A program made the position numbers and the translations under genes. A stretch of DNA of 59,124 nucleotides from Myxococcales bacterium (GTDB lineage Bacteria > Myxococcota_A > Polyangia > Haliangiales > Haliangiaceae), in contig JAEUJX010000349.1 of the NCBI GenBank assembly GCA_016794545.1, positions 1 to 59,124 of the forward strand. The letters run 5' to 3'. Positions 1 to 59,124 of the stretch are shown piece after piece. Position 1 is the stretch's first letter, and each line of letters begins with the position of its first letter. Below the pieces are notes generated by a model. That model was given only the letters and a program-made list of their open reading frames with translations. It was not told the origin of the DNA and ran no database searches.

Positions 1-2307
<2,307 letters not shown>

Positions 2308-2311
<4 letters not shown>

Positions 2312-3153
2312 GGCTTGCCGCCCGGTGGCTTCTCGAGGAGCCTGCCGGGCGCGATCGCCCCGTCGTCGGGCCGCCAGCGCCGGCGCTTCATGATGAACGG
2401 CACGTGCACCTGGTCGGACTTGTAGTCGAGGCAGAGCGCGTACATCACGAGGTTGATGCCCATGCGGAACGACAGCTCGCGCTGGCGCTCCCCGCCGGGC
2501 TCGCACCGGAAGTCGTAGTTGCCGAAGTCGTCGCGCGTCCACGCGCCGCCCATGTCGTTCGCGACGTACGCGGCGACGATGCGGCCATCGCGGAAGATGC
2601 CCTCCATCGCGGGCGCGATCGCGAGGCGGCCGAGCGGCTTGTCGAGCAGGTAGAACGACTTGTAGACGACGTGATCGGCCGGGACGATCTCCAGCGACTT
2701 CTGCGCGCCGACCGCGGGGAACACCGCGCTCATCAGCTTGCGGACCGAGCCGTCGAACGCGCCGTCGGTCGAGCCCTCGGCGCTGTCGATGAGCAGGAAC
2801 CCGCCGAACGTGAGGAACCGCCGCAGCGCCTCGATGCCGGCCGCGCTCGGCAGCTCGATCTCGCGATCCCCCGCGAGGTAGAGGAACGGCGTCTCGTGGA
2901 GGTTCTCGCTGGTCGGCGTGACATGCGCCGGCTCGAGCTCGACATCGATCGACGTGCGCTTCTGGAGCTCCCAGCCCATGCGCCGGAGCGCACTCGGCCG
3001 CGGGTTCCATGAAGGCCCGAGCTGGAGCTGACCGATCCGGAACTTGCTCCCGGGCCCGATCGCCTCGGCGCGCCGGCTCGCGAGCGCGAGCGCCGCCGCC
3101 GCAAGGCCTCCACCGAGCAGGCGTCGGCGCGAGATGCCGGGACGATCTTCCAC
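2308..3153 (-). CDS. DUF4159 family protein with twin-arginine signal
   Basis: 281 residues. The N-terminus reads SRRRLLGGGLAAAALALA, a twin-arginine export signal ending near an Ala-Glu-Ala site. The rest matches DUF4159: a short N-terminal strand region, then FLYLAGDREIELP, then FGGFLLIDSAEG, and a C-terminal GINLVMYALCLDYKSDQ. DUF4159 genes are regularly found beside VWA/MoxR/Bat-type genes, as here; the function is unknown. The GTG start is chosen because the Tat signal begins there and a TACCTT hexamer lies 6 bases upstream. The stop overlaps the next gene by 4 bases. Confidence 0.85.
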
Positions 3154-3159
3154 CCGCGG

Positions 3160-3165
3160 AAGGTA
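3160..3165 (-). promoter_or_regulatory. -10 hexamer TACCTT for a leaderless DUF4159 transcript
   Basis: TACCTT on the minus strand is separated by 6 bases from the GTG start at 3153. No Shine-Dalgarno sequence fits in that space. No clear -35 is visible. Confidence 0.5.
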
Positions 3166-3207
3166 GCGCCGGCGCCCCGCCGAGGCCACCACCTGCGTCG
3201 GGCGTGT

Positions 3208-3213
3208 TAGCGT
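3208..3213 (+). promoter_or_regulatory. -10 hexamer TAGCGT for a leaderless transcript
   Basis: TAGCGT is followed by 6 bases and then the ATG at 3220. It lies back to back with the minus-strand hexamer at 3160-3165, so two divergent promoters fit in 66 bp. Confidence 0.45.
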
Positions 3214-3219
3214 GGCGGT

Positions 3220-3918
3220 ATGCGCCTGGGTGGGGCCCTGCTCCTGGTCGCGGCCGTACCCTTCGCGGCCGCCGCCGACACCGTCGCGCCCGCCAAGGAC
3301 CCGGCCCCCGGCTCCAGGACGGTGCGCCCCCCGTCCTCGCCACCGCCGTCGGCGCCGGCCGGCGGCTACTCGCACCAGGGGATGTTCATGGCGTCGCTCC
3401 GCCTGGGCGTCGGCCTGCGCGCGATCATCCCGTACGACAAGACCGACTTCTGCGGTGAGGCCGACTCCTCGACGTCGACCGGCAACGCCCCGGTGTGCAG
3501 CGGCCGGGCGCCGTTCTCGTTCGACCTCGAGCTCGGCTACGGCCTGTCCCGCCGGATCGACCTGTTCGCCGAGGTGCGCCTCGGCATCGAGGCCGACTTC
3601 GCGCCGACCGCGCTGACCACGAGCAAGGACGGCCCCCACCCGCTCCACATCTCGCCCGGCGCGCGGTTCTTCTTCTCCGACGCGAAGAGCACGAAGCTGT
3701 TCACCACCGCGCAGATCGTCCTCGACTTCACCGGCTACGAGGACGCCGCCGGCAATCGCCGCGGCACGGACTTCGGCCTCAAGAACCTGTCGGGCATCTG
3801 GCTCGACCTCGATCAGGGCTACGGCTTCTACGCGTACCTCGGCGAGACCGCGACGTTCTCGCGCTGGTGGATGTTCGAGCTCGACGTCGGTGTCGGCGTG
3901 CAGGCGCGCTACCACTGA
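3220..3918 (+). CDS. Predicted outer-membrane beta-barrel protein
   Basis: 232 residues, not recognised as a named family. It begins with a cleavable signal peptide (MRLGGALLLVAAVPFAAAA), then a Pro-rich linker (residues about 25-50). The remainder alternates polar and hydrophobic residues in strands such as FDLELGYGLSRRIDLFAEVRLG and MFELDVGVGVQARYH, ending in an aromatic-containing last strand as barrels do. The likely location is the outer membrane of this Gram-negative-type cell. It starts its own unit, with a -10 element close to the ATG. Surface or assembly role unknown. Confidence 0.7.
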   Translation: MRLGGALLLVAAVPFAAAADTVAPAKDPAPGSRTVRPPSSPPPSAPAGGYSHQGMFMASLRLGVGLRAIIPYDKTDFCGEADSSTSTGNAPVCSGRAPFSFDLELGYGLSRRIDLFAEVRLGIEADFAPTALTTSKDGPHPLHISPGARFFFSDAKSTKLFTTAQIVLDFTGYEDAAGNRRGTDFGLKNLSGIWLDLDQGYGFYAYLGETATFSRWWMFELDVGVGVQARYH

Positions 3919-3948
3919 CCGCCGTCGCGCATCACAGCGTCACCGGCC

Positions 3949-4698
3949 ATGGCTCCCTCCTCGTTCGCGGACCACTACTCGACCATCTCGGCGCGCTACG
4001 CGGCGTACCGGCCGACCTACCCGCCCGCGCTCGTCGACGTGCTCGCCGATCGCGCACCCGCCGGCACCGCGTGGGACATCGGCTGCGGGACCGGCCAGCT
4101 CTCGGTCGAGCTCGCGCGACGCTTCGCGCGCGTGATCGCGACCGACCCCGCGCAGGCGCAGCTCGACGCCGCGACCGCCGCGCCGCGCGTCGAGTACCGG
4201 TGCGCTCCCGCCGAGGCGAGCGGCCTGCCCGACGCGAGCATCGCGCTCGCCGTGGCCGCGCAGGCCGCGCACTGGTTCGACTGGCCGCGCTTCCTCGCGG
4301 AGGTCGCCCGCGTGACCGTCCCCGGCGCGCTGGTCGCGCTCGTCAGCTACGGGATCCTCGAGGTCGACGGCGCCGGCGCGAACGAGATCGTCCAGCGCTA
4401 CTACACCGACGACGCCGGCCCCGACTGGCCTCCCGGGCGCGCGCACGTCGAGAATCACTACCGGGACCTCCACCTGCCGTGGCCGCCCGTCGACGCGCCT
4501 CCGCTCGCGATGACCGCGCGGTGGACGCGCGACGAGCTCGTCGGCTACCTGACGACGTGGTCCGCGACCGTGAAGCTCGTCGCCGCGCGCGGCACCGGGC
4601 CGCTCGAAGCCGCGGCCTCCGCGCTGGCCGCGGTCTGGCCCGACGGCGAGGTGCGCGAGATCCGCTGGCCGTTGACGGTGAAGCTCGCGCGGCGCTGA
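3949..4698 (+). CDS. Class I SAM-dependent methyltransferase
   Basis: 249 residues, a normal length for a small-molecule methyltransferase of the UbiE/Tmt type. The N-terminus FADHYSTISARYAAYRPTYP is the usual substrate cap start. Motif I is WDIGCGTGQLSVELA (about residues 42-56), the acidic residue after strand 2 is in ATDPAQAQL, and QAAHWFDW is the post-motif region seen in this group. The substrate cannot be told. It lies 30 bp after the outer-membrane protein and 17 bp before the HAD gene on the same strand. The HAD gene has its own -10-like site, so an operon is possible but not certain. Confidence 0.85.
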   Translation: MAPSSFADHYSTISARYAAYRPTYPPALVDVLADRAPAGTAWDIGCGTGQLSVELARRFARVIATDPAQAQLDAATAAPRVEYRCAPAEASGLPDASIALAVAAQAAHWFDWPRFLAEVARVTVPGALVALVSYGILEVDGAGANEIVQRYYTDDAGPDWPPGRAHVENHYRDLHLPWPPVDAPPLAMTARWTRDELVGYLTTWSATVKLVAARGTGPLEAAASALAAVWPDGEVREIRWPLTVKLARR

Positions 4699-4703
4699 CG
4701 GGG

Positions 4704-4709
4704 TATAAC
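4704..4709 (+). promoter_or_regulatory. -10 hexamer TATAAC before the HAD gene
   Basis: TATAAC sits 6 bases before the ATG at 4716, just after the methyltransferase stop, giving the HAD gene its own leaderless promoter. Confidence 0.45.
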
Positions 4710-4715
4710 GCGGCG

Positions 4716-5531
4716 ATGTCGTACCGGCTGCTCGCGCTGGATCTCGATGGAACGCTGCTCCGCAGCGATCACTCCGTCGACGATCGAGACCGCGCGGCCA
4801 TCGCCGAGCTGCAGCGCGCCGGCGTGACCGTCACGATCATCACCGGCCGGCTCCAGTCGGGCTCGGTCGCCGCGGCGCGCGCGTGCGGGATCGAGGGTGC
4901 GATCGCCTGCGTCGAGGGCAGCCACCTCGTCGAGCTCGCCTCGAACACCACGCTCGCGCACCACCCGATGGACGTCGAGCTCCGCCGCGTGCTGCGCGAC
5001 ACCACCGGCGATCACGGCCTCGCGACGTTCGTGTTCGACGCGCAGGCGATCCACCACGATGACGCCGGCGCGCCGTACGCGGGCTACGTGCGCACCTGGT
5101 CGCCCGACCTCCGGCTCGTCGAGGAGGAGCTCGCGTGGCAGACCGAGCCGATCGCCGCGGTCGCGATCGGCGATCCGGATCGCGTCGCCGCCGCGCACGA
5201 GGTGCTGCGCGGCCACGCGGACCGGCTGTTCTCGGTGTCGTTCGCGGTCAGCCAGATGCCCGGGAAGCACGCGGTGCTCGTGCGCGCCGCCGGCCCCTCG
5301 AAGGGCACCGCGCTCCGTGAGCTGTGCCGGCTCGTCGGCTGCTCGACGGACGAGGCGGTCGCGATCGGCGACTGGGTCAACGACGTGCCGATGTTCGAGG
5401 TCGCCGGCCGCTCGTTCGCGATGGGCGGTGCTCCCGATCACGTCAGCTCGAAGGCCACCGATCGACTGGAGACCATCGCGGGGAGCGGCGGTGGGATCGC
5501 CGAAGCGATCCGCCGCGCATGGGGCGCGTGA
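4716..5531 (+). CDS. HAD superfamily phosphatase, Cof/YbiV type
   Basis: 271 residues, the usual size for Cof-type (HAD IIB) phosphatases acting on sugar phosphates or similar metabolites. Motif I is LDLDGTLLRSD at residues 8-18, with Asp9 the nucleophile and Asp11 the acid/base. Motif II is the Thr in ITGR near residue 48. The C2 cap lies between about residues 85 and 185. The motif III lysine is in SKGTALREL and motif IV is GDWVNDVPMFEVAG, in place of the common GDNxNDxxM. The stop overlaps a GTG that opens a 32-codon frame. Confidence 0.88.
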   Translation: MSYRLLALDLDGTLLRSDHSVDDRDRAAIAELQRAGVTVTIITGRLQSGSVAAARACGIEGAIACVEGSHLVELASNTTLAHHPMDVELRRVLRDTTGDHGLATFVFDAQAIHHDDAGAPYAGYVRTWSPDLRLVEEELAWQTEPIAAVAIGDPDRVAAAHEVLRGHADRLFSVSFAVSQMPGKHAVLVRAAGPSKGTALRELCRLVGCSTDEAVAIGDWVNDVPMFEVAGRSFAMGGAPDHVSSKATDRLETIAGSGGGIAEAIRRAWGA

Positions 5532-5626
5532 TCGAGAGCAACCTCGACCGATTGGCGGGAGGGCGCTTCAACGACAACCCCGACACGGCGCCGGCGAAGA
5601 CCGCGGTCGCCGCGCGGTCGAGCTAA
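5528..5626 (+). CDS. Possible 32-residue protein coupled to the HAD gene
   Basis: A GTG at 5528 overlaps the HAD stop as GTGA, the coupling seen between most operon partners in this window. The frame runs 32 codons (beginning MIESNLDRLAGGRF) to a TAA at 5624, and nearly every codon ends in G or C. The peptide is polar, with no signal or membrane segment. Its stop coincides with that of the convergent gene at 5623. No family is recognised, and chance cannot be excluded at this length. Confidence 0.3.
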   Translation: MIESNLDRLAGGRFNDNPDTAPAKTAVAARSS

Positions 5627-6609
5627 GGCGACAGCTCGCCGCCGACGACGAGACCGACCTGCACGCCGAACGACGGCGCCGCGAACACCTGCGTGCCTTC
5701 GGGCGACCGGAACGTCCGCGCGCTCGGAGAGGCGCCGAGCTCGAGCGCCGCACCGAAGCGCAGCATCGCGAGCTTGGCGGTCCACGCGCACCCCGCGCGC
5801 AGCGCGAGCCCGGTCTGGTGCTCGCTGCGAGCCGTGCCGCGCTGATCGCCGGAGAGCGTGCCGCGCCCGAGCCCCGCGCCGACCCACGGCTCGATCTCGA
5901 ACATCCCGCGATCGAACGTCCAGCTCGTCGTCGCGATCGCGGACCAGTCGCGCCACCGGCCGGTGAAGCCGGCGCTGTCGACGGACCACGCGCTGCCGAC
6001 ATCACCGCGCACGCCGAAGCCCAGGCCGAGCTCCGGCCACGGACGCAGCGTCGCCCCCAGCGCGGCGCGCGTGCTCGCGCCGCCATCGGAGCCGGGTGCG
6101 AGGCGCACGCCTACGCCGCCGTCGAATCGCAGGCGCGGGCCGCCGCCGGACGGCGGCAGCTCGAGCTCGCGCGTGATCGAGGCCGCGGCGGCGGTGGTCG
6201 TGCCGACCGCCGGTGCGCTGGGCGCGGGGGTCTCGGCCGGCAGCCGCATCAGCGTCTTCAGCGTCAGCGCGACCGACGTGGCGCCGACGGGATCCATCGG
6301 CCCCATCGCCGCGGGCCGGCGCTCGACCGAGTCGCGCGAGCGGTCGAAGATCACGAGCTCGCCGGAGTCGCGCCACACCACGTACGTGGCGCCCTCCGCG
6401 GTGGCCTGCGTGCGGGCGGAGTCGACGTCGAACGGCACCGCCTCGGCCACGACGATCGGGATCGACCACGGCGACAGCGAGGTCTCGACCGCGCGTGCGA
6501 GCTGCGGATCGGGGTCGGCCAGCAGCACGCGATCGCTCGTCCCCGCCACGGCCGAACCGACCCCCAGCGAGAGCGCGACCGCGACGAACTGCAGCGAGAC
6601 CAGGCGCAT
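5623..6609 (-). CDS. Exported envelope protein, probable beta-barrel
   Basis: 328 residues of no recognised family. A signal peptide (MRLVSLQFVAVALSLGVGSAVA) is followed by a region of about 110 residues (SDRVLLADPDPQLARAVE onward) that could be a small periplasmic domain. It is followed by a Pro/Ala linker and a C-terminal part of about 190 residues with alternating strands (RLRFDGGVGVRLAPG, LGLGFGVRGDVGS, FGVQVGLVVGGELSP) like an outer-membrane barrel. It has a conventional Shine-Dalgarno, GGAGGGA, about 5 bases before the ATG, unlike most genes here. Confidence 0.65.
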   Translation of the reverse strand: MRLVSLQFVAVALSLGVGSAVAGTSDRVLLADPDPQLARAVETSLSPWSIPIVVAEAVPFDVDSARTQATAEGATYVVWRDSGELVIFDRSRDSVERRPAAMGPMDPVGATSVALTLKTLMRLPAETPAPSAPAVGTTTAAAASITRELELPPSGGGPRLRFDGGVGVRLAPGSDGGASTRAALGATLRPWPELGLGFGVRGDVGSAWSVDSAGFTGRWRDWSAIATTSWTFDRGMFEIEPWVGAGLGRGTLSGDQRGTARSEHQTGLALRAGCAWTAKLAMLRFGAALELGASPSARTFRSPEGTQVFAAPSFGVQVGLVVGGELSP

Positions 6610-6656
6610 GCCGTCCCTCCGATGGTCTCACGATTTTCGTACAAGGGGCGGACTGT

Positions 6657-6788
6657 TCAGCGGGCCAGCCGGATCAGCTCGGGGGCCTCGACCCAGCTAC
6701 GAAAGGTCCAGAACGCGGCCCGTGCTCCCGAGACCACGCGGTCCTCGAGGTGAGTCGTCCGGGCGATGCGCGCGATCGCGGTGCTCAG
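6657..6788 (-). CDS. Possible 43-residue protein following the PilZ gene, CTG start
   Basis: Directly after the PilZ gene a second frame stays open for 44 codons to a TGA at 6657-6659. Its first usable codon, CTG at 6788, overlaps the PilZ stop as CTGA, the same geometry as the NTGA overlaps elsewhere. Almost all codons end in G or C, and the product (ending WVEAPELIRLAR) looks like an amphipathic, Arg-rich peptide rather than random translation. There is no in-frame ATG, GTG or TTG upstream before the frame becomes Arg-rich noise. A CTG start, a frameshifted PilZ tail or chance are all possible. Confidence 0.3.
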   Translation of the reverse strand: MSTAIARIARTTHLEDRVVSGARAAFWTFRSWVEAPELIRLAR

Positions 6789-7240
6789 TCGTCGGGCTCG
6801 ATCACGAGCTCGGTGTCCTCGTCCTCGGGCGCGACGCGTTCGGACGGCCCCGTGACCTCGGCGTCGGGCGCGGTTGCGCTCTCCTCGCCGCCGCCGGCGC
6901 TCCAGTGCTGGTCGAGCATGTGCTCGACGAGGAGGTTCAGCGCGGCGGTGGTCTCCGGGCCCAGATCGATGAACCGCACCGCGATCTGGTCGGTCATGAG
7001 ATCCGCCGTGTCGACGCGCACGACCTCGGCGCTGACATCGATGCGGTGGTCCTCGGCGGTGAACACGACCGCGATCGTCTCCTTCATCGCGAGCGCGAGC
7101 GGACCGATGAGCCGCGCCCCCGTCGTCGACAGCGAGTCGATCACGAACGGGACGGTGCGCTTGCCCGCGGTGACCGTGGCCCGGATCGAGGTGTCGACGC
7201 GCGGTGCACGCCTCCGCTCGTCGGGCTTGTCCGTGGTCAC
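6785..7240 (-). CDS. PilZ domain protein (c-di-GMP effector)
   Basis: 151 residues from the GTG at 7240, or 154 from a GTG at 7249. The PilZ signature is present: RRRAPR near the N-terminus supplies the RxxxR ligand-binding arginines, and DSLSTTGARL supplies the DxSxxG motif about 30 residues later. The C-terminus is a long acidic tail. Such single-domain PilZ proteins bind cyclic di-GMP and alter motility or surface polysaccharide in other bacteria; the partner here is unknown. The later GTG is preferred because a TAGAGT hexamer overlaps the earlier one and lies 7 bases upstream of it. Confidence 0.85.
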   Translation of the reverse strand: MTTDKPDERRRAPRVDTSIRATVTAGKRTVPFVIDSLSTTGARLIGPLALAMKETIAVVFTAEDHRIDVSAEVVRVDTADLMTDQIAVRFIDLGPETTAALNLLVEHMLDQHWSAGGGEESATAPDAEVTGPSERVAPEDEDTELVIEPDD

Positions 7241-7247
7241 GTTTCCC

Positions 7248-7253
7248 ACTCTA
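7248..7253 (-). promoter_or_regulatory. -10 hexamer TAGAGT before the PilZ gene
   Basis: TAGAGT ends 7 bases before the GTG at 7240. It overlaps the alternative GTG at 7249, so only the later start is compatible with this promoter. Confidence 0.4.
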
Positions 7254-7344
7254 TCCGAGCCGCCACGAACCGGCTATCCCCGCGAAACTGCCCGTATCCC
7301 GATGAGCCACAAAAACCGGTGACCAAATCGAACGACGGGCCCTC

Positions 7345-7350
7345 TATACC
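7345..7350 (+). promoter_or_regulatory. -10-like TATACC before the XRE gene
   Basis: TATACC lies 5 bases before the ATG at 7356, consistent with a leaderless transcript. Confidence 0.4.
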
Positions 7351-7355
7351 GATCG

Positions 7356-7679
7356 ATGGACACCGCCCGACGCATGCTCGCCGAACGGCTCCGCGACGCC
7401 CGTGAAACCCGTGGCCTCTCCCAGGAGGCCGTCGCCCGCCAGCTGGGACTCCCCCGGCCGGCGATCTCCCACATCGAGAACGGCCACCGCCGGGTCGAGG
7501 CGCTCGAGCTCACCGAGCTCGCCCGCATCTACGACCGCCCGCTGTCCTACTTCACGACCGATGCCCGCGAGGCGCAGCTCGAGCGCGTCGTCCGCGTCAC
7601 CAGCGAGCTCACCGAGGCCGACCGCGACGAGGTGATCAAGTACGCGGAGGAGCTCAAGCGCCGCCGCTACGGCACGTAG
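7356..7679 (+). CDS. XRE-family helix-turn-helix regulator
   Basis: 107 residues. An HTH_3 domain covers about residues 8-62 (LRDARETRGLSQEAVARQLG, then RPAISHIENGHRRVEALEL), with the recognition helix at PAISHIENG. A short C-terminal helical region (EADRDEVIKYAEELKRRR) probably dimerises. It lacks a sensor or peptidase domain, so it may act as a simple repressor or antitoxin-like regulator. Its last 13 bp overlap tail to tail with the polysaccharide-export gene, a possible target or an antisense conflict; that is inference. Confidence 0.88.
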   Translation: MDTARRMLAERLRDARETRGLSQEAVARQLGLPRPAISHIENGHRRVEALELTELARIYDRPLSYFTTDAREAQLERVVRVTSELTEADRDEVIKYAEELKRRRYGT

Positions 7680-8260
7680 ATCGTGTCTCCCGGCAGCACG
7701 TAGATGTTCATGTCGACCCGCTTGCCCGAGGCGAGCAGGTCGTAGTCGAAGGGGATGCGGCGGACCTGCTTGGTCTTGGCGTCGGTGCGCATGAGGACGA
7801 TCCCGTCCCGGCGCGCGAAGCGGGTCGGCCCGCCCGCGAGCGCCAGCGCGTCCGCGATGGTGACGAACTGGTCGGTGGTGAACACGCCGGTCTTCACCAC
7901 CTCGCCCTGGATCGTGAACCGGTAGCTGCGCCAGGTCTTGAGCGCGACGGTGATCTCGCTGCCCTGCAGCGTCTTCACGAAGTCGCCGAGCTTGGCCTTG
8001 ATCTGCCCCTTCAGCTCGGTCGGCGTCTGGCCCGCGGCCTTGAGATCACCGACGAGCGGCATCGTGATCGTGCCGTCGGGGCGGATCGTGGCCTCGGTGT
8101 TCAGGTCCTTGTTGCCCTCGCCCCACACGTTGATCGCGACCACGTCACCGACGCCGAGGACGACCTCGCTGGTCCTCGGGTCGGGCTCGGCCGCGTAGTT
8201 GTACTTCGGCAGGTTCGAGCCACAGGCAGCCGCGAGAACGAGGACAACAAGCCAGCGCAT
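7667..8260 (-). CDS. Polysaccharide export lipoprotein (Wza-like, poly_export + SLBB)
   Basis: 197 residues, short for a Wza-type channel. The lipobox is LAAACGS, with Cys14 the lipidated residue. A poly_export domain (about residues 30-115) includes LGVGDVVAINVWGEGN and RPDGTITMPLVGDLKAAG, and an SLBB-like domain follows (FTIQGEVVKTGVF to the C-terminus, PGDTIYVP). Proteins of this class form or gate the outer-membrane exit for capsule or exopolysaccharide. Here it stands alone, without a co-polymerase or glycosyltransferases in the window. A hairpin lies 15 bp before the start. Confidence 0.85.
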   Translation of the reverse strand: MRWLVVLVLAAACGSNLPKYNYAAEPDPRTSEVVLGVGDVVAINVWGEGNKDLNTEATIRPDGTITMPLVGDLKAAGQTPTELKGQIKAKLGDFVKTLQGSEITVALKTWRSYRFTIQGEVVKTGVFTTDQFVTIADALALAGGPTRFARRDGIVLMRTDAKTKQVRRIPFDYDLLASGKRVDMNIYVLPGDTIYVP

Positions 8261-8274
8261 GGCGGGAAGTTTGA

Positions 8275-8289
8275 CCCGAGTTTCTCGGG
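8275..8289 (-). promoter_or_regulatory. Hairpin in the leader of the polysaccharide-export gene
   Basis: CCCGAG, a TTT spacer and CTCGGG form a perfect 6-bp inverted repeat ending 15 bases before the ATG. There is no T-run after it on the minus strand, so it looks more like an operator or a leader structure than a terminator of the pilY1 unit. Confidence 0.35.
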
Positions 8290-8352
8290 CGGCGCCAGAC
8301 CACGCGGCCTATTGCGGTGAGCCGAGCGTTAGAACGGTTCGCGACCGAAACG

Positions 8353-11094
8353 TCACTCGGAGCGCAGCCACAGGTTGCGCGACATCTGCGGCGCGGACTC
8401 GAGGTCGACCTTCTCGCCGCCGCTCTGATTCGTCGGGGCGGCGCTCAGCTGCTCCTGGCTGTTGCGCGACGACGAGTAGAGCTGGTTGGTGCCGGAGCTG
8501 TACGCGAGGCTGGTCGCACCCGACGTGATCACCGCCGTCGTCGGCGTCCCTCCGGTCGTGATGTCGAACGTCGTGAGGCGACCGGTCTGTGCGGTGCTCG
8601 TGCCGTAGGTCGCGAGGTTGATGTCGGACGAGTCGCTCGTCAGGAACAGCTGCGTCCCGACGACCAGCGCCTGCGAGAACGTGCGGTCACCGCTGGTCAG
8701 CGCGGTGTTGATCCCGACGGGCCCGGTCGTCGAGGCCGTCGTGGCCTCGGTGAGCGTCGTCGAGCTCCGATACGAGAGCTTCACGCCGATCAGGTACTGG
8801 GTGGTCGACGTCCACGACGTCGAGACCGGATCGGTGTAGCCGCCCGATGCGGCCGCCGCGTAGAGCGTGCCGTTCCGGCTGTAGATCGCCGGCGGCGAGC
8901 CGAACGGGTGCCGGTTCGTCGTGAACGAGAACAGCGGCGTGCTCGTGCCGTTCCTGCTCGTCCCGTCGACGGCGTTCAGCTGCCAGAGCCGGCCCATGAT
9001 GTCGCCCATCACGAAGTCGCTGATGTAGTTCTGCCCGTCGGAGTCGACGCCGACGGCACCACCGGGGATCGCCGTGGTCGGCATCGGTCCATCCGCCGCG
9101 ACGCCGCGGGGAGCCACCGGGTAGATGTCGCTGAACTGCCAGATCTTGGTGCCGGTCTCCTGCGACAGCGCGGTGGCGACGATGCCCGCGGTGCCGGAGC
9201 CGCCGTTGTTCGTCTGCACGACCGCCATGTTCGTGAGCACGCCCTTGATGTACGGCGAGGCCATCGCGGTGATCAGGCCCGTGCCGACCTCCGCCGTGGC
9301 GGGCGACGTCGGCACGGTGTACTCCCAGAGCAGCGTCGGGTTCGCCGGGTCGGTGATGTCGAACGCGTAGACCGCGGGCTTGCTGCCGATCGCGAACCCG
9401 GTCTGGAACGTGAGGATGGTGTGCCAGCTCTTGGTCCCCGTCGCGGGGTTGTTCGTGAAGTCACCGAACACGTCGGCGACGCGCACCGAGCCATCGATGC
9501 GCGCGGTGTTGAGCCCGATCAGCGGCAGCTGGACGCGGGGGATGAACGCCCACAGCTCGGTGCCGGCCGCCGGGCAGATGTCCGCCGACGGGGACGAGGC
9601 GGTGCGGCCGCCCGCCTGCGCGCACACCGCGTGGAGCATGCCGTCGGTCCCGCCGAAGTAGGCCATCGCCGGGCGCGTGGACGCGCCCGCGAACTGGCTC
9701 GCCTCGATCACGGCGACGGTGGAGCGGTCGACGCCACCGAGCTTCGCGTCGAGGACCTTGTGGATGATCGCCTGGTAGTTCGTGGTGGTCAGCCCGGTGA
9801 CGGTGGGCACGATCAGGGCGCCGATCGCGTCGGCGGTCGTGTCACTCAGGACGGCGGTGGTCGGGTGGAACGTCGTCCCGTTCGCCGCGTCGCTGTTCGT
9901 GTTGGTGAAGACGTGACGACACGAGCCGTTGAACGACGTGCAGCCCGTGTAGTCCGCATCCGGGATCATGCCGGTCGCGCCCGCATCGAAGTACACCGTG
10001 CCGGCCGAGAACGAGCTCGCGGTCGTCGTGACCGTCGACGCGACGCGCGCGCGCATGTGACCCAGCTGGTACGGGAACGTCCACGTCGCGATCGTGGCGG
10101 CGCTGGTGATCGTCGTGATCGCGGCGGTGGGCGGCTCGAACGAGCCCTGCACGAGGTGCTCGGTGCCACCGTTCAGCAGCGCGATCACCGGCGCGGCGCG
10201 CGAGACCTCGCCCGTACAGGCGAAGCCGCCGCCACCCAGGGCGCCGAGGGCGATGTCGTAGTGGACGTTGCCGTTGCCCTGGAGGTCGGCGCTCCGGCAC
10301 ACGATCGCGCCGTAGATGTCGGCGTTACCCTGCACGGTGCAGGTCGCGGTCGGCGCGTACAGCGCGAAGTACGCGTCGACACCGCCCTGGACCCCGGCGG
10401 TGGAGGCGGCCGACGTGCCGAAGAAGATCAGGTTGCCGGGAACGCCGGTCGTGTTGACGATCTCGCCGCCGTGGAGGTCGAGCGACGAGGTGAAGTAGAA
10501 CTCGATCTGCCCGCCGGACACCCGGAGCTCGCAGTTGGAGGTGAGCGACAGCGTGCTGACGACGTACTTGCCGGACGACAGCGTCAGGCTGCCGTTCTTG
10601 CACGAGACGTCGCCGTACGTGAAGCCGGGCGCGAGCGTCGCGTGGGTGTTCGTCCACGACGGGCTGAACGGCGAGGCGTTCGGCAGTGCGGGCGTCGGCA
10701 GATCCGGCGGCGTCAGCGTCGTGTTCGTCGACTGCGCGCCCTTCGTGCCGGTGACGTTCGCGTTGGCGTGCTGGTCGATCACGGTGCCGGCCGTTCCGCC
10801 CGCGCCGACGTAGACGTCGCCGCACACGTTGATCGAGGCCGACAAGAGCTCGACCTCGTCCGCGGCGGTCGAGTTCGTGCCGAGATCGCCGTTGGTCCCG
10901 CACGTGGCCGTCTGCGAGTACGTTCCCGCCGACGAGTTGAAGCTGTCGACCGTCGAGCCGCCCTGGATGTGGATCGCATCGTCGGCGAACACCGCGTAGT
11001 CGAACCCCGGAATGCACGAGGCATCCGCGATCCGTGGCGTCGCCAGCAAGGCGAACGTGGCCGTCAACAGCAGACAGCTGGTCGAGCTCCGCAT
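8353..11094 (-). CDS. pilY1: PilY1-type pilus tip protein with N-terminal DUF7305-like domain
   Basis: 913 residues. A signal peptide (MRSSTSCLLLTATFALLATP) leads into a region of about residues 35-290 whose repeats LTLSSGKYVVSTLSLTSNC, VSGGQIEFYFTSSLDL, YFALYAPTATCTVQGNADI and YGAIVCRSADLQGNG resemble the DUF7305 beta-helix seen in PilX-like proteins. From about 460 the PilY1 beta-propeller begins (GTELWAFIPRVQLPLIG, YAFDITDPANPTLLWEY). VDSDGQNYISDF with MGDIMGRLWQLN (about 683-705) matches the calcium site of PilY1. It caps and primes type IV pili. The ATG at 11094 begins the signal peptide, with TACAAT 6 bases before it. It follows the minor-pilin genes after a 124-bp gap. Confidence 0.88.
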   Translation of the reverse strand: MRSSTSCLLLTATFALLATPRIADASCIPGFDYAVFADDAIHIQGGSTVDSFNSSAGTYSQTATCGTNGDLGTNSTAADEVELLSASINVCGDVYVGAGGTAGTVIDQHANANVTGTKGAQSTNTTLTPPDLPTPALPNASPFSPSWTNTHATLAPGFTYGDVSCKNGSLTLSSGKYVVSTLSLTSNCELRVSGGQIEFYFTSSLDLHGGEIVNTTGVPGNLIFFGTSAASTAGVQGGVDAYFALYAPTATCTVQGNADIYGAIVCRSADLQGNGNVHYDIALGALGGGGFACTGEVSRAAPVIALLNGGTEHLVQGSFEPPTAAITTITSAATIATWTFPYQLGHMRARVASTVTTTASSFSAGTVYFDAGATGMIPDADYTGCTSFNGSCRHVFTNTNSDAANGTTFHPTTAVLSDTTADAIGALIVPTVTGLTTTNYQAIIHKVLDAKLGGVDRSTVAVIEASQFAGASTRPAMAYFGGTDGMLHAVCAQAGGRTASSPSADICPAAGTELWAFIPRVQLPLIGLNTARIDGSVRVADVFGDFTNNPATGTKSWHTILTFQTGFAIGSKPAVYAFDITDPANPTLLWEYTVPTSPATAEVGTGLITAMASPYIKGVLTNMAVVQTNNGGSGTAGIVATALSQETGTKIWQFSDIYPVAPRGVAADGPMPTTAIPGGAVGVDSDGQNYISDFVMGDIMGRLWQLNAVDGTSRNGTSTPLFSFTTNRHPFGSPPAIYSRNGTLYAAAASGGYTDPVSTSWTSTTQYLIGVKLSYRSSTTLTEATTASTTGPVGINTALTSGDRTFSQALVVGTQLFLTSDSSDINLATYGTSTAQTGRLTTFDITTGGTPTTAVITSGATSLAYSSGTNQLYSSSRNSQEQLSAAPTNQSGGEKVDLESAPQMSRNLWLRSE

Positions 11095-11100
11095 GCGCCC

Positions 11101-11106
11101 ATTGTA
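11101..11106 (-). promoter_or_regulatory. -10 hexamer TACAAT before pilY1
   Basis: TACAAT on the minus strand is 6 bases from the ATG at 11094. It suggests that pilY1 can be transcribed alone from the gap behind pilX, as a leaderless mRNA. Confidence 0.5.
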
Positions 11107-11218
11107 CCCGGAACCCCGCCAGGATCCTCGTCGGAGAATGGGGCCGTACGAAGACCGCACGCCCGTCGCTACCCCGGCGCTGCCCACATCGGCGCAGAGG
11201 TGGGCAGAGCGCGCCCGG

Positions 11219-11734
11219 TCAGTTGTCGTTGCCGTTGCCGGCGTTGCCGCCGGCCTGGGCCTTGTACTTCTGGCCGCCGCCCGAGTACCGGACCAGCTCC
11301 ATGACCTGCTTGGGCGTGTCGGGGAACAGGTTGCAGGTCGAGATCACGAAGATCCGCAGGTCCTGGTCGACCGTGGTGTCGTTCGTGCCCGACAGCTCGT
11401 CGTCGTTGTCCTTGAGCGTGATCGTGTAGTCGTGCGCCGTCGCGCCGTCGTTGTCGACATCGAAGTCGAGGCTCGCCAGCCAGGTCGGCTCGACCCCGGT
11501 CCCGAGGTTGCCGGCCCAGTTGAGGTAGTTCGCGACGACGACCGGGCGGGCCGCCGCCAGGCCGGCCTCCGCGCAGTACAGCGCCGTCACACCGGTGTTC
11601 GTGACCTCGGCGCCGCGGTTCGAGCTCATCTGCATCGACACCAGCACGGCGCCGCCGGCGATCAGCGCCGACACGATGATCAGGGTCACGAGCATGGCGC
11701 TGCCGCGCTGGCCCCTCGGGGTCCGTCGGGTCAT
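11219..11734 (-). CDS. pilX: PilX-like minor pilin
   Basis: 171 residues. The N-terminus RRTPRGQRGSAMLVTLIIVS has the short basic leader, Gly-Ser processing site and long hydrophobic helix of PilX-type pilins, without the usual Glu5. TNTGVTALYCAEAGLAAAR continues the helix and contains the AEAGL found in PilX proteins. The C-terminal globular part is short and ends in a Gly/Asn-rich tail. In the priming model PilX joins PilV, PilW, FimT and the PilA-like protein to start pilus assembly and recruit PilY1. Start overlaps the pilW stop as ATGA. Confidence 0.8.
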   Translation of the reverse strand: MTRRTPRGQRGSAMLVTLIIVSALIAGGAVLVSMQMSSNRGAEVTNTGVTALYCAEAGLAAARPVVVANYLNWAGNLGTGVEPTWLASLDFDVDNDGATAHDYTITLKDNDDELSGTNDTTVDQDLRIFVISTCNLFPDTPKQVMELVRYSGGGQKYKAQAGGNAGNGNDN

Positions 11735-12744
11735 GGCGATGCCTCCACGTTGCGGACCTCGACCGTCGTGCGCAGCACGCGCCGGCGGTACTTGTCCGCG
11801 GAGCCGGCGGCGCGATCCTCGGCGGCGGCCCGCGCGAACGTGCTCGCGGTGCCTTCGACCGGCGTCGACGCGCGCGCGACGATCGTGATGCGGACGGCGC
11901 GCACCGTTCCGGTGCCGACGGCGTAGGCCGTATCGCTGGCGTGATTGCCGACCCACTCGTCGGCATTGGCGGCCGTGGCGTTCTCGGTCGCGAGCTGGAA
12001 GTTGTTGTCGGCGTCGACGCCGAGCGCGACCTGGAAGTCCTCGACGCCCTCGGCGAGCGGCTCGCCGGCGAGCGAACCCTGTGGGCCGTCGGGATCCATC
12101 ATGAGCGTCGGGATGTTGTCCACGCTGTCGACGTAGAACTCGGCGTGCTGCGCGCGGACGACGATCGAGCCCGTCGGGAAGTCGGTCGTCCAGCCGGTGA
12201 TCGGCGACGAGCACAGCGTCGTGAACGTGATCTCGCCCGTGCCGGTGTTGACCGTGTCGATCTTGTAGAGCACGCCGTGCCCGGTGTCGGAGATCACGAT
12301 GTAGTCGTTCTCCGCGAGCTGCGACGCATCGGTGACGGTGACGCCGGTGTCGGTCCCCGTCACGACCGTGCGGGTCGTGGTGACGATCGCGCCGGACGCG
12401 TAGATCACGTCGAGCCGGTCGGGCGCGGTGCTGCTGTTCGTCACGTGGATCGCCCCGTCGGTGCAGGTCGCGCCCGACGCGTCGATCATCGCGCTGACCG
12501 CGCTGTTCGGCACCGCCGGGCTCGCCTGCCGGAGCGCGTCCGCCATGAAGTCCATCGGCACGCGCACCGCGCTCTCGGCGTTGATCGCCTGGCGCTGCTC
12601 GCGGTACCCGACGGTGAGCGACACCGCGATGCCGAGCACGCCCGCGATCGCGAACGAGAACATCACGAGCGACACCATCAGCTCGATCAGCGTGAAGCCG
12701 GACTGGCGGCGCCGCCGGCGGATGCGAGGGAGTCGGGTCCTCAC
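11731..12744 (-). CDS. pilW: PilW-like minor pilin
   Basis: 337 residues, large for a pilin but normal for PilW. The class III signal is RRRRRQSGFTLIELM, with Gly at the cleavage site and Glu at position 5 of the mature helix, followed by a 20-residue hydrophobic stretch. The C-terminal domain is beta-rich with many Thr/Val/Asp. It lies in the middle of the unit, with GTGA overlap to pilV upstream and ATGA overlap to pilX downstream. Type IV pilus assembly initiation at the inner membrane is the expected role. Confidence 0.85.
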   Translation of the reverse strand: MRTRLPRIRRRRRQSGFTLIELMVSLVMFSFAIAGVLGIAVSLTVGYREQRQAINAESAVRVPMDFMADALRQASPAVPNSAVSAMIDASGATCTDGAIHVTNSSTAPDRLDVIYASGAIVTTTRTVVTGTDTGVTVTDASQLAENDYIVISDTGHGVLYKIDTVNTGTGEITFTTLCSSPITGWTTDFPTGSIVVRAQHAEFYVDSVDNIPTLMMDPDGPQGSLAGEPLAEGVEDFQVALGVDADNNFQLATENATAANADEWVGNHASDTAYAVGTGTVRAVRITIVARASTPVEGTASTFARAAAEDRAAGSADKYRRRVLRTTVEVRNVEASP

Positions 12745-13160
12745 TGGTTCCTCCGGCCGTTGAGCACGACGGAGCGGGCCACTCCGTCCTCGTCCCAGGT
12801 CACCACCACGCGAAGGTCGTAGTATGCGGACGGCGCCGTGCCGACGAGCGCGGACACCGTCGCGGTGCGCGTGAAGATGCCGCCGGTGACGCCGCGCTCG
12901 TCGACGCCCGTCAGCGTCGGGAGCGACGGCGGCGAGGTCGGCGAGACGCGAAGCGCCTCGAGCCCATCGGTGGCGAGCACCGACGCCTCGGACGTGTGGC
13001 GCGAGTACGCGCCCGCCCGGCTCTGCGCCATGTACAGCGCGAGGATGCCGATGATCGCGATCGCGGTCAGCAGGATCGCGACCATCACCTCGATCATCGT
13101 GAAGCCGCCCTGGCGGCCCCCGCGTCGGAAGGCCCTAGAGCCCTTCACGTGCATACGCAC
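12741..13160 (-). CDS. pilV: PilV-like minor pilin
   Basis: 139 residues. The leader ends in RQGGFTMIEVMVAILLTAIA, a type IV prepilin cleavage site (G before FTMIE) and hydrophobic helix. The C-terminal part has the PilV-like strand YYDLRVVVTWDEDGVARSV. Its N-terminus overlaps the fimT end by 26 bp; later starts at 13154 (ATG) or 13148 (GTG) would reduce but not remove this. It is translationally coupled to pilW. One of five prepilin-like genes here. Confidence 0.83.
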   Translation of the reverse strand: MRMHVKGSRAFRRGGRQGGFTMIEVMVAILLTAIAIIGILALYMAQSRAGAYSRHTSEASVLATDGLEALRVSPTSPPSLPTLTGVDERGVTGGIFTRTATVSALVGTAPSAYYDLRVVVTWDEDGVARSVVLNGRRNQ

Positions 13161-13707
13161 TCCCCGTGTAGCGGTAGACGAGCACGCGCCAGAACTTCAC
13201 CTGCTCGCGGTCGGTGAGCATGATCGTGCCGCCGTCGGACGAGCCATCCGGCTTGAACTTGATCTCGAAGTTCCGGGTGTCGTCGTAGACGTCCGTCGAG
13301 CCGCCGTTGACGTAGACCGTGCTCGAGGCGTTCCACAGGTCGACGCCGTTCGGGATCGTGATCTGCTGGATCGCTTGCCAGCAGTTCACGTCCGGCGGCG
13401 TACACGTGCCGGCGGGCGTCGCGAGGCCGACCTCGCTCCACTGCCACAGCGTGATCGTCGACGGCGTCGCCGGCGACGCCGCGGCGGCCCCCGCGACCTC
13501 GACCTTGTGCCACTTGCGCGTGTTGACCGCGCGCAGCTTCGCCAGGTTCACCATCTGGACGACCTGGTCGGAGAACACGCGCGGGTTCGCGCCGTAGGTC
13601 TTGCCGCTGACGCTGATGAGCAGACCCGCGAGGATCGCGATGATCGCGACGACGACCATCATCTCGACGAGGGTGAACCCTCGCTGGGGAACGCGGCGGC
13701 GGCTCAC
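13135..13707 (-). CDS. fimT: GspH/FimT-type minor pilin
   Basis: 190 residues. Leader RRRVPQRGFTLVEMMVVVAI shows prepilin cleavage after Gly and Glu5. The mature part has the FimT/GspH pattern: a short helix (QVVQMVNLAKLRAVNTRKWH) then strands with WHKVEVAG, FEIKFKPDGSSDGGTI and a C-terminal VLVYRYTGSAYAREG. In this arrangement FimT is part of the pilus priming complex. It starts by GTGA overlap with the PilA-like gene. Confidence 0.82.
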   Translation of the reverse strand: MSRRRVPQRGFTLVEMMVVVAIIAILAGLLISVSGKTYGANPRVFSDQVVQMVNLAKLRAVNTRKWHKVEVAGAAAASPATPSTITLWQWSEVGLATPAGTCTPPDVNCWQAIQQITIPNGVDLWNASSTVYVNGGSTDVYDDTRNFEIKFKPDGSSDGGTIMLTDREQVKFWRVLVYRYTGSAYAREGL

Positions 13708-14222
13708 AGTCCCTCGTTCTGGACCTGGACCTTGGTGTCGACGCTCGAGATGAACCAGGTCGAGTTCGTGCCGCCCGAGGCGTCGGAGTCGCACTCGGCG
13801 ACCGCGTACCACCAGCCGCCGGCCGGCGTCGTCATCGTGAACCCGGTCGGGGGCGACGGCGCGGCGCTGCTGTCGCCGGCGGTGATCGCGTACGAGCAGC
13901 GGACCGTCGCCTCCGGCGGGTTGACGCGGAGGTTGTCCCACGCCGACGAGCCGCTCAGGCACGTGCTCGCGAAGCTCACGCCGCTCGGGCTCGGCGCCGT
14001 CGGGCACGCGGTGGCGGTCAGGTAGACGTGGTTCTCGAGCTTGTACTGCTCTTCCTTGATCGTGAGCTCGGCGAACATCGCGTTGACCTCGGTCTTCGCC
14101 TTCGCCTTGCTCGACTCCCTGAACCAGCCGGGCACGACGATCGCCGCGAGCACCGCGATGATCACGACCACGATCATGATCTCGAGGATCGTGAAGCCTC
14201 GCTGCCGGTCGGCGCTGCTCAT
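13704..14222 (-). CDS. PilA/PilE-like type IV pilin, first gene of the minor-pilin unit
   Basis: 172 residues from the ATG at 14222; a GTG at 14225 is also possible. The leader MSSADRQRG is cut before FTILEIMIVVVIIAVLAAIV, the classic pilin helix with Glu5. The body has two or more cysteines (TACPT, ATVRCSYAI, AECDSD) and the strand WWYAVAECD, as in PilE-like minor pilins. Because it sits with fimT, pilV, pilW, pilX and pilY1 it is probably a minor pilin, not the major pilin. A TACCCT hexamer lies 8 bases before the ATG and 5 before the GTG. Confidence 0.83.
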   Translation of the reverse strand: MSSADRQRGFTILEIMIVVVIIAVLAAIVVPGWFRESSKAKAKTEVNAMFAELTIKEEQYKLENHVYLTATACPTAPSPSGVSFASTCLSGSSAWDNLRVNPPEATVRCSYAITAGDSSAAPSPPTGFTMTTPAGGWWYAVAECDSDASGGTNSTWFISSVDTKVQVQNEGL

Positions 14223-14230
14223 CACGCACC

Positions 14231-14236
14231 AGGGTA
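14231..14236 (-). promoter_or_regulatory. -10 hexamer TACCCT of the minor-pilin unit
   Basis: TACCCT is 5 bases before the GTG at 14225 and 8 before the ATG at 14222, heading the pilin unit in the 59-bp gap behind the M16 genes. Confidence 0.45.
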
Positions 14237-14281
14237 TCACGCGGCTCGCGTCCGGCAGTACTTCCCGATCGGTGGGTACGG

Positions 14282-15934
14282 TTAGCGCACGGGCTTCCCG
14301 TCGGAGTCGAGCTCGACGAGCCCACCCTTTCCTACATCGCCGCGGGCGGCGAGCTCGGCGAGTGCCTCGCGCAGCGTGAGCGGCTTCCCGTCCTTCTCGA
14401 GCGGGACGTCCTTGCCGCCCTGGCGCACGATCACCTTCGCGTCGCCGTCGCCGACCACGAGGAACACGGCCTTGGCCGGCTGGAGCTGCTTGGCGGCCGC
14501 GGCCTTCACCTGCCCCTCCGTGACCTTGCCGACGGAGGCGACGTAGGAGTTGTAGTAGTCGAGCGGCAGACCGTAGTAGACGAGGCCGCGGTACTGACCG
14601 AGCGCCGCCTGGGCGGTCGCGAAGCGGCCCGGGAGTCCGAGGATCGCGCCCTGCTTCTCGCGCTCGAGCTCCTCGGCGCTGGCCGGGCGGGTGCCCTTCT
14701 GGAGGTCCTTCACCTCGCGGTCGATCTCGAGCAGCGTCTGGTAGGTCGCATCGGTGCGGACCGACGCGCTCGCCTGGAACGTGCCGTACGCCTTCGTGTA
14801 GGAGAAGCCGCCCCGCGCGCCGTACGAGTATCCCTTGTCCTCGCGCAGGTTCATGTTGATGCGGCTCGAGAACCCGCCGCCGAAGATCGCGGCCATCATC
14901 GAGCTCGCGAAGTACCCCGGGTCGTTGCGCCTGGGACCGAAGTGCAGCATCGACACCTGCGACTGCGCCGCGCCCGGCACGTGCACGAAGAACAGGCGGC
15001 CCGCCGGACCCTTCGGCGCCGGCAGCGCGGGCACCTTCGGAGCCGCGCCCTTCCAGTCCGCGAGCGCGGGACCCTCGAAGTACGAGCGGACCTGGGCCTC
15101 CGTCAGATCGCCGACGACGAACAGCCGCGCGTTCGCGGGCTTCAGGTACTTCGCCGCGTAGCCCTTGCAGTCGTCGAGGGTGATCGCCCCGAGCGACGCC
15201 TCGGTCGTGATCGTTCCGTACGGGTGCGCGGCGCCGTAGAGCACCGGGCCCGAGACGCGTCCGGCGACCGAGGCCGGGTTGCCCTTGCTCTGCTTCACGC
15301 CCTCGATGCGGCGCTTGACCATGCGATCGAAGTCCGACTGCCGGAACCCCGGCGTCTTCAACGAGTCGACGAACAGCGCGAACGTGGTGTCGAGGTGCTT
15401 CGTGAGGCTGCCGAGCGTGACGCCGATCGAGTCCTCGGCCGCGTAGCTGCCGACGTTCGACGCGACGTCCGCGAGCGCCTCGGCGAACTGCAGCTTGTCG
15501 AGCTTCTGCGTGCCCTCGGTGAGCATCGACATGCAGACGCTCGCGAGGCCTTCCTTGCCCTTCGGATCGACGGCCGAGCCGCCGTCGAAGTTGAGGTCCA
15601 TCGAGACCAGCGGCAGCGTGTGCTGCTCGACCAGATAGACCTGGATGCCGCTCTTCAGCTTGAACGGCTTCACCGCCGGGAGCTTGAACGGCCGCGGCGC
15701 CCCGGCCTTCGGCTGCTCGGCGCGGAAGGGCTCCTCGGGGAACGCGAGCTCCTGCGGCGTCGCGATCTGGGCGACCTTGGGCGTTTCCACGGGCTTCTCC
15801 TCCGGCGGCGGGACGGGCTGAGCGGGCGGAGCCGGCGGGGCCGGCTCGGTGGTGGTGACGGTGGTGGCCGCCTTCTTCGGCGGACAGCAGCTGGCGACGA
15901 ACACGAGCGATGCGACGAGAGCGGTGCGCTTCAC
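14282..15934 (-). CDS. M16B peptidase-like subunit lacking the zinc motif, lipoprotein-like
   Basis: 550 residues. The N-terminus MKRTALVASLVFVASCCPP is a signal with a lipobox-like Ala-Ser-Cys, followed by a Pro-rich linker to residue 75. The first M16 half has GGSAVDPKGKEGLASVCMSM where active enzymes have HxxEH, so zinc cannot be bound there. The second half keeps the SSRINMNLREDKGYSYGARG region that carries the Arg/Tyr pair used by M16B partners. It is therefore the non-catalytic subunit of a heterodimer with the adjacent active protein. GTGA overlap joins the two genes. Confidence 0.85.
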   Translation of the reverse strand: MKRTALVASLVFVASCCPPKKAATTVTTTEPAPPAPPAQPVPPPEEKPVETPKVAQIATPQELAFPEEPFRAEQPKAGAPRPFKLPAVKPFKLKSGIQVYLVEQHTLPLVSMDLNFDGGSAVDPKGKEGLASVCMSMLTEGTQKLDKLQFAEALADVASNVGSYAAEDSIGVTLGSLTKHLDTTFALFVDSLKTPGFRQSDFDRMVKRRIEGVKQSKGNPASVAGRVSGPVLYGAAHPYGTITTEASLGAITLDDCKGYAAKYLKPANARLFVVGDLTEAQVRSYFEGPALADWKGAAPKVPALPAPKGPAGRLFFVHVPGAAQSQVSMLHFGPRRNDPGYFASSMMAAIFGGGFSSRINMNLREDKGYSYGARGGFSYTKAYGTFQASASVRTDATYQTLLEIDREVKDLQKGTRPASAEELEREKQGAILGLPGRFATAQAALGQYRGLVYYGLPLDYYNSYVASVGKVTEGQVKAAAAKQLQPAKAVFLVVGDGDAKVIVRQGGKDVPLEKDGKPLTLREALAELAARGDVGKGGLVELDSDGKPVR

Positions 15935-17280
15935 TTGGCACCTCCCTTCCCCGGGTTGGTGGTGACGATGACGACGCTGCCGGGCGTGAGGTACTTCGCG
16001 GCGACCTGCCGCACCTTCTCCGCAGTCGTCTTGCGATAGCGATCGAGGTCCCACGAGATGCGGTCCGGATCGCCGAGGTAGTGGTTGTAGGCCTGCAGCG
16101 TCTCGGCGCGGCCGAACGCGGTCTCGAGCCGGCGGATCGCGCCGGCCTCGTTCGACGCGATCACGCGGTTCAGGTCCTTGTCGGTCAGCGGTTCCTTCGT
16201 CAGGCGCGCCACCTCCGCCATCACGACCTCCTTGACCTTCGCGGGATCCGAGTCGCCGCGCAGCGTGACGGTGATCTGGAACGCGCCGTTGAAGCCGGAG
16301 CCGCCCTGGAACGCGGACACCGACTGCGCCAGGTTCTTGTAGACCAGCTCCTTGTACAGGCGGCCCGGGCCCTCTTGCGAGAGCGCGTTCGCCGCGATGT
16401 CGAGCTCGGCGTCGCCCTCGGCGAAGTTCGCCGGTGTCAGCCACACGAACTGGATCTGGCGCAGCTTCGCGAAGTCGTCGTCGATCGACACCTCGGTGGT
16501 CTTGACGGTCGGCGGCGGCACGGTGACGACCATGGGCTTCTGTGACCTCGGGAACTTGCCGAACCACTTGTCGACGAGCGCCTTCGCCTCGGCGACCTCG
16601 AAGTCACCGGCGATCGCGAGCGTCGCGTTGGCCGGCACGTACCAGGTCTTGAAGAAGTTCTTCACGTCGTCGAGCGACGCCGCCGTCAGATCCTCGTGCT
16701 TGCCGATCGTGAGGTAGCGGTACGGGTGTCCCTCGGGATAGAGCGCCGCGTTCACGGCGAACCGCGTCTTGCCGTACGGCACGTTGTCGTAGCGCTGGCG
16801 CCGCTCGTTGCGGACCACGTCGATCTGGTTGTCGAGGCTCGGCTTCGTGACCTTCTCGAGCAGGTAGCCCATGCGATCGCTCTCGAGCCACAGCGCGGTC
16901 TCGATCTGGTTCGACGGGACGACCTCGTAGTAGTTCGTGCGATCGGGGTTCGTCGTGCCGTTGACGTCGGTCACGCCGATCTTCTTCAGGATGTCGAAGT
17001 GCTTGTCGTCGGGCACGTGCTTGCTGCCCTGGAACATCATGTGCTCGAACAGGTGCGCGAAGCCGCTGCGCCCGTAGGTCTCGTTGCCCGAGCCCACGTG
17101 GTACCAGACGCTCACGGCCACGAGCGGCACCGTCTTGTCGGGCACGAGCATCACCTCGAGCCCGTTCGGCAGCGTGTACTTCTCGAAGTCGATCTTGGGA
17201 TCGCCCGCGCGCGCTGTCGTCGGCGCGGCGAACAGTGCTACCGCGGCGACGGCGGCGGCGGTGATGAGGTTCCTCGTCAT
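15931..17280 (-). CDS. M16B zinc metallopeptidase, active subunit
   Basis: 449 residues. A signal peptide (MTRNLITAAAVAAVALFAAP) places it in the periplasm. The inverted zinc motif HLFEH is in FAHLFEHMMFQG, and the third ligand glutamate lies about 75 residues on in VVRNERRQRYD. It is a pitrilysin-family clamshell protease expected to degrade peptides or short proteins. It pairs with the zinc-less gene downstream. The ATG at 17280 is chosen because the signal peptide starts there. A TACGTT hexamer is 9 bases upstream, slightly far for a leaderless start. Confidence 0.9.
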   Translation of the reverse strand: MTRNLITAAAVAAVALFAAPTTARAGDPKIDFEKYTLPNGLEVMLVPDKTVPLVAVSVWYHVGSGNETYGRSGFAHLFEHMMFQGSKHVPDDKHFDILKKIGVTDVNGTTNPDRTNYYEVVPSNQIETALWLESDRMGYLLEKVTKPSLDNQIDVVRNERRQRYDNVPYGKTRFAVNAALYPEGHPYRYLTIGKHEDLTAASLDDVKNFFKTWYVPANATLAIAGDFEVAEAKALVDKWFGKFPRSQKPMVVTVPPPTVKTTEVSIDDDFAKLRQIQFVWLTPANFAEGDAELDIAANALSQEGPGRLYKELVYKNLAQSVSAFQGGSGFNGAFQITVTLRGDSDPAKVKEVVMAEVARLTKEPLTDKDLNRVIASNEAGAIRRLETAFGRAETLQAYNHYLGDPDRISWDLDRYRKTTAEKVRQVAAKYLTPGSVVIVTTNPGKGGAK

Positions 17281-17353
17281 GAGGCGGGGAACGTACACCG
17301 TCGACGATGCCGCGGGGAGATGCGTCACCTCGCGTGTCGCAGACGTCCCGCGT

Positions 17354-17359
17354 TACGCT
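17354..17359 (+). promoter_or_regulatory. -10 hexamer TACGCT before the small membrane protein
   Basis: TACGCT is exactly 6 bases before the GTG at 17366. Confidence 0.45.
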
Positions 17360-17365
17360 CGTAGC

Positions 17366-17770
17366 GTGCGGGCGTATTTGATCTGGATCGGGTGTGCGAA
17401 TGCGATGGGCTTCTTCCTCTTGCTCGGCGCGATGTCGGACTCGTTCGCCGACGGCCTGCTCCGCCGGTGGACGAAGATCATCCCCGACGACACGCCGTTC
17501 CAGCACAGCGCCTACAGCCGCGTCTGGCTGTGGTGGGCGGTGATCGGGACCGGGTTCTACGCGGCGATCAACCTGGTCGCGCTCGACTGGCCGTGGGAGT
17601 ACGCCCGCTGGGTGGTCTACGGAAATATCTACGCCTACGGCTGCTTCGAGGTGCTCGCGATCGCGGCGACGATCAACCGCAAGCGCTGGGGGGTGGGCAT
17701 CTACACGACCCATGTGCTTTGGATCGCGCAGGGAGGATGGGGCGTGGTGACCGCACTGCGCGGGCCCTGA
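17366..17770 (+). CDS. Small four-helix membrane protein
   Basis: 134 residues, family not recognised. Four hydrophobic segments are visible: AYLIWIGCANAMGFFLLLGA, RVWLWWAVIGTGFYAAINLV, WVVYGNIYAYGCFEVLAIAA and GIYTTHVLWIAQGGWGVVTA. The second and third loops carry Trp and charged residues. It ends 11 bp before the kinase gene on the same strand. The kinase also has its own -10-like element, so read-through is possible but the pair need not be an operon. GTG is chosen from the promoter spacing and because the first membrane helix begins right after it. Confidence 0.65.
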   Translation: MRAYLIWIGCANAMGFFLLLGAMSDSFADGLLRRWTKIIPDDTPFQHSAYSRVWLWWAVIGTGFYAAINLVALDWPWEYARWVVYGNIYAYGCFEVLAIAATINRKRWGVGIYTTHVLWIAQGGWGVVTALRGP

Positions 17771-17776
17771 TACGCT
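17771..17776 (+). promoter_or_regulatory. -10 hexamer TACGCT before the kinase at 17782
   Basis: TACGCT starts immediately after the stop of the membrane protein and is 5 bases from the GTG at 17782. The same hexamer precedes the upstream gene. Confidence 0.45.
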
Positions 17777-17781
17777 ACCGG

Positions 17782-19308
17782 GTGGGCGTGAGCACGAGCA
17801 TCACAGGGCCGTCGACCGCGGGAGGCGGCGGGGATCGGGACCTCGAGGCGGGCACAGCCGTCGGCGAGTACGAGATCCAGGCGAAGCTGGGTGCCGGCGG
17901 CTTCGGCACCGTCTACCGCGCCGCGCACCCGGTGATCGGCAAGCAGGTCGCGATCAAGGTGCTCGCGCGCAAGTACTCCGCCGACGAGGACATGGTGTCG
18001 CGGTTCATCGCGGAGGCGCGCGCCGTCAACCAGATCCGGCACCGCAACATCATCGACATCTTCTCGTTCGGCACGCTCGACGACGGCCGCGCTTACTACA
18101 TGATGGAGCTGCTCGAGGGCGAGCCGCTCGATCAGGTGCTCGACGCCCGCGGCCGGATCCCGCTCGACGAGGCCGTGCCGATCCTGAAGGCGATCGCGAA
18201 GGCGCTCGACGCCGCGCACGCGAAGTCGATCGCGCACCGCGACCTCAAGCCCGAGAACATCTTCCTCGCGCAGGACAGCGAAGGAGAGCGCTATCCGAAG
18301 CTGCTCGACTTCGGCATCGCGAAGCTGATGGGGCCGGAGAACACGACCAAGCACAAGACCGCGACGGGCGCGCCGATCGGAACGCCGTACTACATGTCGC
18401 CCGAGCAGTGCCGCGGCAAGGACGTCGATCACCGGACCGACATCTACTCGCTCGGCGTCGTCGCGTACCGGCTGCTCACCGGCGCGTATCCGTTCGACGC
18501 CGACGGCTACCTCGAGATCATGATGAAGCAGATCGGCGAGGAGCCCGTGCCGCCCTCGTCGATCGCGCCGGAGCTGCCGCCGAGCGTGGACGCCGCGATC
18601 GCGCGGATGATGCGCAAGGATCCCGCGCAGCGGCCCGCGAGCTGCGCCGCCGGCATCGCCGCCCTCGTCGCGGGCGCCGCGATCACGCCGAGCATCCCGA
18701 GCACCCCCCTCCCGGCGACGTCGCGCCCCGGCGGCCGGGCGATCTCGGGCATGGCCGCCACCCAGCTCTCCGACGCCGGGCTCGCCGCGACGATGGTGCC
18801 GACCACGCAGCCGCCGGGCGCCCCGGTGAAGCGCACCGGGCTCTGGGTCGCGCTCGGAGCGATCGGCGTCGGTGGCGCCGCCGTCGCGGCCGTGCTCGCC
18901 ATTCGCGGCGACGAGCCGACGCGGCCGACGCCCGCCCCGAAACCGCAGATCGCCGTGCCACCTCCCCCGATCGACGCGGCCGTCGCACCGCCGGTGATCG
19001 ATGCCGCGTCGAAGGACGTCGTGGTCACCGTCGAGGGTGCGCCCGAGGGGACCGAGGTCCGGATCGGCGCGAGCCCGATCGGCGTGGTGCCGGCGATCTC
19101 GGTGCCGCGCGGCGGGAGCCCGGTCGTCCTGTCGTTCTACGCCGACGGCTACCTGCCGATGTCGAAGACGGTGACGCCGGATCGCGATCAGCGCCTCGAG
19201 ATCACGCTCAAGAAGAAGAAGACCCCCGCCGTCCCCGTGCGGCCGGCGCAGCCGGATCCCGACGATCGCGATGCGATTCCGGATCCGTTTGGAGCGAACA
19301 AGAGATGA
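17782..19308 (+). CDS. Transmembrane Ser/Thr protein kinase with C-terminal PEGA-like domain
   Basis: 508 residues. The kinase domain spans about 30-285: Gly loop GAGGFGTVY (38-45), catalytic Lys59 in VAIK, HRDLKPEN at 152-159, DFG at 176-178, and GTPYYMSPEQC in the activation segment. A juxtamembrane linker rich in Pro/Thr leads to one membrane helix (LWVALGAIGVGGAAVAAVLA, about 353-372). The outside part has a PEGA-like domain (VVVTVEGAPEGTEVRIGASP) and ends in a Lys-rich tail. It is a PknB-type sensor kinase. ATGA overlap joins it to the FG-GAP-like lipoprotein, so both are made together. GTG at 17788 is an alternative start. Confidence 0.92.
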   Translation: MGVSTSITGPSTAGGGGDRDLEAGTAVGEYEIQAKLGAGGFGTVYRAAHPVIGKQVAIKVLARKYSADEDMVSRFIAEARAVNQIRHRNIIDIFSFGTLDDGRAYYMMELLEGEPLDQVLDARGRIPLDEAVPILKAIAKALDAAHAKSIAHRDLKPENIFLAQDSEGERYPKLLDFGIAKLMGPENTTKHKTATGAPIGTPYYMSPEQCRGKDVDHRTDIYSLGVVAYRLLTGAYPFDADGYLEIMMKQIGEEPVPPSSIAPELPPSVDAAIARMMRKDPAQRPASCAAGIAALVAGAAITPSIPSTPLPATSRPGGRAISGMAATQLSDAGLAATMVPTTQPPGAPVKRTGLWVALGAIGVGGAAVAAVLAIRGDEPTRPTPAPKPQIAVPPPPIDAAVAPPVIDAASKDVVVTVEGAPEGTEVRIGASPIGVVPAISVPRGGSPVVLSFYADGYLPMSKTVTPDRDQRLEITLKKKKTPAVPVRPAQPDPDDRDAIPDPFGANKR

Positions 19309-22007
19309 CGACGCGGCAGCTCTTCCTGTACGCGTGCGCGTGCGCACTCCTCGCGGCGTGCTCCGATCTGCGTGACCTCGGCGAGCCGACCTGCGGCAAC
19401 GGGTTGATCGAGCCCGGCGAGGACTGCGACTCGCCGCTCGAGCACTGCGATCGCTGCAGCATCGTGTGTGCCGCGAGCGACGACTGCAACGCGATCACCG
19501 GCGGCGGCTACGTGTGCGGCCCCGACCTGCGCTGCCACGCCCCCGCCGGCACGTTCCTGCGTACGCAGCCCGTCCACATCAACGTCGACGCGGTCCGGAT
19601 CGCCGACGTCTCGCAGCCGCCCGACGGGTTCGGCGACCTGCTCGCGAAGTCGAGCTCGGCCGTCACCGTCGCGTACGGCGCCGCCGACGGCCTCTCGACG
19701 GCGCGCGTCAGCGTACAGGCGCCGACCTCGCAGGGGCCGGTGACGTTCGCGAAGCTCGACGGCGACGAGACTCCCGACGTGCTGGTGCCGACGCCGGACG
19801 GGATCGCCGCGTTCACGTTCGGCTTCGGCACGCCCGCGCCGTACACCTGGCCGCAGCTGCTCGAGGGCGGCATGAATGCCGGGCAGCCGCTGATGGCGTT
19901 CTCGCTCGACGACAGCCACGTCGTCGCGATCGGCAACAACACGACCGGGCTCGGGGTCGTCGTGATGTACGTCGCGGGCGGCGGTCAGGAGGTCGTGGCG
20001 CAAGCGCCGCTGTGCGGTGCGCAGGCCTCCGACTTCTCGGAGGCCCGGACCGCGGTCGCGTTCGCGCCCTCGGCGTTCGGAGGCACGCACGTGATGCTCG
20101 CCGCGGGGCTCGGCACCGGTGCCTCGTCGACCGGCTGCGTGATCGCGATCGACTCGACGGGCAGCGCGCAGACGCCGTTCGTGATCAACGAGGTCGCGCG
20201 CCAGGGCGGCTTCGCGGCGAACACCAAGCCGGTGTTCGCGCATCTCGACGGGGAGGCGATCTGCCCGTCGCTGATCGCGCAGCCCGCCGTCGGCATGAAC
20301 CTGCTGCGCTTCCCCGGCGCGTCGACCGGCAGCGCGAACAAGCCGTGCCGCCTGAACCCATCGGTGCCGCTCGTCCGCAAGGACACGACGGGCCAGGTGC
20401 TGACGACCGGCTCGCCGCTCGGCACGGCGCCCCTCGGTGGGGGCGATCACGCGATCGTGCTCACGAACGGCGTGTTCGTCTATCGCCCGGGTGCGAGCGG
20501 CGAGCTCGCGCAGATCTACATCTCCGACCGCGTGCTCGATCGCACGGCCCACGCCGATCTCGATGCGGACGGCCTCATGGACCTCGTGGCGCTCGGCGAC
20601 TCGGCGAGCGATCTGGATCTGCTCTACCAGATCGCGCCGGCCCCGGGCCTGTACTCGTTCCTCCGGGTGCGCGTCCCGACGGCCGCGCCGGTGTCGCGCA
20701 TGCTGACCGGCGACTTCGACGGCAACGGGCGCGTCGACATCGCCTACGTCGAGCGGGTCGACGCAGTCGATCGCCTGATGATCGCCTACGGCACCGCCGA
20801 CCGTCCGCTCGAGGGGCAGCTCGCGGGCTCGTTCACGAACGTGTTCTCGGTGCTCGCGGTCTCGATCCCGGACTCCGGTGATCCGTTCAGCGTGATCGAC
20901 GACCTGGCCGTGCTCTACACGAGCGCGGCCGGCGAACAGCTCGCGATCCTCCACGGCTCGCCGCAGCGCACGATGCAGGCGTACTACGATCCGTTCCAGA
21001 TCGACGCGCAGGGTGCGCGCACCACGCTGTCGGCGACGATCCCCGGCTCGTTCGGCGGCGGCCGCGGCGGACACGACCTGATGTCGCTCGGCACCGTGCC
21101 CGATCCGCTCGACCCGAACTTCGCCCCGGTCGGCGTCATGTACGTCACGCCGACGTCGCAGGACGGTGCGATCGCGATGACCGGCGGTCGCTGCGCGGTC
21201 GCGCCCGGCCTCATGGAGTGCGACGGGGTCGCCAACGTACCAGGCGACGTGGGGGGCGGCACGAGCGCCCAGCTCTGCCTCTCGAACTCGTCGTATACGG
21301 CGTGGTCCGTCGGTGGGCACGACGTCGTGATCGGCGTCGACGGCCGCGGCCACGCGGTGACGATCGACTCCGCGAAGCTCGGCGCGTGCAGCGAGAACAC
21401 ATTTCCACCGGCGCTGACGCTGCCGACCTGGGGCGACAAGCTCGTGCTGGCGCCGACCGCCAAGCCCCGTCGCGTGCGCTCGCTCGACGTGTTCGCGTCC
21501 GACGTGCCGGAGCTCGGCATCACGTTCGAGCCCGGCACCGGGCAGCCGGCGAGCCTGGCGGCGGTCCGCACCTGCGAACTCCCGGGTGGAGTCGCGACGA
21601 CGAAGTGTTCGGATCCCGCCACCGTGATCGCCGAGCAGGAGGGCGCCGTCGTGTGTACGGACCTCGCGTCTGGCAACGTGTTTCCGCGCTCGCGCTTCGA
21701 CCCGACGACGCCACCGATCAAGCGCGACCTGCTCGCGGTGTGCGGCGCGTCGAGCGATCAGCGCGCGGTGTTCCGGATCTCGCGATTCTCGGATCGCTCG
21801 ACCGCGACGAAGCTGTTCGACGTGGCGACCGCCAGCGACGTCGAGGTCGGGGACATCAGCGGGGACGGCATCGACGACATCGTGGTGATCGATCACGGTG
21901 CGGGCGGCGCGGGCGCGAACGTCACGGTGTACGTGCAGTGCACGTCGCGCAACCCAGGGGACTGCGTGCAGCTCGCCGCGCTGCCCGAGGAAGGAACGAA
22001 GCCGTGA
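19305..22007 (+). CDS. Large FG-GAP/VCBS-like lipoprotein with Cys-rich N-terminal motif
   Basis: 900 residues. A lipoprotein signal (YACACALLAACSDL) is followed by a cysteine-rich stretch, CGNGLIEPGEDCDSPLEHCD, the signature of myxobacterial Cys-rich repeats (DUF4215 kind). The bulk contains FG-GAP/VCBS-like blades: KLDGDETPDVLVP, HADLDADGLMDLVALGD, TGDFDGNGRVDIAYVE and GDISGDGIDDIVVIDHG, which bind calcium in integrin-like propellers. It is presumably on the outer membrane or periplasmic face. Its position between a transmembrane kinase and a TPR/PEGA protein suggests a sensing or scaffold role for the kinase; that is inference. GTGA joins it to the next gene. Confidence 0.8.
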   Translation: MTTRQLFLYACACALLAACSDLRDLGEPTCGNGLIEPGEDCDSPLEHCDRCSIVCAASDDCNAITGGGYVCGPDLRCHAPAGTFLRTQPVHINVDAVRIADVSQPPDGFGDLLAKSSSAVTVAYGAADGLSTARVSVQAPTSQGPVTFAKLDGDETPDVLVPTPDGIAAFTFGFGTPAPYTWPQLLEGGMNAGQPLMAFSLDDSHVVAIGNNTTGLGVVVMYVAGGGQEVVAQAPLCGAQASDFSEARTAVAFAPSAFGGTHVMLAAGLGTGASSTGCVIAIDSTGSAQTPFVINEVARQGGFAANTKPVFAHLDGEAICPSLIAQPAVGMNLLRFPGASTGSANKPCRLNPSVPLVRKDTTGQVLTTGSPLGTAPLGGGDHAIVLTNGVFVYRPGASGELAQIYISDRVLDRTAHADLDADGLMDLVALGDSASDLDLLYQIAPAPGLYSFLRVRVPTAAPVSRMLTGDFDGNGRVDIAYVERVDAVDRLMIAYGTADRPLEGQLAGSFTNVFSVLAVSIPDSGDPFSVIDDLAVLYTSAAGEQLAILHGSPQRTMQAYYDPFQIDAQGARTTLSATIPGSFGGGRGGHDLMSLGTVPDPLDPNFAPVGVMYVTPTSQDGAIAMTGGRCAVAPGLMECDGVANVPGDVGGGTSAQLCLSNSSYTAWSVGGHDVVIGVDGRGHAVTIDSAKLGACSENTFPPALTLPTWGDKLVLAPTAKPRRVRSLDVFASDVPELGITFEPGTGQPASLAAVRTCELPGGVATTKCSDPATVIAEQEGAVVCTDLASGNVFPRSRFDPTTPPIKRDLLAVCGASSDQRAVFRISRFSDRSTATKLFDVATASDVEVGDISGDGIDDIVVIDHGAGGAGANVTVYVQCTSRNPGDCVQLAALPEEGTKP

Positions 22008-23215
22008 AGCTCGCGGTGATCCTCGTGGCCGCCCTCGCGGCGCGCGCCGCGGCCGATGATCCGAAGGCGGCGGAGCGCTACTTCCGCGCCGGCGAGAAGG
22101 CGTACAAGGCGCAGAACTTCGCGGCGGCGGCCGGGCTGTTCGAGTCCGCGTACAAGGAGCTGCCGCTGCCCGAGATCGCGTTCTCGGCGGCGCAGGCCTA
22201 CCGCCGCCAGTACCGCGTCGATCCGAAGCCCGCGTACGTCACGCGCGCCGTCGAGCTGTACGCCGTGTACCTCGACAAGGTGAAGACCGGCGGCCGGGTC
22301 GGGGTCGCCGCCGACAGCCTCGGCGAGATGAAGCGCGAGCTCGATCGCCTGGGGACCTCGGCCGCGCCCGTCCCGCAGCCCGTCGTCGTCGAGGAGCGCA
22401 CGCAGCTCGGCATCAACCCGGAGCTCGAGGGCGAGGCCGGCGCGCGCGGCATGAGCGAGGTCGGCGACCTGCCGGATGCCGGCAGCGCGAAGATCGTGAC
22501 CACGATCGACGGCAAGCCGGTCGCGCCGTACGAGCTCGTCGACGTGACGCCCGGGCCGCACCAGATCCACGTCGAGGCCGAGGGCTACCTGCCGGCGGAC
22601 CGCACCGAGCGCGCGATCAAGGGCGCCCAGTCGCTGGTCGACGTCAAGCTGTCGCCGAAGCCGGCGAAGGTCACCGTGAAGGTCGCCGGCGGCGCGCGCG
22701 TGCGGATCGACGGCCGCGCGGCCGGGACCGCGCCGGGCACGTTCGAGGTCGCGGCGGGCAAGCACGTCGTCACGATCTCGCGCTCGGGCCGCGTGCCCGT
22801 CGCTCGCGAGGTCACGCTCGGCCGCGGACAGGAGATCGCGATCGCCGAGCAGCTCGAGGCGACGTCCCGGCGCCGCGCCGTGCCGTGGGTCCTCGGCGTC
22901 GGCGGCGGCCTCGCGGTGGTCTCGATCACCACGGGCCTCACCGGCCTCGTGTTCGACGGCCGCGCCTCCGACACGCTGCACCGGATCGACACGGTCGGCG
23001 ACGCGACCGGCGGTGACCGCGCGACCTACGACCGCCAGGTCAGGAACCGCGACCGGTTCGTCACCGCGGCGTGGATCACCGGCGGCGCCGCGCTCGTCGC
23101 CGGCGGCATCGCCGCCGCGCTCTACTTCGGCGACGACCCGTCCGACGAGCGCGCGCGGATCGTCCCGGTGGCCCCGGGCGGCGGCGCCGGCGCGGCGGTG
23201 GTCGGGAGGTTCTGA
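22004..23215 (+). CDS. TPR and PEGA domain envelope protein with two C-terminal membrane helices
   Basis: 403 residues. A short signal peptide (KLAVILVAALAARAAA) precedes a TPR-like helical region (AAERYFRAGEKAYKAQNFAA, about 20-110). Two PEGA-like repeats follow (VDVTPGPHQIHVEAEGYLP and AKVTVKVAGGARVRIDGRAA, about 160-285). Two hydrophobic helices are near 290-312 and 345-367. Proteins of this layout accompany Ser/Thr kinases in myxobacteria and are thought to connect to the cell wall or to the kinase's own PEGA domain. Co-translated with the lipoprotein upstream and 5 bp from the sigma-54 activator. Confidence 0.78.
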   Translation: MKLAVILVAALAARAAADDPKAAERYFRAGEKAYKAQNFAAAAGLFESAYKELPLPEIAFSAAQAYRRQYRVDPKPAYVTRAVELYAVYLDKVKTGGRVGVAADSLGEMKRELDRLGTSAAPVPQPVVVEERTQLGINPELEGEAGARGMSEVGDLPDAGSAKIVTTIDGKPVAPYELVDVTPGPHQIHVEAEGYLPADRTERAIKGAQSLVDVKLSPKPAKVTVKVAGGARVRIDGRAAGTAPGTFEVAAGKHVVTISRSGRVPVAREVTLGRGQEIAIAEQLEATSRRRAVPWVLGVGGGLAVVSITTGLTGLVFDGRASDTLHRIDTVGDATGGDRATYDRQVRNRDRFVTAAWITGGAALVAGGIAAALYFGDDPSDERARIVPVAPGGGAGAAVVGRF

Positions 23216-23220
23216 CGGCG

Positions 23221-24564
23221 ATGGGGCTGGACGAGACCACGCAGCAGAGCGAGCGCGGTCCGCTCGTGCTCGAGATCGTCCTGCCCTCGGGAACCCGCGT
23301 GATGCCGCTCCCCGAGAGCGGCTCTCTCGTCGTCGGTCGCTCCTCGACTGCGGACGTGACGATCGACGACGAGTCCCTGTCGCGCGCGCACGCGCGGCTC
23401 GACCTCGGTCCGCAGCTCGCGATCAGCGATCTCGGCTCCAAGAACGGAACGTTCGTGCGCGGCCGGCGCGTCGCGAGCGACGATCGCGTGCTCGTCGGCG
23501 TCGAGGAGCCGATCGAGGTCGGGCGCGTGCTGATCCGGATCGCGCGCGCCCCGAACCCGGCCGTGGATCGCGTCGAGCGCCGCGCCAGCGGAACCGGGCG
23601 GGCGCTGCTCGACGCTCCCGAGGGTTGGTTCGACGCGCCATCGGCTGCGATGCGCGCCGTGCTCGACGCGATCGCCCAGGTCGCACCGACGGATCTGAGC
23701 GTGCTGCTGCTCGGCGAGACCGGCGTGGGCAAGGAGGTCTGCGCCGAGCAGATCCACCGGAGCTCGAAGCGCGCGACAGGCACGCTGCTCCGGCTCAACT
23801 GCGCCGCGATCCCCGACACGTTGCTCGAGAGCGAGCTGTTCGGATACGAGCGCGGCGCGTTCACGGGCGCGACGGCCGCGAAGCCGGGCCTGATCGAATC
23901 GGCGGACGGAGGGACGGTGTTCCTCGACGAGATCGGCGAGCTCCCGGCGGCCGTGCAGGTCAAGCTCCTGCGCGTGCTCGACCGCCGGGAGGTGATGCGG
24001 ATCGGCGCGATGAAGCCCCGGACCGTGGACGTCCGGTTCGTCGCGGCGACGCACCGCAGCCTCGACGCGGAGATCGCCGCCGGGCGGTTCCGCGCGGATC
24101 TGCTCTATCGACTCGCCGGGATGACGATCCGGATCCCCCCGCTGCGCGAACGGCCCGACGAGATCCACGCGCTCGCCCGGCGGTTCGCCGCGGATACCGC
24201 GAGGCGGCTCGAGAGCCCGGTCCCGGCCCTGTCACCGCAGGCGCTGGAGGTGCTCGTGGCGCACACGTGGCCCGGCAACATCCGCGAGCTCCGGAACGTG
24301 ATCGAGCGTGCCGCGATCGTCTCCCGCGGAGCGGCGACCATGGAGCCGGAGCACCTCGCCATCCTGGCGTCGCGCGACACCGCGCCCTTCGAGCGGCCGT
24401 CGTCGACCCTGCGGGAGCAGGTCGACACGCTCGAGCGGACGCGCGTGCTGGAGACGCTCGAGGCGTGCGGTGGCAACCGCTCCGAGGCCGCGCGCCGGCT
24501 CGGGATGTCTCGCGGCGCTCTGCTCGCGCGCCTGCGCGCCTGGGGCGTGGGGCCGGAGAAGTAG
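23221..24564 (+). CDS. FHA-domain sigma-54-dependent transcriptional activator
   Basis: 447 residues. The N-terminal FHA domain (about 30-100) has VGRSSTADVTIDDESLSRAH and SDLGSKNGTFVRGR, which bind phosphothreonine. The AAA+ domain (about 135-360) has Walker A GETGVGKE, the sigma-54 contact loop GAFTGAT, Walker B GGTVFLDEIGE, and the WPGNIREL sensor II. A Fis-type helix-turn-helix ends the protein (GGNRSEAARRLGMSRGALLA). It should activate RpoN promoters when its FHA domain meets a phosphorylated partner. The kinase three genes upstream is the obvious candidate. Confidence 0.93.
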   Translation: MGLDETTQQSERGPLVLEIVLPSGTRVMPLPESGSLVVGRSSTADVTIDDESLSRAHARLDLGPQLAISDLGSKNGTFVRGRRVASDDRVLVGVEEPIEVGRVLIRIARAPNPAVDRVERRASGTGRALLDAPEGWFDAPSAAMRAVLDAIAQVAPTDLSVLLLGETGVGKEVCAEQIHRSSKRATGTLLRLNCAAIPDTLLESELFGYERGAFTGATAAKPGLIESADGGTVFLDEIGELPAAVQVKLLRVLDRREVMRIGAMKPRTVDVRFVAATHRSLDAEIAAGRFRADLLYRLAGMTIRIPPLRERPDEIHALARRFAADTARRLESPVPALSPQALEVLVAHTWPGNIRELRNVIERAAIVSRGAATMEPEHLAILASRDTAPFERPSSTLREQVDTLERTRVLETLEACGGNRSEAARRLGMSRGALLARLRAWGVGPEK

Positions 24565-24579
24565 CGCGGCCCAGGTGGT

Positions 24580-25749
24580 TCAGGGAGCGCCGCCGCGCTC
24601 CGCGCGCTCCTGCTCGGCGATCGCCTGGCGCAGCGAGGCCAGCGCGACCGAGCGCTCCTCGCTGTCCCACGGATCCGGTGAGAGCTCGTCGAGCGCGATC
24701 CGCCGCGTCGAGAACGACCGCGGATCGCTCCACCACATGGCGACATCGCGCTCGTCCCCGCGGCGCTCGGCGTGCAGGTTCGCGATCACGAACGGTCCGC
24801 CGATGCCCTGGTCGCGGATCACCTTGCCGAACAGCACGAGCTCGGCGCGGGTCCGTCCCGCCGCGAGCTCCTGCCAGTGCGTGGTGATCCAGCCGATCCT
24901 CGTCGTGCCGTCGCTCGCCAGCACGTCCGCGTCGAACTGGTACGCGCCGGGCTCCACGACCTGGAGGTCGAGCGTCACCACGAGCGAGCCGTCGCGGACG
25001 TCGCCGGTCACGCCGGCCAGCTCGAGCAACGGGCGCGGCGTGTAGGTGAAGTCGAGGTGGATCAGCCGCTCGACGCCGCCCGCCTCCAGATCGACCTGCA
25101 GGCGCACGGAGCGGGCTCGCGCGAGCGCGGGCTCCGCCCCCGGCACGAACCGGTTCGTGTAGATGCGGTCGCCGGCCACCGCATCGCCGTCGCGGCCGTC
25201 GTCGCGATAGACGAGCTCGATGCCGGTCCGACCGGTCCCCGCGGCCTCGACGATGGCCGAGCGAAGCTCGATCGGCAGGCGCTCCGTGCGGCGTGCGACC
25301 GACACGACCTCGATCATGGACGTCAGCGACTGACCGTGCTCGACATGATGGCGATCGGCGACGAACCGCACCGCGGTCTCCTGGCCCGCGCGATCATCGA
25401 GCAGGTGCTCGACGGGGAACGGCTGGTTCCACGGCTGCCGCTCGCCCGCGCGCTCCGCGCTCCACCGGTGCGAGGTCGGCGGGTAGATCGACTCGGCCTC
25501 GTACGTCGCGAGGGACTCGCGCAGCGAGCGCGACGAGAGCATGTCCGGATCGAGCGGGTCGATCGTGGGGCGCGAGGTCACGGACGAGGTGGCCGGGGGA
25601 GACGCGCGGCCGGGCGGCGCCGGGGGCGGCTGCGTGCCGGCGGCCGTCGCCGCCTGGTTCGTGCCGGCGGCCCAGATCCCGACGATGCCGCCGGCGATCA
25701 GGAGCCCGCCACCGATCCAGCGAAGGGTACGACGCGAGGAGGCCGACAT
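24580..25749 (-). CDS. Membrane-anchored extracytoplasmic protein, choice-of-anchor X-like
   Basis: 389 residues, function unknown. One N-terminal membrane helix (LRWIGGGLLIAGGIVGIWAA) is followed by a Pro/Thr-rich linker and an Asp-containing segment. The central region RDDGRDGDAVAGDRIYTNRF resembles the Ca-binding-like turn of 'choice-of-anchor X' domains. Two Ig-like strand sets follow (LLELAGVTGDVRDGSLVVTL, QFDADVLASDGTTRIGWITT). The C-terminus is a charged helix. It starts 4 bp after the stop of the secreted hydrolase gene and is probably transcribed with it. Confidence 0.65.
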   Translation of the reverse strand: MSASSRRTLRWIGGGLLIAGGIVGIWAAGTNQAATAAGTQPPPAPPGRASPPATSSVTSRPTIDPLDPDMLSSRSLRESLATYEAESIYPPTSHRWSAERAGERQPWNQPFPVEHLLDDRAGQETAVRFVADRHHVEHGQSLTSMIEVVSVARRTERLPIELRSAIVEAAGTGRTGIELVYRDDGRDGDAVAGDRIYTNRFVPGAEPALARARSVRLQVDLEAGGVERLIHLDFTYTPRPLLELAGVTGDVRDGSLVVTLDLQVVEPGAYQFDADVLASDGTTRIGWITTHWQELAAGRTRAELVLFGKVIRDQGIGGPFVIANLHAERRGDERDVAMWWSDPRSFSTRRIALDELSPDPWDSEERSVALASLRQAIAEQERAERGGAP

Positions 25750-25753
25750 CGCG

Positions 25754-26938
25754 TTACCAGATCTTCACGTTCTGGCAGTTGGACGTCGTCGCGTAGTCGG
25801 CGCAGCAATCGCCACCCGACGCGCAGGCCCCGTCGCACTGGCACGCGCGGCCGGGCTGGTACAGACCGCAGCGCCCCGTGCACGACGTCGCGGATCCGGT
25901 GTTGCCGGTCGCCGGTGACGACACCGAGTCCGTGTTGGGCGCGACCGTGATCGACGACCCCGACGAGGTCTTCAGCGTCGCCTGGTCCGCCGAGCTGTTC
26001 GCGAACGCCTGGCTACAGGTCGAGGTGTCGCTGCAGACCGACTGGCTCGTGGTGTCGGACCAGGTCAGGCCCTTGTCGCCGGTGGGCGTCGACGGGATCG
26101 CCTCCTCGGTCTTCTTGATCCCGAAGCCGACCATGCCGGCGTGATCGCGGTTCTCGCCGTCGCACGCCGCGCCCGACACGCCGGGAGCGCGCTTGGCGTA
26201 GCGCGACGTGATGCGCAGCGTCCCCGCTCCGCCGCTCGAGCACAGGTTGTTGAAGGCGCCCTGCGCGCTCGCACCACCGGCGGAGTCGTAGCCGACCATG
26301 CCATCTGCCCTGGCGCCGCTCAGGCCGGAGGTGACGTACTTGTTGCCGCACATCTTCACGAACAGGAACGACTTGCAGGTGTCCTTGTAGCCGGCGTAGT
26401 GGAACATCGTTCCCGTCGTCTTGTTCATGTCGTTCTGGGAGCTGCCGAACGTCCCGCGCGCGGCCGCCGGCGTCAGGTCCCAGTCGACCGCCTCCTGCTG
26501 GCCGAACAGCTTCGCGACGGTCTTCAGGCTGCCGGTGGTCAGCGCCTCCGCACCCTTGGTGCCGCCGGCGGCGGATGCGATCGCGGTGACGCGAACGATG
26601 TTGAACGAGGTGACGGAGGAATCGTGCACCGCCTTCAGGAACCGCAGGCAGCCGGCCGAGTAGCACACCACGATGCACGTGTTCCCGGTCGACGTCGCGC
26701 AGCGCTGCTCGAGAGCGGTGCGCAGCGTCGTCGTCGCCGGTCCGTTCATGCTCGCGCCGCCGTCGTACGGCACCGTGACGGGCACCCAGGACGTCCCGCT
26801 CACGTTGACGCGCTCCGCGGTACTCCAGTCCTTCCATCCGCGGCCCTGCGCGTAGAGGATGTAGTTCGCCGCATCGGCCGGAGCGGCGAACGCGACCAGA
26901 CACAACACGGCGACACCCAGCGCGATCGTTCTCGTCAT
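25754..26938 (-). CDS. Secreted serine hydrolase-like protein with C-terminal somatomedin B-like domain
   Basis: 394 residues. A signal peptide (TRTIALGVAVLCLVAFAAP) is followed by an alpha/beta hydrolase-like region: NTCIVVCYSAGCLRFL has the nucleophile-elbow pattern with Ser in CYSAGC instead of GxSxG, after YILYAQGRGW and before IVRVTAIASAAGG. A Thr/Ser-rich linker leads to CTGRCGLYQPGRACQCDGAC plus GDCCADY near the end, which has the eight-cysteine spacing of a somatomedin B domain. It may be a lipase or similar exported enzyme with an adhesive tail. A strong Shine-Dalgarno (GGAGGT) lies 4 bases before the ATG. Confidence 0.75.
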   Translation of the reverse strand: MTRTIALGVAVLCLVAFAAPADAANYILYAQGRGWKDWSTAERVNVSGTSWVPVTVPYDGGASMNGPATTTLRTALEQRCATSTGNTCIVVCYSAGCLRFLKAVHDSSVTSFNIVRVTAIASAAGGTKGAEALTTGSLKTVAKLFGQQEAVDWDLTPAAARGTFGSSQNDMNKTTGTMFHYAGYKDTCKSFLFVKMCGNKYVTSGLSGARADGMVGYDSAGGASAQGAFNNLCSSGGAGTLRITSRYAKRAPGVSGAACDGENRDHAGMVGFGIKKTEEAIPSTPTGDKGLTWSDTTSQSVCSDTSTCSQAFANSSADQATLKTSSGSSITVAPNTDSVSSPATGNTGSATSCTGRCGLYQPGRACQCDGACASGGDCCADYATTSNCQNVKIW

Positions 26939-27017
26939 GAAGACCTCCGAACACCCCGACTTGCACGCGTAATGCCCGTCACGAACGCTGGAACGTCAGC
27001 AGGTTGGCCGCGGTGAG

Positions 27018-27057
27018 CTGATCGATCCTGATCAGGGCTGATCAGATCTGATCAGGC
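27018..27057. repeat. Four tandem 10-bp repeats with CTGATCAG palindromes, candidate operator
   Basis: Units are CTGATCGATC, CTGATCAGGG, CTGATCAGAT and CTGATCAGGC, each exactly 10 bp. The last three contain the perfect palindrome CTGATCAG; the first is degenerate. The array ends 37 bp before the -10-like TATCGT of the tetR gene and 80 bp from the start of the divergent hydrolase gene. The 10-bp period places every copy on the same face of the helix. Confidence 0.7.
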
Positions 27058-27093
27058 GCTCCCCCGCGCCAACCCAGGCCCCGGTCATCGCGC

Positions 27094-27099
27094 TATCGT
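27094..27099 (+). promoter_or_regulatory. -10 hexamer TATCGT before tetR
   Basis: TATCGT is 5 bases before the GTG at 27105. The repeat array lies just upstream, where a -35 or activator site would be. Confidence 0.45.
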
Positions 27100-27104
27100 G
27101 GGCC

Positions 27105-27788
27105 GTGGCCAGGAGTAAGCGGCGCGTCGCGAAGCCGGCGGCGAAGAAGCGGATCGTCCGGCTCGACAACGAGGAGCGCCGGGCGGCCCTCCTGGCGATG
27201 GGCCAGGCTGCGTTCGCGAAGACCCCCTACGACGAGGTTTCGATCGACGACCTCGCGGCGAAGGCCAAGATCTCGAAGGGGCTGTTCTACTACTACTTCC
27301 CGACCAAGCGGGACCTCTACATCGCCGGGCTCCGCGAGACCAGCAAGGGCCTGACGCGGATGCTCACGAGCGTGCCGCGCGACCTGCCGCCCCGCGAGCG
27401 CGCGGGTGCCGCCGTCGATGCGTACCTCGACAGCGTCCAGCAGCTCGGCCCCGCGTTCATCGCGCTGATGCGCGGCGCGATCGGCGCCGACCCTCGGGTC
27501 TCCGAGGTGGTCGAGGCGGTGCGGCGGGGCATCGCCGACGAGTTCTTCGCCTCGCCGGTCGGCCGCCTGCTCGAGCAGAAGCCGCTGTCCCGCGTCGCGA
27601 TCCGGGGCTGGATCGGCATGGTCGAGGCCGCCAGCATCGAGTGGCTCGCGAACAGGACGATCGACCGCGCCGCTGTCCGGGAGCTGCTCGTCGACCAGCT
27701 GTTCGCCGTCCTGACGCAGGTCGTCGGCAGCGCGGGCGTCGCCAAGCTCGACGCCGACCGCCGCGGCTCTGCCGCCGCGCGTCGTTGA
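27105..27788 (+). CDS. TetR/AcrR family transcriptional regulator
   Basis: 227 residues. A basic N-terminal extension (ARSKRRVAKPAAKKR) precedes the TetR HTH (about 23-70): ALLAMGQAAFAKTPYDEVSI, DDLAAKAKISKGLFYYYFP and TKRDLYIAGL. The C-terminal ligand-binding helices (about 85-210) are variable and give no clue to the ligand. It is preceded by four 10-bp repeats that may be its own operator, and the divergent hydrolase gene starts about 165 bp away, so both could be controlled. The last codons overlap an inverted repeat. Confidence 0.9.
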   Translation: MARSKRRVAKPAAKKRIVRLDNEERRAALLAMGQAAFAKTPYDEVSIDDLAAKAKISKGLFYYYFPTKRDLYIAGLRETSKGLTRMLTSVPRDLPPRERAGAAVDAYLDSVQQLGPAFIALMRGAIGADPRVSEVVEAVRRGIADEFFASPVGRLLEQKPLSRVAIRGWIGMVEAASIEWLANRTIDRAAVRELLVDQLFAVLTQVVGSAGVAKLDADRRGSAAARR

Positions 27789-27863
27789 CTTCGCGTCAAC
27801 AACGGCCACCCTCGGCGAGCTCGTGGCGCCGATGTGCGCTAACAGGCGCCGAGGCTTGTTGAC
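27784..27863. promoter_or_regulatory. Nested inverted repeats between tetR and the metalloprotease
   Basis: GTTGAC-N5-GTCAAC (27784-27800) straddles the tetR stop, and GTTGAC-N5-GTCAGT recurs at 27858-27874. GTCAACAA (27795-27802) pairs with TTGTTGAC (27856-27863), and inside them CCTCGGCG (27810-27817) pairs with CGCCGAGG (27847-27854). No T-run follows. It could be an operator pair, a terminator-like structure or a leader element of the protease gene. Confidence 0.4.
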
Positions 27864-27983
27864 GTCGAGTCAGTTGGGGAAATTTTCCGCGTTCACGCGA
27901 CAACTCGTCACACCCGGTTGTGCAACGCCGATCGGGTCCTCGTCGGAGACCCGCGTGGCACGCGTTCTGAACAAGTCGCACGC

Positions 27984-29171
27984 ATGCGCCTCCTCGCCGC
28001 CTCGCTCGCGTTCGGACTCGCAGCTCCTGTCATCGCCCACGCCGCGCCGGCCGACGAGATCTTCCTGAGCGAGCGCGCGCTCGACGGCGTCCAGTTCGCG
28101 CGGGTCCGCCTGCCGGCCCGACCGATGGCGGCCGGCGCCCAGGCGCAGAGCAAGGTGATCTACCTGAACAAGAACGGCATCACGCTCCAGCCCGGCGACG
28201 ACGACGCGCGCACGAACCGCTCGAGCATCATCAGCGGCGCGCGGTCGGTGCCTTCCTGGAACACCTCGGCGGCGAACTGGGCCGCGACCGTCCAGTGCAT
28301 GAAGGACATGTTCGCCCCGTTCGACGTCACGGTCACCGACGTCGATCCCGGGATGGTGCCTCACATGGAGGCGGTGTTCGGCGGCTCGCCGGGGAACATC
28401 GGGATGGGTCAGGGTGTCGGCGGCGTGTCCCCGTTCACCACCGACTGCGCCGTGATCGAGAACTCGATCGTGTTCACGTTCACCAACGCGGTGGGCAGCG
28501 ACGCGCGGACGGTCTGCGAGATCATGGCCCAGGAGGTCGCACACTCGTACGGGCTCGACCACGAGATGCTGGCATCGGATCCGATGACCTACCTCAACTA
28601 CAACGGCGACCGCTCGTTCAAGGACCAGACCGTCCCGTGCGGCGAGTACCAGAACCGCGCGTGCGGGATCGGCGGCTCGGTGTGCCGACCGAACCAGAAC
28701 TCCGTCCAGCTCCTGACCGAGCGCCTCGGCAGGGCCGACCTCGTCGCGCCGACGCTCTCGATCACCTCCCCCGCCGACGGCGAGACCGTGGCGCCGGGCT
28801 TCCTGGTCGCGGCCACTGCGACCGACAACGTGGCGGTGACCGGCGGCCGGCTGTTCATCGACGATGTCGACGTGGGGCCGGTGACCGGTCCGGGCCCGTT
28901 CACGTTCCCCACGGACCCGGACCTCGCCGACGGCGTACACGTGCTCCGGGTCGAGGTCACCGACGGCAAGCACCCGGTCACCAGCACGATCACGGTGACG
29001 GTCGCGCGGACGGGCCCGGGCGGCGATGGCGATGGCAACGGCGATGGTGACGGTGACGGTGACGGCGGCGGCGACGACGATGGCGCGATCACGGCGGGCT
29101 GTGCAGCGGGAGGCCCCGCCGGGCCGGGAGCAGCGCTCGCGCTGCTCCTCGTGCGCCGCCGCCGCCGGTAG
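27984..29171 (+). CDS. Secreted metalloprotease-like protein with Ig-like domain and MYXO-CTERM-like tail
   Basis: 395 residues. A signal peptide (MRLLAASLAFGLAAPVIAHA) precedes a protease-like domain. Its zinc signature is QEVAHSYGLDH, where HExxHxxGxxH is expected: the first histidine is Gln. A Cys-rich region follows (CGEYQNRACGIGGSVC), then an Ig-like domain (LSITSPADGETVAPGFLVAA, about 250-340). An Asp-Gly-rich linker leads to CAAGGPAGPGAALALLLVRR, which has the Cys, hydrophobic and Arg-cluster order of MYXO-CTERM surface-sorting tails. It is probably exported and surface-attached. Protease activity is uncertain. Confidence 0.78.
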   Translation: MRLLAASLAFGLAAPVIAHAAPADEIFLSERALDGVQFARVRLPARPMAAGAQAQSKVIYLNKNGITLQPGDDDARTNRSSIISGARSVPSWNTSAANWAATVQCMKDMFAPFDVTVTDVDPGMVPHMEAVFGGSPGNIGMGQGVGGVSPFTTDCAVIENSIVFTFTNAVGSDARTVCEIMAQEVAHSYGLDHEMLASDPMTYLNYNGDRSFKDQTVPCGEYQNRACGIGGSVCRPNQNSVQLLTERLGRADLVAPTLSITSPADGETVAPGFLVAATATDNVAVTGGRLFIDDVDVGPVTGPGPFTFPTDPDLADGVHVLRVEVTDGKHPVTSTITVTVARTGPGGDGDGNGDGDGDGDGGGDDDGAITAGCAAGGPAGPGAALALLLVRRRRR

Positions 29172-29174
29172 GGC

Positions 29175-30830
<1,656 letters not shown>

Positions 30831-30836
30831 CTGAGA

Positions 30837-30842
30837 ATTCTA
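30837..30842 (-). promoter_or_regulatory. -10 hexamer TAGAAT before the kinase at 30830
   Basis: TAGAAT on the minus strand is 6 bases from the GTG at 30830, implying a leaderless mRNA. Confidence 0.5.
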
Positions 30843-30849
30843 CACGAGT

Positions 30850-30855
30850 TACAGT
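30850..30855 (+). promoter_or_regulatory. -10-like TACAGT for the phosphatase gene
   Basis: TACAGT overlaps the GTG at 30854 and is 10 bases before the ATG at 30866. If used, translation would begin at 30866. It lies 8 bp from the oppositely directed kinase hexamer. Confidence 0.3.
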
Positions 30856-33036
30856 GAAACCGTCGATGCACGACCTGTGGTCGAGCGCGAGCTACGAAGC
30901 TCACCTGCTGTCGCTGCCGTTCGCCCTCGCGCCGACGGCGCTTCTGATCGTGATCGCCTATGCGGCCGCGATGCGCGGGTCGACCTCGCTGCGCGGGTGG
31001 CTCCTCGCCCACTGCCTGTCGATCCTGCCCTACGGGATCGTCGTGATGCTGTCGCCGTCGATCACCTCCGCCCCGGTCGCGACCCAGCTGTTCCAGGTCG
31101 CCGCTGCGTTCCTGCCACTCGCCGCGGCGGCCGGGACGGGGTTCCAGCTGGCGCTCGTCCGCAAGCACAGGAAGTACCGATGGCTGATCTGGGCCGGGGT
31201 CGCCAATGCCGCGGTGTGGGTGGTGGTGAGCTGCACGACACACGCCGCCGTCGACAGCGTCCACGAGGTCAACGGCCTGTGGTTCGCGAACGCGGGCCCC
31301 TGGGCGTTCATCGCCTTCCTGAACATCGTCCTCCTCGCCCTCCCCGGCTTCACCGCCCTCGTGCGTGCCGCACTTCGCGGCAGGCCCTCGGTCGAGCGCC
31401 GGCAGCAGCGGCTGATCCTGCTCGCCAACTGCATCACGTACTCGGGCCTGGTCGATGTCGGGCTCGCGTACGGCATCGGCGTGTTCCCCCTCGGCTGGCT
31501 GCTGTCGGGGATCGGAAGCCTGCTGGTCGTCCGCGCCCTGGTGGTGGAGGACCTGCTGCGCGTGCGCGCGGTCGACACGAACGCGCCGCTCCTGGTCGGT
31601 CACTTCGCGGCGTCGATCCTGCTCGGCTGGGTCGTGCTCGTGCTCCTCGGGGACCGCGCGCCGTGGTGGATCACGACGCTCGCGCTGCTCATCGTGTTCG
31701 GCGGCGTCCGCGCCGCGGTCGCGGTGGTCTCGCTCGTCAACCGCGGCGGGCGGCCCGGCGAGGGTCCCCTCGAGCGCCTGCTCGACCAGCTCGTCACGCG
31801 CACGCGCACGATGATCGACGCGCGGCAGATCGCCCAGCTCGCCGTCGACATCGTCCAGCTCGGCGTCGGCGTCAGTCCGCGCGTGCTGCTCGCGACCGAG
31901 ACGGACTGGGGCTGGACCACCGAGAATGGCCAGCGGCTGGACGACGCGCACACGCCCGACCCGCTGCTCGGTGGCTGGCTCGCGGAGCACAAGGGCGCGC
32001 TGTTCGCGAGCGACCTCGAGGCCGTGCCGCCGGACCTGCGCGACCTCGTGACCTCGCTGTTCGAGGCACACGACGCGCTCGCGATCGTGCCGATCGGCAG
32101 CGTCGACGAGCTGATCGGCCTCGTCGTCGTCCCCGCGAGCGCGAAGCGGCTGCGCGGCCGCCCGCTGTCGTTCCTCGAGCGCACCGCCGAGCGGCTCGCG
32201 GAGGCGCTGCTCCACGCCCGGATGGCCCAGCGCGCGGCCGACCGCGCGAACCTCGCGCGCGAGGTCCAGCTCGCCGCCACGCTCCAGGGAGAGCTCCTGC
32301 CCGCGAAGGGGCCGCACGTGCACGGCGACGTCACGGTCGTGGGGTCGTGGCAGCCCGCCACCCGCTGCGCCGGTGACTTCTGGTGCGTCTATCCGCTCGG
32401 CGATGGGCGCGTGCTGGTCGCGATCGGCGACGCGACGGGGCACGGAGTCGCGTCCGCGATGGTCACCGCGGCGGCGATCGGCGCGTGCGACGTGCTCGTC
32501 CGCCGGAGCGGCAAGGACCTCCAGCTCACCGAGCTGACGGCCGCGCTCGACACGGCGGTGCGCCGGGTCGGCGGCGGACAGCTAGCGATGACCTGCTTCG
32601 CCGCGGTGCTCGATGCGGAGGCCTCCGAGATCCACTTCGTGTCGTGCGGGCACACCGCGCCCTACCTGTGCCGACCGACCGACAAGGGCGTGGAGCTCCA
32701 CGCGCTGGTCGGCCGCGGCAACCCGCTCGGCAGCGGCGTGCCCGCGGTGCCGCGCGTGCTCCAGCGCCCGTGGCAGACCGGCGATCTCGTCGTCTGGTAT
32801 ACCGATGGTGTGATCGAGGCGAAGGATCCCGCCGGGGCTCCATTCGGAGATCGCCGGCTCCAGCACCTCCTCAGGCGGCTCGAGCGACGGAAGCTGTCAC
32901 CCAAGCAGGTCCACGACCTCGTCCAGGCGGGCGTCACCGCGCACCGCGCGGGGCATCCGCTCGCCGATGACGAGACGCTGGTCGTGGCCCAGCTCGGCGG
33001 ACCGCCGGTGCGGCCGTCGCTGGCGGAGGTGCCGTC

Positions 33037-33040
<4 letters not shown>
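30854..33040 (+). CDS. Membrane SpoIIE-type (PP2C) serine phosphatase with GAF-like domain
   Basis: 728 residues from GTG 30854 (724 from ATG 30866). The N-terminal half holds about eight membrane helices ([20 protein letters not shown] to [15 protein letters not shown]). A GAF-like region follows (about 310-455), then a coiled segment [20 protein letters not shown] and the SpoIIE domain: [35 protein letters not shown] (metal-binding Asp) and [10 protein letters not shown] at the end. RsbU-like enzymes of this sort dephosphorylate anti-sigma antagonists or proteins phosphorylated by kinases such as its divergent neighbour. GTGA joins it to the next gene. Confidence 0.9.
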
Positions 33041-33819
<779 letters not shown>

Positions 33820-33821
33820 CG

Positions 33822-34382
33822 CTACGCGATCATGAACGTCGGGACGACGATGTCCGGCTCGCTGCGAAGAAACAGCACCTCGTCGCGCAGGCCGACCTGG
33901 AGGAACGCGAACCCCTGCTCCACCGACGCGAGCGTGACATCCCGATCGGTGCCCTCGACCCGGTAGGTCACGTACGTCGTCACCATGCGGCGGTTCTCGA
34001 CCTGCCGGAGGTCGCGCACGACCGCGCCCGTCAGCTCGCCCTCGGTGAGCACGCGCGCGACGCGGCGCCGGTGATCCGCGCGGGCCTTGCCGCTGAAGGC
34101 CGAAGCGGCGATGAACAGCCCGGGGAGCACCGGCGGCAGCGTCCAGTTGCCGGTGACGGCCACCGCGATCACGTGGCCGATCGTGAACAGCACCGCGCAC
34201 GCGACCCACAACCCGAACAGGTTCGACGTCTCGGTCAGCCAGTACCGCCGCATCGCCTCGGTCATCGCCCGCGGCGGTGCGCCGAGCCCGTGGGCGTCCT
34301 TGACGGGCGGCCGCGCGCCCGACGGCGTCTGACCCCAGTACGCGTCCGCGACCTGCTTGGTCTGGTCGTCGAGCTCGCTCAT
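33822..34382 (-). CDS. Two-helix membrane protein, unknown function
   Basis: 186 residues. A soluble N-terminus of about 55 residues is followed by two adjacent hydrophobic helices (LFGLWVACAVLFTIGHVIAV and PVLPGLFIAASAFSG). A beta-type C-terminal domain comes next (YVTYRVEGTDRDVTLAS, DEVLFLRSEPDIVVPTFM) that resembles DUF3592-like proteins, weakly. It overlaps the lipoprotein gene upstream as ATGA and converges with the EEP gene, whose stop is 2 bp away. Confidence 0.65.
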   Translation of the reverse strand: MSELDDQTKQVADAYWGQTPSGARPPVKDAHGLGAPPRAMTEAMRRYWLTETSNLFGLWVACAVLFTIGHVIAVAVTGNWTLPPVLPGLFIAASAFSGKARADHRRRVARVLTEGELTGAVVRDLRQVENRRMVTTYVTYRVEGTDRDVTLASVEQGFAFLQVGLRDEVLFLRSEPDIVVPTFMIA

Positions 34383-34941
34383 GGCCGCGGCACCGGCTTC
34401 GCGCAGGTCTCCACCACCAGCTCGTACGGATAGCTGCCCTCGACGAACCGGATCGCCTTCGCGTCCTGGACGCCGAGCCGAGCCGCCGAGCGCAGCGGCG
34501 GCGGTGCCGGCTGTCCGCACCCGGTGCCGCACGACGCCACGCGGATCTCGCGCACCGAGACCACGGGCGTGAGCCGCACGACGACGACGGTGCCGTCGGG
34601 GCGCTTCAGGTACTTGTAGTCGCGGCTGACCTCGCAACCGCACGCGTTGCCGCGGATGCACGCCTTGGTCATGAGCGCGAGCTCGCCGTCGGGCATCGCG
34701 TACAGGCCCTCGCCCGGGCGCAGCCCGACGAGGCCGCCCGCCGGCAGCGCCTCGTGGTTCAGCTCGACGACGGCGAGGATCGGTTCGAATGGCGCGCCAT
34801 TCGCCTCGAGGTACAGCTCGTCGCGGAGCTGGTCGTGCGCCGCGAGGTTCTTGTCGGTCGCGCGCTTCTGCGCGGCCGAGTAGGACAGCCGCCCGCCGCA
34901 CCCCGAGAGCACGACGAGCGCGACGAGCAGGGGCAGTCGCA

Positions 34942-34942
<1 letters not shown>
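34379..34942 (-). CDS. Lipoprotein of unknown function
   Basis: 187 residues. Lipobox LSGCGG, Cys15. Six or more further cysteines occur in close pairs (KACIRGNACGCEVSRDY, VASCGTGCGQPA), suggesting disulphides in the periplasm. Strands such as TVVVVRLTPVVSVREIRVAS fill the centre. It sits between ettA and the two-helix protein, with the ettA stop overlapping its start by one base (TGATG) and ATGA to the next gene, so the three genes form a unit. No known family. Confidence 0.7.
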
Positions 34943-36621
<1,679 letters not shown>

Positions 36622-36629
36622 CGGCGGCG

Positions 36630-36635
36630 GTTATA
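36630..36635 (-). promoter_or_regulatory. -10 hexamer TATAAC before ettA
   Basis: TATAAC on the minus strand is 8 bases from the ATG at 36621. The divergent TACCGT for the next gene lies 21 bp away. Confidence 0.4.
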
Positions 36636-36656
36636 CCTACCCGACGCCCCATCGGC

Positions 36657-36662
36657 TACCGT
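36657..36662 (+). promoter_or_regulatory. -10 hexamer TACCGT before the gene at 36669
   Basis: TACCGT is 6 bases before the GTG at 36669. Confidence 0.45.
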
Positions 36663-36668
36663 AGACGC

Positions 36669-37421
36669 GTGGCGTATCGCGACGACGCCGGCGAACGCCT
36701 CGAAGCACCGACCGCCGAGGGCCCCCTCCGCGCCGAGCTCTCCGCGCGGGGCGTCAAGCTCGCGCTCGGGAGTCGGACGCTGATCATCGCGGACCGCATC
36801 GCGACCCTGATCGAGCACCACCGGAAGCACGCGTCGAAGGACAAGCGGCAGTCGATCGAGCTGCCCGGTATCGTGGTCGTCGCGCGCGACGTCCCGCACG
36901 AGGACCTCGGCATCTGGATCGAGATCGATCCGGGCGACCCGGCCCGCTGCGGCATGCGGCGGATCTTCGGCGTCGAGCCGTCGAGTCTGCTCGAGCCCGA
37001 CGGCCTCGTCGCGCTGGCCGCGCTCGACCGCCTGGCGCAGCGCGTCCGCACGGAGCTCGCGCCGCGGGCCGGCGACATCCGCAAGGCGATCGAGATCGGG
37101 CGCGGGCTCGACAAGGTGCTGGTCGCCGACCACGGCGACCGCTACGTCGTGTACGCGCGCCGGCTGTTCCGCGATCGCGCGCGGTTCGCGATGGCGATCC
37201 ACACCGACGGCCGCGTGGTCGTCACCGAGGGCAAGACCACGAAGGAGATCACGGTGCGCTCGCAGCACGGCGTCACCGTGTGGGGGGACTACGTCCGGTT
37301 CGCGGACCCGCACGGCACCGACCTCGCGAAGGTCGCGATCCCGTGGATCGCGCCGGAGGACCGCCGGGAGCTCGCGCGGCGGATCGGGCAGCTCGTCGAC
37401 CGAAATCCTGCGATCGGCTAG
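36669..37421 (+). CDS. Uncharacterised soluble protein
   Basis: 250 residues, not recognised. No signal or membrane segment. The N-terminal half has alternating helices and strands (LALGSRTLIIADRIATLIEH, IELPGIVVVARDVPHEDLGI), and the C-terminal half ends with repeated beta strands (FAMAIHTDGRVVVTEG, TKEITVRSQHGVTVWG, YVRFADPHGTDLAKVAIPWI) and a final Arg-rich helix. It lies between ettA, which is divergent, and the TPR kinase, 45 bp downstream on the same strand. It could be linked to the kinase, but nothing in the sequence proves it. Confidence 0.65.
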   Translation: MAYRDDAGERLEAPTAEGPLRAELSARGVKLALGSRTLIIADRIATLIEHHRKHASKDKRQSIELPGIVVVARDVPHEDLGIWIEIDPGDPARCGMRRIFGVEPSSLLEPDGLVALAALDRLAQRVRTELAPRAGDIRKAIEIGRGLDKVLVADHGDRYVVYARRLFRDRARFAMAIHTDGRVVVTEGKTTKEITVRSQHGVTVWGDYVRFADPHGTDLAKVAIPWIAPEDRRELARRIGQLVDRNPAIG

Positions 37422-37452
37422 GTTCGGTGTGGATCCGGCCGCACCTTTCCGC

Positions 37453-37464
37453 CTCTATATAGAG
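37453..37464 (+). promoter_or_regulatory. Palindrome CTCTATATAGAG containing a -10-like TATATA
   Basis: The 12-bp palindrome ends at the first of two GTG codons. TATATA (37456-37461) is 5 bases before the second GTG at 37467, which favours that start. The palindrome could also be an operator over the promoter. Confidence 0.45.
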
Positions 37465-37466
37465 TG

Positions 37467-40565
<3,099 letters not shown>

Positions 40566-40703
40566 AGCGCATCCCATCACCTGCCGATCCAAGTCTGCGA
40601 ACCGAAACCAGTTCTTCAGAGACGGAGGGCAAGCTGGAGAGGCGTTCATCTGCTTGAACAGCGTCGGCGCGCCGTCGCCGGTACCTGCGATGTCGCCACC
40701 GGC
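40566..40703. other. Gene-free spacer after the TPR kinase
   Basis: No coding frame with the genome's third-position bias is seen, base composition is visibly less GC-rich than in the genes around it, and no terminator hairpin with a T-run is evident. It leads into the left arm of the inverted-repeat element. Confidence 0.5.
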
Positions 40704-40841
40704 TTCGCACGGGTACGCCGTGTCCCCGATCCATCGCCAAGATCGCCAAGAACGTTCCAACGGGATCGCACGTCGTGGCACGCCCGACGATGTCGAGCGC
40801 GGCAGTTCACGCTCGGTTTGTCAGGGGGGAGTGCGCCAAGG
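40704..40841. repeat. Left arm of a ~137-bp imperfect inverted repeat
   Basis: This segment matches the reverse complement of 41083-41218 at about 75-80% over its length by eye. Shared blocks include CGCCAAGATCGCCAAGAA, CGTTCCAACGGG, TCGAGCGCGGCAGTTC and GCGCCAAGG, all in the same order. The two arms bracket a 241-bp core with a decayed gene. Confidence 0.7.
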
Positions 40842-40884
40842 TAGCTGCACGCAACCCTGCTGGGCCCGGTCGATCGAGGGGGAC

Positions 40885-41080
40885 ATGCAGCGTCCAGAGC
40901 CGTCGCTTCTCGTCGATGAAACATCGCGAGCTCGGGCCCGGGTTTCACGAGCGCACGATCAAGAGGCTCTCGTGTACGACCTCGATGCCGAGATTCCGCT
41001 CGCACCGGATGTGCCCATTCCATTACGACGAGGGTCGCCATCCCTTCCGGCTCGAGCTCGTGGTTGGCGTCGTCGCGGCC
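40885..41080 (+). pseudogene. Decayed GxxExxY-family (PD-(D/E)XK nuclease-like) gene
   Basis: Pieces of a GxxExxY protein appear in order but in different frames: HRELGPGFHERT (from 40922), then EALVYDLDAE and PDVPIPLR (40963-41025, shifted by one frame), then RHPFRLELVVG (back in the first frame). Compare the family's usual VHRELGPGLLESVYEEALVY and a later RLDLLV block. At least two frameshifts and a missing C-terminal half make it a remnant. Codon use lacks the high third-position GC of neighbours. It fills the core between the two inverted-repeat arms. Confidence 0.65.
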
Positions 41081-41082
41081 TT

Positions 41083-41218
41083 CCTTGGCGCGCTCCCCCC
41101 AGCTAACTGAGTGCGAACTGCCGCGCTCGAGGGCCTCGCACGTGCCTCGATGTGCCTTCCCGTTGGAACGATTCTTGGCGATCTTGGCGCTGGATCGGGC
41201 GCGTCGTGGCCGTGCGAA
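41083..41218. repeat. Right arm of the imperfect inverted repeat
   Basis: Reverse complement of the left arm at 40704-40841, with a 2-base length difference near its outer end. The outer part translates as FPLERFLAILAL on the plus strand, a phrase that looks like degraded flanking coding sequence rather than a gene. Confidence 0.7.
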
Positions 41219-41271
41219 CGCGCGAACGAGCGCTCGCGATCCGCGGAGAGGTGTGACGCGGGGGAGAGCGG

Positions 41272-41787
41272 CTAGCGGCGGACGACGATCGCCGACGGCT
41301 GGTTCAGCGCGAGCTCGCGGAGCAGGCCGGTCGAGACCAGCGAGGGGCCGATCGCGCGCGTGCGCGAGATGACGGCCTTCATGCCGGCGCGCGTGCCCCA
41401 GGCGACGACCTTGCGGTCGCGCAGGCTCGGCGGCCCGGCCCTGCCGAACGCCGCGACCACGATGTGGTCCGGATCGACGCCGGCGAGCACGAGCTCGGTG
41501 CGCACGGCCTTCGCGCGCGCGAACGACAGCGTGAGGTTCGCGCGCGCCGGACCGGGGTCGTTCGCGTGGCCGTCGAGGACGACGAGGCCATCCGGGTTGG
41601 CCTCGAGCCACGCGAGGATGGCGGTGAACGCGGCACCGTCGTCGTCGACGTCGAGCCGGGCGGAGCCCCGGTCGAACGTGAAGGAGGCGAGTACGCCCGT
41701 GGACTGCGAGCTCTTCTGATCGTCGGCGCTCGCGAGCCCCGCCGCGGCGGCGATGACGAACGCGAGCACGGGGAGGACGCGCTGCAT
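41272..41787 (-). CDS. Small OmpA-like exported protein
   Basis: 171 residues. Signal peptide MQRVLPVLAFVIAAAAGLAS is followed by an OmpA/MotB-like domain: LASFTFDRGSARLDVDDDG, WLEANPDGLVVLDGHANDPG and FARAKAVRTELVLAGVDPDH, which correspond to the peptidoglycan-binding fold with its conserved Asp and Arg. The C-terminal 40 residues are extra. No barrel is attached, so it is probably a periplasmic peptidoglycan-binding protein. It stands alone between the repeat element and the site-2 protease. Confidence 0.75.
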   Translation of the reverse strand: MQRVLPVLAFVIAAAAGLASADDQKSSQSTGVLASFTFDRGSARLDVDDDGAAFTAILAWLEANPDGLVVLDGHANDPGPARANLTLSFARAKAVRTELVLAGVDPDHIVVAAFGRAGPPSLRDRKVVAWGTRAGMKAVISRTRAIGPSLVSTGLLRELALNQPSAIVVRR

Positions 41788-41889
41788 GAAACAGCCGTCG
41801 AGCAAGCGATATGCCCGGCTGCCTAACCGGGCAGGATCCCATCCGGTCGCCGCGATTGACACCCGGCGCCACGTGCGCACGATGTCCTC

Positions 41890-42672
41890 ATGTTCAAGTC
41901 GTATCGGCTGGGAAGCCTGTTCGGGTTCCCCGTCGAGATCAACGTCAGCTTCCTGATCCTGCTCGGGGTCGTGTTCCTCGCGTTCGGCGGGCTCGCCGGC
42001 GTGCTGTTCACGGCGATCGCGTTCGGGTCTGTCCTGCTCCACGAGCTCGGGCATGCGCTCGTGGCGCGCGCGCTGCGCGTCCGTGTCTCGGGGATCGAGC
42101 TCGGCTTCCTCGGCGGCGCGGCCAAGATGGTCGACATGCCGCGCACGCCCAACCACGAGATCGCCATCGCGGCGGCCGGCCCGGCCGTGTCGCTGGCGCT
42201 CGGCGGGGTGGGCCTCGGTCTCGGTGCGCTGCTCGCGAGCCCGTTCGTCGCCACCATCGGCTGGATCAACCTCGTGCTCGCCGGCTTCAACCTGATCCCG
42301 GCGCTCCCGATGGACGGCGGCCGCATCCTCCGCGCGGCGCTCGCGAAGAAGATGAGCTTCGTCCGCGCGACGGACATCTCCGTCCAGGTCGCGCGCGTCG
42401 TCGCGGTGCTGTTCGGGGTCTGGGCGATCGCCGGCGGTCCGTTCCAGCTTTTGATCCTCGCGCCGTTCCTGTGGTTCATGGGCACCCGCGAGCAGGTGAT
42501 GGCGCGCATGGTCGAGGAGCACCTCGGTCACGGCGGCTACCCCGGCAGCGGTCCGTTGGCGGGTGACGGCGTCGAGGTGCTCGGCCGCGGCGCATGGGAG
42601 AACCGCGCTCGTCCCCGGCGCTACACCATCACGCAGGTCGGCGGCAGGCTGGTCATCACCGCGTACGACTGA
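41890..42672 (+). CDS. Site-2 protease family (M50) intramembrane metallopeptidase
   Basis: 260 residues. About five membrane helices. The zinc site is HELGH in SVLLHELGHALVAR, and the third ligand lies in NLIPALPMDGGR. The family cleaves membrane-bound regulators such as anti-sigma factors or transcription factors, often after a first cut. A short soluble C-terminal tail follows the last helix. It lies one base before the thioesterase gene on the same strand. A sigma factor lies 2.7 kb further on, which may or may not be related. Confidence 0.9.
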   Translation: MFKSYRLGSLFGFPVEINVSFLILLGVVFLAFGGLAGVLFTAIAFGSVLLHELGHALVARALRVRVSGIELGFLGGAAKMVDMPRTPNHEIAIAAAGPAVSLALGGVGLGLGALLASPFVATIGWINLVLAGFNLIPALPMDGGRILRAALAKKMSFVRATDISVQVARVVAVLFGVWAIAGGPFQLLILAPFLWFMGTREQVMARMVEEHLGHGGYPGSGPLAGDGVEVLGRGAWENRARPRRYTITQVGGRLVITAYD

Positions 42673-42673
42673 C

Positions 42674-43438
42674 ATGGTTCGCCCAATGGCGAGCCTCGAG
42701 GTTCCTTCCGGCTGGGCGCAGGGACGGGGGGCGTACGGCGGGTACGTCGTCGCCACGCTGATCCGCGCGATCGAGCAGGCGGTCGCCGATCCGGTGCGCA
42801 AGGTGCGCTCGGTGACCGCCGAGCTGCCCGGCCCGCTCGTGCCCGGCAGCGCGGAGCTCTCCGTCCAGGTGCTGCGCGCGGGCCACTCGGTGTCGACCGT
42901 GCGCGCGCAGCTCGCCCAGGGCGGCGAGATCAAGTCGCACGCGGTGGCGGTGCTCGCCGCGGCACGCCCGGGCGCGGGACCGCTCGCGTGGCAGGAGCTC
43001 GTGCACCCCGAGGTGCCGTCGTGGAAGACGCTCGACCCGATGCCGACGCTGCCGACCCCGGAGTTCGCCCAGCACTTCGAGTACCGCGTCGTCGAGGGCA
43101 TCCCCGGCTCCGGTCCGAGCGCACCCGCGCGCGCCGTCGGCTGGATCCGGCCGCGCGCGCCGGGCGGCCCGCGCGATGCGGCGCACATCGCCGCGGTGGT
43201 CGACGCGTGGTGGCCCGCGACGCTCGTGCGCCTCGACCGGCCGCGCCCGATGGCGACGATCGCCTACACGCTCGACATCGTCGCGGGCCTCGACGGCCTC
43301 GACCCCGAGGCGCCGCTGCTCTACCGGGGCACCGTGCCGGTGCTCGCCGACGGCTACTTCCTCGAGACCCGCGAGCTGTGGGGCGAGGACGGCCGGCTGG
43401 TCGCGCTGAACCAGCAGACGTTCGTCCTCATCGCGTGA
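42674..43438 (+). CDS. TesB-like acyl-CoA thioesterase (double hotdog)
   Basis: 254 residues. The N-terminal hotdog has the pattern VPSGWAQGRGAYGGYVVATL, typical of TesB-like 4HBT_3 proteins, followed by VRSVTAELPGPLVPGSAEL. The second hotdog includes MATIAYTLDIVAGL and LETRELWGEDGRLVALNQQT, with the usual catalytic Asp/Thr/Gln region near the end. It probably hydrolyses acyl-CoA esters in the cytoplasm. ATG at 42674 is one base after the M50 stop; ATG at 42686 is a second option. Confidence 0.82.
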   Translation: MVRPMASLEVPSGWAQGRGAYGGYVVATLIRAIEQAVADPVRKVRSVTAELPGPLVPGSAELSVQVLRAGHSVSTVRAQLAQGGEIKSHAVAVLAAARPGAGPLAWQELVHPEVPSWKTLDPMPTLPTPEFAQHFEYRVVEGIPGSGPSAPARAVGWIRPRAPGGPRDAAHIAAVVDAWWPATLVRLDRPRPMATIAYTLDIVAGLDGLDPEAPLLYRGTVPVLADGYFLETRELWGEDGRLVALNQQTFVLIA

Positions 43439-43498
43439 GCCGGGTAGCATCCGGGTAAGCGACCCGAGGGCTGCCTGATGGGCGCCGAACCCACCTCG

Positions 43499-43504
43499 TA
43501 TTGT
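43499..43504 (+). promoter_or_regulatory. -10 hexamer TATTGT deciding the start at 43511
   Basis: TATTGT is 6 bases before the GTG at 43511, and it lies downstream of the in-frame ATG at 43478, so it supports the later start. Confidence 0.45.
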
Positions 43505-43510
43505 CGGATC

Positions 43511-44431
43511 GTGCCCACGCCATTCTCGCGCCTCGTCGCGGTGACGCTGTCGTTCGCGCTCGCCGGCGGCGCCGCCTCGCGCCCCGCCTTTGCCGACGAC
43601 GACAAGCCGCGCAAGAGCGGCGTGCTCGACGGCCACCTCCGCCAGGACGGCCTCGGCATCGAGCTCGGCGCGATCATGCAGGGGGGGCGCACCGAGTTCG
43701 CGTCGAACAACCTCGGGCTCTCGCCGGCGTCGCAGGGCATCGTGCTGCGCGATCGCAACGGCATGACGGCGCGCATGGTGATCGGCCTGCTGATCGCGGT
43801 CGGTGGCGCGATGGCGGCGTCGGGTCCGAAGAGCGTGTCATCGCGCAGCTACGTCTCGGGCAACTACATCGTGACGGAGACGACGACGACCTACTACTCC
43901 GAGGAAGAGAAGCGTCAGATGCGCGAGAACACCTCGAAGGCGATCGGCAGCGTGTTCGCGTCGAAGTACTCCGACATGGAGCTGCACCTCTACTCGCGCG
44001 ACCGGTTCGGGTTCGGCGACACGAGCGGCTACAAGCTGAACTTCTACATCGGCTCCGGGACCAAGGTCGCGTTCGAGACCGGCTTTGGCTTCGGCAAGGT
44101 CAACTCCATCGTCGATAACGCGGGCGTCCCGACGAAGCTCTCGTACAAGTACCTCGGCATGCCGTTCCGCCTGTCGAGCGTGCGCGGCCCGTTGCGCCTG
44201 GCGCTGACGTACGAGTGGAACTGGTACAAGTACGGCGTCGAGGACGTCGACCGTCAGGTCCACCTGGACATGATGGGCAACGCGGTCGCCGACGTGACGA
44301 GCCACCCGTGGCACTTCGACGTGTCGACGGTGGCGTTCAAGCGCGTGTCGCTGATGGGCGGCGTCACGATGCAGGAGATCCAGAAGCCGAAGAACGTGGG
44401 CTACTTCCTCCAGGCCGGGGTGATGTTTTGA
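43511..44431 (+). CDS. Exported envelope protein, probable beta-barrel
   Basis: 306 residues from GTG 43511, whose product begins with a normal signal peptide (PTPFSRLVAVTLSFALAGGA, cut near FADDD). Starting at ATG 43478 would add 11 residues in front of the signal. A hydrophobic stretch (MVIGLLIAVGGAMAASG) occurs near residue 90. The C-terminal half alternates strands (YKLNFYIGSGTKVAFETGFG, LRLALTYEWNWYKYG) and ends VGYFLQAGVMF, as barrel proteins do. No known family. It is 8 bp before the next envelope gene and probably co-transcribed. Confidence 0.7.
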   Translation: MPTPFSRLVAVTLSFALAGGAASRPAFADDDKPRKSGVLDGHLRQDGLGIELGAIMQGGRTEFASNNLGLSPASQGIVLRDRNGMTARMVIGLLIAVGGAMAASGPKSVSSRSYVSGNYIVTETTTTYYSEEEKRQMRENTSKAIGSVFASKYSDMELHLYSRDRFGFGDTSGYKLNFYIGSGTKVAFETGFGFGKVNSIVDNAGVPTKLSYKYLGMPFRLSSVRGPLRLALTYEWNWYKYGVEDVDRQVHLDMMGNAVADVTSHPWHFDVSTVAFKRVSLMGGVTMQEIQKPKNVGYFLQAGVMF

Positions 44432-44439
44432 GGTCCGCC

Positions 44440-45348
44440 ATGAAGCTCGTCGCGCTCCTCGCTCTCCTCGCTCCGACGGCCGCGCTGGCGGACGAGCTGC
44501 CCCCGCCGCCGCCGGCGCCGGGCACGGATGCACCGGCGCCCGATGCGCCTCCACCGCCGGCGAGTGACGCGCCGCTGAACCTCCCGCCACCGGTGACGGT
44601 GACGCCCCCCGCCCCGCCGCCACCGGCGCCGCCGCCGCCCGCTCCGACGGCGGCGCCGGTCGCCGCGCCGGTCGCCGCCGCGGAGCCGCCGAAGCAGGAC
44701 GCGCCATCGAAGCCGTTCGTCGACGACTACTACGACCGCAAGCGCGGCGTCGGCATGTTCCACCGGTCGCGGATGACGCTCGGCGCGCTCCAGGGCCAGG
44801 CCCCGGCCTTTGTCGATGGCATGGCCCCGGCGGATCCGATGGCCGAGACGTCGGCGACGCGCGCGCAGTTCGCGCTCGAGGGGGTGTACCTCGGCATCCC
44901 GTCGTCGTACGGCCACTTCCACGGCATCGAGTTCTCGACGGGCATGCGCACGAGCCCGATCGACTTCTGGCTGCACGGCGGCACGGCGTTCTCGCTGTTC
45001 AACATCGGCCGCGGCGGTCCGGGCAGCCTGCGGCTCGGCGGTAGCTTCGGCGCCGGCTTCAACCTCGCGCACGGCTACGGCTACGTGAGAGGCCGCGCGG
45101 CGATCGTGCTCATCCCCGCGGCGCTCGACGGCGAGGTCAGCGCGCTGTGGGTGCCGTCGTCGGCGTCGACCGGCAACTACGAGGAGCTGACCTATCGCGC
45201 CTCGATCTGGTACCGGCCCGCCGGCTCCGGCGGCTCCAAGCGCGCGTACGAGGTCTACGGCGAGATGTACCACCGCACCGACGAGACCGCCGTCCTGGAG
45301 AAGGAGTTCACGGGCATCGGCGCCGGCGTCGGCATGACCTTGTTCTAA
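44440..45348 (+). CDS. Exported envelope protein with Pro-rich N-terminal linker
   Basis: 302 residues. Signal peptide MKLVALLALLAPTAALADEL, then a strongly Pro/Ala-rich segment (about 20-85), as used to span the periplasm or peptidoglycan. The rest has barrel-like strands (FALEGVYLGIPSSYGHFHG, SLRLGGSFGAGFNLAHG, YGYVRGRAAIVLIPAA) and ends GAGVGMTLF. It follows another envelope protein by 8 bp. Together they may form a two-component surface structure. No named family. Confidence 0.7.
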   Translation: MKLVALLALLAPTAALADELPPPPPAPGTDAPAPDAPPPPASDAPLNLPPPVTVTPPAPPPPAPPPPAPTAAPVAAPVAAAEPPKQDAPSKPFVDDYYDRKRGVGMFHRSRMTLGALQGQAPAFVDGMAPADPMAETSATRAQFALEGVYLGIPSSYGHFHGIEFSTGMRTSPIDFWLHGGTAFSLFNIGRGGPGSLRLGGSFGAGFNLAHGYGYVRGRAAIVLIPAALDGEVSALWVPSSASTGNYEELTYRASIWYRPAGSGGSKRAYEVYGEMYHRTDETAVLEKEFTGIGAGVGMTLF

Positions 45349-45356
45349 GGCCGGGG

Positions 45357-45362
45357 TATGCT
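45357..45362 (+). promoter_or_regulatory. -10 hexamer TATGCT before the sigma factor
   Basis: TATGCT is 6 bases before the GTG at 45369, right after the stop of the envelope gene. Confidence 0.45.
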
Positions 45363-45368
45363 CCGCAG

Positions 45369-46124
45369 GTGGGAGCCTGGAACCACGCGTTCGAGCAGGA
45401 GGCCGTGTCGCTCGTCCAGCGGGTGGTCGGCAAGGACCTGGCCGCGTGGCGCTCGTTCATGGTGAAGATCGCGCCGCGGCTCGAGGGCTGGGCCCGCCAC
45501 AACCGGCTGCTCAAGCGCTGCCGGCTGTCCACCGATGACGACGCGCGCGCCGTGATGGTCGCCGTGCTCGAGCGGCTCGCCGCGAACGACTACGAGAACC
45601 TGAGGAGCTTCCTCGCGCACACCGAGCCCGCGCCGCCCGAGGACGACCTCGTGGCCGAGGTGATCCGCCTGTCGAAGCTCGACGACGAGAGCGGCGAGCC
45701 CGGCACCGAGGACGACGACACCGGCACGCCGCTGCGCGCCTGGCTGCTCCGGCTCGTCGACTTCACCGCGCGCGACCACGTCCGCAAGCGCCTCGGTTGG
45801 GGCCCGCGCGACGGCTCGCCGAACAAGCGCGACCTGCACAGTGACGCCGCGCCGCTCGAGGACTCTCCCGAGCCGGCGGCGCGCCCACCGATGACGGACC
45901 GGCTCACCGTGAGCAAGCTCGTCGCCGAGGTCACGCAGACGATCGACACGTTTCCCGCCGACATGGCGACCGCGGTGCGGCTGTGGCTCGACGATGTCGA
46001 CCCCCAGGAGATCGCGCGGCGCCTGTCGCTCGCCGACGCCGGCAAGGCGAAGGCCCTCATCCGCGCCGGTCAGGCCCGCCTGCGCGAGCGGTTCCGCGGC
46101 CGCTCGCCGGTGCTGTTCCAGTGA
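45369..46124 (+). CDS. Sigma-70-like RNA polymerase sigma factor
   Basis: 251 residues. The N-terminal part (EQEAVSLVQRVVGKDLAAWR, then SFMVKIAPRLEGWARHNRLL) resembles sigma region 2 of ECF-like factors. An acidic insertion follows (EDDDTGTP). The C-terminal region has a region-4-like helix-turn-helix (VDPQEIARRLSLADAGKAKA and LIRAGQARLRERF). It is divergent from textbook ECF sigmas, so the assignment rests on overall layout. No anti-sigma gene is adjacent. The start is fixed by the TATGCT hexamer. GTGA joins it to a jelly-roll-like protein gene. Confidence 0.72.
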   Translation: MGAWNHAFEQEAVSLVQRVVGKDLAAWRSFMVKIAPRLEGWARHNRLLKRCRLSTDDDARAVMVAVLERLAANDYENLRSFLAHTEPAPPEDDLVAEVIRLSKLDDESGEPGTEDDDTGTPLRAWLLRLVDFTARDHVRKRLGWGPRDGSPNKRDLHSDAAPLEDSPEPAARPPMTDRLTVSKLVAEVTQTIDTFPADMATAVRLWLDDVDPQEIARRLSLADAGKAKALIRAGQARLRERFRGRSPVLFQ

Positions 46125-46693
46125 GGGCGGCGCTCGCCCTCGCGCTGGTCAGCGCGCTCGCCGGCACCGCGACCGCCGACGCCGACGCCGCCCACGCCGA
46201 CGCCTGGAAGGCGACACGCGGCACCCTCGCGCCGGGCCGTGCGCCCGACAGCTTCGTGCTCTCGAGCGACGGCGCTCCGGGCCGCTACTCCGAGGCCGGC
46301 ATGATCACGGTCAAGCCGGTCGCCCTGCCCTACACGCTCGAGGCGACGTGGCGCCGCCTCGGCCCCGAGGCCGGCCGCTCGATGCACGTGCTCGTCGCGG
46401 GCGGCGTCGTCCTCATCAAGAACGGCGCGATCGCGTTCTACGCCTACGACGCGGGCGCCACCGCCTTCGGCCAGGGCGACTGGAAGCCGCTCGCGGGCCA
46501 CGGCGCGCAGGCCGAGCACGCGGTGAAGGTCACCCAGACCAAGGACAAGGTCACCGTGATGCTCGACGGCGCGCAGGTCGCGCAGTACGACCTGGCGATC
46601 GCGCGCGACGCCGCGCACGTCGGGTTCGGGATGAAATCCGCGCCGGGTTACCGCTCCGCGATCTACCTGCGCGACGTCACCGTGGTTAATTAG
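46121..46693 (+). CDS. Exported jelly-roll (LamG/DUF1080-like) protein
   Basis: 190 residues. Signal peptide RAALALALVSALAGTATADA. The mature protein has strands like those of concanavalin-type jelly rolls: MITVKPVALPYTLEATWRRL, HVLVAGGVVLIKNGAIAFYA, KDKVTVMLDGAQVAQYDLAI and HVGFGMKSAPGYRSAIYLRD. This fold often binds carbohydrates. It is translationally coupled to the sigma factor upstream, so it could be an exported partner or signal reader; that is inference. The stop codon lies in the first of a row of palindromes. Confidence 0.7.
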   Translation: MRAALALALVSALAGTATADADAAHADAWKATRGTLAPGRAPDSFVLSSDGAPGRYSEAGMITVKPVALPYTLEATWRRLGPEAGRSMHVLVAGGVVLIKNGAIAFYAYDAGATAFGQGDWKPLAGHGAQAEHAVKVTQTKDKVTVMLDGAQVAQYDLAIARDAAHVGFGMKSAPGYRSAIYLRDVTVVN

Positions 46694-46745
46694 GTCCGAC
46701 CTAATTTCTGCACACGAAGTGCAGCGCTGCGTGTCCGGCCGGACA
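46688..46745. terminator. Array of four palindromes between convergent genes, probable bidirectional terminator
   Basis: AATTAGGTCCGACCTAATT (46688-46706, 9-bp arms, one central base), CTGCAC-ACGAA-GTGCAG (46708-46724), GCAGCGCTGC (46721-46730, overlapping the second) and TGTCCGGCCGGACA (46732-46745) fill the gap between the convergent stops at 46693 and 46751. They can fold in both directions. T-runs are short, so termination efficiency is unknown. Confidence 0.55.
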
Positions 46746-46750
46746 AGTCG

Positions 46751-49700
46751 TCAGTTGCAGTGCGGCGCCACGTCGGAGCCGCGATCGAAGCGCTTCGCGA
46801 TCCGGCAGGCCTGCGCGAGCGCGGCCGCCGGCGTCGTCGGGACGAGGCGGACGGCGCCGCTCGCGTAGCCGATCGCGAGCGCGGCATGCGTGAACGCGAG
46901 GGACGTCGGAGCGCCAAGGCCGGGACCCGCGATCGCGAAGCGCGCGTCACCGGTGGCCGACCACAGCCACACGGTGCCGTCGACGCTCGCGGTCGCGACG
47001 AGACCCTGATCGCGCGCGGCGGCCGTGATCGCGCCGCGGTGCGCGGCGACCCTGCGCTCGCCGAAGACGACCGTACCGTCCTGGAGCGCGCGCACGCCGT
47101 CGGCGACGAGGCGGCCCTCGCGTGTCGAGCGCACCGCGAGGGTGCGCGCGTCGAGCGTGCGCGTGGTGCCCGCGGGGCGAACGCCGAGGAGCGTGTCCCC
47201 GTTCGGGATCAGCGCGACGTCGCCCTCGGTGTCGGCCGGCGTGTCGACGGGCTCGCCCGGAGCCGACTCGGCGGTGCGCTGCATCGTACGGGGATCCCAG
47301 GCGCGGTCGATGCCGTCGACGTGCGCGGAGTAGAGCGTCGCTCCGTCGGCGGAGAATGCCAGCGCGGTCACGGCGCGGCCGTCGGACCGCTGGTCGCCGA
47401 CGATCAGCGCGCCGCCGAGCGTGCCGATCGCGAGCCGGCCGTGGCCCGCGGCGAGCGCGGAGACCGGCGCGCCGGCGTCGACGTCGGAAAGGATCTTGCC
47501 GGTGCGCGCCTCGATCGTGCGCACGTGGCCGCCGAGGTCGCCGACGACGAAGCGCGCGTCGTCGAGCCATACGGCCGCGGTCAGCTCGCGCGGGCCCGGA
47601 ACGACCGCGATCGGTGCGCCGGAGGAGTCCCACACGCGTGCGGTGCCGTCGTGGCTCGCGGTGAGCAGCAGGTCGCCGCGCGCGAGCGCCGCGACGATCT
47701 CGCCGGTGTGCCCGAGCAGCATACCGGTCTCGGCGCCCGAGGCGGCGTCCCACAGGAACGCCGCGCCGTCGCGGCTCGCCGAGGCGATCCGATCGCCGAC
47801 CACCTCGACGACGTGCGTCTCTCCGGCGTGCGCGGTCAGCGGCAGCACGATGCCGCCGCGCTCGACGTCGGTGATCGCGAGCGGGCCGAGCCGATCGAAC
47901 ACCCCCCATGTCCCGGTCCACGCCTGGATGTTGCCATCCAGGTTGGCCGGTGCGCCGAACACGCGCGAGTGCCGCGCCCCATCGTGATCCCACATTCCGA
48001 CGGCCGCGCGATCGGTGGCCGGATCGACGACGAGGGCGGCGAGCTGCGCGGTGGTGTTCTCGAACACCACGCGCGGCGGCGCGGATGGATTCGCGAGGTC
48101 GAACGCGCGCACGATCTGGTCGTGGCCGTTCGAGTAGAGGATGGTGCCCGTGCGGTCGAACGCGCTCGTGCCGCCGAGCGGGAGCTTCGTCGCGATGGCG
48201 GTGGGCTCGCCGCCGGACCACAGCCACAGCGTGCCGTCGATCGTCGTGACGGCGACGCGGCCATCCGGGCCGAGCGCGAGCGAGCTCGCGCGCGCGGGCA
48301 GCGAGAAGCGCTTCACGACGGCGCCGGTCGCCGGATCGCGCAGCGCCACGTCATCGGCCGCGGTGATCACGCGGCCGTCGGGGAGGAACGCGCAGCCGGC
48401 GAAGTCGGCCTTCGCCTCGAACGTCACGTGCGCGCCGGTCGCGAGCTCGAACACCTCGCCGATCGGATCGAAGCCGCACACCACGACGCGCTTGCCGTCG
48501 GGCGACGCGCGCGGACGCTCGGGCTGCGGCAGCGCGGAGGGATGGCTTCCGAGCGGCTTGCCGGACCGCGCGCTCCACAGCACGAGCTCGCGCGCATCGT
48601 CCACGCCGATCAGCGTGTCTCCGACCGACGTGAAGTACTTGATCACCCCCTCGTGGCGCAGCGGGACGAGCGGCGGCCCCGCGGTGAGCGCGTCGACGAG
48701 GCCCTGCACGGCCTCCGGCGTCGGGCTCGTCGCGAGATCGGGCGCGACGGCCTGGATGCCGAGCAGGAGCGCGTCCATCCGCTTCACCGGATCGGCGGCG
48801 CTGCGGCTCGCGACGATGCCCTGCGCGCGGCGCAGCTCGCGCTCGGCCTGCGCCTGGCTCTCGGTCGCGCGATCGCGCTCGCGCCGGATCCGCACGAACG
48901 CGAACACCGCGAGCGCGAGCACGACGGCGCCGGCGACCGCCGAGATGCGCAGCGCCGTCCGGTGCTTCCGCATCCAGTGCCGCAGCAGCTCGCCGAGCGT
49001 GTAGCGGCGCGACGCGAGGAGCTGGCCGGTCTGATAGCGGCGCAGCTCGCGCGCCAGCTCGCGCGCGCTGTCGAACCGATCGGCGCGCGCGGGCGCCATC
49101 GCCTTGGCGACGATGTCCGCGAGCTCGGGCGGCACCTCTGGCGCGACGTCGGCGAGCGGCCTCGGGGCCGTGCCGTAGATCAGCCGCCGGCGGATCTCGC
49201 TCGAGTCGTTCGCGTCGGAGTGCGGCGGCTGGCCGGCGAGCAGGTGGTAGAGCGTCGCGCCGAGCGCGTAGACGTCGAAGCTCGGGTCGGGCTCGTCGCC
49301 CTTCGCCTGCTCGGGCGGCATGTAGTTCGCGGTGCCGACGCCGAACTGCGTGAGCCCGTCGGTCGGCGCCGCGCGGTAGGCGCTCTCGGGCTCGCCGCCC
49401 TGCTCGCTGACGTCCTTCGCGAGGCCCCAGTCGATCACGACGGTCTCGCCGAACTGACCGACGAGGATGTTGTCGGGCTTGATGTCGCGGTGAACGATGC
49501 CCTGCTCGTGGGCGTACGCGATCGCCTCGGCGACCGTCGTCAGGTTCGCGAGCAGCGCGAGCCGCTCGGCGACCGTCTTGCGCCTGTCGATCTCCGCGGA
49601 CAGCGGCGCGCCGCGGAGCAGCGGCATCGCGTAGAACGGCTCGCCGTTCGCGAACCGCCCCGCCTCGTGCACGCCGACGATCGCCGGGTGCTGGAGGCGC

Positions 49701-50035
49701 GCGGTCAGCCGCGCCTCGCGCTCGAACCGCCGCACGAGGATCGACCTCTCGTGCTCGGGCAGCCCCGGCTTCAGCTGCTTGATCGCGACGAACCGGCCGA
49801 GCCGGCGATCGCGGACGCGGAAGATCTGCCCCATGCCGCCCTCGGCGGCGAGCGGCTCCCAGTCGGTGTAGACCGCGTCGTCGACCACCGCGAGGCGGTC
49901 GAGGTCATCCTCCGGCGGGGACGGCGGCAGCTCCATCCCCGCGAGGTGCGCGAGCTGACGACAGCTCGGGCAGCTCGTGACGTGCGCCGCGGCCAGGCCG
50001 GCGACGATGTCCTCGAGCGAGGGATGGGCCATCAT
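46751..50035 (-). CDS. Transmembrane Ser/Thr kinase with beta-propeller (WD40-like) sensor
   Basis: 1094 residues. The N-terminus has CPSCRQLAH, an anti-sigma-like cysteine pair. The kinase domain is about 58-340: GGMGQIFRV loop, Lys86 in VAIKQ, HRDIKPDN 182-189, DWG 202-204, and GTANYMPPEQAKG. A membrane helix is at about 375-397 (RISAVAGAVVLALAVFAFVR). The rest of about 680 residues is made of repeated blades (DDVALRDPATGAVVKRFSLP, ASRDGAAFLWDAASGAETGM, SHDGTARVWDSSGAPIAVVP), a WD40/YVTN-like propeller. It is a paralogue of the TPR kinase at 37467. ATG at 50032 is also possible. Confidence 0.93.
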   Translation of the reverse strand: MMAHPSLEDIVAGLAAAHVTSCPSCRQLAHLAGMELPPSPPEDDLDRLAVVDDAVYTDWEPLAAEGGMGQIFRVRDRRLGRFVAIKQLKPGLPEHERSILVRRFEREARLTARLQHPAIVGVHEAGRFANGEPFYAMPLLRGAPLSAEIDRRKTVAERLALLANLTTVAEAIAYAHEQGIVHRDIKPDNILVGQFGETVVIDWGLAKDVSEQGGEPESAYRAAPTDGLTQFGVGTANYMPPEQAKGDEPDPSFDVYALGATLYHLLAGQPPHSDANDSSEIRRRLIYGTAPRPLADVAPEVPPELADIVAKAMAPARADRFDSARELARELRRYQTGQLLASRRYTLGELLRHWMRKHRTALRISAVAGAVVLALAVFAFVRIRRERDRATESQAQAERELRRAQGIVASRSAADPVKRMDALLLGIQAVAPDLATSPTPEAVQGLVDALTAGPPLVPLRHEGVIKYFTSVGDTLIGVDDARELVLWSARSGKPLGSHPSALPQPERPRASPDGKRVVVCGFDPIGEVFELATGAHVTFEAKADFAGCAFLPDGRVITAADDVALRDPATGAVVKRFSLPARASSLALGPDGRVAVTTIDGTLWLWSGGEPTAIATKLPLGGTSAFDRTGTILYSNGHDQIVRAFDLANPSAPPRVVFENTTAQLAALVVDPATDRAAVGMWDHDGARHSRVFGAPANLDGNIQAWTGTWGVFDRLGPLAITDVERGGIVLPLTAHAGETHVVEVVGDRIASASRDGAAFLWDAASGAETGMLLGHTGEIVAALARGDLLLTASHDGTARVWDSSGAPIAVVPGPRELTAAVWLDDARFVVGDLGGHVRTIEARTGKILSDVDAGAPVSALAAGHGRLAIGTLGGALIVGDQRSDGRAVTALAFSADGATLYSAHVDGIDRAWDPRTMQRTAESAPGEPVDTPADTEGDVALIPNGDTLLGVRPAGTTRTLDARTLAVRSTREGRLVADGVRALQDGTVVFGERRVAAHRGAITAAARDQGLVATASVDGTVWLWSATGDARFAIAGPGLGAPTSLAFTHAALAIGYASGAVRLVPTTPAAALAQACRIAKRFDRGSDVAPHCN

Positions 50036-50064
50036 GGTGCAACACGCACGAAGTGGCGACTCCG

Positions 50065-51138
50065 TCAGGGCTTCTGTGCGGCGAACCGTGCGACTTTTAC
50101 CTTGCGCAGCCCCCAGTCGGCGACGTCGTCGACGACCTCGTCCTTCTCGATCTTCCAGCCCTGGAACGCCGCGGCGAGCTCGCCGGGAGCGAACCCGCCG
50201 ACCCCGGTACCGGCGGTGGCCTCCTTGCCGAAGAACTCGACGACGATCCAGCCGCCCTTCTTGATGCTCGGCTTGATCCGCTCGATCAGCTTCGGGTCCG
50301 AGCCGGCGTACATCAGCGTCACCAGGTCCCACTTCTCCTTGCCGAGGTCGTACGTGTCGATGTCGGCCTCGACCGTCGTGACCTTGGTCTTCTTCGCGAG
50401 CGCGGCCTTCGCGGTCATCTCGAGACCGACATCGGAGATGTCGACGGCGGTGACCCTCCAGCCCTGCGTCGCGAGCCACACGGCGTTGCGCCCCTGACCC
50501 GACGCGATGTCGATGGCCGTGCCAGGCTTCTTGCCCTTCGCCCACTCGGACAGGAAGTGGTTCACCGTCGTGCGGAAGCTGGTCTCCTTGCGCAGTGTCG
50601 TGTTCCACGACTCGCGCTCGGCGTCGGGGCCGCCCGGTCGCCGGCTGAGATGCGCGAGCTTCCACGCCGCGCCGTCGTGCGACCACACCGCGACATACCA
50701 GGTGATCGAGTCACCGGCGGGGTTGTCGCCCTCGGCAGGTTGGTGCTCCGCGGTCTCGCCCTGGAACACCGCGATGTTCGGGCCCAGCTGGACGCGCTCG
50801 ATGTTCCACGTGCGCGATCGGATCGGCGCGTGACGCTCGTGTCGCGCGCGCAGGCCATCGAGCACCTGCTTCGCGTCGTACCAGCGGCCGAGCCGGAACT
50901 CGACGAAGCTCGGGCCGAGCGCCGCCTCGACGTCGGCGACGTTCGCGCGATCGAACGCGTCGACCCACGCGCGCGTCTTCGCCTTGACGGTCGCCTCGTC
51001 CAGCTGCGCCGGCGCGGCGGGGGCGATCCCCGCGGGAGCGGCCCGCGGCGCGATCGTGGCCGCCGGAGGCTCGAACGGTACGGTTCCCGAACGGGGCGTC
51101 GCGCAACCCAGTAACAATAGTAAGGGAACCAACCTCAT
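50065..51138 (-). CDS. Lipoprotein fusing an NTF2/SnoaL-like domain to a SAM methyltransferase
   Basis: 357 residues. The lipobox is LLLLLGCATPR with Cys12. After a Pro/Ala linker a SnoaL-like domain covers about 50-165 (KTRAWVDAFDRANVADVEAA, VFQGETAEHQPAEG, WYVAVWSHDGAAWKLAHLSR). A class I methyltransferase domain follows (about 190-357): AIDIASGQGRNAVWLATQGW and RVTAVDISDVGLEMTAKAAL resemble the TehB-type motif I and SAM-binding loop, and the C-terminus ends in VARFAAQKP. SAM enzymes normally act in the cytoplasm, so lipoprotein export would be odd. The kinase gene lies 29 bp downstream on the same strand. Confidence 0.8.
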   Translation of the reverse strand: MRLVPLLLLLGCATPRSGTVPFEPPAATIAPRAAPAGIAPAAPAQLDEATVKAKTRAWVDAFDRANVADVEAALGPSFVEFRLGRWYDAKQVLDGLRARHERHAPIRSRTWNIERVQLGPNIAVFQGETAEHQPAEGDNPAGDSITWYVAVWSHDGAAWKLAHLSRRPGGPDAERESWNTTLRKETSFRTTVNHFLSEWAKGKKPGTAIDIASGQGRNAVWLATQGWRVTAVDISDVGLEMTAKAALAKKTKVTTVEADIDTYDLGKEKWDLVTLMYAGSDPKLIERIKPSIKKGGWIVVEFFGKEATAGTGVGGFAPGELAAAFQGWKIEKDEVVDDVADWGLRKVKVARFAAQKP

Positions 51139-51257
51139 CGATCCGGGAGACTAGCCGAGGAGCCACCGGTTGTGGTCACCAGACCGAGGTCGACTGTTCG
51201 CAGCAAGCTGCAAGTGTGCGTGGTCAGATTGCCAACCCGACGGCCCGGCGCTTGCTC

Positions 51258-51263
51258 TATCGT
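51258..51263 (+). promoter_or_regulatory. -10 hexamer TATCGT before the gene at 51272
   Basis: TATCGT is 8 bases before the ATG at 51272. Confidence 0.35.
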
Positions 51264-51271
51264 GCGGCGCG

Positions 51272-52261
51272 ATGGGGCGATTCGAACCGACCAGCCGGGT
51301 CGAAGTACCGGGACTCGAGCACAGCGTGGCGGAGCTGCCGTGGGGCGTGCTTCGCGGGGCGCACGGCCCGAGCGACGGGAGCGCCGGCGCGCTGTCGAAC
51401 GTCCCCAGCGCGCTCGCGGTGCTCCGGCACGCGCCGCTCTACGCCGCGTACCCCGACGAGATCGAGGAGGCCTTCGAGGTGCTCGAGCGGCACGCGATCC
51501 GGCACCGCCTGCTCTACCCGGTCGCGGTCACGATCGCGCCGTTCCTGCTCGACTTCATCCGCCGCGGTAACCCGCTGTCGTCGCGCATCGCGGAGGTGAT
51601 CGCCGAGTACGCCGCGGCCGCGATGACGCTCGAGGAGGATCAGTGCGAGCGCCTGCTCGATCTCCTCGCGCTCCACGAGCGCGAGGTCCTCGGCTGGATG
51701 GGCACGCACGACCGCGCGCTCGCCGCGCTCGCGATCCATGTCCCCGCGCTGCGCGCGCCGTACCTCGCGAAGCTGGCCGAGGCGACGACGGTGTCGCCGT
51801 TCGCGCTGCTCGCGCTGATCGAGCTCGGCAGCGCGCCCGGCAAGACCGAGCTGCTCGCGCTCGAGATGCTCGACGACAAATCCCAGCACGAGGTCGCGCG
51901 CGGAGCCGCCGCCGCGTTCCTCGCGCACCACGCCAGCGCGCTGACCCCCGCCCTGCGCGAGCGGATCGACGCCGCGCTCACGCCGGCGATGCCCGCGACG
52001 CTCGCGAACCTCGTCACCCGCCTGTGGGAGCCGACGATCGTGCGCCCGGTCGTCGCGCCGAAGCTGCACGAGGCCGAGGTCGTGTTCGCCGGCGAGAAGC
52101 TCGTGCTCGTCAAGGCGGGTGCGCGCACCGTCACCCTGCCGTGGGTGAACGCGCCCGTCGCGAAGGGCGACGTGCTGAAGGTCGGCATCACGACGCACGG
52201 CAAGCCGAAGCTCGCGCTGCTCACGGACACCGACGGCCGCGTCACCATCGTCGACTTCTGA
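51272..52261 (+). CDS. Uncharacterised helical protein
   Basis: 329 residues, not recognised. No signal peptide. The middle is a succession of alpha helices (DEIEEAFEVLERHAIRHRLL, IAEVIAEYAAAAMTLEEDQC, YLAKLAEATTVSPFALLALI), resembling HEAT-like repeats. The last 60 residues turn beta (AEVVFAGEKLVLVKAGARTV, DVLKVGITTHGKPKLALLTD). Its stop abuts the stop of the convergent GNAT gene (52261/52262). A scaffold role is possible, nothing more. Confidence 0.65.
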   Translation: MGRFEPTSRVEVPGLEHSVAELPWGVLRGAHGPSDGSAGALSNVPSALAVLRHAPLYAAYPDEIEEAFEVLERHAIRHRLLYPVAVTIAPFLLDFIRRGNPLSSRIAEVIAEYAAAAMTLEEDQCERLLDLLALHEREVLGWMGTHDRALAALAIHVPALRAPYLAKLAEATTVSPFALLALIELGSAPGKTELLALEMLDDKSQHEVARGAAAAFLAHHASALTPALRERIDAALTPAMPATLANLVTRLWEPTIVRPVVAPKLHEAEVVFAGEKLVLVKAGARTVTLPWVNAPVAKGDVLKVGITTHGKPKLALLTDTDGRVTIVDF

Positions 52262-53017
52262 TCACGCGGGCGTGTACACGTCGTAGCGCGCGACCTCGAC
52301 GAGGCCTTGGCGTCGCATGTTGTGCTCGCTGTGCTGCGGCTCGCCCGGCACCGCCTCGCCGGTGTTCGAGACCACCACGCCCGCGCCGAGCTCGTCGGCG
52401 AGCGCGAGCCGCGCGCGGATCAGGGCGCCCTGCGCACCGCGGCCTCGGTGAGACGGCAGCGTCGCCGCGCCCATCAGGTAGCCGGCGCCATCGCGCGCAT
52501 AGAGCAGCGCCGCCGCGACGACCGTGTCCCCCTCGCGCGCGATCCGCAGGTGCCAGTGCGGCGACCGCACGAGCTGCGGATACGCGTCGGCGAGCGCGGG
52601 CGGCGCGCCGAGGTGCGCGCACAGGATCCGCGCCGCCGGCACGATCTCGTGGTCGCGCGGCGCGGCGATCGCGAGGTCGGTCGGGGCCGCGCCGAGTACC
52701 GCGCCGCGCTCGCGGGCGAGCCGCACCATGCCGCGCCGGTACTTCACGAGCTCGGCGGCGGCGGCGACACGCGCGTCGCCCAGCTCGACCAGGAACCGCG
52801 GCACGCCGGCGGCACGGTAGTGCGCGGTGATCGCGCGCACCGCCTCGACCGCCGCGCGCGCGCCCATCGCGAGGTTGACGTGCGGCGTCCCCGCCGGACA
52901 CACGAGCAGGGTCCCGCCGCCGACGTGCGCGATGGTCAGCGCGGCGGTGCCGGAGTCGGCGGCGAGATCGGTCCAGGCGCGGCGTTCGAGGGCGGCGAAG
53001 CGGTCCGTGCGGTCCAT
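52262..53017 (-). CDS. GNAT-family N-acetyltransferase
   Basis: 251 residues. The acetyl-CoA-binding motif A is LPSHRGRGAQGALIRARLAL (Q/RxxGxG/A), preceded by strand AALLYARDGAGYLMGAAT and followed by VVSNTGEAVPGEPQHSEHNM. The N-terminal 120 residues (LTIAHVGGGTLLVCPAGTP) form an extra domain. The substrate is not evident. No second GNAT domain of full length is visible. It is transcribed away from the inverted repeat at 53040. Confidence 0.8.
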   Translation of the reverse strand: MDRTDRFAALERRAWTDLAADSGTAALTIAHVGGGTLLVCPAGTPHVNLAMGARAAVEAVRAITAHYRAAGVPRFLVELGDARVAAAAELVKYRRGMVRLARERGAVLGAAPTDLAIAAPRDHEIVPAARILCAHLGAPPALADAYPQLVRSPHWHLRIAREGDTVVAAALLYARDGAGYLMGAATLPSHRGRGAQGALIRARLALADELGAGVVVSNTGEAVPGEPQHSEHNMRRQGLVEVARYDVYTPA

Positions 53018-53039
53018 ACCCTACGGGCGTGACAGACCG

Positions 53040-53054
53040 TGGAACGTTGTTCCA
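53040..53054. promoter_or_regulatory. Inverted repeat TGGAAC-GTT-GTTCCA
   Basis: A perfect 6-bp inverted repeat with a 3-base centre lies 23 bp upstream of the GNAT start, on the far side of the small lipoprotein gene's stop. It may be an operator. Confidence 0.35.
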
Positions 53055-53094
53055 TGGTCACGTTCGTCCATCAAACCGACCACCTCGCGCGCCG

Positions 53095-53397
53095 TCAATG
53101 GGTCGAGGCACTCGTGAAGCCGACGTACAGGAGCGTCAGCAGCCCGACATCGATCACGAGCCCGACCAGCGCGCCGTACCGGGCATCACGGCCCGGCCTC
53201 GCTCGCAGCTCGGGATAGGTCGACACATCGGCGCAATCGCGCGTCGAGGCCGGCGGGCGCGCGGCGAGGCAGGCGCGATACGCCGGCGGCGTGACCGCGC
53301 CGTCCGTCGCACTCGCCGCTCCGACACCCGCGAAGATCACGGTGCAGCCCTGCGACAGCGTCGCGGCCACGAGCACGGTGCCGAGCCGACAGCCCAC
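53095..53397 (-). CDS. Small lipoprotein with C-terminal membrane helix
   Basis: 100 residues from GTG 53397. The signal GCRLGTVLVAATLSQGC ends in a lipobox-like Leu-Ser-Gln-Gly-Cys. A GTG at 53442 would extend the N-terminus by 15 residues but places a charged stretch before the signal. Cysteines at about 45 and 57 (RACLAARPP, RDCADVSTY) may pair. The C-terminus is a single hydrophobic helix (YGALVGLVIDVGLLTLLYVG). It diverges from the membrane protein at 53572. Unknown function. Confidence 0.6.
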   Translation of the reverse strand: MGCRLGTVLVAATLSQGCTVIFAGVGAASATDGAVTPPAYRACLAARPPASTRDCADVSTYPELRARPGRDARYGALVGLVIDVGLLTLLYVGFTSASTH

Positions 53398-53571
53398 GTA
53401 CCGAACCTCGCATGGCCCGCGGACAGGAATGTCCTGCTTCACGCGCCGTTCACGCGACCGTGGTCGGATCGCAACACCCCACGTGACGCCGATGTCGCGT
53501 GACCCGCCGGCCGCGCCCGCCGCGTCGCGGGGCTGTACAATGGCCTCTCCCGTGCAGCACGGCTGACCTCG

Positions 53572-54276
53572 ATGCGCCGCACCGCCACCGCTCTCGTCGT
53601 GATCACCGCGCTCTCCGCGACCGCGGTCGCCGAGGACCAGCGCTCGGGGCCGGTCGCGTGGGGCGTCGCCGGGCTCGAGCTCGGCATGGCGGCGGACTTC
53701 ACGCTGGCGTTCACGACGAAGGTCCACAGCTCCGCCGCCGCGACCACCGGGCTCGCGCTCGGCGTGTTCGCGCTCGGCGGCGGCATGGCGCTGCTGTCGC
53801 ACAGGGCCGACCTCGGCGCGACGGGACCGGTGGTCGTGCACGGCGCGGTGTGGGCCGCCGCCGACCTGTTCGTGCTCGGCTCGCTGATCGACGGCCGCAA
53901 CGAGCGCGACCGCCTGAAGATCGGGCCGACCGCGGTGGTGCTCGGAGCCAGCGGCCTGATCGCCGGCGGCATCTTCGCGTATCGCAGCCGGACCGGCACG
54001 GCCGACTCGATCTGGCTCGGCGCCGCGCCCGGCGGCTTCCTCGCCGGCGGTCTCGCGATCGGCGGGATCCTCGTGCTCGCGAGCGGCCTCGACGGCGACA
54101 AGGCCGTCTCGAACTTCGCGATCGGCGGCGTCGCCGGCCTGTCGATCGGCCTCGGCGCCGCCATCTGGTACACGACGACGCAGCAGCCGAGCCGGTCGTC
54201 GGGTAGCTCCGCGCTCGTGCCGAGCGTCGGCATTCACGACGGGCGCACGATGTTCTCGTACGGCGGGACGTTCTAG
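53572..54276 (+). CDS. Multi-pass membrane protein, unknown function
   Basis: 234 residues. After a signal-like helix (MRRTATALVVITALSATAVA) there are several Gly/Ala-rich hydrophobic helices (VAWGVAGLELGMAADFTLAF, TTGLALGVFALGGGMALLSH, VVLGASGLIAGGIFAYRS, GGFLAGGLAIGGILVLAS). The C-terminus is short and polar, ending MFSYGGTF. Its upstream region has TACAAT (53536-53541), 30 bases before the ATG, so this gene would have a short leader. No family recognised. Confidence 0.6.
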   Translation: MRRTATALVVITALSATAVAEDQRSGPVAWGVAGLELGMAADFTLAFTTKVHSSAAATTGLALGVFALGGGMALLSHRADLGATGPVVVHGAVWAAADLFVLGSLIDGRNERDRLKIGPTAVVLGASGLIAGGIFAYRSRTGTADSIWLGAAPGGFLAGGLAIGGILVLASGLDGDKAVSNFAIGGVAGLSIGLGAAIWYTTTQQPSRSSGSSALVPSVGIHDGRTMFSYGGTF

Positions 54277-54278
54277 CG

Positions 54279-55703
54279 TTACCGCACGGACGAGGCGTGC
54301 GCGCTCGCGGCCATGTTGGCGTTCGCCTTCGCGATGGCGTCCGCGATCATCTCGTCCTGCTTCGCCTTGTCGGACCACTTCGCCTGGATCTCGGGCGCGA
54401 GCGTGTCGACCGGATCGAAGTACAGGAAGAAGCCCGGCTTGACCGACGGCGCGGCGAACACCGAGATGCCGGTGTCGCGGTCGTAGTGCTCGAAGCTGTG
54501 GGCGACGCGCTTGCCGCCGCCGCCCGGTGCGTCGACGACGAACGTCGGCGTGTGGAACCCGGCGGTCGTGCCGCGCACGGCCTTCTCGATGTCGCACGCG
54601 GTCTGCAGCGTGGTGCGGAGGTCTTCGACGCCCTTCACGAGGTCGTGCACGTACACGTAGTAGGGCTGGACCTGGCAGTGACCGAGCCGCTTCACGAGCA
54701 GCTGCATCACGGCGATGGTGTCGTTGACGCCGCGCTGGAGCACGCTCTGGTTGCGCGTGATGATGCCGCGCTCGAACACGCCGTCGAGCGCGCGCTTGGT
54801 GATCGCGGTGATCTCGTTCGGGTGGTTAAAGTGCGTGTGGAGGACGACCTCCTTGTGCAGCTTGCGGCCGCGCTCGACGACCGCGGTCAGCGCGTCGAGC
54901 CACTCGTGATCCGTGATCAGCTTCATCGGCATCACGGCGGGACCCTTGGTCGCGAACCGGATGCGGCGGATGTTCGGCAGCTCGAGGAGCTTGTTGCCGA
55001 TCAGCGTGATCTGCCGGGCCTTCAGCTGGTAGCTGTCGCCGCCGGAGACCACGATGTCCTCGAGCTCGGGGCGCTCGCTGATGTAGCGGAACGCGCGCTC
55101 CCAGCGCTCCTCGGTCGCCTTCAGCGAGACCTTCTCGACCTCGTCGGTGTCGACGCCGACCGCGTAGCTGCGCGTGCAGAACCGGCAGTACACCGGGCAG
55201 GTGTCGAGCGCGAGGAACAGCGCCTTGTCGGGATACCGGTGCGTGAGGCCCGGCACCGGCGCGTCGGCCTGTTCGTGCAGCGAGTCGAGCGTCAGCTTCG
55301 GGTGATCGGGCAGGAGGCGCGAGGCGACCGGGACGAACTGCCGGCGCAGCGGATCCGTGTACGCGTTCGACCAGTCGATCAGCGACAGCAGGTACGGCGA
55401 CACGCGGATCGACATCGGCGCGAGGTGGAAGCCCTTCGACACGTCGTCGTAGAAGCTCTGAGGCACCAGGTCCTGGACGGCCTGGAGGAGCTTCTGCGGG
55501 TTCGTGATCGTGTTCTTCGCCTGCCACGTGTGGTCGAGGAACGTCGCCTCGTCGACCAGCCGGTAGGCGGGGATCTTCTGCCAGAACGCCCCGTCGAGGA
55601 GCTGGCGGTGGTGCAGCGTCGACGGATCGACGGGCGCCTTGATGTGCTTGATCGGGGCGAGCTCGGGCGGCTTGCTGCCGAGGAGCTTGAGCTGGGTATC
55701 CAT
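54279..55703 (-). CDS. KamA-family radical SAM aminomutase (lysine 2,3-aminomutase-like)
   Basis: 474 residues. The radical SAM cluster motif is CPVYCRFC in LALDTCPVYCRFCTRSYAVG (CxxxCxxC). PLP-binding Lys is in VVDAPGGGGKR, and the two Asp residues that hold the substrate amino group in lysine aminomutase appear to be kept (YVYVHDLV and FVVDAPGG). Conserved FNHPNEIT and NQSVLQRGVNDT are also present. It should move the amino group from C2 to C3 of lysine or a close relative. No beta-lysine acetyltransferase neighbour is in the window. ATG 55703 is the best start. Confidence 0.88.
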   Translation of the reverse strand: MDTQLKLLGSKPPELAPIKHIKAPVDPSTLHHRQLLDGAFWQKIPAYRLVDEATFLDHTWQAKNTITNPQKLLQAVQDLVPQSFYDDVSKGFHLAPMSIRVSPYLLSLIDWSNAYTDPLRRQFVPVASRLLPDHPKLTLDSLHEQADAPVPGLTHRYPDKALFLALDTCPVYCRFCTRSYAVGVDTDEVEKVSLKATEERWERAFRYISERPELEDIVVSGGDSYQLKARQITLIGNKLLELPNIRRIRFATKGPAVMPMKLITDHEWLDALTAVVERGRKLHKEVVLHTHFNHPNEITAITKRALDGVFERGIITRNQSVLQRGVNDTIAVMQLLVKRLGHCQVQPYYVYVHDLVKGVEDLRTTLQTACDIEKAVRGTTAGFHTPTFVVDAPGGGGKRVAHSFEHYDRDTGISVFAAPSVKPGFFLYFDPVDTLAPEIQAKWSDKAKQDEMIADAIAKANANMAASAHASSVR

Positions 55704-55844
55704 GGGGCGAACCTTCTGCTTGACGTTCACGGAAGAGAAAACGGCGGAGACGCGGTCTTCAATCCGTGACGTCGGGCTGGTGCGGGACAGAGCCCAGGTA
55801 CCACATGGTTCTGGACAGATATCACGCTCCCGCCCGCGGGCCAA

Positions 55845-56714
55845 TCACGATCGTGAGTGCTCTGTGAACCACTGCATCACGGTGGAATTGAAGCTGCTGT
55901 TCAGCGACGGGATGTGCCCGACGCCCTCCATCGTCCACAGGTCGACCGAGCCACCCACCGGGCAGCCGTCGGTCTTGAACGTGTGCGTCTCGGCGCCGGC
56001 CTGGCTGGTCTCGAGATCGAGGTCGCCCGCCGCGGTGCGCGTCGTCCCGCAGCCGTTCTTCTGCGCCCACTGGCTCACCGAGCCGACCGCGCCGATCTGG
56101 CCGACTGCCGCGGTCGGACCGTAGGGCACGGTCTGATCCACCGTGCCGTGCATGTGCAGCACGTTGACCGGCTTCGACGGGTTGCACCCGGCGGGCATCG
56201 ACGACGCGAGACCCGCGAGCGGCGCGATCGCCGCGATCACGTCGGCGCGCTCGCACGCCATGCGGTAGCTCATGAAGCCGCCGTTCGAGTGCCCGATCAC
56301 GAACACCTTCTTCGGATCGACCGGCCAGGTGTCGAGCACGTCGTCGATCAGGCCGCCGATGTACCCGACGTCGTCGGGGTTCTTGCCGTCGAAGTCGCAG
56401 CACTCGGCGTCGGCGTTCCAGAACTGCTTGCCCGAGCTGTCGACGGTGCCATCGGGCGCGAGCACGAGCGCCTCGTCGCGGTCGGGCAGCGCGTTCATGC
56501 CGAAGTACGCCTCCTGCACGAACCCGTTCGCGCTGTAGCCGTGCAGCACGACGACCAGCGGGTACTGCTTGCCGTCGGTCAGCGTGGCGGGTGCGCCGAT
56601 GGTCACCGGGCGATCGCCGCCGAACGTCACCGGGCGCTCCGTCGAGCCGTCGCCACAGGCGGTGAGGGCCACCACCAGGATCATCGCCTCGCGAACCCGT
56701 GCTGCACGTCCCAT
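55845..56714 (-). CDS. Secreted esterase lipoprotein (PHB-depolymerase/LpqC-like)
   Basis: 289 residues. Signal with lipobox-like LTACGDG (Cys20). An alpha/beta hydrolase of the esterase-PHB family follows: oxyanion HGYSANGFV, nucleophile VIGHSNGGFMSYRMACERAD (Ser in GHSNGG), Asp in LHMHGTVDQTVPYG and His in EGVGHIPSL. The family acts on polyhydroxybutyrate, feruloyl or acetyl esters, so the substrate needs testing. ATG 56684 would leave a shorter signal. TAGGCT lies 7 bases before ATG 56714. Confidence 0.85.
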   Translation of the reverse strand: MGRAARVREAMILVVALTACGDGSTERPVTFGGDRPVTIGAPATLTDGKQYPLVVVLHGYSANGFVQEAYFGMNALPDRDEALVLAPDGTVDSSGKQFWNADAECCDFDGKNPDDVGYIGGLIDDVLDTWPVDPKKVFVIGHSNGGFMSYRMACERADVIAAIAPLAGLASSMPAGCNPSKPVNVLHMHGTVDQTVPYGPTAAVGQIGAVGSVSQWAQKNGCGTTRTAAGDLDLETSQAGAETHTFKTDGCPVGGSVDLWTMEGVGHIPSLNSSFNSTVMQWFTEHSRS

Positions 56715-56721
56715 GACGCGC

Positions 56722-56727
56722 AGCCTA
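56722..56727 (-). promoter_or_regulatory. -10 hexamer TAGGCT before the esterase gene
   Basis: TAGGCT on the minus strand is 7 bases from the ATG at 56714 and abuts the stop of the cyclase gene (56728). Confidence 0.45.
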
Positions 56728-58560
56728 TCACGCGGGGAACACGGACCAGCGACGGACGATGACCGGCGCGGGCAGCGCCTTCGAGGTGTACTCGAGCGTC
56801 TCCACGGTCGCGCCGCGCTCCTCCATCAGCGCGGCCACGCCCGGCGACGCGTACGTCGCCTCGGTCATCGCGATCTGGTAGCCCTCGGCGAGCGCCTGCA
56901 GCTTCGCCGCGATGTTGACGGTGCCGCCGAAGAAGTCCGCATTCGCGTTGAGCCGCACCGCGATGCACGGGCCGGTGTTGAGGCTGATCCGCAGCCGGAT
57001 CGGCGTGTCGGCGCGCTCGGGATGAAACGCGGTGTGGATCTCGTGCGATGCCGCCACCGCGTCGACCGGGCTCGTGAACGTCGCCATCACGGCGTCGCCG
57101 ATCGTCTTCACGACGGCGCCCTTGTGCCTGGTGACGATCGCGAACACCTCGTCGAAGTGCTTCTTGATCTCGATGAACGCGGCCGGGTCACCGCGCGACG
57201 CGTAGAACGCGGTGGATCCGACGACGTCGGTGAACAGCAGCGTCTGCTCGCCGACGCCGAGCCGCACGTCCGCGCCGATGTACTCCTCGCTGAATAGATC
57301 CCGGAAGTCCTGGAAGCTCAGCAGCTGGCCCGCGCGCAGCGCGTGGTCGCTCCACTTCGCCTCGGCGATGCGGAAGGCTAGCGGCTCGTCGGCGTCGTTG
57401 ACCAGCTCGATCGTCGCGCCCGGCGCGGCCTTCACGACGCCGCCCTCGAGCTCGCGCACCCACTTCACGAGCTCGGAGCCGCTGTCCTCGACGTCGAGGT
57501 AGCCCGCCAGGCTCGACCCGCGCGCGACGTTGTAGCGCCCGGGCTCGAGGTGAGGCGCGATGCTCTGCGAGGCGCCGGGCGGCAGCGTCCACTGCACGCG
57601 CACGTGCTCCTTCTTCGCCGGCTCCGCGCTGCAGTAGGTCTGCTCGGGCACCTCGCGGATCGACGGGTGCACGCGGAACGTGACCTCGACGGTCTCGGGG
57701 CGATCGGTCGCGAACTGCACGCTGCACGGGCCGCAGTGCGCCTCCGCTCTCAGCGCGGACAGCGAGCCATTCTCGTCTCGCACGCCGCGGCAGTGCGGGC
57801 ACACGGTGTCCCACGACAGCGACAGGATGCCCGCGCGCGTCGCGTGCAGGGCCACGCGCAGGAGCTCGTCCTCGGGCAGCTGCCACGCGCGCGCGCGCTC
57901 GCGGACCTGGATGCGGTGCAGGTCCAGGTCGTCGCCGTTGCGGATCCAGTCGACCAGCCGGTCGACGCACGCGCGATCGAGGCCCCGCGCGAGGAGGTCG
58001 GCGTGCGCGGCCCGGAGGCGCTGCTCCGCGACCGGCTCGAGCGCCGGCGGCGGCAGCAGCAGCTGCGCGGGCTCGTGCTTCACGATCTGCTGCGCGAGCG
58101 CTGGCAGGACGCGCCGGTACGCCTTCTCGAGCGAGGGGAAGCCGAGGCGCATCGCCGCCGCGCCGAGCGCGCCGCGCGGGATGCCGCCGAAGTAGAGGTA
58201 GACGCGGCAGCCGTCGGGCGTCGGATCGACGCGGTGGATCGCGTACATCACGCGCATGAAACCGCGCTCGTAGATCCGCGTGCACGTCAGCCACTGGTTC
58301 GCGACCCAGTTCCACGGCAGCTCGAGCCACTCGTGCCGCACGCCGCCGGGTTTCGCGCTGCCGTAGCGCTTGCCGTCGCGCTCCTCGAAGAACATCTCCG
58401 CGGTGCCGAGCGCGCGGTTCATGCGCGACGTGTCGGCGATGTGCGGCCAGATCTGCTCCGGCGTGCACGGCAGGTCGAACACCCACAGGCGCTCGATGCG
58501 CCTGTCCTTCGCGTACTCGGTGGGGAATGGATGGAGCGCGAGCAGCTGCTCGACCGTCAT
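56728..58560 (-). CDS. Class III adenylate/guanylate cyclase with SRPBCC-like N-terminus
   Basis: 610 residues from ATG 58560. An N-terminal SRPBCC/START-like region (RLWVFDLPCTPEQIWPHIAD) and a helical region precede a zinc-ribbon-like segment (CPHCRGVRDENG with CGPC), resembling DUF5939-type cyclases. The class III catalytic domain (about 430-600) has LLFTDVVGSTAFYASRGD, KTIGDAVMATF (metal-binding Asp) and ISLNTGPCIAVRL. It would make cAMP or cGMP. An upstream in-frame ATG at 58599 is unlikely because the codons between use A/T third positions and overlap the start of the plus-strand gene. Confidence 0.82.
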   Translation of the reverse strand: MTVEQLLALHPFPTEYAKDRRIERLWVFDLPCTPEQIWPHIADTSRMNRALGTAEMFFEERDGKRYGSAKPGGVRHEWLELPWNWVANQWLTCTRIYERGFMRVMYAIHRVDPTPDGCRVYLYFGGIPRGALGAAAMRLGFPSLEKAYRRVLPALAQQIVKHEPAQLLLPPPALEPVAEQRLRAAHADLLARGLDRACVDRLVDWIRNGDDLDLHRIQVRERARAWQLPEDELLRVALHATRAGILSLSWDTVCPHCRGVRDENGSLSALRAEAHCGPCSVQFATDRPETVEVTFRVHPSIREVPEQTYCSAEPAKKEHVRVQWTLPPGASQSIAPHLEPGRYNVARGSSLAGYLDVEDSGSELVKWVRELEGGVVKAAPGATIELVNDADEPLAFRIAEAKWSDHALRAGQLLSFQDFRDLFSEEYIGADVRLGVGEQTLLFTDVVGSTAFYASRGDPAAFIEIKKHFDEVFAIVTRHKGAVVKTIGDAVMATFTSPVDAVAASHEIHTAFHPERADTPIRLRISLNTGPCIAVRLNANADFFGGTVNIAAKLQALAEGYQIAMTEATYASPGVAALMEERGATVETLEYTSKALPAPVIVRRWSVFPA

Positions 58561-58597
58561 CGGGGCATTCCCTGCTAAGGTCGACGTCGAGGTCGCC

Positions 58598-59124
58598 ATG
58601 CCCACGACAGTGTATCGCAGCTGTCCTCTATGCGAGGCGACGTGTGGCGTCGCGATCGAGCTCGACGGAGACCGCGTGCTCTCGGTGCGCGGCGACGAGC
58701 AGGACCCCTTCAGCAAGGGCTACATCTGCCCCAAGGGCACGGCGCTCGCCGATCTGCACCACGACCCCGACCGGCTCACGCGGCCGATGATCCGCGACGG
58801 AGAGACCTGGCGCGAGGCCGGCTGGGACGAGGCGCTGGACCTCGTCGCCGCGAAGCTCGTCGGGATCCGGCGCGCCTACGGCGCCGACGCCGTCGCCGTC
58901 TACCAGGGGAACCCGACGGTGCACAACCTCGGTCTCGCCACGTACGGCCAGGTGCTGATGCGCACGCTCGGCACGAAGAACGCGTACTCCGCGACGTCGA
59001 TGGATCAGCTGCCGCACATGCTCGCGGCGCTCCTCATGTTCGGCAACCAGGTGCTGATGCCGGTGCCCGACATCGACCGCAGTGACCTGTTCCTCTGCCT
59101 CGGCGCGAACCCGCTCGCCTCGAA
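58598..59124 (+). CDS. Molybdopterin oxidoreductase (formate dehydrogenase-like), N-terminal part
   Basis: About 175 residues before the window ends. The [4Fe-4S] motif is YRSCPLCEATCGVAI (Cys9, Cys12, Cys16) with a fourth cysteine in YICPKG (Cys44), the pattern of Mo/W-bis-MGD oxidoreductases. RLTRPMIRDGETWREAGWDE and the later VYQGNPTVHNLGLATYGQVL fit the family's N-terminal domain. No Tat signal is visible, so this is probably a cytoplasmic enzyme. GAGG lies 6-9 bases before the ATG. Substrate cannot be told from this part. Confidence 0.85.
   Translation, partial: MPTTVYRSCPLCEATCGVAIELDGDRVLSVRGDEQDPFSKGYICPKGTALADLHHDPDRLTRPMIRDGETWREAGWDEALDLVAAKLVGIRRAYGADAVAVYQGNPTVHNLGLATYGQVLMRTLGTKNAYSATSMDQLPHMLAALLMFGNQVLMPVPDIDRSDLFLCLGANPLAS

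What the first reader, a model, noticed from the sequence alone, without database searches (positions are those of the whole stretch)
50065..51138. A SAM methyltransferase built as a lipoprotein
A clear lipobox at Cys12 precedes a SnoaL-like domain and a TehB-like methyltransferase domain. SAM is not expected in the periplasm. Either the enzyme is exported and works on a methyl donor that is also exported, or the lipobox is fortuitous, or the methyltransferase fold has another use. A -10-like TAGTCT is 9 bases before the ATG, so the start is probably real.
Basis: partly seen in the sequence, partly recalled or inferred. Interest (0 to 1): 0.55.

Follow-up and report, generated by a model that had tools for sequence, protein, structure and literature searches.

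The report
Methyltransferase exported as a lipoprotein
This bacterium, and relatives in at least three phyla, appear to send a methyl-transferring enzyme out of the cell interior on a lipid or membrane anchor, although its usual fuel, S-adenosylmethionine, is thought to stay inside cells.

Summary
The ORF is on the minus strand (51138 to 50065, 357 aa): lipobox at Cys12, NTF2-like DUF4440 domain, class I SAM-methyltransferase domain. The start is secure: a stop lies 4 codons upstream, no start codon lies between codons 8 and 92, and a TAnnnT box precedes the ATG by 5-9 bases in 10 of 11 family genes, against 56 of 3908 ATGs in the same loci. All 11 genus proteins with an intact 5' end show MR, a hydrophobic stretch and Cys at 12-17; 9 pass a strict lipobox rule (12 of 160 other genes). 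"Fortuitous lipobox" is rejected. Relatives without DUF4440 in Acidobacteriota and Planctomycetota are also exported, by lipobox, Sec-type signal or TM anchor (labels by eye). In a 59-row tree they share one side of a supported branch (99/96), with three signal-less rows nested inside; a 65-row tree agrees, with one exported row just outside. SAM motifs are invariant there (33 of 33). Best reading: an old clade of extracytoplasmic methyltransferases, here fused to an NTF2-like domain. Activity, substrate and SAM source are not shown. Seven literature searches (listings only) described no such clade.

The parts
50065..51138 (-). CDS, 357 aa: lipoprotein signal, linker, DUF4440 (NTF2-like) domain, class I SAM-methyltransferase domain
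   Evidence: ORF and translation; Pfam; AlphaFold2 model pLDDT 91.0, pTM 0.81; homologues
51103..51138 (-). Signal peptide MRLVPLLLLLG and lipobox Cys12 (residues 1-12)
   Evidence: same kind of N-terminus in all 11 genus members with an intact 5' end (window's included), 9 of 11 by a strict rule against 12 of 160 other called genes
51148..51153 (-). -10-like box TAGTCT, 9 bases before the ATG, probably a leaderless promoter
   Evidence: TAnnnT 5-9 bases before the ATG in 10 of 11 family genes against 56 of 3908 ATGs in the same loci
51004..51102 (-). Ala/Pro-rich linker, residues 13-45
   Evidence: mostly lower pLDDT in the model
50656..50985 (-). DUF4440 (NTF2-like) domain, residues 52-161
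   Evidence: PF14534 30.1 bits, cut-off 25.2; 11 of 12 family members match at E 0.01; domain model pLDDT 94.9, nearest solved folds CaMKII hub and ketosteroid isomerase-like
50068..50634 (-). Class I SAM-methyltransferase domain, residues 169-357
   Evidence: PF13649 43.1 bits, cut-off 27; Foldseek Slr1183 E 5.0e-13 and TehB E 7.5e-13; VIA Z 22.6 to 20.9 for the first rows
50485..50511 (-). SAM motif I, D210-I-A-S-G214-Q-G216-R217-N218
   Evidence: D210, G214, G216, R217 and N218 each in 33 of 33 exported-clade rows
50440..50442 (-). D233, acidic residue at the end of beta-2 (expected ribose contact)
   Evidence: 33 of 33 exported-clade rows; role recalled from class I methyltransferases

Best explanation
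The protein is a true lipoprotein. It is made from a probably leaderless message, carried through Sec, lipidated at Cys12 and held by its Ala/Pro linker on a membrane outside the cytoplasm. Its NTF2-like domain probably helps to assemble the protein or hold the substrate, and its class I domain probably binds SAM and methylates a small, possibly toxic, molecule there (TehB/Slr1183-type chemistry). It belongs to an old clade of methyltransferases that are exported in Myxococcota, Acidobacteriota and Planctomycetota with interchangeable anchors. Shown by sequence: the start, the lipoprotein signal, its conservation, the domains, the intact SAM motifs and the clade. Inferred: lipidation, location, SAM binding, methylation, and SAM reaching the site by leakage, release from lysed neighbours or an unknown exporter.
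For: Secure start with a shared promoter box, 10 of 11 against 56 of 3908. Lipoprotein-type N-termini in all 11 intact genus members; the family rows of A1 are 36-54% identical to the window protein. Tree of 59 domains: the 36-row side holding every row labelled exported is supported 99/96; exported against cytosolic needs 2 changes; the fusion rows form one clade of 12 at 100/95. A 65-row tree with five new Acidobacteriota rows and G014 also needs 2 changes. Hydropathy separates 21 typed exported N-termini (best 9-residue mean at least 2.31) from 12 typed signal-less ones (at most 1.64). A second sample of Acidobacteriota genomes gave 6 of 7 loci with export-type N-termini, 4 of the 5 new ones. 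SAM motifs 33 of 33, with clade-typical D341/W342/R351 at 29, 30 and 32 of 33. Confident class I fold.
Against: No extracytoplasmic SAM pool is known to me (recalled). The own genome has one match to the SAM synthetase N-terminal family, and its N-terminus has no signal. No substrate-telling neighbour is conserved: outside the genus neighbours look different from locus to locus (by eye); inside it a KamA-type gene is near in 7 of 12 fusion loci and a selenoprotein gene in 4. Export labels are by eye; signal-prediction software was not at hand. Three rows inside the clade (L065, L067, L082) have no signal. Rows L063, L075 and L080 have only short hydrophobic starts, and L171 has a lipobox-like Cys but no basic residue at its ATG. 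The clade is rare: 7 of 119 genomes sampled from the phylum of L054, and of 11 of 282 Myxococcota genomes matched at E 1e-30 I know only the window's as exported.
Confidence: 0.55

Rival explanations
1. Exported lipoprotein whose methyltransferase fold is a binding module: it captures SAM, SAH or a similar nucleoside (sensing or scavenging) and does not methylate.
For: No donor pool is known outside the cytoplasm (recalled); the sequence tools cannot see catalysis; the N-terminal domain has an NTF2-like fold, often ligand-binding or oligomerising (recalled).
Against: The clade keeps residues beyond the SAM motifs, such as W227, G266, W270, D271, Y277, D341, W342 and R351 at 29-33 of 33 rows, as expected of an active site with a shared substrate.
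Confidence: 0.22
2. Exported enzyme that uses SAM or a related compound for another reaction (alkyl or aminopropyl transfer, SAM cleavage, cyclisation), or methylates a lipid or protein rather than a small molecule.
For: The fold is shared with many chemistries; structure hits include the cyclase SpnF and a phosphatidylethanolamine N-methyltransferase besides TehB and halide methyltransferases.
Against: The best sequence and fold hits are Slr1183- and TehB-like methyltransferases.
Confidence: 0.15
3. Cytoplasmic methyltransferase; the lipobox is chance, or translation starts downstream.
For: SAM is cytoplasmic (recalled); the signal peptide is very short (11 residues before Cys) with one Arg.
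Against: No start codon between codons 8 and 92; same kind of N-terminus in all 11 intact genus members; promoter box; exported clade.
Confidence: 0.04
4. The enzyme is loaded with SAM in the cytoplasm and exported folded through Tat, acting once or as a carrier.
For: One relative (L069) has a twin-arginine-like start, SGRRQFLQS.
Against: The 11 intact genus proteins begin MR plus a hydrophobic stretch, without a twin arginine.
Confidence: 0.04

Closest known systems
Slr1183 of Synechocystis (PDB 2kw5, 3mer, 2n47)
   Same: Closest solved relative by profile (E 6.9e-26) and first in Foldseek (E 5.0e-13); same class I domain and GxGRN motif
   Different: 202 residues aligned from residue 1, so no room for a signal or NTF2-like domain; not put in our trees, but rows with its LCLAEGEGRN type of motif (L121, L125, L129, L014, L016, L018) fall on the cytosolic side
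TehB (PDB 2xva, 2xvm, 4dq0, 2i6g, 3m70)
   Same: Same fold; Pfam TehB passes its cut-off
   Different: NCBIfam TehB equivalogs far below cut-off; TehB is cytoplasmic (recalled)
DUF4440 / NTF2-like domains
   Same: The N-terminal domain is a DUF4440 with an NTF2-like fold
   Different: Joined here to a methyltransferase on one lipoprotein
Exported relatives in Acidobacteriota and Planctomycetota (among L054-L081, L169-L171)
   Same: Same methyltransferase clade with export-type N-termini
   Different: No DUF4440 seen; many carry another N-terminal helical-looking segment; L170 carries a second methyltransferase domain
Secreted methyltransferases of Mycobacterium tuberculosis (recalled; papers listed, not opened)
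   Same: Methyltransferases that leave the cell
   Different: Thought to act inside host cells, where SAM is at hand (recalled); not lipoproteins as far as I recall; no homology tested

Membership tests
Bacterial lipoprotein | N-terminal signal with basic residue, hydrophobic stretch and lipobox Cys | tested here: met
   MRLVPLLLLLG/C; strict rule met (Cys12)
Bacterial lipoprotein | Signal conserved in homologues and start codon secure | tested here: met
Bacterial lipoprotein | Lipid attached at Cys | not testable with these tools
   needs palmitate labelling, mass spectrometry or globomycin
Class I SAM-dependent methyltransferase | Rossmann fold with motif I (DxxxGxG) and an acidic residue after beta-2 | tested here: met
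Class I SAM-dependent methyltransferase | Binds SAM and transfers methyl | not testable with these tools
   needs protein
TehB (tellurite resistance methyltransferase) | Pfam TehB model over cut-off | tested here: met
   34.4 bits against 20.4
TehB (tellurite resistance methyltransferase) | NCBIfam TehB equivalog cut-off | tested here: not met
   47 against 303, 35.9 against 218, 33.7 against 219.5; not filed as TehB
DUF4440 | Pfam PF14534 over cut-off | tested here: met
   30.1 against 25.2; 11 of 12 family members match at E 0.01
SnoaL_3 | Pfam PF13474 over cut-off | tested here: not met
   12.9 against 22

The most novel reading that the evidence does not exclude
A whole clade of SAM-dependent methyltransferases works outside the inner membrane in diderm bacteria of at least three phyla, with lipid, soluble and transmembrane forms exchanged in evolution. 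That implies a usable SAM pool in the periplasm or at the cell surface (exported, leaked or taken from lysed neighbours). The window protein is the myxobacterial version, joined to an NTF2-like domain.
Probability: 0.5. Interest if true: 0.78.

Novelty: new variant of a known kind. Interest (0 to 1): 0.6.

Why it matters
SAM-dependent methylation is taken to be a cytoplasmic affair in bacteria (recalled). A conserved exported clade with an untouched SAM site makes the question of extracytoplasmic SAM directly testable: one purified domain, one fractionation and a SAM measurement in periplasm or culture fluid would go far to decide it. A positive result would add a compartment to methyl chemistry (detoxification, volatile production, signalling) and call for a SAM export or scavenging route. 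A negative one would reveal a repurposed methyltransferase fold spread over several phyla.

Tried and rejected
Fortuitous lipobox or downstream start: rejected. Substrate from gene neighbourhood: in the genus a KamA-type gene lies near in 7 of 12 fusion loci (own, G007, G013, G003, G012, G008, G002a). Three of these were checked with Pfam or NCBIfam (own; G007 and G008), the other four judged by their N-terminal sequence. Some loci are short contigs, so absence there means little. An AhpD-like selenoprotein gene lies downstream in G007, G012, G014 and G002a, with an AraC-type gene in G012 and G008 and a metallo-beta-lactamase-fold gene in G007, G012 and G008 (the G008 one by N-terminal sequence). 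In the own genome the selenoprotein gene is on another contig. Outside the genus the neighbours in 24 loci share nothing obvious by their first 60 residues; no family search was made on them. No substrate was inferred. Gene calls in 28 and 52 are from a home-made codon scorer, not a standard gene finder.

Exported SAM supply: one match to the SAM synthetase N-terminal family in the own genome, without a signal; two PNP_UDP matches, one reading as a nucleoside phosphorylase without a clear signal, the other not resolved. This does not exclude leakage or an unknown exporter.

Plasmid records: 39 of 72,556 hold a weak match, none covering 80% of the query. Scan of genome contigs with the single protein: 48 stretches, no relative; the scan with alignment A1 gave 55 loci.

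Literature (listings only, no paper opened): searches listed nothing on periplasmic or lipoprotein SAM-methyltransferase clades. One search (8 listed of 9) held plant-pathogen and M. tuberculosis papers with the phrase 'secreted methyltransferase'; one search listed 20 of 33, all by the term 'periplasmic sam', which also matches 'periplasmic sample'. Most subscription papers are not in that library.

Rows dropped before counts: G009 (contig edge cuts its N-terminus) and L051 (start unresolved; a GTG start would give a lipobox-like VSSC) from the lipobox and promoter counts; L049, L051 and the three short-start rows L063, L075, L080 from the exported/cytosolic change count, though they are among the 33 clade rows. 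In the hydropathy test L072, L075 and the other genus proteins were not typed; 3 of the 12 signal-less N-termini are the nested rows L065, L067, L082. N-termini of 38 of the 55 loci were read; of the other 17, 10 are the genus loci, read, and 7 are Rhodococcus rows (L086-L088, L090-L093) whose N-termini were not read. L168 repeats L074 and L165 is the L054 protein in the second sample; L173 there has no signal. Of the 11 matches the window's own and L179 (cytosolic type) were read; places of G293 and G234 had been read as cytosolic type, the others not.

Full report
What is there. The gene runs on the minus strand from 51138 to 50065 and codes for 357 residues. Residues 1-12 are MRLVPLLLLLGC. 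Residues 13-45 are an Ala/Pro-rich linker. Residues 52-161 match DUF4440 over its Pfam cut-off, and residues 169-357 form a class I methyltransferase domain with several methyltransferase models over cut-off. AlphaFold2 gives mean pLDDT 91.0 and pTM 0.81; the ten-residue blocks below 70 are the first four. Foldseek puts Slr1183 (E 5.0e-13) and TehB (7.5e-13) first, and VIA-align Z values run from 22.6 to 20.9 for Methanosarcina enzymes, a mycobacterial heterocyclic toxin methyltransferase, Slr1183 and TehB. The N-terminal domain modelled alone (pLDDT 94.9) matches CaMKII hub and ketosteroid isomerase-like folds, that is, NTF2-like.

Is the start real? Yes, as far as sequence can tell. The frame is open only 4 codons upstream of the ATG. 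Within the first 110 codons the only start codons are 1, 3, 8 and 92, the last inside the DUF4440 domain. A TAnnnT box stands 5-9 bases before the ATG in 10 of 11 family genes, against 56 of 3908 ATGs in the same loci, the family's own included. The family genes are related, so the binomial figure printed there overstates the case, but the boxes differ in sequence and spacing. Of 125 called genes with ATG starts (family genes among them) 29 have such a box, so leaderless promoters seem common in this genus.

Is the lipobox real? The fusion was found in 11 of 16 genomes of the window's genus, as 12 proteins, and once more in an uncultured Myxococcales record (L051). It was not seen elsewhere among 377 genomes drawn from the phylum, though that search scored only 5 candidates a genome. 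Of the 12 genus proteins one (G009) is cut by a contig end. The other 11, the window's included, have an ATG from which they read MR, a hydrophobic stretch and a Cys at 12-17; in some, upstream starts also exist in frame and the ATG was chosen by me. A strict lipobox rule passes 9 of these 11 and 12 of 160 other called genes of at least 100 aa in the same loci. The two that fail are G012 (an Asn in the hydrophobic stretch) and G002b (Gly at -3). The family rows of A1 are 36-54% identical to the window protein, so the signal is kept while the sequence has moved.

How far does export go? A scan of genome contigs with the family alignment gave 55 loci; N-termini of 38 were read and those of the genus. 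Outside Myxococcota no DUF4440 was seen. By eye, Acidobacteriota members show lipoboxes (L054, L055, L058), Sec-type signals (for example L056, L060, L064, L070, L076, L077; also L081, a record named only 'bacterium'), one twin-arginine-like start (L069) and transmembrane anchors (L062, L074); two Planctomycetota members show lipoboxes (L057, L066); L065, L067 and L082 (Actinomycetota, Deinococcota) and the other actinobacterial rows read show none; the Nitrospira rows are fused to another domain without a signal. A same-order Myxococcota genome (G032) has a transmembrane-anchored form. In a tree of 59 domains the side with every row labelled exported holds 36 rows (99/96) and the other side 23 cytosolic rows; the exported/cytosolic label needs 2 changes, the second being the three signal-less rows nested in the exported side. 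The fusion rows form one clade of 12 (100/95), 13 with G014 (100/97). The root is not inferred, so which state came first is inference; the simplest reading is one gain of export and one loss.

A check that did not depend on the GQGRN pattern: a profile search of 119 genomes of the phylum of L054 gave 7 matches. L165 is the L054 protein and L168 is the same sequence as L074. Of the 5 new ones, L169 has a transmembrane anchor, L171 a lipobox-like Cys (without a basic residue at its ATG), L172 a Sec-type signal, and L170 a signal followed by two methyltransferase domains (Pfam, two stretches); L173 has no signal. So 6 of 7, or 4 of 5 new ones, have export-type N-termini. In a 65-row tree L169, L170 and L171 fall on the exported side (40 rows, 99/94), L173 among the cytosolic rows, and the exported L172 branches just outside, at the base of the cytosolic side; the label still needs 2 changes. 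L171 is a long branch, its place unsure. The best 9-residue hydropathy in the first 30 residues is at least 2.31 in 21 typed exported N-termini and at most 1.64 in 12 typed signal-less ones; these starts were chosen by eye. In Myxococcota the clade is rare: 11 of 282 genomes matched at E 1e-30, the window's among them, and of the other ten the three read are of the cytosolic type.

Is the SAM site kept? In 33 exported-clade rows D210, G214, G216, R217, N218 and D233 are all invariant; in 23 cytosolic rows position 210 is Asp in 16 and 233 Asp in 21. The exported clade has residues of its own: M213 (30 of 33; the window protein has Ser), Q215 (31), G266, W270 and D271 (33), D341 (29), W342 (30), R351 (32). 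In the cytosolic rows 351 is Arg in 3 of 23. This argues against decay to a dead fold and for a shared, clade-specific reaction or ligand. Catalysis itself is not shown.

How it probably works. Sec export, lipidation at Cys12 and anchoring outside the cytoplasm are inferred from the signal. Methylation of a small molecule is inferred from the family (TehB, Slr1183 and halide/thiol methyltransferases). The donor is the gap: the own genome has one match to the SAM synthetase N-terminal family, without a signal, and no exported supply was seen. Leakage, lysed neighbours or an unknown exporter are guesses. A binding-only role stays open.

Neighbourhood. In the window the next gene on the same strand, 29 bases on, is a Ser/Thr kinase with WD40 repeats (46751-50035). 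No gene directly beside the other copies looked like it by its first residues; in G013 a kinase with TPR repeats lies about 1.9 kb upstream of the fusion gene. In 4 genomes of the genus an AhpD/CMD-like gene downstream has an in-frame TGA where the second active-site Cys would be (NECEF-U; the Cys role is recalled). 13 of 16 genus genomes hold this gene, each best match with one TGA, and tRNA-Sec is over its cut-off in 15 of 16. In the window's genome it is on another contig, so a link to the methyltransferase is unproven.

Membership and novelty. It is a class I methyltransferase by fold and motif, a lipoprotein by signal, and a DUF4440 protein. It is not filed as TehB because the NCBIfam TehB equivalog cut-offs are not met. 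Seven literature searches (listings only) showed no account of a lipoprotein or periplasmic SAM-methyltransferase clade; the library lacks most subscription papers. Secreted methyltransferases of M. tuberculosis are in print (recalled; listings), but are thought to act inside host cells. I call the finding a new variant of a known kind: known fold, unexpected place, with a clade behind it.

Noticed in passing
L031:11083-11667 (+), L034:8333-8908 (+), L035:326-907 (-), L037:5705-6289 (+): AhpD/CMD-like candidate selenoprotein with a conserved in-frame TGA at codon 82 (NECEF-U-xxxH), near the methyltransferase lipoprotein in 4 genomes; 13 of 16 genus genomes hold it, each best match with one TGA, and tRNA-Sec is over cut-off in 15 of 16. 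It scores below the cut-off of the NCBIfam seleno-AhpD model. No SECIS search was made.
   Followed up: partly
L170:592-2046 (+): Protein from the Acidobacteriota sample with a signal peptide followed by two methyltransferase domains in tandem, the second falling on the exported side of the tree.
   Followed up: partly
window and loci L031-L042: Leaderless-type promoters look common in this genus: 29 of 125 called ATG genes have TAnnnT 5-9 bases before the start, against 56 of 3908 ATGs in all.
   Followed up: partly
window 46751-50035 (-): Ser/Thr protein kinase with C-terminal WD40 repeats, 29 bases downstream of the methyltransferase gene; not seen directly beside the other copies by first residues.
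   Followed up: no
window 54279-55844 (-): KamA-family radical SAM protein (TIGR00238 over cut-off); like genes lie near the fusion gene in 6 other fusion loci of the genus (two of the six checked as LAM_C/Radical_SAM-type).
   Followed up: partly
L072, L077, L056, L060 and others: Many Acidobacteriota relatives share an extra N-terminal segment of about 80 residues between signal and catalytic domain (W..Y..W ... G...AxxR, by eye), where the myxobacterial proteins have DUF4440.
   Followed up: no
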